Of a stretch of 23,644 nt of DNA, positions 1-23,644 are shown piece by piece. Position numbers and translations under genes: made by a program. The notes beneath the pieces were generated by a model that made no database searches, had not been told where the DNA came from, and saw nothing but the letters and a program-made list of their open reading frames with translations. The stretch lies in IMG/VR virus record IMGVR_UViG_3300046000_005666, positions 1-23,644 of that record; one strand, written 5' to 3'. The DNA is from a virus. Positions within the stretch are counted from its first letter, which is position 1, and each line of letters opens with the position of its first letter.

Positions 1-249
1 AACACCGCGCGGTTCTTTGGCTACGCGCAAGTTAGAATCGCGGGCGCCTGGGGCTTCGCCAGCGTGCCAGACGACGTCAAGCAGGCCACCATCGTCGCCG
101 TCGCGAGCGCCGTTCGGCGTGACGTGCCAGCGCTTGACCTGAACGACTTTGGCGACCCGCGCCAGCTCACCGCTGAGCGGCCAATCAACTACGCGCTACC
201 GGCCGCCTCACTACGGATGCTGAGTCCCTACAAGCGGCCTGCCATCTAA
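1..249 (+). CDS. Head-tail connector-like protein, 3' fragment
   Basis: The frame is open from the first base of the window to the TAA at 247-249, giving 82 residues of C-terminus; the true start lies upstream. The GTG at 64 could start a shorter protein, but the frame continues upstream without a stop, so I read it as a partial gene. The stretch WGFASVPDDVKQATIVAVAS followed by a basic segment resembles the C-terminal half of phage head-tail connector or adaptor proteins, where a helix after 'P..V..A' is usual. Its place directly before a tail terminator-like gene fits that role. The stop overlaps the next start as TAATG. The product call rests on weak pattern recognition and gene order. Confidence 0.5.
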   Translation, partial: NTARFFGYAQVRIAGAWGFASVPDDVKQATIVAVASAVRRDVPALDLNDFGDPRQLTAERPINYALPAASLRMLSPYKRPAI

Positions 250-686
250 TGCCCGTCACCTACAAGAGTACGGCGCCGGTTCTCAAGGCGGCACTCTTTA
301 CCGCCCTGGCCGCGCGCACCGGCTTGTCTGGCGTCACCATCAGCTACGGGGCGCCGCTACCCAGCGCGCCGCGCGAGTTCATTGCCCTGGGCGACATAAG
401 CGGCTCACAAGAGTTTGCGGCGCTTGGCCACCTACGCAAAGATGAAACCTACACCCTCACCGTCTACTGCTCAGTCCTCCGCGAAGGCAACCAGCAGCAA
501 ACCTGTACGGAGCGCGCCTTCACCTTGGCGGCTGAGCTAGAAGACTTGTTGCGCGCCGACCCCACCCTTGGAGGCGTCGTGCGCGTGGCGCAGCTCGCGC
601 AGCCCTTCCAGCTAGAAGAATTCGCCAACGACCAGGCGCGTCAATCCGTACTCACCCTCGGCGTCGAAGCCGCCGAAAGTATCTAG
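249..686 (+). CDS. Tail terminator / tail completion-like protein
   Basis: This gene encodes 145 residues and starts at an ATG that shares one base with the preceding stop. The alternating pattern is an N-terminal helix (residues 9-25), then strands around ISYGAP, FIALGD and ETYTLTVYCSV, then a long helix (about 85-105, TERAFTLAAELEDLLRADP), then a final strand pair. This layout is typical of siphovirus tail terminator proteins, which form a hexameric ring that caps the tail tube at the head-proximal end. Its position between a connector and the major tail protein supports this. No catalytic residues are expected. A general 'minor tail protein' is the alternative. Confidence 0.6.
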   Translation: MPVTYKSTAPVLKAALFTALAARTGLSGVTISYGAPLPSAPREFIALGDISGSQEFAALGHLRKDETYTLTVYCSVLREGNQQQTCTERAFTLAAELEDLLRADPTLGGVVRVAQLAQPFQLEEFANDQARQSVLTLGVEAAESI

Positions 687-695
687 GAGAACGAC

Positions 696-890
696 ATGAA
701 AAGCATCAGCTACAAAGGACCTCATCAAGGCGTAGTAATCCCGCTGGCTTCTGGCGTGGTATACGCCTGCGACCTTGGCGGCGACGTTGAGGTGCCAGAC
801 GAGCTTGCCGCTGAGCTAATAGCGCGCGGCGACTGGAAGCCAACCAAACCAACCAAACCAACCAAGCAGCCCGAGAAGGGCAAGGAGTAG
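696..890 (+). CDS. Small tail-module protein with KPT repeats
   Basis: The gene encodes 64 residues and is preceded by a good ribosome binding site, AGGAGA at 685-690. I do not recognise a named family. The N-terminal 45 residues look like a small beta-rich domain (GVVIPLASGVVYACDLGG, then VEVPDELAAELIARGDW). The C-terminus is a hydrophilic tail with three KPT repeats encoded by a 9-nt tandem repeat. Short proteins with a 'VPDELAAELIA.G.W' ending occur between tail terminator and major tail genes in many phages. It could be a minor structural protein. A shadow frame on the opposite strand (725-973) is not credible. Confidence 0.6.
   Translation: MKSISYKGPHQGVVIPLASGVVYACDLGGDVEVPDELAAELIARGDWKPTKPTKPTKQPEKGKE
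842..866 (+). repeat. 9-nt tandem repeat encoding KPT repeats
   Basis: The unit AACCAAACC is present about 2.7 times in a row inside the small gene at 696-890 and gives Lys-Pro-Thr repeats in a flexible C-terminal tail. The unit resembles the ACCAACCAA leader element found upstream of several early genes, which may be coincidence. Such a repeat could change length by slippage. Confidence 0.7.
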
Positions 891-896
891 TCCACT

Positions 897-1862
897 ATGG
901 CCATTCGTTCAGGTCTTGCCGCCCAGCTCGGCATCGGAGTAGAATCAACCTGGGGATCCGCAGTAACTCCCACCAGGTTCTATGAGTTCAATGACGAGAG
1001 CCTGGCGCTCACCATCGAGAGGATCGAGTCGGAAGGCCTGCGCGCAGGCAACCGCGTCCTCCGTTCAGACCGTTACTCGGTTGGCCAAAAGGCCGTCGCC
1101 GGAAGCGTCTCTATGGACGTCACGGCGGAGAACATCGGCCTGCTGATGAAGCATGGCCTGGGCGCCAACGCCAGCGTCAATACAAGCGGCACCGTTTACA
1201 CGCATACGGCTACGCTCGGCGACCCTTACAGCCTTGGCTTGACGCTTGAGGTTGGCCGCCCAGGTAACGACGGCACCGTTCGCGCGTTCACCTACAACGG
1301 CTGCAAGATCAGCGAGTTCACGTTGTCCAACTCAATCAACGAGCTGCTCAAGGCGGAGTGGCAGTTCATCGGTAAGGACGAAGCTACCGGCTCAACCACA
1401 ACGGCCAGCTACCCCGCCAGCCAAGAGCTTCTTTCGTTCGTTGGCGCCACCATCTCGATAGCGGGAAGCGCTTACGAATGTAAAGACTTCTCCGTCACCG
1501 TCGCCAACGGCTTGGACGCTGAGCGTTACATCCTCGGCAGCCAAACCATCAACCAGCCAGTCGCCGCCGCCATGACAGAAATCACCGGCGAAATCACCGC
1601 TGAGTTCAAGGACCTCACGGCTTACAACCGCGTCGTCAACGCTACCCACGGAAGCATCTCCGCGACCTGGGTCGGCAGCTCAATCACCGGCACGTACAAG
1701 CGCGCCGTTACGGTGACGGTTCCGGTGGCGCGGTTCGATGGCGACACCCCGAACGTCGGCGGTTCAGAAGTCCTTGACCAGAAGCTCACCTTCAAGGGTC
1801 TGTACGATGGTAGCCAAGAGGCCATCACCATCGCCACCGTGAACACCGACACCACGGCCTAA
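897..1862 (+). CDS. Major tail protein (tail tube)
   Basis: The gene encodes 321 residues, starting at an ATG with AAGGAG at 882-887. The N-terminus (GLAAQLGIGVESTWGSAVTPTRFYEF) and the following 'ESLALTIERIESEGLRAGNR' are characteristic of phage tail tube proteins, where an opening 'G...QLG...E...G....P....' precedes a beta-sandwich. The C-terminal half has many Thr/Ala/Gly-rich strands (SVTVANGLDAERYILGS, MTEITGEITAEF). The protein would polymerise into stacked hexameric rings that form the tail tube. Position after the terminator and before the assembly chaperones is canonical. I am confident of the role, less so of the exact family. Confidence 0.85.
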   Translation: MAIRSGLAAQLGIGVESTWGSAVTPTRFYEFNDESLALTIERIESEGLRAGNRVLRSDRYSVGQKAVAGSVSMDVTAENIGLLMKHGLGANASVNTSGTVYTHTATLGDPYSLGLTLEVGRPGNDGTVRAFTYNGCKISEFTLSNSINELLKAEWQFIGKDEATGSTTTASYPASQELLSFVGATISIAGSAYECKDFSVTVANGLDAERYILGSQTINQPVAAAMTEITGEITAEFKDLTAYNRVVNATHGSISATWVGSSITGTYKRAVTVTVPVARFDGDTPNVGGSEVLDQKLTFKGLYDGSQEAITIATVNTDTTA

Positions 1863-1866
1863 AACC

Positions 1867-2319
1867 TTGTCCCAGGTCATACTGATTCCTGAGTACAATG
1901 CCTGGCGCCGTAGCGTCAAAGCGTTGGATACTAACCTTGATAAAGAAGTCAAGGTTGGCCTCAGGAAGATTGGCGTCAAGGTGGCGACCAAGGCGCAACA
2001 AGAAGCCCAAGCGCGCGGCTTCAGCGCCTCCGGCGACCTTGTAAAGAAGATCAAGCCATCAGCCAAGATGAAGTCTCTAGACATCATCGAGAAGGCCAAG
2101 CGGCCGCCCGCGGAGCAGCCAGGTTTGCGCGGCGGTAAAACCACGCGCGCCGACTACCCGTACCCTTACATCTATGAGTACGGCGGCCGTACGGCTGGCG
2201 GCTCGCGCGTTCAGCGCGCGTTCTTGGCGCCAGCCGTCGCCGCCAGCACCACCATCATTCTTGATGGCCTTTCAGACGTCATGACCGAAACCGCCCGCAA
2301 GGCTGGTTTCATTCAGTGA
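1867..2319 (+). CDS. HK97 gp10-like tail/connector protein
   Basis: The gene encodes 150 residues and is most easily started at TTG 1867, four bases after the major tail stop. There is no strong ribosome binding site, so translational coupling is likely. Features are an N-terminal helix with 'LDKEVKVGLRKIGVKVATKAQQEA', a central basic segment (LVKKIKPSAKMKS), then 'YPYPYIYEYGGRTAGGSRVQRAFLAP' near residues 97-123. The helix, basic loop and 'Y..E.G......F..PA' pattern resembles the HK97 gp10 family, which is involved in head-tail joining or tail completion. Its position after, rather than before, the major tail gene is slightly unusual. The alternative is an unassigned minor tail protein. Confidence 0.5.
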   Translation: MSQVILIPEYNAWRRSVKALDTNLDKEVKVGLRKIGVKVATKAQQEAQARGFSASGDLVKKIKPSAKMKSLDIIEKAKRPPAEQPGLRGGKTTRADYPYPYIYEYGGRTAGGSRVQRAFLAPAVAASTTIILDGLSDVMTETARKAGFIQ

Positions 2320-2344
2320 AACCCCTAAAGAGGAGTAGGTAAGA

Positions 2345-2650
2345 ATGAAGATCAAGACGCCCGTCGGAACGATTGAGGTGCCAGAAGAGTTCACCCTCAG
2401 GGAGATGAGGATGATAAAGGACGTCTCCGGCCTTCTACCAGGCCAGATTGAAGAAGCCCTTGATCAGGGCGACACGGGCGTCATCACCGCCCTGGTGCTC
2501 GTCTCAGCGTACCGTTCAGGCAAGCGCCTAGACGAAGAAACCGTCTTGGATTGGAAACTCACCGACCTTGAGTTCATCGACGACGAAGAAGAAGACGAAG
2601 ACGAGGCGCCAGCCAAGGGGAAGAAGAAGCCAAACCCTACCTCAGCCTGA
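2345..2650 (+). CDS. Tail assembly chaperone, short form
   Basis: The gene encodes 101 residues, starting at ATG 2345 behind a strong GAGGAG-type ribosome binding site near 2331-2336. It opens with 'MKIKTPVGTIEVPEEFTLREMRMIKDVSGL' and ends in a very acidic run (DDEEEDEDE, about residues 80-88) followed by a lysine-rich tail. It lies directly before the tape measure gene and contains a slippery heptamer close to its stop. Both traits are hallmarks of the short (gpG-like) chaperone of long-tailed phages, which coats the tape measure protein during tail assembly. It is a non-structural cytoplasmic protein in the known systems. Confidence 0.8.
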   Translation: MKIKTPVGTIEVPEEFTLREMRMIKDVSGLLPGQIEEALDQGDTGVITALVLVSAYRSGKRLDEETVLDWKLTDLEFIDDEEEDEDEAPAKGKKKPNPTSA

Positions 2651-2787
2651 CCGCAAGAGACTTGTGGGCGCCGACCCTGGCCAGGGTATACGGCATCAGG
2701 CCGTGGGAGGTTGATGACCTCACGCTAACCGAGCTAGAAGCCCTGGCCGAAGACATAAAAACGATGAACCAAGCGCGGGAGCGTTGA
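2345..2787 (+). CDS. Tail assembly chaperone, -1 frameshift fusion (GT-like)
   Basis: The frame at -1 is open after the slippery site and reaches TGA at 2785-2787. Slippage at 2632-2638 would give a fusion of about 147 residues whose last 49 residues contain 'LARVYGIRPWEVDDLTLTEL' followed by a helix 'EALAEDIKTMN'. This second part matches the known character of the downstream chaperone (gpT-like) segment. That segment has no good start codon of its own and lies exactly between the short chaperone and the tape measure. In lambda and many other phages the fusion recruits tail tube subunits. The TGA overlaps the tape measure ATG at 2787. The frameshift is inferred from sequence alone. Confidence 0.8.
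2632..2638 (+). promoter_or_regulatory. -1 programmed ribosomal frameshift site AAACCCT
   Basis: The heptamer reads A AAC CCT in the zero frame, a perfect X XXY YYZ slippery site: P-site AAC can re-pair on AAA and A-site CCT on CCC. It lies 10 bases before the zero-frame TGA (2648-2650) and opens the frame that encodes the second chaperone part. A second possible site, CAAGGGG at 2614-2620, fits the canonical pattern less well. Confidence 0.75.
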
Positions 2788-5564
2788 TGGCTAAACAACT
2801 AGAAGTCAAAGCGCGGCTTCTGGCCGACGACAAACCTTACGTTCATGGCATCAAGCGTGCTGAGGCCGCAACCAATCGCTTCAACCGCGCCCTAAAAAAA
2901 ACTAGGGTCAACCCGTTCGGTTCTATAGGTAAAAGCGCCATCCGCGCCGCCGCGGGAGTGGCCAGCCTTTACGGCGCTTACAACCAGAGCAAGAAGGCCG
3001 TCAAGGCCACAACCGACCTCGCCAAGGGCACCGCCCAGCTTACCCGTACAACCAAGCTGAGTAACCGCGACGCGTCATCATTCGTAGCGATTACAAAGAT
3101 ACGTGGTATTGAGACGCTCAAGGTGGCCACGTCGTTTACCGTTCTGTCGAGGCAGATGGTAGCCGCGACCGACGGCACTGAAAAAGCCCAGTCAGCGTTC
3201 AAGGCGCTTGGGGTTAGCCAGGCCACGCTCAAGACGGGCAACACAACTAAAGCGTTCATGGAAGCGGCCGACGGCCTCAGCAAGATGGAGGTTGGCGCCA
3301 AGCGTAACACCCTGGCCGCGCAGGTCTTTGGCCGTGGCTACCAAGCCATGTACCCGCTGCTGCTAAAAGGTTCAGCGGGAATCAAAGAGCAGATGGTTCT
3401 GGCGCAATCTTTGGGCGCAACACTAGATGACGCCGCCATGAACTCATTCGCTAAGTTCCGGCAAGCTCAGTTTGACGCCCAGCTTGCCGTGATGGGCTTG
3501 CGCGTTCAGCTCGGTTTGGCGTTGCTGCCTACGTTGACTACGTTGATTACAAAACTTGTTCAGACGATTGTTCAATGGCGCAACGGAACCGGCGCCGCGG
3601 GCGCGTTCAAAGATAAACTGAACGAGGTTGTAACGGCCATCAACATCGCCATGGAGCCGCTGACCGGCTCAGAGAACAAGGTGCGTAACCTGGCGACCGC
3701 GTTCGCGCTGCTGGGCGCCGCCATAACGGGCGGTAAGATTGCGTTCTCGCTGGTTGGAATCGGCAGCAGTTTGGCTATGGCTTTCAGCAACCCAGTCACT
3801 GCTACTATCCTCGCTATTGGGGCGGCCGTAATCGCCCTGGGCGCCGCTTTCGTTCTAGTGTATAAAAGCTCATCACAAGTGCGCGGCCTGGTCGCCAAGG
3901 TTGGCCAGGCGCTCAAGCCAATCTTCAAAGACGTAAAGGCCGAGTGGGACAAGTCGTTGCCCGCCATCAAGTCTTCGGTCAGCAAGCTGCTCAAATCCAT
4001 CGGCACGCTCTTTAGGGAGCTAAAGCCCGTCGTAATGCCAATCATGAAGGCCATAGCCTTCTCGATGAAAAGTACCTTCAGGGCGCTTGGACCGATTATC
4101 AGCTTCGTTGCTGGCCGCATGGCAGCCCTGGCGGGAGACGTTCGCAAGCTAAGGTCAGCCATCAGCGGTATGGTCAACTTTGCGAAGGGCGCTTTCAAGA
4201 GCTTCAAGGACGCCGCCGTGAGCGCCTTCAACGTTGCGGCGGCACCAATCCGCGTGCTCGGTGACTTACTTCAGCGCGTCAAAGACTTGCTGAACAACAT
4301 GCCTAGCGGCGGCGCTATTGGTAACCTGCTCGCCAAGATTGGCAGCAAACAACAAACCCTTGCTCAGGCGCGCGCGCTGGACGTCAAGGCTGCCACGCCG
4401 TTCGGCGTAGGCGGCGAGGTTGAGTTGCGCGAGGCGCAACGTGACGCCGCCAAAGCCAAAGGCAAGAGAGCTAAAGCCCGCGCCGAGGCGCGCGTCCGTA
4501 TTATTGAGGCGCGGCAAAACCGCCAGGAAGCCAAAGCTACCCTGAAGACGTTCATTGCCGGTATTGTAGAGCAGATCAAGCAGTCTCGAATCAGCCAGAT
4601 TCTGAGCGGCGCCGTTGACCAGATGGTTGGCGGCCGCACCTTGACTGGCGCGAACCGCATCAACGTCACGGCCAGCCGTGAGGCGCGCTCCGAGCGCGAG
4701 TTTACCAGGTCGCGCGCCAGCCTTGAGGGCGCCATCAGCCAGGGCGAAAAAGACATCAACGACCCTAAGGTTCAAGCGCGCTTGGCGCGGCAGAACCTGG
4801 CCTACGAGAGGCGCATCGCCGCCGCCAGGCGGGCGGGCAACCTTGACCTCGTTGACCAGCTCACCAGCGAGAAGGAAGCGCTCAACGCGCGCTACGGACC
4901 GGAGTACTTGGCCAACCTTAGAGACCAGCTCGCGCAACTCAACGAAGACGAGATTGACCGCACCAGTGAGGCCGCCGCCAAAGCCTTCGCGGATTCCGTT
5001 GGCGCTAACCTAACGGCCGCCCTTGACGCCCTCTTGAACGGCGGCTCAGTTGGTCAGTTCTTCGCTAAGATTACGGCACTGCTGGCTGGCACTGGCGTGA
5101 CGCCTGGCGACGTGGCCGCTGGCGGCGGAGCCGCTGGCGCCGGAGGCGCGGCCGCCATAGTGTCGCCCGCCAAGCCACTCAAAGACCGAATCCGCGAATG
5201 GCTTGCTAAGAAACCTAAAGGCACGAAGGCAAAGCCTAAAAGCTACGCCGCCTCGGTCATTGCCGCGGCGGTTGGCTCAGACCAAGCTACCGTCTTCAAG
5301 AACCGGCCAACGGTTACCGGCTACCGTGTCGAGAATAAAGCCAACGGCGGCGCGCTCACGCCTGGCGCGTTCACCCTCGTCGGTGAGACTGGACCGGAGA
5401 TGATAGTTGGCGGCGCTGGCGGCAGCGTCATGAGCGCTACGCGCACTAAACACCTGGGCGCCCAGGCCGGAATGAACATCACCATCAACGCGTCGGGCGC
5501 CGCCGCTAACGACCCTCAACTGCTAGCAAGGGAGCTAGGCTGGCAACTGGCCACTAGACGATGA
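2787..5564 (+). CDS. Tape measure protein
   Basis: The gene encodes 925 residues from ATG 2787, which is preferred over the adjacent TTG 2784 because GGGAG at 2777-2781 is better spaced and the ATG overlaps the chaperone stop. The N-terminus is basic and helical, with residues 40-240 resembling the conserved tape measure core. A hydrophobic glycine/alanine-rich stretch follows at about 305-370 (several membrane-spanning length segments), then long Ala/Lys/Arg-rich helical and coiled-coil regions. The end carries the 'GETGPEMIVGG' motif near residue 867, typical of tape measure C-termini. The protein sets tail length and is ejected at infection. No lytic transglycosylase or peptidase motif was seen inside. 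Confidence 0.93.
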   Translation: MAKQLEVKARLLADDKPYVHGIKRAEAATNRFNRALKKTRVNPFGSIGKSAIRAAAGVASLYGAYNQSKKAVKATTDLAKGTAQLTRTTKLSNRDASSFVAITKIRGIETLKVATSFTVLSRQMVAATDGTEKAQSAFKALGVSQATLKTGNTTKAFMEAADGLSKMEVGAKRNTLAAQVFGRGYQAMYPLLLKGSAGIKEQMVLAQSLGATLDDAAMNSFAKFRQAQFDAQLAVMGLRVQLGLALLPTLTTLITKLVQTIVQWRNGTGAAGAFKDKLNEVVTAINIAMEPLTGSENKVRNLATAFALLGAAITGGKIAFSLVGIGSSLAMAFSNPVTATILAIGAAVIALGAAFVLVYKSSSQVRGLVAKVGQALKPIFKDVKAEWDKSLPAIKSSVSKLLKSIGTLFRELKPVVMPIMKAIAFSMKSTFRALGPIISFVAGRMAALAGDVRKLRSAISGMVNFAKGAFKSFKDAAVSAFNVAAAPIRVLGDLLQRVKDLLNNMPSGGAIGNLLAKIGSKQQTLAQARALDVKAATPFGVGGEVELREAQRDAAKAKGKRAKARAEARVRIIEARQNRQEAKATLKTFIAGIVEQIKQSRISQILSGAVDQMVGGRTLTGANRINVTASREARSEREFTRSRASLEGAISQGEKDINDPKVQARLARQNLAYERRIAAARRAGNLDLVDQLTSEKEALNARYGPEYLANLRDQLAQLNEDEIDRTSEAAAKAFADSVGANLTAALDALLNGGSVGQFFAKITALLAGTGVTPGDVAAGGGAAGAGGAAAIVSPAKPLKDRIREWLAKKPKGTKAKPKSYAASVIAAAVGSDQATVFKNRPTVTGYRVENKANGGALTPGAFTLVGETGPEMIVGGAGGSVMSATRTKHLGAQAGMNITINASGAAANDPQLLARELGWQLATRR

Positions 5565-6382
5565 TCTCTACTATCACTTTTACGCCGCCAGGCGGCTCTG
5601 CCTTTACGCTCCATTCGACGGCCGCTGGCTCCAAGCGCGTCGTCACCAGGGCGGAAGGCCTCCAGGGCGTGCCAGCCATTCGGGAAGTCAAGACGCTACG
5701 CGGCCAGCAGTCCGGCGCCTACGTGCGTTCCAAGTTCACTGAGGCGCGCCTCATTACCCTTGAGGGCGAGATTATTGGCAGCAACATCGAGGACTCCTTT
5801 GATGAGTTTGACGCCGTTGAGAAAGCGCTTTACGCCTCCATCTCAACGGCTGGCGTTCTCAAGTGGACGCGCTCCACAAGTGGCCAGGCGCTCCAAGCGG
5901 ATTGTCAGTTGGCGTCCGTTCAGCCGCTGACCCTGGTTGGCGGCTCTAACTTGATCCAATACCAAGTCAGTTTCACCGCTCCTGACCCGCGCGTCTATGA
6001 CCAAGCCCTCAGCCAAGTGGTTAGCTCAACCGTAACGAACGCCGCCACGGGCGCAACGTGCGCGTTCACGAACGCGGGCACCATTCCATCACCGCCCGTT
6101 CTGCGCGTCTACGGCGGTATTGTGGCGCCGGTCGTGCGCCTGGTTTCGGGCGGCGCTGGCTTGACGTTCAGCAGCACCGTGTCGGGCGGCGACTACTTAG
6201 AGATCAACACTCAGAACCGTACCGTCAGAACCAACGGCTCAACCAACGCCCTGGCGGGCTTGACCGCCAGCACGAGCGAATGGTTTGACTTGCCGGTTGG
6301 CGCTGACTCAGTCAAACTTACTGGCTCATCCATTACTGGTTCGCCGCGGTTGGAACTAGACTTTCGTTCAGCCTTTACCTAG
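5561..6382 (+). CDS. Distal tail protein (Dit-like)
   Basis: The gene encodes 273 residues and starts at an ATGA overlap with the tape measure. The N-terminal part (residues 1-140) contains 'GVPAIREVKTLRGQQSGAY' and 'ITLEGEIIGSN', a pattern of the Dit/gp19.1 N-terminal domain that forms the hexameric ring at the tail tip. The C-terminal part has 'GDYLEINTQNRTVRTNGS' and 'SEWFDLPVGADSVKLTG', the typical galectin-like C-terminal domain signature of siphovirus distal tail proteins. Its place directly after the tape measure is canonical. It would connect the tail tube to the baseplate hub encoded at 8236. Confidence 0.82.
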   Translation: MISTITFTPPGGSAFTLHSTAAGSKRVVTRAEGLQGVPAIREVKTLRGQQSGAYVRSKFTEARLITLEGEIIGSNIEDSFDEFDAVEKALYASISTAGVLKWTRSTSGQALQADCQLASVQPLTLVGGSNLIQYQVSFTAPDPRVYDQALSQVVSSTVTNAATGATCAFTNAGTIPSPPVLRVYGGIVAPVVRLVSGGAGLTFSSTVSGGDYLEINTQNRTVRTNGSTNALAGLTASTSEWFDLPVGADSVKLTGSSITGSPRLELDFRSAFT

Positions 6383-6390
6383 GAGACAGC

Positions 6391-6831
6391 ATGGCCGATA
6401 ACGTAGACATTACACCTGGCACCGGCAAGACCGTCGCCACCGATGACATCGCTGGCGTCCAGTACCAGCGGGTCAAAGTAACCTGGGGCGCGGACGGCAC
6501 CGCTACTGACGCTTCGGCCAGCGCGCCGCTGCCCGTAACCGTGGCCACCATCACCGCGATAGGTGATGGCCGCAAAGTTGTTGCCACCGCCACGACGCGC
6601 GTTCAGTTGGCCACCTCAACCGCCGTCAAGCAAGTCGTGATTACGGCTGAGACTGACAACACTGGCTACGTAGTGGTTGGCGGCTCAACGGTCGTAGCGG
6701 CGCTCGCTACCCGCACTGGCGTCCCGCTCAATCCGGGCGACAGCGTTGCCCTTGAGATTGACAACCTGGCTGACATCTGGCTTGACTCTATTGTCTCTGG
6801 CGATGGCGTCACGTACGCTTACTTCTCGTGA
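6391..6831 (+). CDS. Small tail/structural protein ('MADNVDITPG' family)
   Basis: The gene encodes 146 residues with an AGGAGA ribosome binding site at 6381-6386. The opening 'MADNVDITPGTGKTVATDDI' and 'VQYQRVKVTWGADG' is a recurring N-terminus in tail or head-associated proteins of many phages. The remainder is Thr/Ala/Val-rich beta-sheet sequence with 'VALEIDNLADIWLDSIVSGDG', which resembles a small immunoglobulin- or jelly-roll-like fold. The specific function is unknown. The location in the tail-tip cluster suggests an exposed accessory protein. The stop codon overlaps the next start (GTGA). Confidence 0.65.
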   Translation: MADNVDITPGTGKTVATDDIAGVQYQRVKVTWGADGTATDASASAPLPVTVATITAIGDGRKVVATATTRVQLATSTAVKQVVITAETDNTGYVVVGGSTVVAALATRTGVPLNPGDSVALEIDNLADIWLDSIVSGDGVTYAYFS

Positions 6832-7289
6832 GCTTGGCGCTTACCCGCAATCCGGCGCAGTTCCAACGGCCGTTCTCTGACGCCACGACCGCTGCGCAGT
6901 CAATCTCGAATAATGCTCAAACCGTGGCTAACTTTACGTTCGCCGCTGAGGTTGACAACGGCCTCTCGACGACCGGCACCGCGCTATACAGTAGCGGCGA
7001 TGACCGCATCTACTTGCGGCGCCCTGGCGCTTGGCTAATCTCGGCGACGACCGTCTGGGCGTCGAACGCCACCGGCTACCGCGTTGTTACCATTCAAGTC
7101 GATGGCGTCCTCAAAGCTCAGAACGTGAACAACACTGCTGGCGCCCTTGTGATGGCTCAAACCGTTGAGACCCTTTACTACTCAACGGGCGGCAGTACCT
7201 ACGCCACCGCGCTCGTCTACCAGAACAGCGGCGGCGCCCTATCAACTACCACTGACTTCCATGCCGTCTGGCTAGGGGCATTATCGTGA
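6828..7289 (+). CDS. Tail-tip beta-sandwich protein, paralogue 1
   Basis: The gene encodes 153 residues from GTG 6828, coupled to the previous gene by a GTGA overlap. The sequence 'FSDATTAAQSISN', 'VDNGLSTTGTALYSSGDDRIYLRRPGAWLISATTVWASN' and 'ALVYQNSGGALSTTTDFHAVWLG' shares the same framework as the next two genes. The 'P G A W L I S . . . W' and C-terminal 'V W L G' features resemble C1q/TNF-like jelly-roll domains, which trimerise and often bind surface sugars at phage tail tips. Receptor binding is inference. I recognise the shared family but no named gene. Confidence 0.6.
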   Translation: MSLALTRNPAQFQRPFSDATTAAQSISNNAQTVANFTFAAEVDNGLSTTGTALYSSGDDRIYLRRPGAWLISATTVWASNATGYRVVTIQVDGVLKAQNVNNTAGALVMAQTVETLYYSTGGSTYATALVYQNSGGALSTTTDFHAVWLGALS

Positions 7290-7762
7290 CCGTCGCCATT
7301 ACACGAAGCCCAGCCGCGTTTCAGCGTCCATTCTGCGACGCCACAACCGCTTCACAATCAGTCGCGAACACTACGAACACTACCGCTGATCTTCCAGCTA
7401 CGGCCACGGTTGACAACGGCCTCGCGACGACCGCTCAAGCCATCCTGGACGGAACCAACAACCGCGTCTACTTGCGCCGCGTTGGCGTCTGGCACATCAG
7501 CGCAAAAACCGCCTGGGCGGCGAACGGCTTCGGCAAGCGCCTCATTAGGCTTGAGGTGACGAGGCCGAGCGCCGCGTTGACCGCGACGCAGAATACGAAT
7601 GACGCCTTTACTGGCTTCTTTGGCGCTACGCACACGGTTGACGCGCTCGTTTACACCGCCTCCACCGAGTCATACGTGCAGGCCATTCTTTACCAATCAA
7701 GTGGCGGCGCCCTCTCAACAACCACTACCGTCCGGGCGGTTTGGCTCGGCACTCATCTTTAG
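7286..7762 (+). CDS. Tail-tip beta-sandwich protein, paralogue 2
   Basis: The gene encodes 158 residues from GTG 7286, overlapping the previous stop as GTGA. It is clearly homologous to the preceding gene: 'SPAAFQRPFCDATTASQSVANTTN', 'VDNGLATTAQAILDGTNNRVYLRRVGVWHISAKTAWAAN' and 'ILYQSSGGALSTTTTVRAVWLG'. The N-terminal 30 residues and the last 25 are best conserved, whereas the middle loop region (about 85-125) differs, as would be expected if the loops contact a variable ligand. Function as a fibre head or receptor-binding subunit is inferred from context. Confidence 0.6.
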   Translation: MTVAITRSPAAFQRPFCDATTASQSVANTTNTTADLPATATVDNGLATTAQAILDGTNNRVYLRRVGVWHISAKTAWAANGFGKRLIRLEVTRPSAALTATQNTNDAFTGFFGATHTVDALVYTASTESYVQAILYQSSGGALSTTTTVRAVWLGTHL

Positions 7763-7771
7763 GAGCGGGCG

Positions 7772-8239
7772 ATGCCAACCTCAGCCCAGCGCGCCGCCAG
7801 AAACATCAAGGTTCCTTACGCTGAAGCTACGTTCAGTTTGACGCTTGCGAACAACTCGTTTGCGTCACCGAGCGCGTTCACTAGCGTACAAGATAACGGC
7901 CTACAGACGCTTGGCTTCAACATCGTCAATACGTCCGGTTCGTTGACCCTTGGCGCGAAGGGCGCTTGGCTTGTAACCTCAACCGTAACTTGGGCGGCTG
8001 GCGCTGCGAGTACCTACAGAATGGTGAGTTTGATTCTAAACTTTGCTGGCGGCACTCACGGCGAAGACATAGTTCTTTCGCCGGTCACGAGCGCGTTTGA
8101 CCAGAGCACAGCGGCCACCATTCAGGTTGCTACCAACCCTGGCTATTCAGTCCTACCGCAGCTCTACCAGAACAGTGGCGCGAGCAACGCTTGTACGGGC
8201 GTCGTGCGCGCCATTCACCTGGGCGGTATTACACCATGA
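7772..8239 (+). CDS. Tail-tip beta-sandwich protein, paralogue 3
   Basis: The gene encodes 155 residues and is the only one of the three paralogues with its own ATG and ribosome binding site (AGGAGCGG at 7761-7768). It keeps 'VQDNGLQTLGFNIVNTSGSLTLGAKGAWLVTSTVTWAAG' and 'LPQLYQNSGASNACTGVVRAIHLGG', so the fold is probably the same, but it is the most diverged of the three, especially in the N-terminal 30 residues. Its ATGA stop overlap couples it to the baseplate gene. Function is as inferred for its neighbours. Confidence 0.58.
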   Translation: MPTSAQRAARNIKVPYAEATFSLTLANNSFASPSAFTSVQDNGLQTLGFNIVNTSGSLTLGAKGAWLVTSTVTWAAGAASTYRMVSLILNFAGGTHGEDIVLSPVTSAFDQSTAATIQVATNPGYSVLPQLYQNSGASNACTGVVRAIHLGGITP

Positions 8240-9483
8240 GCCTACTACTGCTCTTCTCGAGCGAATACGTTTACAGCCTCGCTACGGCTTCCATCAAAGA
8301 GACGCTCGGCCTGGGAACCGCGCGCAACGAATGGGCGTTCGTTCTAGCGACCTCAAGTGGCGCGCCATACGACGTTCTTGACCCAGCCATCTTGAGCGCT
8401 GAGTTGACGTACAGCCGCTCAGAAGCAACAACCCTCAACCTTACCCTCCAGGGGGAAGACGACCGCGCCTACAACATCATCTACCAGCTCACCCAAACCG
8501 CGCCGCGCGTCTACGCGTACCGCGACTCTGTTCTGTACTTTGCTGGCCAGGTGGTCGCCATCAAAGAATCCGCTGAGGAAGACCTGGCCATGGTCGTCAC
8601 TTGCGTTGACGCGTTGGCCACGCTTCAGCAGCGCCTAACTGACCTTGACTTTGAGGCGTACGACGAAGGCGCCAGCGACCTAATCGCGGGCACCCTAACT
8701 GATGGTCAGAACAGCCTGCTGGCTCAAGCCAACGCCACCGCGACGACTGGCCTAGTCGCTGGCACCGTTACGACTTCTATTGGCGTTGAAACCTTCTCAA
8801 CATCGCGCGACGTTTGCTACGACAAGCTACGAGAACTCTGCCAGCTTGTTACCGGACCTGACGTCAAAGTACGACCCGTTGATGGCGGCGCCACTTACGG
8901 CTACCTAGACGTCGGCAACCTTTACGTCAGTAGCGCTACGGTCGCGAGCTTCGGTTACGGCGCCGGTACACTCGGGAACCTAACGTCCTTCGAGTGGGAG
9001 GTGACGCCACCTTTGACGCGCGTCATCTGCGTCGGTACTGAAACTGAGGGCGCCAGCGTCATCGACGGGAACGTGACCACCGCTGAGGCTAAAGTTGGCG
9101 TATGGCAAGGTCAGGTCAGCAACAACGATCTCTACTTGGAGGATGATTGCGTGAACGCCGCGAACGCCGCCGTCCGCCTTGATTGGACCACGGCCGTTAC
9201 GTTCACGCCTGACCCCGCCGTGACGCCCAGGCCGCTGCGCGACTACAACGTCGGCGACCTGGTTAGCGTGCGCGCCAAGCGCGGCTCCATGCTTTACAAT
9301 GGCAACTTGCGCGTCCGCTCTATTGGCGTCACAATCGATGACAGCGGAGTTGAGGTTGCGCACCGGCTTGAGTGCGAGGCGGGCGCGCCTGGCCTTGGCC
9401 AGCAGACTGACGCTACCGGCTTGACGGTCGCTGCTACTGACGCCGCGGCCGCGGCGAACAGCTTGGCTCAAGGCTTCTCCTGA
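8236..9483 (+). CDS. Baseplate hub / Gp37-like tail protein
   Basis: The gene encodes 415 residues from ATG 8236, which overlaps the previous stop. An upstream extension to 8191 in the same frame is rejected because it would overlap 49 bases and has no ribosome binding site. Early sequence 'GAPYDVLDPAILSAELTYSRSEATTLNLTL' and the middle 'EEDLAMVVTCVDALATLQQRL' fit the siphovirus Gp37-like hub family, whose N-terminal domain matches the Tal/gp27 baseplate hub. A central domain (about 175-290) and 'PLRDYNVGDLVSVRAKRGSM' with 'VRSIGVTIDDSGVEVAHRLE' complete it. It probably forms the trimeric hub below the distal tail ring. No cell-wall hydrolase motif was seen. Confidence 0.7.
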   Translation: MSLLLLFSSEYVYSLATASIKETLGLGTARNEWAFVLATSSGAPYDVLDPAILSAELTYSRSEATTLNLTLQGEDDRAYNIIYQLTQTAPRVYAYRDSVLYFAGQVVAIKESAEEDLAMVVTCVDALATLQQRLTDLDFEAYDEGASDLIAGTLTDGQNSLLAQANATATTGLVAGTVTTSIGVETFSTSRDVCYDKLRELCQLVTGPDVKVRPVDGGATYGYLDVGNLYVSSATVASFGYGAGTLGNLTSFEWEVTPPLTRVICVGTETEGASVIDGNVTTAEAKVGVWQGQVSNNDLYLEDDCVNAANAAVRLDWTTAVTFTPDPAVTPRPLRDYNVGDLVSVRAKRGSMLYNGNLRVRSIGVTIDDSGVEVAHRLECEAGAPGLGQQTDATGLTVAATDAAAAANSLAQGFS

Positions 9484-10070
9484 TGGCTGACTTGTCTAAG
9501 CGGGGCGACTTGATTACAACCATAAAAGACGCTGACAAGCGCTTGAGGAAGATTGAGCGGCAGGTGGCGGTCCCGCGCACTACATCTTCCATTATCACAA
9601 CAGCTCAAGGTATTACAACCACCTCGTCAACCCCAACCACGGCCGTGGCTTTGGCTACTACTGACATCCTCACGGTTGTCACAACCACACAATGCATCAT
9701 TGATTTTTACTTGACGTACGATTACTCGTGGACGTGGACAGGAGTAGCAAGCGACTTTGCCCTTGCTTACATTTACTTGCGCGACAACGAAACAGGTTAC
9801 ACGTACGCGCTTGGCTCCGGCTCAACTTTGAGCGGCGGTTTAGGTTACGCGGCAAGTGGCGTCTACACCAACTCAACTTATTCGGGTACAACCTTTTCGC
9901 CGCCTAAACAAGTATCGGTGTTTCCAAGTCCGCTGTGGGCTTCTGCGAGCGGGGCGCACAAGTTTGAGCTTCGTGTCTCAATGACGGCCATCCCTGTCGG
10001 TGGGTCACCCGTGTCAACAACCTTTACCCTCAAAAATCGCGCATTTTATGCGCGCGTAACACCCTTCTAA
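9483..10070 (+). CDS. Minor tail / tail-tip protein, AT-richer
   Basis: The gene encodes 195 residues starting in a TGATG overlap with the hub gene. An N-terminal helix or short coiled coil (residues 1-30, 'LITTIKDADKRLRKIERQVAV') precedes a Thr/Ser-rich segment and then an aromatic-rich beta domain ('FYLTYDYSWTWTGVASDF', 'SPLWASASGAHKFELRV'). The N-terminal coil plus beta domain is the typical arrangement of small trimeric fibre or receptor-binding proteins that attach to the hub. The coding sequence from about 9590 is visibly richer in A and T than its neighbours, which may mark recent exchange. No family was recognised. Confidence 0.6.
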   Translation: MADLSKRGDLITTIKDADKRLRKIERQVAVPRTTSSIITTAQGITTTSSTPTTAVALATTDILTVVTTTQCIIDFYLTYDYSWTWTGVASDFALAYIYLRDNETGYTYALGSGSTLSGGLGYAASGVYTNSTYSGTTFSPPKQVSVFPSPLWASASGAHKFELRVSMTAIPVGGSPVSTTFTLKNRAFYARVTPF

Positions 10071-10086
10071 CCATCAGAAAGCTACC

Positions 10087-10308
10087 ATGACTGACCGCCG
10101 AGATCAACCATCAACCGACGTGCTCGCCGCCAAGCTCGTGCACATCAACACTGCCGTCGACAAGGTTCTCGAGCAGACGATCCTCACGAATGGCCGCGTT
10201 GACCGCTTGGAGTCTTGGCGCGACCGCATGACGGGCGCCTGGCTAGTCGTTACGTTTCTTTCGCCGGTTGTCGCTGGCCTCATCGTTGGACTGGTATTGG
10301 GTCGCTGA
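10087..10308 (+). CDS. XhlA-like membrane protein / putative holin
   Basis: The gene encodes 73 residues with a soluble, partly coiled-coil N-terminus ('LVHINTAVDKVLEQTILTNG', 'VDRLESWRDRM') and one predicted transmembrane segment at about residues 50-72. This single-span, N-terminal-helix arrangement matches the XhlA/haemolysin-type membrane proteins found in phage lysis cassettes. It stands directly before the two peptidoglycan hydrolases. The ribosome binding site is weak (AGAAAG near 10077). It may act as a holin or holin partner of the small protein at 11562. Confidence 0.55.
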   Translation: MTDRRDQPSTDVLAAKLVHINTAVDKVLEQTILTNGRVDRLESWRDRMTGAWLVVTFLSPVVAGLIVGLVLGR

Positions 10309-10309
10309 C

Positions 10310-10780
10310 ATGGCCGCTATCCGTAACGGCCAACTACCCGCCTCAGCGCTCAGCAACATTCCTGGCGGCCGCCTCCGTAATGATGGCGCCGCCCGCAGCT
10401 GGCTGGCCATGCGCCAGCTTATAGGGCGCCGCTCTAACATCTGGCTCAGCCCTACTGGACCGAACTCATCTTACCGTAGCCTTGAGGTTCAAAAGCGGTT
10501 CTATTCCGCCTACTTGAACGGCACCGGCAACCTGGCCGCCAAGCCAGGCACCAGTAATCACGGCCTTGGCCACGCGGTTGACCTCCCGACCACCGCCATG
10601 CAAGCCCAGGTACGCCGCTACGGCCACCTCTTTGGCTGGGGGATAGCGGGCGGCAAGCTCGGCTCTGACGCGCCATCTGAGCCGTGGCACGCCACGTATT
10701 ATCAGCACCGCGCGTCCAAGGCGCGCGTCGCCCTTTGGTATGGCCGCTACGTCATCTCTAAGAGGAGGAAGAAGCGATGA
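10310..10780 (+). CDS. M15 family D-alanyl-D-alanine peptidase (endolysin)
   Basis: The gene encodes 156 residues from ATG 10310, two bases after the previous stop; a longer frame from 10268 would overlap the membrane protein and is rejected. The M15 zinc signature is complete: 'SSYRS' at 53-57, 'SNHGLGHAVD' with His84 and Asp91, and 'EPWH' with Glu124 and His127. His84, Asp91 and His127 should bind zinc and Glu124 should act as base. The enzyme would cut peptide cross-links or D-Ala termini in peptidoglycan. The C-terminus is strongly basic (KRRKKR). No signal peptide is present, so release needs the holin. Confidence 0.85.
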   Translation: MAAIRNGQLPASALSNIPGGRLRNDGAARSWLAMRQLIGRRSNIWLSPTGPNSSYRSLEVQKRFYSAYLNGTGNLAAKPGTSNHGLGHAVDLPTTAMQAQVRRYGHLFGWGIAGGKLGSDAPSEPWHATYYQHRASKARVALWYGRYVISKRRKKR

Positions 10781-11547
10781 ACAAAGTCAACCGCGCCCTC
10801 TGGCGCCGCCGCCTGAGCTACCGGCTCAAGCGCGCCTCGTACTGGCGCTCAAGGGGCAACATGCCAAAGGTGAACCACTGGATTGCCTTGTCACGCCAAG
10901 CCAAGGAGAAGCTCGGCATGGTCACGTTGGCGCCAGCCCGCGGTATTGACGTGTCATCGTACAACGGCTCGGTCAACTGGAAGGCGGCCAAGGCGGGCGG
11001 CATCAAGTTTGCGTTCTGTAAGGTCAGTGAGGGCGCCGACTGGGCTGACCCAACCTGGACAACGGAGCGCGTCAAGGCCATGCGCGCCGCGGGCGTCAAG
11101 GTGGGCGTCTACCACTTCCTCCGGCCGCGCCTGGGACGCACTGGCGCTGATGAGATGGCGTTCTTTATGAAGCGCGCTCGAGCCGCTGGCTGGGGCAAGC
11201 CTGGCGACCTAAGACCCGTCATTGACTTTGAGGACACAACCACTGCGACCAGCATGACGATTGAGTACCTGGCGAGCGCGGTTCGTTACCTCAAGAAGGA
11301 GACCGGCAAGGCGCCAATCATCTACACCGGAGGTCCATTCTGGGACAAGGCAACGGGGCGCCTGAGCTACAACTTTGAGTGCCCGCTTTGGCTGGCGGCA
11401 TACGTCAAGAACCCTGACGCTTACCTACCGGCCGCCTGGAAAAAGGACGGCTACTCAATCTGGCAGAACACCGATAAGGGCGCCGTACCTGGCGTCCCTG
11501 GCGACAACGTCGACCAGAACATTGCTAAGCGGCTTCCGCTGCTCTAA
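10777..11547 (+). CDS. GH25 family muramidase (endolysin)
   Basis: The gene encodes 256 residues from ATG 10777, overlapping the previous stop. It has the GH25 signature: 'RGIDVSSYNG' with Asp58, 'FAFCKVSEG', 'GVYHFLRP', and the catalytic 'VIDFED' with Asp150 and Glu152, then 'APIIYTGGPFW' and the closing 'YSIWQNTD'. It would hydrolyse the beta-1,4 bond between N-acetylmuramic acid and N-acetylglucosamine. The first 50 residues form an unusual, very basic extension (RRRLSYRLKRASYWRSRG) with no signal peptide, which may bind the wall or membrane. Together with the M15 peptidase it forms a two-activity lysis system. Confidence 0.9.
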   Translation: MNKVNRALWRRRLSYRLKRASYWRSRGNMPKVNHWIALSRQAKEKLGMVTLAPARGIDVSSYNGSVNWKAAKAGGIKFAFCKVSEGADWADPTWTTERVKAMRAAGVKVGVYHFLRPRLGRTGADEMAFFMKRARAAGWGKPGDLRPVIDFEDTTTATSMTIEYLASAVRYLKKETGKAPIIYTGGPFWDKATGRLSYNFECPLWLAAYVKNPDAYLPAAWKKDGYSIWQNTDKGAVPGVPGDNVDQNIAKRLPLL

Positions 11548-11561
11548 CTGGAGGTAACGGC

Positions 11562-11720
11562 ATGGTGAACAAGAAGGTTCAAGCAGCAGGCGCCGCGGGC
11601 GCCCTGACCGTCATCGTAGTTTGGGCGGCCAACTCAGCGGGCGTTGACGTTCCGCCGGAGGTGGCCTCGGCCTTTACGACGTTGATGGCGTTCCTGGCGG
11701 GCTACATCAAAACCGCGTGA
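11562..11720 (+). CDS. Small holin-like membrane protein
   Basis: This 52-residue gene is short but well supported by a GGAGG ribosome binding site at 11550-11554 and a GTGA overlap with the next gene. It has a hydrophobic segment 'AAGALTVIVVWAA' (about 11-23), a turn 'SAGVDVPPEVA' (25-35), and a second hydrophobic helix 'FTTLMAFLAGYI' (38-49). The 'G V D V P P E V A' turn between two hydrophobic helices recurs in small holins of actinophages, which supports both the function and the host guess. It would make lesions in the cytoplasmic membrane and let the endolysins through. Confidence 0.7.
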   Translation: MVNKKVQAAGAAGALTVIVVWAANSAGVDVPPEVASAFTTLMAFLAGYIKTA

Positions 11721-12934
11721 CCCCAGACGCCACAACTGAGGAAGGGCTGCGCGAGTTATTCCTTCAGCATGGTAGCTGGAAGAAGGTCGCGGCTTCGCTC
11801 GGCCTGGGCGCCACGACCATCCGGTCGCGGGCGAACAAGTTTAGCGGCCTTGACATCACGCAGCTCAGGCAAGAATACCTTGATGGCCTACGCGCCATTA
11901 CATCAGACGACCCAGCGGAATGGGGAGACATTCAGGAGCTACTTCGCTCCCGGAATCTCAACCCTGACGACTGGGTCGTTGTGCGTTGTCGGGTGAACCA
12001 GTGGGCGGATTACCAGCAGCTCCGCGTTGACTTGGAACCAACCGCCGGAATGGTTGTACCCGCCCGCGTTGAGGGCTGGCTGGCGCCGCCCGCCAGGCCA
12101 CGCCAGCGCGCCCAGGGGGAGCCAGAGCTGGTAGCGTTCTTTGGCGACCATCACGTGCCATTCCATGACAAAGATCTTCACGGCGCCGTCCTTGCCTGGC
12201 TGGCCGAGCACAAGCCTGACCGCGCCATCATTCTTGGCGACCTACTTGACTTTGACGCCGTGTCCCGCCACCGTAAGACGCCGGAGTGGAGCAGCACGCT
12301 TCAGGACACGATTGACCAAGGCTACGGCCTGTTGCGGTCGTACATTGAGGCCAGCCCGAACACCGCCTGGTCAATGCTTGACGGCAACCACGAAGACCGC
12401 CTCCGCAAGGCCGTCCTAGATTACTTGTTCGCCACTTACGGCCTACGCCGCGCCCAGCCCGACGCCAACGACCGACCCGTCCTCTCAGTACCGTTCTTGT
12501 TGCGGCTTGACGAGCTGGGAATCGACTGGGTCGAGGGCGACAGCGGCTCATACGAATCTGGCCAGGTGAACGTCACAAGTGAGCTGGCCGCCCGCCACGG
12601 ATGGATCGCCACGAAGGGTAGCGGCGCCAGCGCGCTCAAGACGATTGACCACTTGCGGTACAGCGTCATCGTCGGGCATACGCACCGGCAGTCCATAGTG
12701 TTCCACACCGCGCACTCGATTGACGGCGACCCTAGGACGCTGCTCGGTTGCGAGGCTGGCACCTTGGCCACGGTGCGCGGCGGCTTGTCTTACACCCAGG
12801 CGCCCGACTGGCAGGCGGGCTTCGCGACGGCTACAATCTGGCCAGGCGGTCAGTTCAACGTCCAGCTCGCGCAGTGGGTAGACAGCATGCTTCTTTGGCG
12901 CGACTGGAGTTACCAATCAGAGGGGGCAGTATGA
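11717..12934 (+). CDS. Metallophosphoesterase with N-terminal helix-turn-helix
   Basis: The gene encodes 405 residues from GTG 11717, overlapping the holin stop as GTGA. Residues about 8-45 look like a helix-turn-helix ('GSWKKVAASLGLGATTIRSR'). From about 140 the calcineurin-like phosphoesterase motifs appear in order: 'GDHHVPFHD' (Asp144, His146), 'GDLLDFD' (Asp175), 'GNHEDR' (Asn224, His225) and 'GHTHR' (His321, His323). These bind two metal ions in the family. The substrate is unknown; phage members may act on nucleic acids, nucleotides or small phosphoesters. The DNA-binding-like N-terminus suggests a nucleic acid target, which is inference. The position after the lysis genes says little. 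Confidence 0.8.
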   Translation: MTPDATTEEGLRELFLQHGSWKKVAASLGLGATTIRSRANKFSGLDITQLRQEYLDGLRAITSDDPAEWGDIQELLRSRNLNPDDWVVVRCRVNQWADYQQLRVDLEPTAGMVVPARVEGWLAPPARPRQRAQGEPELVAFFGDHHVPFHDKDLHGAVLAWLAEHKPDRAIILGDLLDFDAVSRHRKTPEWSSTLQDTIDQGYGLLRSYIEASPNTAWSMLDGNHEDRLRKAVLDYLFATYGLRRAQPDANDRPVLSVPFLLRLDELGIDWVEGDSGSYESGQVNVTSELAARHGWIATKGSGASALKTIDHLRYSVIVGHTHRQSIVFHTAHSIDGDPRTLLGCEAGTLATVRGGLSYTQAPDWQAGFATATIWPGGQFNVQLAQWVDSMLLWRDWSYQSEGAV

Positions 12935-13266
12935 CCGACATGGAACGGGATAAGGAGTTTGAGGCGCAGTGCCTCAGGGAGGCTGGCGCGACCCTAGGAA
13001 TGGAGCAGGCGGCGGAGGCGCTTCATGCCTTGGCTGACCGGCGCTGCGAACCTGGCGGAGTGCGGCTCCCGCCTGGGCGCGACTTGATTGAGGAGTGGAT
13101 TGAGGAAGCCGCTGATGGCGTCGGCAACTACGGCACGTGGGAGTTGCGCCGCTTGATGCTCGCCAACGATGAGCGCGGCGACCGCGTCGCACTGGTTTGG
13201 GAGGCCATGCGACACGGCATCTTGATGTACGCCGCGCTGGCCAAGGCGCGCGCCCTGGGCGACTAA
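12931..13266 (+). CDS. Hypothetical protein, 111 aa
   Basis: The start is ATG 12931, overlapping the phosphoesterase stop with AGAGGGGG just upstream; an in-frame extension to 12748 would lie inside the phosphoesterase and is rejected. The protein is largely helical and acidic ('ERDKEFEAQCLREAGATLG', 'DLIEEWIEEAADGVGNYGTW', 'ALVWEAMRHGILMYAAL'). The 'L I . E . I E E . A D . . N Y' segment resembles small phage proteins of the MazG-like or dATP/dGTP pyrophosphohydrolase type only faintly. I do not assign a function. It is the last gene before the terminator at 13301. Confidence 0.65.
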   Translation: MTDMERDKEFEAQCLREAGATLGMEQAAEALHALADRRCEPGGVRLPPGRDLIEEWIEEAADGVGNYGTWELRRLMLANDERGDRVALVWEAMRHGILMYAALAKARALGD

Positions 13267-13300
13267 ACTCAACCCGCGTTCAGCGCTACATTCTGCCGTT

Positions 13301-13337
13301 TGCCCCGCCTGGTTCACGCTTGGCGGGGCATTCTTTA
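13301..13337 (+). terminator. Intrinsic terminator
   Basis: The arms TGCCCCGCC (13301-13309) and GGCGGGGCA (13322-13330) pair perfectly over 9 bp with a 12-base loop, followed by a T-rich stretch (TTCTTTAT). It ends the late (tail-lysis) transcript just before the early-type promoter at 13390. Confidence 0.85.
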
Positions 13338-13389
13338 TGCTCTAAAACCCTTATAGAATAAGGCTCAGAAAAAAACTTTGGTTTCGCCC

Positions 13390-13417
13390 TTGTGTTCTGC
13401 TTGAACTTGTGTATTAT
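13390..13417 (+). promoter_or_regulatory. Promoter P1, sigma70-like
   Basis: The -35-like TTGTGT (13390-13395) and -10-like TATTAT (13412-13417) are 16 bases apart and lie 31 bases before the start at 13449, directly downstream of a terminator. The core is nearly identical to P2 at 14909-14936: CGCCCTTGTGTT and ACTTGTGTAT are shared exactly with the same spacing. The duplication supports a functional promoter or an activator site. Confidence 0.7.
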
Positions 13418-13427
13418 AAAGGTTAGA

Positions 13428-13448
13428 AACCAACCAAAGGAAGCCACG
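13428..13448 (+). repeat. Leader element copy A (ACCA repeat plus ribosome binding site)
   Basis: AACCAACCAA is followed by AGGAAGCCACG and the ATG of the next gene. It is one of five copies of a leader in which ACCA repeats precede GGA(GG)AAGCCA. The GGAAG part serves as ribosome binding site; the role of the ACCA part is unknown. It could be an unstructured translation enhancer or a binding site for a regulator. Confidence 0.7.
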
Positions 13449-13763
13449 ATGACCAACTCAACCGCCACGAAGACCAACTCAAAGACAACGAAGTTTGAGG
13501 TTGGCAAGAAGTACAGCGCCTACGACACCGGCTGCGGCTCTTACCTCTACGTCTTTGTCGTAACCGACCGCACTGACGACAGCATCACGATTGAAGTCGC
13601 TGACGAGTCGCAGATGCTCAAGGATCAGAAGACAGCCCACGGCACGAGCTACGTCTGGACGAACACCATCGCCGTCGAGGTTCGCAAGACCGGCAACTTT
13701 GAAACCGCCCGCCCGTACCACAACCTTACGGCACCGCTGGCCGCCAACCGTTTCTACCGCTAA
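13449..13763 (+). CDS. Hypothetical protein, 104 aa, first gene behind promoter P1
   Basis: ATG 13449 is chosen over the in-frame upstream ATG 13392 because the latter lies inside the promoter and the former follows AGGAAG. The N-terminus is Thr/Asn/Lys-rich (TNSTATKTNSKTTKFEVG) and the rest is beta-rich ('SAYDTGCGSYLYVFVVTDRTDDSITIEV', 'YVWTNTIAVEVRKTGNFETA'). This resembles small single-domain phage proteins of unknown function. Position as first gene of a strong-looking promoter suggests early, abundant expression, possibly in host takeover, which is inference. Confidence 0.7.
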   Translation: MTNSTATKTNSKTTKFEVGKKYSAYDTGCGSYLYVFVVTDRTDDSITIEVADESQMLKDQKTAHGTSYVWTNTIAVEVRKTGNFETARPYHNLTAPLAANRFYR

Positions 13764-13792
13764 CCAACCAACCAACCCAGGAGGAAGCCACC
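13762..13792 (+). repeat. Leader element copy B
   Basis: AACCAACCAACCAACCC followed by AGGAGGAAGCCACC and the ATG at 13793. It is the longest ACCA run together with copy C and the strongest ribosome binding site of the set. It fills the whole gap between two small genes. Confidence 0.75.
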
Positions 13793-14014
13793 ATGCACGC
13801 TCGTTTTCAAGTTACCAAGTTCAACCCAAACGCACCTGAAGAATGCGACGCCGTAGAGGACGTTCACGTCAACGACATCAAGGGCGTTACTAAGAGCGAA
13901 GTAGCAGCTGCCAAGGCTGAGGCTCGTGACGGTGCGTGCGCTGAGGTGGTAGCCGCTGACGGCGCCATTTATCAGATCACCAGCGTTGATGCAGACGGCT
14001 ACCAAGTCAACTAA
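13793..14014 (+). CDS. Hypothetical protein, 73 aa
   Basis: The start is fixed by AGGAGGAAGCC directly upstream. The sequence has an N-terminal strand 'HARFQVTKFN', an acidic part 'EECDAVEDVHVNDIKG', a helix 'SEVAAAKAEARDGACAEVV' and a final strand pair 'GAIYQITSVDADGYQV'. No family was recognised. Small size, position behind promoter P1 and the repeated leader put it with the 13449 and 14043 genes in one early module. Confidence 0.68.
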   Translation: MHARFQVTKFNPNAPEECDAVEDVHVNDIKGVTKSEVAAAKAEARDGACAEVVAADGAIYQITSVDADGYQVN

Positions 14015-14042
14015 CCAACCAACCAACCGAAAGGAAGCCACC
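14013..14042 (+). repeat. Leader element copy C
   Basis: AACCAACCAACCAACC followed by GAAAGGAAGCCACC and the ATG at 14043. It is almost identical to copy B apart from the centre, and again occupies the entire intergenic gap. Confidence 0.75.
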
Positions 14043-14249
14043 ATGACCAAGTTCGAGTTCGATACCACGGAATACGAATGGAGCCACGGGCGCAAGCCAC
14101 GCGGCCGCGGCAGCTGGGCGTTCTTCGCCCAGGGCGCCGACACGTCCAACGCTGAGGCCGCCGTCTGGGCGCCCGTCGGCACCTGGTCAGAGGCGCGCCG
14201 CTGGGTGCGCGCCAACTGCGAGGCGGGCGTCTGGCGCGCCGGTACTTGA
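14043..14249 (+). CDS. Hypothetical protein, 68 aa
   Basis: ATG 14043 follows AAGGAAG; an in-frame start at 13986 lies in the upstream gene and is rejected. The sequence 'GRKPRGRGSWAFFAQG' and 'VWAPVGTWSEARRWVRANCEAGVW' contains the 'G.P.G.G.W.F' and 'A...A' pattern seen in small proteins of unknown function in actinophages and some plasmids. Trp and Arg content is high, which would fit a nucleic acid or partner-protein contact, but no function can be assigned. The TGA overlaps the next start. Confidence 0.66.
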   Translation: MTKFEFDTTEYEWSHGRKPRGRGSWAFFAQGADTSNAEAAVWAPVGTWSEARRWVRANCEAGVWRAGT

Positions 14250-14563
14250 TGATGGCGTTCATCCACTCGACGCTCTACGACCGCGCCCGTGATCAGCAGC
14301 GCCGCGAGTGGCGCGCGCTACGTGACCAAGCGACCCTCCGAGCTGACGCCTACTTGACGGTAGCGGCGGCTTGGCGGGTCGCAGTGGTTTGCCTTGACGC
14401 GGGCGACACGGACACGGCGCTCACGCTGGCAGAGGGCGCCCGCTCGCTAGAAGTGTTCGCTAATGGCGTGGACGCCAAGGCCGGATTGCTCTACGGCGCC
14501 AGCGACCTCAAGCGCGCCGCTGAGCGGCTTGAGCGCTCACTAGATGGTTGCGGCCATGAGTGA
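14249..14563 (+). CDS. Hypothetical helical protein, 104 aa
   Basis: The start is taken as ATG 14249 in the TGATGATGG overlap; ATG 14252 is equally possible. The protein is almost all helix and rich in Ala, Arg and Leu ('DRARDQQRREWRALRDQATL', 'AYLTVAAAWRVAVVCLDAGD', 'ALTLAEGARSLEVFA'). The 'AWR.AV..L..GD...AL..AE.A' part looks like a TPR-type helical hairpin, but a single hairpin is weak evidence. The function is unknown. Confidence 0.55.
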   Translation: MMAFIHSTLYDRARDQQRREWRALRDQATLRADAYLTVAAAWRVAVVCLDAGDTDTALTLAEGARSLEVFANGVDAKAGLLYGASDLKRAAERLERSLDGCGHE

Positions 14564-14897
14564 CCCTGTCGCCAGCCACATTGCCGGCAGCCTTGAGAAG
14601 GTTTGGGAGGCGGGCGTCTCGGCCATGATTACCGCCAACGTCACGGCCGCCAGGTTCCAAGCCTGGGCGGACGCTGAAGACGAAGCTGACGAATACCAGA
14701 AGGCGGCTGAGCATTACTACCGTACTTTCAGCGCCCTCGCTGATGGCTTCGCTGGACCTCTGATCAAGCGTTACGAGCCAGCGGGCGCCGCCGCCATTCT
14801 GCGCCAGGCCGCCGCCGTCATGGACGACCTTTACACCTCAGAGCCAGCGCGGGAAGCGCTCGCGGAACGCGCCCAGGCGCGCCAGCGGCGCCGGTAA
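14556..14897 (+). CDS. Hypothetical helical protein, 113 aa
   Basis: ATG 14556 overlaps the previous stop by 8 bases and is preferred; ATG 14544 in the same frame is the alternative. The product is helical and acidic in the middle ('WADAEDEADEYQKAAEHYYR') and ends in a basic tail (AERAQARQRRR). It resembles its upstream neighbour in composition, not in sequence. No family was recognised. It is the last gene before promoter P2. Confidence 0.55.
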   Translation: MSDPVASHIAGSLEKVWEAGVSAMITANVTAARFQAWADAEDEADEYQKAAEHYYRTFSALADGFAGPLIKRYEPAGAAAILRQAAAVMDDLYTSEPAREALAERAQARQRRR

Positions 14898-14908
14898 GGT
14901 GGCCGCCC

Positions 14909-14936
14909 TTGTGTTTGTCCAAGACTTGTGTATACT
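14909..14936 (+). promoter_or_regulatory. Promoter P2, sigma70-like, twin of P1
   Basis: TTGTGT (14909-14914) and TATACT (14931-14936) are separated by 16 bases, exactly as in P1. The flanking CGCCC and the ACTTGTG before the -10 are shared with P1. It lies 42 bases before the ATG of the DUF932 gene and after an 11-base gap from the upstream stop. Confidence 0.72.
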
Positions 14937-14946
14937 GACGTTCAGT

Positions 14947-14978
14947 ACCAACCAAAAACCAACTAGGAGGAAGCCAAG
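14947..14978 (+). repeat. Leader element copy D
   Basis: ACCAACCAAAAACCAACT followed by AGGAGGAAGCCAAG and the ATG at 14979. It pairs with promoter P2 as copy A pairs with P1, so the promoter-leader unit as a whole appears duplicated. Confidence 0.72.
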
Positions 14979-15965
14979 ATGAGTTCAGGAATTACAGATA
15001 CAGACAGCATGATGAGCGTGCGGGAGATGCCCTGGCATGGAATGGGCGCCGTACTTGAGGATTACCCGCGGGGAATCGATGACGCCCTCGAGAAGAGCGG
15101 CCTGAGCTGGGAAGTTGAGCAACGCCCGTTGTTCGTTCCGGCTGAGACCACGCTGACGGACGCTGGCGTTGACCAGCGGTTCAGCAGTGTTGAGGGAACC
15201 GTCGCGAACGTCCGTAACGACAACAACCAGGTGCTCGGACTCGTCTCGGAGTCATACGAGATTGTTCAGAACCGCGAAGCGTTCAAGTTCCTTGACGCCA
15301 TTCTCGGAACCGACCTTCTCTTTGAGACGGCTGGCTCCCTGCATGGCGGCCGCAAGGTTTGGGTGCTGGCGCGCCGTCCTGACTTCGTGTCAGTAGCGGG
15401 CGACAAGGTTGCTACTTACGTCTTCGTGGCCAGCAGCCATGACGGCTCCATGAGCGTGACGAGCGCCGTTACGCCCGTCCGGATTGTTTGCGCGAATACG
15501 TTGGGCGCCGCCTTGTACGGCACCACCGCGAACCGCACCTTCCGCATGCGCCATACGAGCGGCATTGGCGACCGCTGGGAAGAGGCTCGCGAGGTGATCG
15601 GCGTCACGGTTGATTACGAATCGCAGTTCGTCGCGCTGGGCGACAGCCTTGGCCAGAAGGCCATCACGGAACGTCAGTTCAGCAGCGTGCTGGACGGCTT
15701 GTTCCAAGAGGATGACAGCCTCGGTAAGAGGGCGCTGGCTAACCGCCAGAGCGCGAAGGCTGACATCATGACCATCTACAAAGGGGAGGGCGCCGCGGGT
15801 GACACAACCGGCAACGCGCCTGGCTCGGCGTGGACGGCTTGGAACGCGGTTGGGGAGTGGAGCGACTGGTACCGCGGTCGCACCAAGAACACTGACCAGA
15901 TGACGCGCTCCTTTGAGGACACGGGTCTGAAGCAGGCAGCGCTGAACGCCCTGGTCGCCGTATAG
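14979..15965 (+). CDS. DUF932 (phage/plasmid-like TIGR03299) protein
   Basis: The gene encodes 328 residues. The opening 'MPWHGMGAVLEDYP', 'GLSWEVEQRPLFV', 'LGLVSESYEIVQNREAFKFLD', and the core 'VTPVRIVCANTLGAAL' followed by 'RMRHT' are the characteristic blocks of the DUF932/TIGR03299 family found widely in phages and plasmids. The biochemical role is unknown; expression in other phages is often early and high. Here it has its own promoter (P2), a perfect ribosome binding site and a strong hairpin after it, so it is probably expressed as a single gene. The length is typical of the family. Confidence 0.85.
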   Translation: MSSGITDTDSMMSVREMPWHGMGAVLEDYPRGIDDALEKSGLSWEVEQRPLFVPAETTLTDAGVDQRFSSVEGTVANVRNDNNQVLGLVSESYEIVQNREAFKFLDAILGTDLLFETAGSLHGGRKVWVLARRPDFVSVAGDKVATYVFVASSHDGSMSVTSAVTPVRIVCANTLGAALYGTTANRTFRMRHTSGIGDRWEEAREVIGVTVDYESQFVALGDSLGQKAITERQFSSVLDGLFQEDDSLGKRALANRQSAKADIMTIYKGEGAAGDTTGNAPGSAWTAWNAVGEWSDWYRGRTKNTDQMTRSFEDTGLKQAALNALVAV

Positions 15966-15979
15966 AGGAACGGTTTGGC

Positions 15980-16009
15980 GCGCGGCCTGGCTAACCGGCC
16001 AGGCCGCGC
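15980..16009 (+). terminator. 12-bp perfect hairpin, possible terminator or processing site
   Basis: GCGCGGCCTGGC (15980-15991) and GCCAGGCCGCGC (15998-16009) are exact reverse complements around a 6-base loop, just after the DUF932 stop. No T-tract follows, so it is not a canonical intrinsic terminator. It may stabilise the upstream mRNA end, attenuate read-through or be a binding site. Confidence 0.55.
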
Positions 16010-16033
16010 TCCGGCGCCGCTAAGGAACCTTTG

Positions 16034-16261
16034 ATGAACGAATCTACCGCTACTAAACAACTCAACCGAGCCATCAAGATGGCGGGCGGTCTTTGGACGG
16101 CTGGCGATATCGCCGCCGCCGCTGGCTGCACCGAGCAGGCCATCAGTGACCGCCTCAAGCGCGGCACGCTTCCGGCACCGGCTCTTGAGCTGGGTAGGTT
16201 GCGGGTATGGCTGGGAGTCCAGTTGCCAAGAGACATCAGGCGCGCCAGGGTCAAGCCCTAG
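16034..16261 (+). CDS. Small helix-turn-helix DNA-binding protein
   Basis: The gene encodes 75 residues from ATG 16034, with AAGGA at 16022-16026; TTG 16031 is a weaker alternative. The segment 'GLWTAGDIAAAAGCTEQAISDRLKRGTLPAPAL' at about 19-52 is a helix-turn-helix of the MerR/excisionase type, where a helix pair is followed by a 'R...G.LP.P' wing. 'GRLRVWLG' follows, similar to Xis-like proteins. It probably binds DNA as a small regulator or excisionase. No integrase is present in the window to pair with it. Confidence 0.6.
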   Translation: MNESTATKQLNRAIKMAGGLWTAGDIAAAAGCTEQAISDRLKRGTLPAPALELGRLRVWLGVQLPRDIRRARVKP

Positions 16262-16285
16262 TCGCCGTAACTGAGGGGAGCCGCA

Positions 16286-16507
16286 ATGGAAGACAAACCG
16301 CAACCACGCTTTCACGTAGTAGGGGAGAAGCGCTTGGCTATCGCCAGGCAGCGCGACCTGGGCGCCTGGGCGCGTGCGCGCGGCATGAGCTTGAGCCACG
16401 TTCAGGAGGCTGGCGTTACCGTTGATGACGAGGGCGTAATCCACGTTCCGTATCATGTCTGGCGCTGGGCGCATCAAACCACAACAACCGGAGGAGACGC
16501 CGCATGA
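16286..16507 (+). CDS. Hypothetical protein, 73 aa
   Basis: The start follows GAGGGGAG (16273-16280). The protein reads 'RDLGAWARARGMSLSHVQEAGVTVDDEGVIHVPYHVWRWAHQ'. The helix-turn-helix-like pattern 'LGAWARARGMSLSHVQEAG' followed by a strand pair may be a small DNA-binding unit, but this is weak. It is coupled to the ERF gene by an ATGA overlap and begins the long unbroken chain of coupled genes that runs to the end of the window. Confidence 0.55.
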   Translation: MEDKPQPRFHVVGEKRLAIARQRDLGAWARARGMSLSHVQEAGVTVDDEGVIHVPYHVWRWAHQTTTTGGDAA

Positions 16508-17193
16508 GTGACACCATCGCAACCGACCTATGGAAGGCGCTACTGGACGCCCAGCGCTCCGTCGCCAACGTGGCGCGGGGCGGAACCAACTCGAGCCAGA
16601 ACTACAAGTTCGCCACGGCGGAGGACGTCATGCTGGAGGCCAGGTCAAGGCTTCATGAGCGCGACCTGCTACTGACCTTTAGCGAGTCCAACCACAAGAT
16701 CCGTGAGACCCAGCGCGCCGACAAGAGAACCGGCGAGATTATCCCTGGCGCTACTGTCGCTACGGTTGAGTTGGACGGTTGCCTCATCCACGCGGCCAGC
16801 GGCCAGCAGTACACCTTCTCGGTGAGCGGCGAGGGCGCTGACTACGGCGACAAGGCGCTGCCGAAGGCATACACGAACGCGGTCAAGTATGGTTGCCGCC
16901 ACCTGCTACTCATTCCGTTTGGAGAAGACCCTGAGGTTGACTCGCCGCAGCGCGGCCAGGCGGCGCCAGCCAGGCCAGCGGGCGACCCTAACTTGGCCAC
17001 CGAGAAGCAGGCCGGAATGCTCTACGCCAAGAGCAAAGCCGCGGGCATGGACGATGCCACGTTACAGAAGGCACTCGCGCACACTTGCGGCGCCCAGGTG
17101 AAGCGCTGCGAGCAGGTGCCGCGCGGTAAGGTTGATGACGTCGTAGGCATGATTGAGTTGTGGGCGAAGAAGCAGCAGGACGCCGCCTCATGA
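16504..17193 (+). CDS. erf: ERF family single-strand annealing recombinase
   Basis: The gene encodes 229 residues. The ERF signature is clear: 'NYKFATAEDVMLEARSRLHE' (about 31-50), 'GEGADYGDKALPKAYTNAVK' (about 110-128) and 'YGCRHLLLIPFGEDPEVD' (about 129-146). The C-terminal part is a Pro/Ala linker followed by a small helical domain ('TEKQAGMLYAKSKAAGMDD'), similar to the C-termini of other phage annealing proteins and possibly a binding site for host single-strand binding protein. It anneals complementary single strands in phage recombination and genome repair. The RusA-like resolvase four genes downstream fits the same process. Confidence 0.88.
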   Translation: MSDTIATDLWKALLDAQRSVANVARGGTNSSQNYKFATAEDVMLEARSRLHERDLLLTFSESNHKIRETQRADKRTGEIIPGATVATVELDGCLIHAASGQQYTFSVSGEGADYGDKALPKAYTNAVKYGCRHLLLIPFGEDPEVDSPQRGQAAPARPAGDPNLATEKQAGMLYAKSKAAGMDDATLQKALAHTCGAQVKRCEQVPRGKVDDVVGMIELWAKKQQDAAS

Positions 17194-17363
17194 TTGACGA
17201 TGAGCGCCGCCGCATAACAGAATGGGACGATCGGGAAGAAGAACGGAACCGGCGCCTAGATGAGGAATGGGAGTACCGCGACACGGAAGGCTACCCGCCT
17301 AAAGGGAAGCCAGCCGCCACGCCGAAAGACAAACCAACCAACCCGGAAGGAAGCCAAGAATGA
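17190..17363 (+). CDS. Hypothetical charged protein, 57 aa
   Basis: The start is the ATGA overlap at 17190; the in-frame extension to 17160 is rejected. The sequence is extremely charged ('DDERRRITEWDDREEERNRR', 'LDEEWEYRDTEG') and ends in a Pro/Lys-rich tail (KGKPAATPKDKPTNPEGSQE). No family was recognised. Its C-terminal codons contain leader copy E, so the regulatory element is here also coding. Confidence 0.55.
   Translation: MIDDERRRITEWDDREEERNRRLDEEWEYRDTEGYPPKGKPAATPKDKPTNPEGSQE
17331..17359 (+). repeat. Leader element copy E, inside a coding region
   Basis: AAACCAACCAACCC followed by GGAAGGAAGCCAAGA and the ATG at 17360. Unlike copies A-D it lies inside the upstream gene, encoding its KPTNPEGSQ tail, which shows that the element is conserved at the nucleotide level even where it must be translated. 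Confidence 0.65.
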
Positions 17364-17545
17364 TTACCCTCGCTGACGGAGCATTACTAGTAGGAGCGTT
17401 CGGCCTGATGTGCGCCGTACTGGCGTTCATCGGTAACCTGGCGCTATTGCTCAGGGACGGCCGCCGCCTAGAGAGGCGCGCGCCATCACCACGCCGCGAC
17501 CCGCGCCTCATGCGCGACACGGGAGCGTACCGTCATGAGCGCTGA
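17360..17545 (+). CDS. Small membrane protein, 61 aa
   Basis: The gene starts at an ATGA overlap behind leader copy E. Residues about 4-32 ('LADGALLVGAFGLMCAVLAF', 'IGNLALLL') form one long or two short hydrophobic segments, and the remainder is strongly basic (RDGRRLERRAPSPRRDPRL), giving a clear inside-positive topology. Such small early membrane proteins of phages may affect superinfection or host membrane functions, but the function here is unknown. Confidence 0.58.
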   Translation: MITLADGALLVGAFGLMCAVLAFIGNLALLLRDGRRLERRAPSPRRDPRLMRDTGAYRHER

Positions 17546-18026
17546 GCTAAACCCGCTGGAGCCAAACCGGCCGCTACCGCCAAACCCGCAGACAGGAGAG
17601 CTGCTCGAGCTGGCCACCGCGCCGACCGCTGACCTGGCCGCCTGGCTTGACGCCGTCCGCTGGATGGAAGGGGAGCAGCGCGACGCCAAGCGCCAAGTTC
17701 AGGCGGAGATAATCAAGCGTATGGATACTGACGCCAGCTACACCTTGCGCGAGGGCGACTATGAGTTGAGCGGCGACAGCCCGAAGCCCGTTGAGGTCTT
17801 TGATGTTGAGCCGCTGGCCGCCGACTTGGACGACCTGGTAGCAGAGGGAACCATCAGCGCTGACGCCAGGGCGCGCGTCATCGTTGAGACGGTTGAGCGG
17901 AAGGTGGCGCTACGTGAGATACGCAAGCTCATGAACCTGGGCGGAGTTGTCGCGGGCGTGGTTGAGCGGCACCGCACTGAGGCGCCGCGTGAGCGCCGCG
18001 TTCGTGTCAAACGGAACCGGCCATGA
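17535..18026 (+). CDS. Hypothetical protein, 163 aa
   Basis: The ATG at 17535 overlaps the preceding gene by 11 bases. The N-terminal 30 residues are Pro-rich, followed by a helical, acidic body ('LAAWLDAVRWMEGEQRDAKR', 'AEIIKRMDTDASYTLREGDY') and a basic C-terminus (RRVRVKRNRP). The pattern 'W.d..r..e...rd.k......i...md......' is common in small phage proteins encoded next to recombination genes. I do not recognise a named family. The position between ERF and RusA-like genes suggests a role in DNA metabolism, as inference only. Confidence 0.6.
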   Translation: MSAELNPLEPNRPLPPNPQTGELLELATAPTADLAAWLDAVRWMEGEQRDAKRQVQAEIIKRMDTDASYTLREGDYELSGDSPKPVEVFDVEPLAADLDDLVAEGTISADARARVIVETVERKVALREIRKLMNLGGVVAGVVERHRTEAPRERRVRVKRNRP

Positions 18027-18412
18027 GCGTCGTCATCCACGTAATCACGATTGAGAATGAGACGCCGCCATCACTCAACTCGTACTCGCATGCGCACTGG
18101 CGGAAGTACCACGCCATCAAGAAGTCATGGCAGAACCGCCTGGGCGCTGAGCTGATGGTTATGAGCAAGCGCCTGGCGCCCGCCGCCCAGGTTCACGCCA
18201 CCGCTCAGCTACGCTTTCCCACGCGCCGCCGCCGTGATGAAGGCAACTACCGCACCGCGCTCGAGAAGTCACTCGGGGACGCCCTGGTTGAGGGCGGCTA
18301 CCTGGTTGATGACACGCCAGACCAGTTCACCTTCGGCGCCCTGACCTTTGACGACACGCCAGGCCAACCACGAACAATCCTCCAGCTTCGCTGGACAGAA
18401 AGGAAGCCATGA
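18023..18412 (+). CDS. rusA: RusA-like Holliday junction resolvase
   Basis: The gene encodes 129 residues. 'PPSLNSYSHAHWRKYHAIKKSW' at about 15-36 and 'RRRDEGNYRTALEKSLGDAL' with Asp72, then 'GGYLVDDTPDQF' with Asp96 and Asp97, are the RusA family blocks; acidic residues in these positions bind magnesium in the E. coli enzyme. The enzyme is a dimeric endonuclease that cuts four-way junctions. In phages it processes recombination intermediates or branched DNA before packaging. The length (129 against about 120 in E. coli) is normal. Codon overlaps tie it to the genes on both sides. Confidence 0.82.
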   Translation: MSVVIHVITIENETPPSLNSYSHAHWRKYHAIKKSWQNRLGAELMVMSKRLAPAAQVHATAQLRFPTRRRRDEGNYRTALEKSLGDALVEGGYLVDDTPDQFTFGALTFDDTPGQPRTILQLRWTERKP

Positions 18413-18723
18413 CCAGGACAGATGAGGTTCTAGCGGTTCTACAAGCGGGCGGGAAGGCGGGCGTAACAACCCGTCAGATGCTGGCCAGCACATCGCACCG
18501 TTACAGCGCGTACATTCTGCGGCTCCGTGAGCGCGGCTACGTCATTACGTCAGTCAAGGAGCGCGACGGCTCTTGGCGCTACACGCTGATTCGTGAGCCT
18601 GGCGCCGCCCAGGCGCCGCCGCCGCCCGTGACCACTTTTAGCCAAGAGGAAGCGCCCGCCATCATAGACGGCCAGGAGCAGCTCTTTGATGTGCCGCCGC
18701 ATGAAAACCGCTACGTATCATGA
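18409..18723 (+). CDS. Winged-helix DNA-binding protein
   Basis: The gene encodes 104 residues behind AAAGGAAGCC (18399-18408), a ribosome binding site of the same type as the leader copies. The N-terminal 60 residues ('DEVLAVLQAGGKAGVTTRQM', 'YSAYILRLRERGYVITSV', 'SWRYTLIREP') form a typical winged helix with the wing 'RDGSWRYTL'. This is followed by a Pro-rich, acidic tail ('EEAPAIIDGQEQLFDVPP'). The tail contains 'QEQLFD', which resembles the QLxLF beta-clamp binding motif (inference). It may therefore be a DNA-binding replication or recombination accessory protein. Confidence 0.6.
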   Translation: MTRTDEVLAVLQAGGKAGVTTRQMLASTSHRYSAYILRLRERGYVITSVKERDGSWRYTLIREPGAAQAPPPPVTTFSQEEAPAIIDGQEQLFDVPPHENRYVS

Positions 18724-19328
18724 CGGAAAAGGCACTCAAGAAGAAGCTCGACCGCCAGCGCGTCAAGAACCTAGAGCGCGCGCTCAAGACGGAGCGTACC
18801 GGCCTGCTGGCTATGGGCGTAGCGTTCTGCCGTGAGGGCAACAACCCCGCTGGCCTCTTGGCCAGGCTTGACGCTATGGCCAGCGCCGTCGCGAACGACG
18901 GAAAGGCGCCAGGTGGCCTCCGTGAGTCTATTGTGAACGGGCGCGCCATCGTTGAGCAGGCCATTGCCTTGGAGTCGGGGCGCCCGCAAAAGCTCTTTGA
19001 GCCGGACGTTGGCCATTCTGACCCCGCCCAGGTGGCCGCCCTGGTTGACGCGCCGCCTGAGCAACTGAGCTTGAACGGCTCTGAGGAGCGTCTAACGGAA
19101 CTAAACGCCTTTGAGGCGCAGGTCGAGGCTGGGTTGCTCGAGACGCTTCAGCAGGCGCCCTTGGCTGACGACGAGCTGTATGAGCGCTACCACCTGGTTA
19201 TGGAACGGCCGCGCGTCACGCGCGCCAGCTTGGCCGCCAGGCGCCGCGCCCTGGCTGCGCGCGGCTTCATAGCTCGTATTGAGCACGAAGGTTTGACAAA
19301 GTGGACAACTATAGAGAGGACAGTATGA
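18720..19328 (+). CDS. Hypothetical protein with C-terminal winged-helix-like region
   Basis: The gene encodes 202 residues from an ATGA overlap. The N-terminal 70 residues are basic and helical ('KALKKKLDRQRVKNLERALK'). A helix 'LDAMASAVANDGKAPGGLRE' follows, then an acidic linker and, at about 150-200, 'LADDELYERYHLVMERPRVT', 'ASLAARRRALAARGFIARI' and 'KWTTIERTV', which has the pattern of a winged helix. It may be a DNA-binding or replication accessory protein. No named family was recognised. It is the last gene before the hypermodification set. Confidence 0.55.
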   Translation: MTEKALKKKLDRQRVKNLERALKTERTGLLAMGVAFCREGNNPAGLLARLDAMASAVANDGKAPGGLRESIVNGRAIVEQAIALESGRPQKLFEPDVGHSDPAQVAALVDAPPEQLSLNGSEERLTELNAFEAQVEAGLLETLQQAPLADDELYERYHLVMERPRVTRASLAARRRALAARGFIARIEHEGLTKWTTIERTV

Positions 19329-20002
19329 CTGACGCAAACTCAAGTAGCAAGATTCACCCCAGCCTGAGCGGCTTTGAGACGCTCGCGGCTGACCTAAAGA
19401 CGCACCCTGACAACGCGCGCCGCGGCGACACGAAAGCCATCAGCGAATCGCTGGGTAGGTTTGGCCAGCTACGACCGATAGTGGCCTTGAGTGACGGCAC
19501 TATTGTGGCGGGCAACCATACCTTCCGAGCGGCAACTGAGGTGCTCGGTTGGACGACCGTCGCCGCCATGAAGGTTGACTTGTCGCCCGATGAGGCGCTG
19601 GCCTACCTGCTCGCTGACAACCGCACCGCTGAGCTGGGAACCATGGACGACGCCAAGTTGGCTGAGCTGGTAGAGCGGGCGCTCAACTCGTCCGCTGGCT
19701 TGGCTGGCACCGGCTACTCAGATAGCGACGTGGAAGACCTGGCCGCCCAGCTCGCGGCGCTTGACTCAGACGAGCTGGAATACCAGGCGCCAACCAACCA
19801 GTTCGATGACCGGCACACAAGCGTTGAGACGCCCGCCGCCGACCTGGCTGACCGCAAACCAATGGAGCAGTTCGTGCTCATCTACGACGCCGACAAGGCT
19901 GAGGAACTCAGAGAGGCCATCAAGACCCTCCGCGTCAAGTGGGGAGTCAGTGGGGTGCGCGAAGTTGTCCTCCAAGCCGTTGTTGAGGCGGCCAAAGAAT
20001 GA
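19325..20002 (+). CDS. ParB/sulfiredoxin-like domain protein
   Basis: The gene encodes 225 residues from ATG 19325, which overlaps the previous stop and follows GAGAGGA; the in-frame 19301 start is rejected. The ParB-like N-terminal domain is clear: 'HPDNAR' (27-32), 'SLGRFGQLRPIV' (42-53), 'IVAGNHTFRAA' (60-70) and 'LADNRTAE' near 98-105. In this fold the 'GNHTFR' segment lines a nucleotide-binding or catalytic site. The C-terminal 75 residues contain a helical domain. ParB-like genes recur beside hypermodification enzymes in phages (established by comparative genomics), but their exact role there is unknown. It heads the coupled operon. Confidence 0.8.
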   Translation: MTDANSSSKIHPSLSGFETLAADLKTHPDNARRGDTKAISESLGRFGQLRPIVALSDGTIVAGNHTFRAATEVLGWTTVAAMKVDLSPDEALAYLLADNRTAELGTMDDAKLAELVERALNSSAGLAGTGYSDSDVEDLAAQLAALDSDELEYQAPTNQFDDRHTSVETPAADLADRKPMEQFVLIYDADKAEELREAIKTLRVKWGVSGVREVVLQAVVEAAKE

Positions 20003-21108
20003 GCGCCCAGGCGCCAGCCCTGGCGCCCGTCAGTCAGCAGTCCCGTGACTGGCGGGCGCCGGAGTTCAGGCGCGAAGCGTTCATTGACTTCTACGAGTTT
20101 CACCTACGCCACCGCGCGCACCCTGGCTGCGTCTACTACCTGCTGCCTTACCTGGCTGAGCGGTACGGTTGGACGCCAGAAGAGCGGCTCTGGTTTGCGT
20201 TCTTGAACGGCAATACCCAAAACCCCGTCACGTCGCTACAACTCTTCCGCCACGGCTCAACGCCCGACCAGGCCAGCGAGGTGCTAACGTACTTTGAGGC
20301 CACGCGCGCTGAGTTGGCCTGGGACACCGACCGCCGCTACCACCGCCGCGTCTTTGGCGGCGCCATGATGAGTTACCTTCAGCTCACGGGCGGCGACCAG
20401 GTTGACTTCTGGCAGCGCGCCGCCGCGGGCGGCTGGCCAGCGGTTTGGGCGGCCGCGAACCGCATCAGTTCCTTTGGTCGGTTGTCGGCGTTCTCTTACG
20501 CTGAGTACGTGCGGATAATGAACATCGAGGGCGCTGACTTTGACTGCGATGACCTGCTGCTCTACGACAAAAGCGGCTCGCGTAGCCACCGTAACGGCCT
20601 GGCCGTAGTGGGCGGCCGCGATGACCTTTACTGGCACGCCTCCAACCCTGGCTTCGATGGCACCTACACTCGTGACGAGATGTACTACCTGGTTGACCTG
20701 GGCGCCAGCCTACTTAGGGAGACCGCCAGCCGCGCCCAGGGGGAAGCCTGGGCGCGTGACGTGTCTTACTTCACGCTTGAGTCGGCGCTCTGTACGTACA
20801 AGTCGTGGCACCGCCCAAACCGCCGCTACCCTAACGTCTACAACGACATGCTCTACGACCGGATTAGGAAGGCTGAGCAACGCTTCCCCGACCAAGACTT
20901 CAGCGTCTTCTGGGAGGCGCGCCAGGCCTGCCTGCCTAAGTACCTGCGGCTTGAGGACGAGCCGTACGACCCAGGCTGCCGACCGCAGAAGCAAAACCAC
21001 TACCGCCTCACGGGGGAAGTAATCATGATGGAGCGCGACTACCCTAAGTACGTCAACGGTTTCCGCGACGCGGTTGAGCAGGGACTCTGGGGAAGGCGGC
21101 CATCATGA
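19999..21108 (+). CDS. Amino acid:DNA transferase family protein (AADT / HMUDK-helical / aGPT-PPlase-like)
   Basis: The gene encodes 369 residues from an ATGA overlap. 'FIDFYEFHLRHRAHPGCVYY', 'LPYLAERYGWTPEERLWFAF' and 'NGNTQNP' at 28-76 match the helical DNA glycosylase-like family that includes alpha-glutamyl/putrescinyl thymine enzymes and the helical domain of 5-hmdU DNA kinases. A second block lies at 259-292 ('LESALCTYKSWHRPNRRYPN', 'VYNDMLYDRI'). In phages such as ViI and M6, members join an amino acid to phosphorylated 5-hydroxymethyluracil in DNA with loss of phosphate. The P-loop kinase two genes downstream supplies the activated base. The substrate here is unknown. The family recognition is from memory and needs a profile search. 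Confidence 0.82.
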   Translation: MSAQAPALAPVSQQSRDWRAPEFRREAFIDFYEFHLRHRAHPGCVYYLLPYLAERYGWTPEERLWFAFLNGNTQNPVTSLQLFRHGSTPDQASEVLTYFEATRAELAWDTDRRYHRRVFGGAMMSYLQLTGGDQVDFWQRAAAGGWPAVWAAANRISSFGRLSAFSYAEYVRIMNIEGADFDCDDLLLYDKSGSRSHRNGLAVVGGRDDLYWHASNPGFDGTYTRDEMYYLVDLGASLLRETASRAQGEAWARDVSYFTLESALCTYKSWHRPNRRYPNVYNDMLYDRIRKAEQRFPDQDFSVFWEARQACLPKYLRLEDEPYDPGCRPQKQNHYRLTGEVIMMERDYPKYVNGFRDAVEQGLWGRRPS

Positions 21109-22118
21109 AGGACACAATCTTCACGGAGCCAACCACGCGCCGCCCTCAAGTCAAGTGGGAGGACGACCTAATGACCCTGACGCCGGTTCAGCGCCTGGGC
21201 GACACCTGGTACAAGCGGGAGGACTACTTTGCGCCGCTTGGCTACGGCGGGATCAACGGCGCCAAGCTGCGCCAGCTCATCGGCCTCTTGGCGCCGCAAG
21301 TTGAGGCGCAGGGCGTCATCACGGGCTGCTCAGTTCTGTCACCCCAGGCCAGTATGACAGCGCTCGTCGCGCTCCACTATGAGCTGCCGGTTACAATCGT
21401 CCTGGGCGCCACCTCAGCGGCCACCGCCACGCGCCACGAGAACATTGCTATAGCTGACGCCGCTGGCGCGAGCTTCCATTACGCGCCGGTCGCTTACAAC
21501 CCTGCCCTGCAGCGGGCGGTCAACGACTTACTGCTCGAGCCGGAGTACCGCGGCTACTACAAACTCGCGTACGCCATCACGGCTCCTGATGACGCCGCCG
21601 ATGACGCCATCGTGGCCTTCCATGAGCTGGGCGCCAACCAGGTCGCCAACTTCCCAGCGGGCGCCCGCACCCTAGTCATGGCGGCTGGCTCATGCAACTC
21701 ATCAGTCAGCGTTCTTTATGGCCTGGCCAGGGCGCGGCCAGCCAACCTAGAGCGCGTGATTCTTGTGGCCGTAGGACCGAGCCGCGTAGCGTGGATGGCT
21801 GACCGCTTTGAGGCCATTCGTCGCGCTACTGGCGTGGACACCGCCGCTTACCTTTCTACCCTCCAGGTTGAGCGGCATGACCTCCATGGGACTGGCTTCG
21901 CCGCCTACGGTGACCGCATGCCCTGGCGGGAGGCGGGCATTAGGTTCCACCCCACCTATGAGGGCAAGATGATGCGTTACCTTAGAGGCGCCCAGGCGGC
22001 CGAGTACGTTGGCGACGACGCCCTCTTCTGGATCGTTGGCTCAGAGCCTAAGCGCTCAGCCATGCTGGACGCCTTCATGCTTGACGGAATACCAATCAAA
22101 GGGGAAGTGAAACTATGA
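21105..22118 (+). CDS. Fold-type II PLP-dependent enzyme (ACC deaminase / D-cysteine desulfhydrase-like)
   Basis: The gene encodes 337 residues from an ATGA overlap. The active-site lysine is probably Lys54 in 'GGINGAKLRQLIGLL', which corresponds to the 'GGNK.RKLE' motif of ACC deaminase and D-cysteine desulfhydrase. 'GCSVLSPQASMTALVALHYE' follows where those enzymes have 'QSNHARQ'. The phosphate-binding loop is 'AAGSCNSSVS' (193-202). 'WYKREDYFAPLGYG' is the family's substrate-side motif. In the proposed pathway it could tailor the amino acid adduct or make a precursor such as dehydroalanine by elimination. The reported tailoring enzymes include PLP-dependent decarboxylases; this sequence instead has fold-type II motifs, so its chemistry may be new. 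Confidence 0.8.
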   Translation: MKDTIFTEPTTRRPQVKWEDDLMTLTPVQRLGDTWYKREDYFAPLGYGGINGAKLRQLIGLLAPQVEAQGVITGCSVLSPQASMTALVALHYELPVTIVLGATSAATATRHENIAIADAAGASFHYAPVAYNPALQRAVNDLLLEPEYRGYYKLAYAITAPDDAADDAIVAFHELGANQVANFPAGARTLVMAAGSCNSSVSVLYGLARARPANLERVILVAVGPSRVAWMADRFEAIRRATGVDTAAYLSTLQVERHDLHGTGFAAYGDRMPWREAGIRFHPTYEGKMMRYLRGAQAAEYVGDDALFWIVGSEPKRSAMLDAFMLDGIPIKGEVKL

Positions 22119-22666
22119 GGATGCTTTACGTGATAGGGGCGCCAGGCTCAGGGAAGACAACCGCGCTGCGCCACGTGCTCGAGCCGTTCAGCAAGGAGGT
22201 GGTCAACCTGCCGCCGAAGGTGACGTTCTATGAGGCTGGCGCGCTCGTACAGATTGGCTACGACCGCGGCACCTTTAGCGGGACTGACACCCTGGCCATG
22301 AACGCCCAGCCAAGAATCCTCCAGGCGCTTGATGACTACCGCTGGGACAACGTCGTCGCCGAGGGCGACCGGCTGGCCAACGTAGGCTTCTTTGAGGGCG
22401 TGCGCGCCATCGGTTACGACTTGACCGTGGCCTACATGGACACGCCGCTCGCGATGGCCGCTGAGCGCCGCGAGATGCGCGGCTCTGACCAGAACCAGTC
22501 GTGGGTCAACGGTCGCATTACCAAGGCTCACCGCTTGGCAGAGCGCTGCGCAACCGTTACCCTAGATGGCAAGCCGTGGTCAGACGTTGTCGCGCGGCAG
22601 TTAGCTTTACAGCCAGTATTCAACCAGGCCGCCAACGTCGCGGCCGCAAGACAGGAGACGCAATGA
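22115..22666 (+). CDS. P-loop kinase, probable 5-hydroxymethylpyrimidine DNA kinase
   Basis: The gene encodes 183 residues from an ATGA overlap. The Walker A motif 'GAPGSGKTT' lies at 8-16 (Lys14, Thr15). A Walker B-like or lid region follows: 'WDNVVAEGDRLANVGFFEGV', 'YDLTVAYMDTPLAMAAERRE' and 'SWVNGRITKAHRL', typical of small kinases of the deoxynucleoside/adenylate-kinase class. In phage hypermodification operons the matching kinase phosphorylates 5-hydroxymethyluracil already in DNA, activating it for displacement. The size fits that family. A nucleotide kinase acting on free nucleotides is the alternative; the context supports the DNA-kinase reading. Confidence 0.78.
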   Translation: MRMLYVIGAPGSGKTTALRHVLEPFSKEVVNLPPKVTFYEAGALVQIGYDRGTFSGTDTLAMNAQPRILQALDDYRWDNVVAEGDRLANVGFFEGVRAIGYDLTVAYMDTPLAMAAERREMRGSDQNQSWVNGRITKAHRLAERCATVTLDGKPWSDVVARQLALQPVFNQAANVAAARQETQ

Positions 22667-23571
22667 GACTCACGAAGGTAAAGTTGATGACCAAACTCAG
22701 CGACGCTGAGGTGCTCGAGATGGAAGGTAAGATGGTGCGCGATGAAGACTACGACGTGCTGCTCACGGGCGCCAGCTACGTGGTCAAGCCTGGCCTCAGT
22801 AAGGAGCCGCTCTGCGTCTACTTGCCTGGCGCCGTCAAGGCTGAGTGCGACGCCGCCTACCCGTTCCTGACTAAGATCAGAGACAAGACTGACAACCGCG
22901 GCGCTGCCAGTGGAACCCAGCGCGTCCGCACGACCGCCAAGATCACCCGCGCCAAGCGCGTGGCCAGCTCCATTCTTGGCTCTATGGATCCGCAGGGCGG
23001 CCGCTGGCCGTACTGCCGCTTGACTGCGTACACCGCCAGGGAAGCTACAGATTGGCAGGAGATGCGGCCGCTGTTCCAGGCCATCGCGAAGCGCTTTGAG
23101 GAGCACGTTCCGCACCGTTACGCCAACCAGGTTGAGGAGTGCCGCAAGACTGACCCTGACTGGGTAATCCCAGGGACGCCGTTCACAACCATCACCGTAA
23201 ACAACACTTACCCGACCGGCATCCATACCGACAAGGGCGACCTGGACAGCGGCTTCTCAACGCTTGTCTCTATCCACCGCGGCGAGTGGGACGGCGCCCG
23301 AATCGTCTTCCCGCAATACCGCGTAGCGGCCGACCTGGGCGACGGCGACCTCATCATGATGGACGCCCACGAGTTCCACGGGAACACCATCATCATCTGT
23401 AAGTGCGGCCACAACCTAGATGAGGCCTGCCCTGATTGCGGCGCTGAACGGATCAGCGTCGTGTCGTACTTCAGAACCCGCATGACAAACTGCGGCAGCA
23501 TGACGGACGAACAGCAGCGCGCCCTAGACGCCGCTGAAGCCAACAACGCCGGTCTCCTTGACGCCGACTGA
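22663..23571 (+). CDS. TET/JBP-like 2-oxoglutarate/Fe(II) dioxygenase
   Basis: The gene encodes 302 residues from ATG 22663, in an ATGA overlap; a longer frame from 22501 lies in the kinase gene and is rejected. The iron site is visible: 'GIHTDKGD' with His188 and Asp190, and 'DAHEFHGN' with His236 or, more likely, His239. Arg271 or Arg273 in 'SYFRTRM' would bind 2-oxoglutarate. The core layout fits the TET/JBP family, which oxidises the methyl group of thymine or 5-methylcytosine in DNA. Between the last iron ligand and the arginine sits an insert with four cysteines (Cys246, Cys248, Cys256, Cys259) that may bind zinc. The N-terminal 110 residues are not recognised. Its product would feed the kinase. 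Confidence 0.78.
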   Translation: MRLTKVKLMTKLSDAEVLEMEGKMVRDEDYDVLLTGASYVVKPGLSKEPLCVYLPGAVKAECDAAYPFLTKIRDKTDNRGAASGTQRVRTTAKITRAKRVASSILGSMDPQGGRWPYCRLTAYTAREATDWQEMRPLFQAIAKRFEEHVPHRYANQVEECRKTDPDWVIPGTPFTTITVNNTYPTGIHTDKGDLDSGFSTLVSIHRGEWDGARIVFPQYRVAADLGDGDLIMMDAHEFHGNTIIICKCGHNLDEACPDCGAERISVVSYFRTRMTNCGSMTDEQQRALDAAEANNAGLLDAD

Positions 23572-23644
23572 TGCCTTGGGCGAAGCTCGACGACCAGATG
23601 TGGGGTCACCCAAAGTTCATGGGACTCAGTAACGCTGCCGTCTT
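23571..23644 (+). CDS. Replisome organizer / replication initiator-like protein, 5' fragment
   Basis: The gene begins at ATG 23571, which overlaps the dioxygenase stop as TGATG, and runs off the window after 24 codons. The N-terminus 'MPWAKLDDQMWGHPKFMGLS' with 'NAAV' following is very similar to a recurring phage N-terminus ('MPW.KLDD....HPK...LS..A'), found in winged-helix replication organizer proteins. The specific role cannot be settled from 24 residues. The position suggests that replication genes follow the hypermodification set. Confidence 0.6.
   Translation, partial: MPWAKLDDQMWGHPKFMGLSNAAV

Follow-up and report, generated by a model that had tools for sequence, protein, structure and literature searches.

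A phage operon of five overlapping genes predicted to hypermodify a DNA base, most likely thymine

Near the end of a viral sequence, five overlapping genes encode a ParB-like protein, an amino acid:DNA transferase (AADT), a fold-type II PLP enzyme, a P-loop kinase and a TET/JBP-type dioxygenase. Do these proteins work together on one DNA base and, if so, on which base and by what route? The window analysed here is the entire IMG/VR virus record IMGVR_UViG_3300046000_005666 (23,644 bases). It is probably a fragment of a phage genome, so genes absent from it carry little weight for its phage, and we therefore compared the five genes with their relatives in other phages. We consider it probable that they form an operon for the post-replicative hypermodification of a DNA base, thymine being the most likely one, in which the TET/JBP, kinase, AADT and PLP enzymes would act in that sequence.

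Layout of the operon

The five-gene operon described in the first-pass annotation was verified in its coordinates, its strand and all of its junctions (19325-23571; Table 1). At every junction within the set there is a 4-base ATGA overlap, and only 73 bases of the window remain after the TET/JBP stop codon. The chain of ATGA overlaps extends upstream through four further genes, and because each start overlaps the preceding stop in this way, all of the linked genes are likely to be expressed as one transcript. The four upstream genes are thus probably co-transcribed with the five-gene set, which does not imply that they belong to the same pathway. Earlier in the window lie siphovirus tail genes (tail tube, Dit), lysins, a DUF932 gene and an ERF recombinase.

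Table 1. Positions of the five-gene set and of the genes linked to it upstream
Feature	Position	Strand	Basis
Four upstream genes (163 aa; RusA-like; winged-helix; 202 aa)	17535..19328	+	same ATGA-overlap chain
ParB-like domain protein, 225 aa	19325..20002	+	phrog_723, 6e-34
Amino acid:DNA transferase (AADT), 369 aa	19999..21108	+	Pfam ADDT, 2.3e-9; PUGT fold
Fold-type II PLP enzyme, 337 aa	21105..22118	+	family profile, predicted structure
P-loop kinase, 183 aa	22115..22666	+	Pfam Ploopntkinase3, 6e-20
TET/JBP 2-oxoglutarate-Fe(II) dioxygenase, 302 aa	22663..23571	+	Pfam Tet_JBP, 7e-18

Identities of the five proteins

Family matches, profiles and motifs, together with predicted folds for the AADT and the PLP enzyme, upheld all five of the protein identities first proposed. 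That reading had been staked beforehand on the 369-aa and 302-aa proteins, and these were found to lie within the AADT family (by both Pfam and fold) and the TET/JBP family (by Pfam, motifs and profile), respectively.

The AADT scored 37.7 bits against Pfam ADDT (cut-off 26.2), which was matched by 37 of 41 members of the AADT family, and it also matched phrog_3271 (1e-75). The top fold match of its AlphaFold model (pLDDT 94.6) was PUGT (8z2m; PaMx11 gp46), the solved phage 5-phosphomethyl-2'-deoxyuridine glycinyltransferase (Z 18.5 over 258 residues at 3.3 A); OGG/EndoIII-type glycosylases came next, with 8-oxoguanine glycosylases at Z 9.7 or less. G160, E261 and C265 are common to all eleven AADTs aligned, PUGT included, and conservation makes E261 and C265 candidate catalytic residues; R112-R113 is also found in PUGT and is absent from aGPT-Pplase1-type proteins. 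The AADT profile had no sequence match in the PDB, and its direct comparison with SN1_024 (the M6-type aGPT-Pplase2) gave no link (1% probability), so that the connection to M6-type enzymes is drawn through fold and Pfam rather than through profiles. No other family appeared in the VIA-align and Foldseek lists, which leave room for one. We predict that the AADT replaces the phosphate of a phosphorylated 5-hydroxymethyl base with an amino acid.

In the dioxygenase, the HxD...H iron triad and the 2-oxoglutarate-binding arginine expected of TET/JBP proteins (H188, D190, H239 and R263) are invariant in 19 sequences, and the TET/JBP profile matches human TET2. Relatives carry two TET sub-types, of which the divergent actinophage type could be aligned by profile with that of the window and matched Pfam Tet_JBP in 19/19 cases tested. 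An apparent absence of TET from loci such as L002-L019 was rejected, the upstream gene there being a divergent TET/JBP by its Pfam Tet_JBP match. This divergent type occurs in ninety phage records, mainly of actinophages, and is often labelled queuine tRNA-ribosyltransferase or oxidoreductase in public records. The 302-aa protein is predicted to hydroxylate a base methyl group in DNA; the choice of base is argued below from gene content.

G8, P10, G13 and K14 of the kinase P-loop (GAPGSGKTT) are invariant in 39 sequences, and its profile matches SN1_021, a kinase from the M6-like phage SN1 (95.5% probability), which points to a predicted 5-hydroxymethyl-base DNA kinase.

Pfam gave nothing for the PLP enzyme, but ACC deaminase (3e-8) and D-cysteine desulfhydrase were picked up by its family profile, and its model (pLDDT 94.3) shows the TrpB-like architecture of fold type II (Z 23 to 1j0a/D-Cys desulfhydrase). 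K54, which is invariant in 33 sequences and aligns with the lysine of the GNKxRKL motif, is the putative Schiff-base position. Over its full length, the enzyme shares 33% identity with Dickeya phage PP35 ORF169, which is counted among the genes for 5-hmdU transformation that Ackermannviridae have in common (PMC6336734). Homologues are carried by 346 phage records, mostly relatives of ViI, and SN1_023, the PLP enzyme of an M6-like phage, is also related by profile comparison (96.8% probability). The identification as a fold-type II PLP enzyme in the first-pass annotation thus stood, with the correction that the family is already tied to ViI-like thymidine hypermodification.

Besides its match to the ParB-like phrog_723, the 225-aa protein matches phrog_498, a phage DNA methyltransferase family (3e-25), at positions 41-181 of 633; Pfam ParB_N was matched at sub-threshold level only (0.002). 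A parB-like gene is present in 44 of the AADT loci examined. Because the phrog_498 match lies near the N-terminal end of that family, we take it as a hint that the ParB-like protein may be a DNA-targeting partner, helping to bring the enzymes to DNA.

Gene company in relatives and the choice of base

We compared 82 loci: 80 viral loci with a relative of the AADT (handles beginning with L), mycobacteriophage Magpie and Rhodococcus phage Tonitrus. The 80 were gathered with an AADT query, the TET and PLP homologues coming along; a search for relatives with single-sequence peptide patterns from the window TET or PLP enzyme returned none, the patterns presumably being too specific. A TET/JBP gene lies near the AADT gene in 65/82 loci, all five genes occur in 31/82, and 145 of the 197 pairs of close neighbours abut or overlap, counts that each include some near-identical records. 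Gene order varies: TET-AADT-PLP-kinase is the commonest arrangement, and the AADT-PLP-kinase-TET order of the window is seen in four loci. In L025, the TET and AADT domains are fused in one protein of 662 aa. The frequency of TET/JBP and of the complete set argues that the association is not due to chance, and the constancy of the company while the order varies argues for a functional module.

In M6/ViI-type pathways, a dUMP hydroxymethylase belonging to the thymidylate synthase family supplies the hmdU from which modification starts (PMC6336734, PMC9476957). We looked for homologues of SN1_017, the M6-type version of this enzyme, and found them in L053, L056, L070 and L079/L080, all of them loci lacking TET, and in none of the TET-bearing records searched, including records of 40-88 kb; the window record, probably a fragment, has none either. 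Counted by de-duplicated AADT lineage, the hydroxymethylase accompanies 0/42 lineages with TET versus 4/8 without (Fisher p 3e-4, a value weakened by shared ancestry and record length). The rows bearing it are scattered in the AADT tree, where L070, which has a hydroxymethylase, pairs as sister with L068, which has TET (support 100/87). All of the hydroxymethylases of TET-less relatives have Asn where E. coli thymidylate synthase has N177, as in the dUMP-reading type (position discussed in PMC8670742). The L053 hydroxymethylase gene, whose boundaries are provisional, contains one in-frame TGA.

C5-methyltransferases were matched in only three of 77 records: strongly in L060 (1e-60), downstream of its TET-AADT-kinase genes, weakly and partially in L006 (27.9 bits), and in the TET-less L056. 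None was found in the window record, again probably a fragment. Because the hydroxymethylase is confined to TET-less relatives and C5-methyltransferases are nearly absent, it is most likely, on this gene content, that TET takes over from the hydroxymethylase, which acts on nucleotides, and hydroxylates thymine within DNA. The suggestion, made at the outset, that in-DNA oxidation takes the place of nucleotide-level hmdU is supported by the same distribution. In L051 (94 kb), which has AADT, PLP enzyme and kinase genes, neither TET nor hydroxymethylase was found, and the hydroxymethyl base may therefore also arise in a third way.

Proposed pathway, alternatives and relation to known systems

From these identities and this linkage we infer the following route. 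TET would hydroxylate the 5-methyl group of thymine in DNA to give 5-hydroxymethyluracil (hmU), the P-loop kinase would phosphorylate the hmU hydroxyl to phospho-hmU, and the AADT would swap the phosphate for an amino acid, giving aminoacyl-T. The PLP enzyme would then engage the attached amino acid through its free alpha-amine, as a Schiff base, and most likely decarboxylate it to leave an aminoalkyl group; the modified base would be expected to shield phage DNA from host nucleases.

The base could instead be cytosine, with TET oxidizing host- or phage-made 5mC to 5hmC, which would then be phosphorylated, aminoacylated and trimmed. As far as they are described in PMC12730594, which cites Burke et al. 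2021, the phage TETs with proven activity act on 5-methylcytosine, in clusters with C5-methyltransferases and glycosyltransferases, and the L060 methyltransferase fits such a pathway. A 5mC route needs a phage C5-methyltransferase unless the 5mC comes from the host, however, and such genes are as rare as reported above; moreover, in four of the lineages without TET a dUMP-reading hydroxymethylase stands in, and the nearest solved AADT, PUGT, acts on 5-phosphomethyl-dU. We therefore think cytosine rather improbable as the substrate. That the genes are chance neighbours or serve another purpose, such as nucleotide salvage, a repair glycosylase or part of a terminase, would agree with the GenBank labels on homologues ('adenylate kinase', 'terminase small subunit', 'DNA glycosylase', 'queuine tRNA-ribosyltransferase') and with the glycosylase fold of the AADT. 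It is very hard to reconcile with linkage to TET in most loci, in varied orders and once as a fusion, or with an AADT fold match to PUGT far above those to glycosylases; linkage and fold led us to reject what the public labels suggest, namely a repair glycosylase, a terminase small subunit or an adenylate kinase, and we regard the whole explanation as highly unlikely.

For the last step, it matters that fold-type II PLP enzymes more commonly carry out elimination, deamination or replacement than decarboxylation. The PLP enzyme might thus deaminate, eliminate or exchange the side chain of the attached amino acid and so produce another final base, which would be in keeping with its nearest solved relatives (D-cysteine desulfhydrase and ACC deaminase) and with the annotation of its relatives as 'threonine ammonia lyase'. 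We see this as a real but lesser possibility. By analogy, the enzyme is predicted to tailor the DNA-bound amino acid most likely by decarboxylation, because a direct homologue sits in the ViI-like pathway and because Lee et al. in 2022 reportedly assigned PLP-dependent decarboxylation to DNA-bound amino acids; the M6-like SN1_023 is related as well. ViI DNA contains 5-(2-aminoethoxy)methyl-dU (PMC6449724), a product that keeps the amine and has lost the carboxyl if serine is the source. Homology to the ViI-type enzyme makes an aminoalkyl thymine of this kind the likeliest single product, although 5-(2-aminoethoxy)methyl-dU itself can be proposed only tentatively.

The window combines the AADT, kinase and PLP tailoring enzyme of the M6/ViI-type pathway, and a prediction made in 2013 by Iyer and colleagues is said to bear on this kind of system. 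The kind of system is already known. We regard the operon as one member of a version of the M6/ViI pathway that starts with TET, here with a ViI-type PLP enzyme added; we found no published biochemistry for this version. ViI-like Ackermannviridae (Salmonella phage ViI, Dickeya phage PP35) likewise have an AADT (PP35 ORF187, 24% identical to that of the window), a P-loop kinase and the homologous PLP enzyme. Their dUMP hydroxymethylase, two kinases and two AADTs are, however, dispersed in the genome (PMC6336734, PMC10458263), whereas the window has a TET/JBP gene in the hydroxymethylase's stead and one kinase and one AADT in a single operon. M6/PaMx11-type phages (Pseudomonas phages M6 and PaMx11, Sphaerotilus phage SN1) share a PUGT-fold AADT, a related PLP enzyme and a P-loop kinase, but have a pyrimidine hydroxymethylase, a radical SAM enzyme and aGPT-Pplase1 (PMC9476957), and lack TET.

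The first-pass annotation had found no match for the set as a whole, a view that no longer holds given the 31 loci with all five genes and a similar published set. The latter is in Rhodococcus phage Tonitrus (2025), where ParB, a Tet-like J-binding protein, aGPT-Pplase2, a kinase and a hypothetical protein lie in one block, a five-gene set for which its authors propose thymidine hypermodification (PMC11955845). The Tonitrus AADT is divergent, and the first 12 kb of that genome yielded no homologue of the PLP enzyme. Genes 1-4 of mycobacteriophage Magpie encode, in order, ParB, TET/JBP, an AADT 51% identical to the window protein, and a kinase; in this Magpie-type subset of mycobacteriophages no PLP enzyme was found beside ParB-TET-AADT-kinase, and the genes are annotated as hypothetical, oxidoreductase, DNA glycosylase or adenylate kinase. 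Cooper gp2 serves as a phage TET/JBP reference in PMC12730594. The TET/5mC clusters of Burke et al. 2021, as outlined in that paper, likewise start a multi-enzyme base modification with TET/JBP but use C5-methyltransferases and glycosyltransferases, in contrast to the predicted amino-acid chemistry of the window, in which no C5-methyltransferase was seen.

Whether a single line runs from JBP-like thymine hydroxylation in finished DNA to a new aminoalkyl thymine, with TET and dUMP hydroxymethylase interchangeable at its start, we judge to be evenly balanced. If it does, phages would own two exchangeable routes to the hydroxymethyl handle for amino acids, one at the nucleotide level and one by TET/JBP on DNA; bacterial viruses would gain a thymine activity so far known from kinetoplastid JBP proteins, and the modification could be site-chosen instead of global. 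The module is present in many actinophage isolates, often misnamed, and so is directly testable, and the operon enzymes are potential tools for putting amino acids on DNA. Other tailoring candidates are seen in relatives: a GNAT acetyltransferase in L068, an N4/N6 methyltransferase in L026 and, in Pelagibacter phage HTVC112P, an FkbM methyltransferase that adjoins ParB-TET.

Fusion and rearrangement of the module

The TET/JBP dioxygenase and the amino acid:DNA transferase (AADT) form one polypeptide in viral locus L025, with the TET/JBP domain N-terminal and the AADT domain C-terminal, a natural fusion joining two pathway steps. In L026 the module is split: ~4 kb of other genes separate the kinase from the AADT, and an N4/N6 DNA methyltransferase sits between the AADT and the PLP enzyme. 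Pelagibacter phage HTVC112P has ParB-like, TET/JBP and FkbM-type methyltransferase genes adjoining, with no AADT annotated beside them at the locus; this set is perhaps another TET-started modification.

Target base and first step

Downstream of TET-AADT-kinase in L060 lies a strongly matching C5-cytosine methyltransferase (1e-60), and cytosine, instead of thymine, may be modified in this group. AADT, PLP enzyme and kinase are present in L051 (94 kb record), where searches for TET and a thymidylate-synthase-type hydroxymethylase found neither.

Public labels and other window genes

Records of mycobacteriophages and other actinophages label TET/JBP genes ‘queuine tRNA-ribosyltransferase’, ‘DpdA-like’ or ‘oxidoreductase’; in actinophages the AADT is named ‘DNA glycosylase’ or ‘nucleotide pyrophosphohydrolase’, and the module kinase ‘adenylate kinase’ or ‘terminase small subunit’ (examples from mycobacteriophage Magpie, L082, are tabulated). 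The window itself also encodes a DUF932 protein (1.5e-48), distant from the operon, and an adjoining, overlapping lysin pair.

Coordinates of module genes in related loci and of other window genes
Feature	Coordinates	Detail
TET-AADT protein	L025:3801-5789	662 aa
Magpie gp2	L082:827-1759	module gene under such labels
Magpie gp3	L082:1852-2826	module gene under such labels
Magpie gp4	L082:2863-3462	module gene under such labels
ParB-like, TET/JBP, FkbM-type genes	L086:5378-7600	HTVC112P
Split module	L026:3171-11010	
C5-cytosine methyltransferase	L060, contig position 4468-5475	
DUF932 protein	window 14979-15965	
Lysin pair	window 10268-11547	VanY-type peptidase, glycosyl hydrolase family 25 lysozyme
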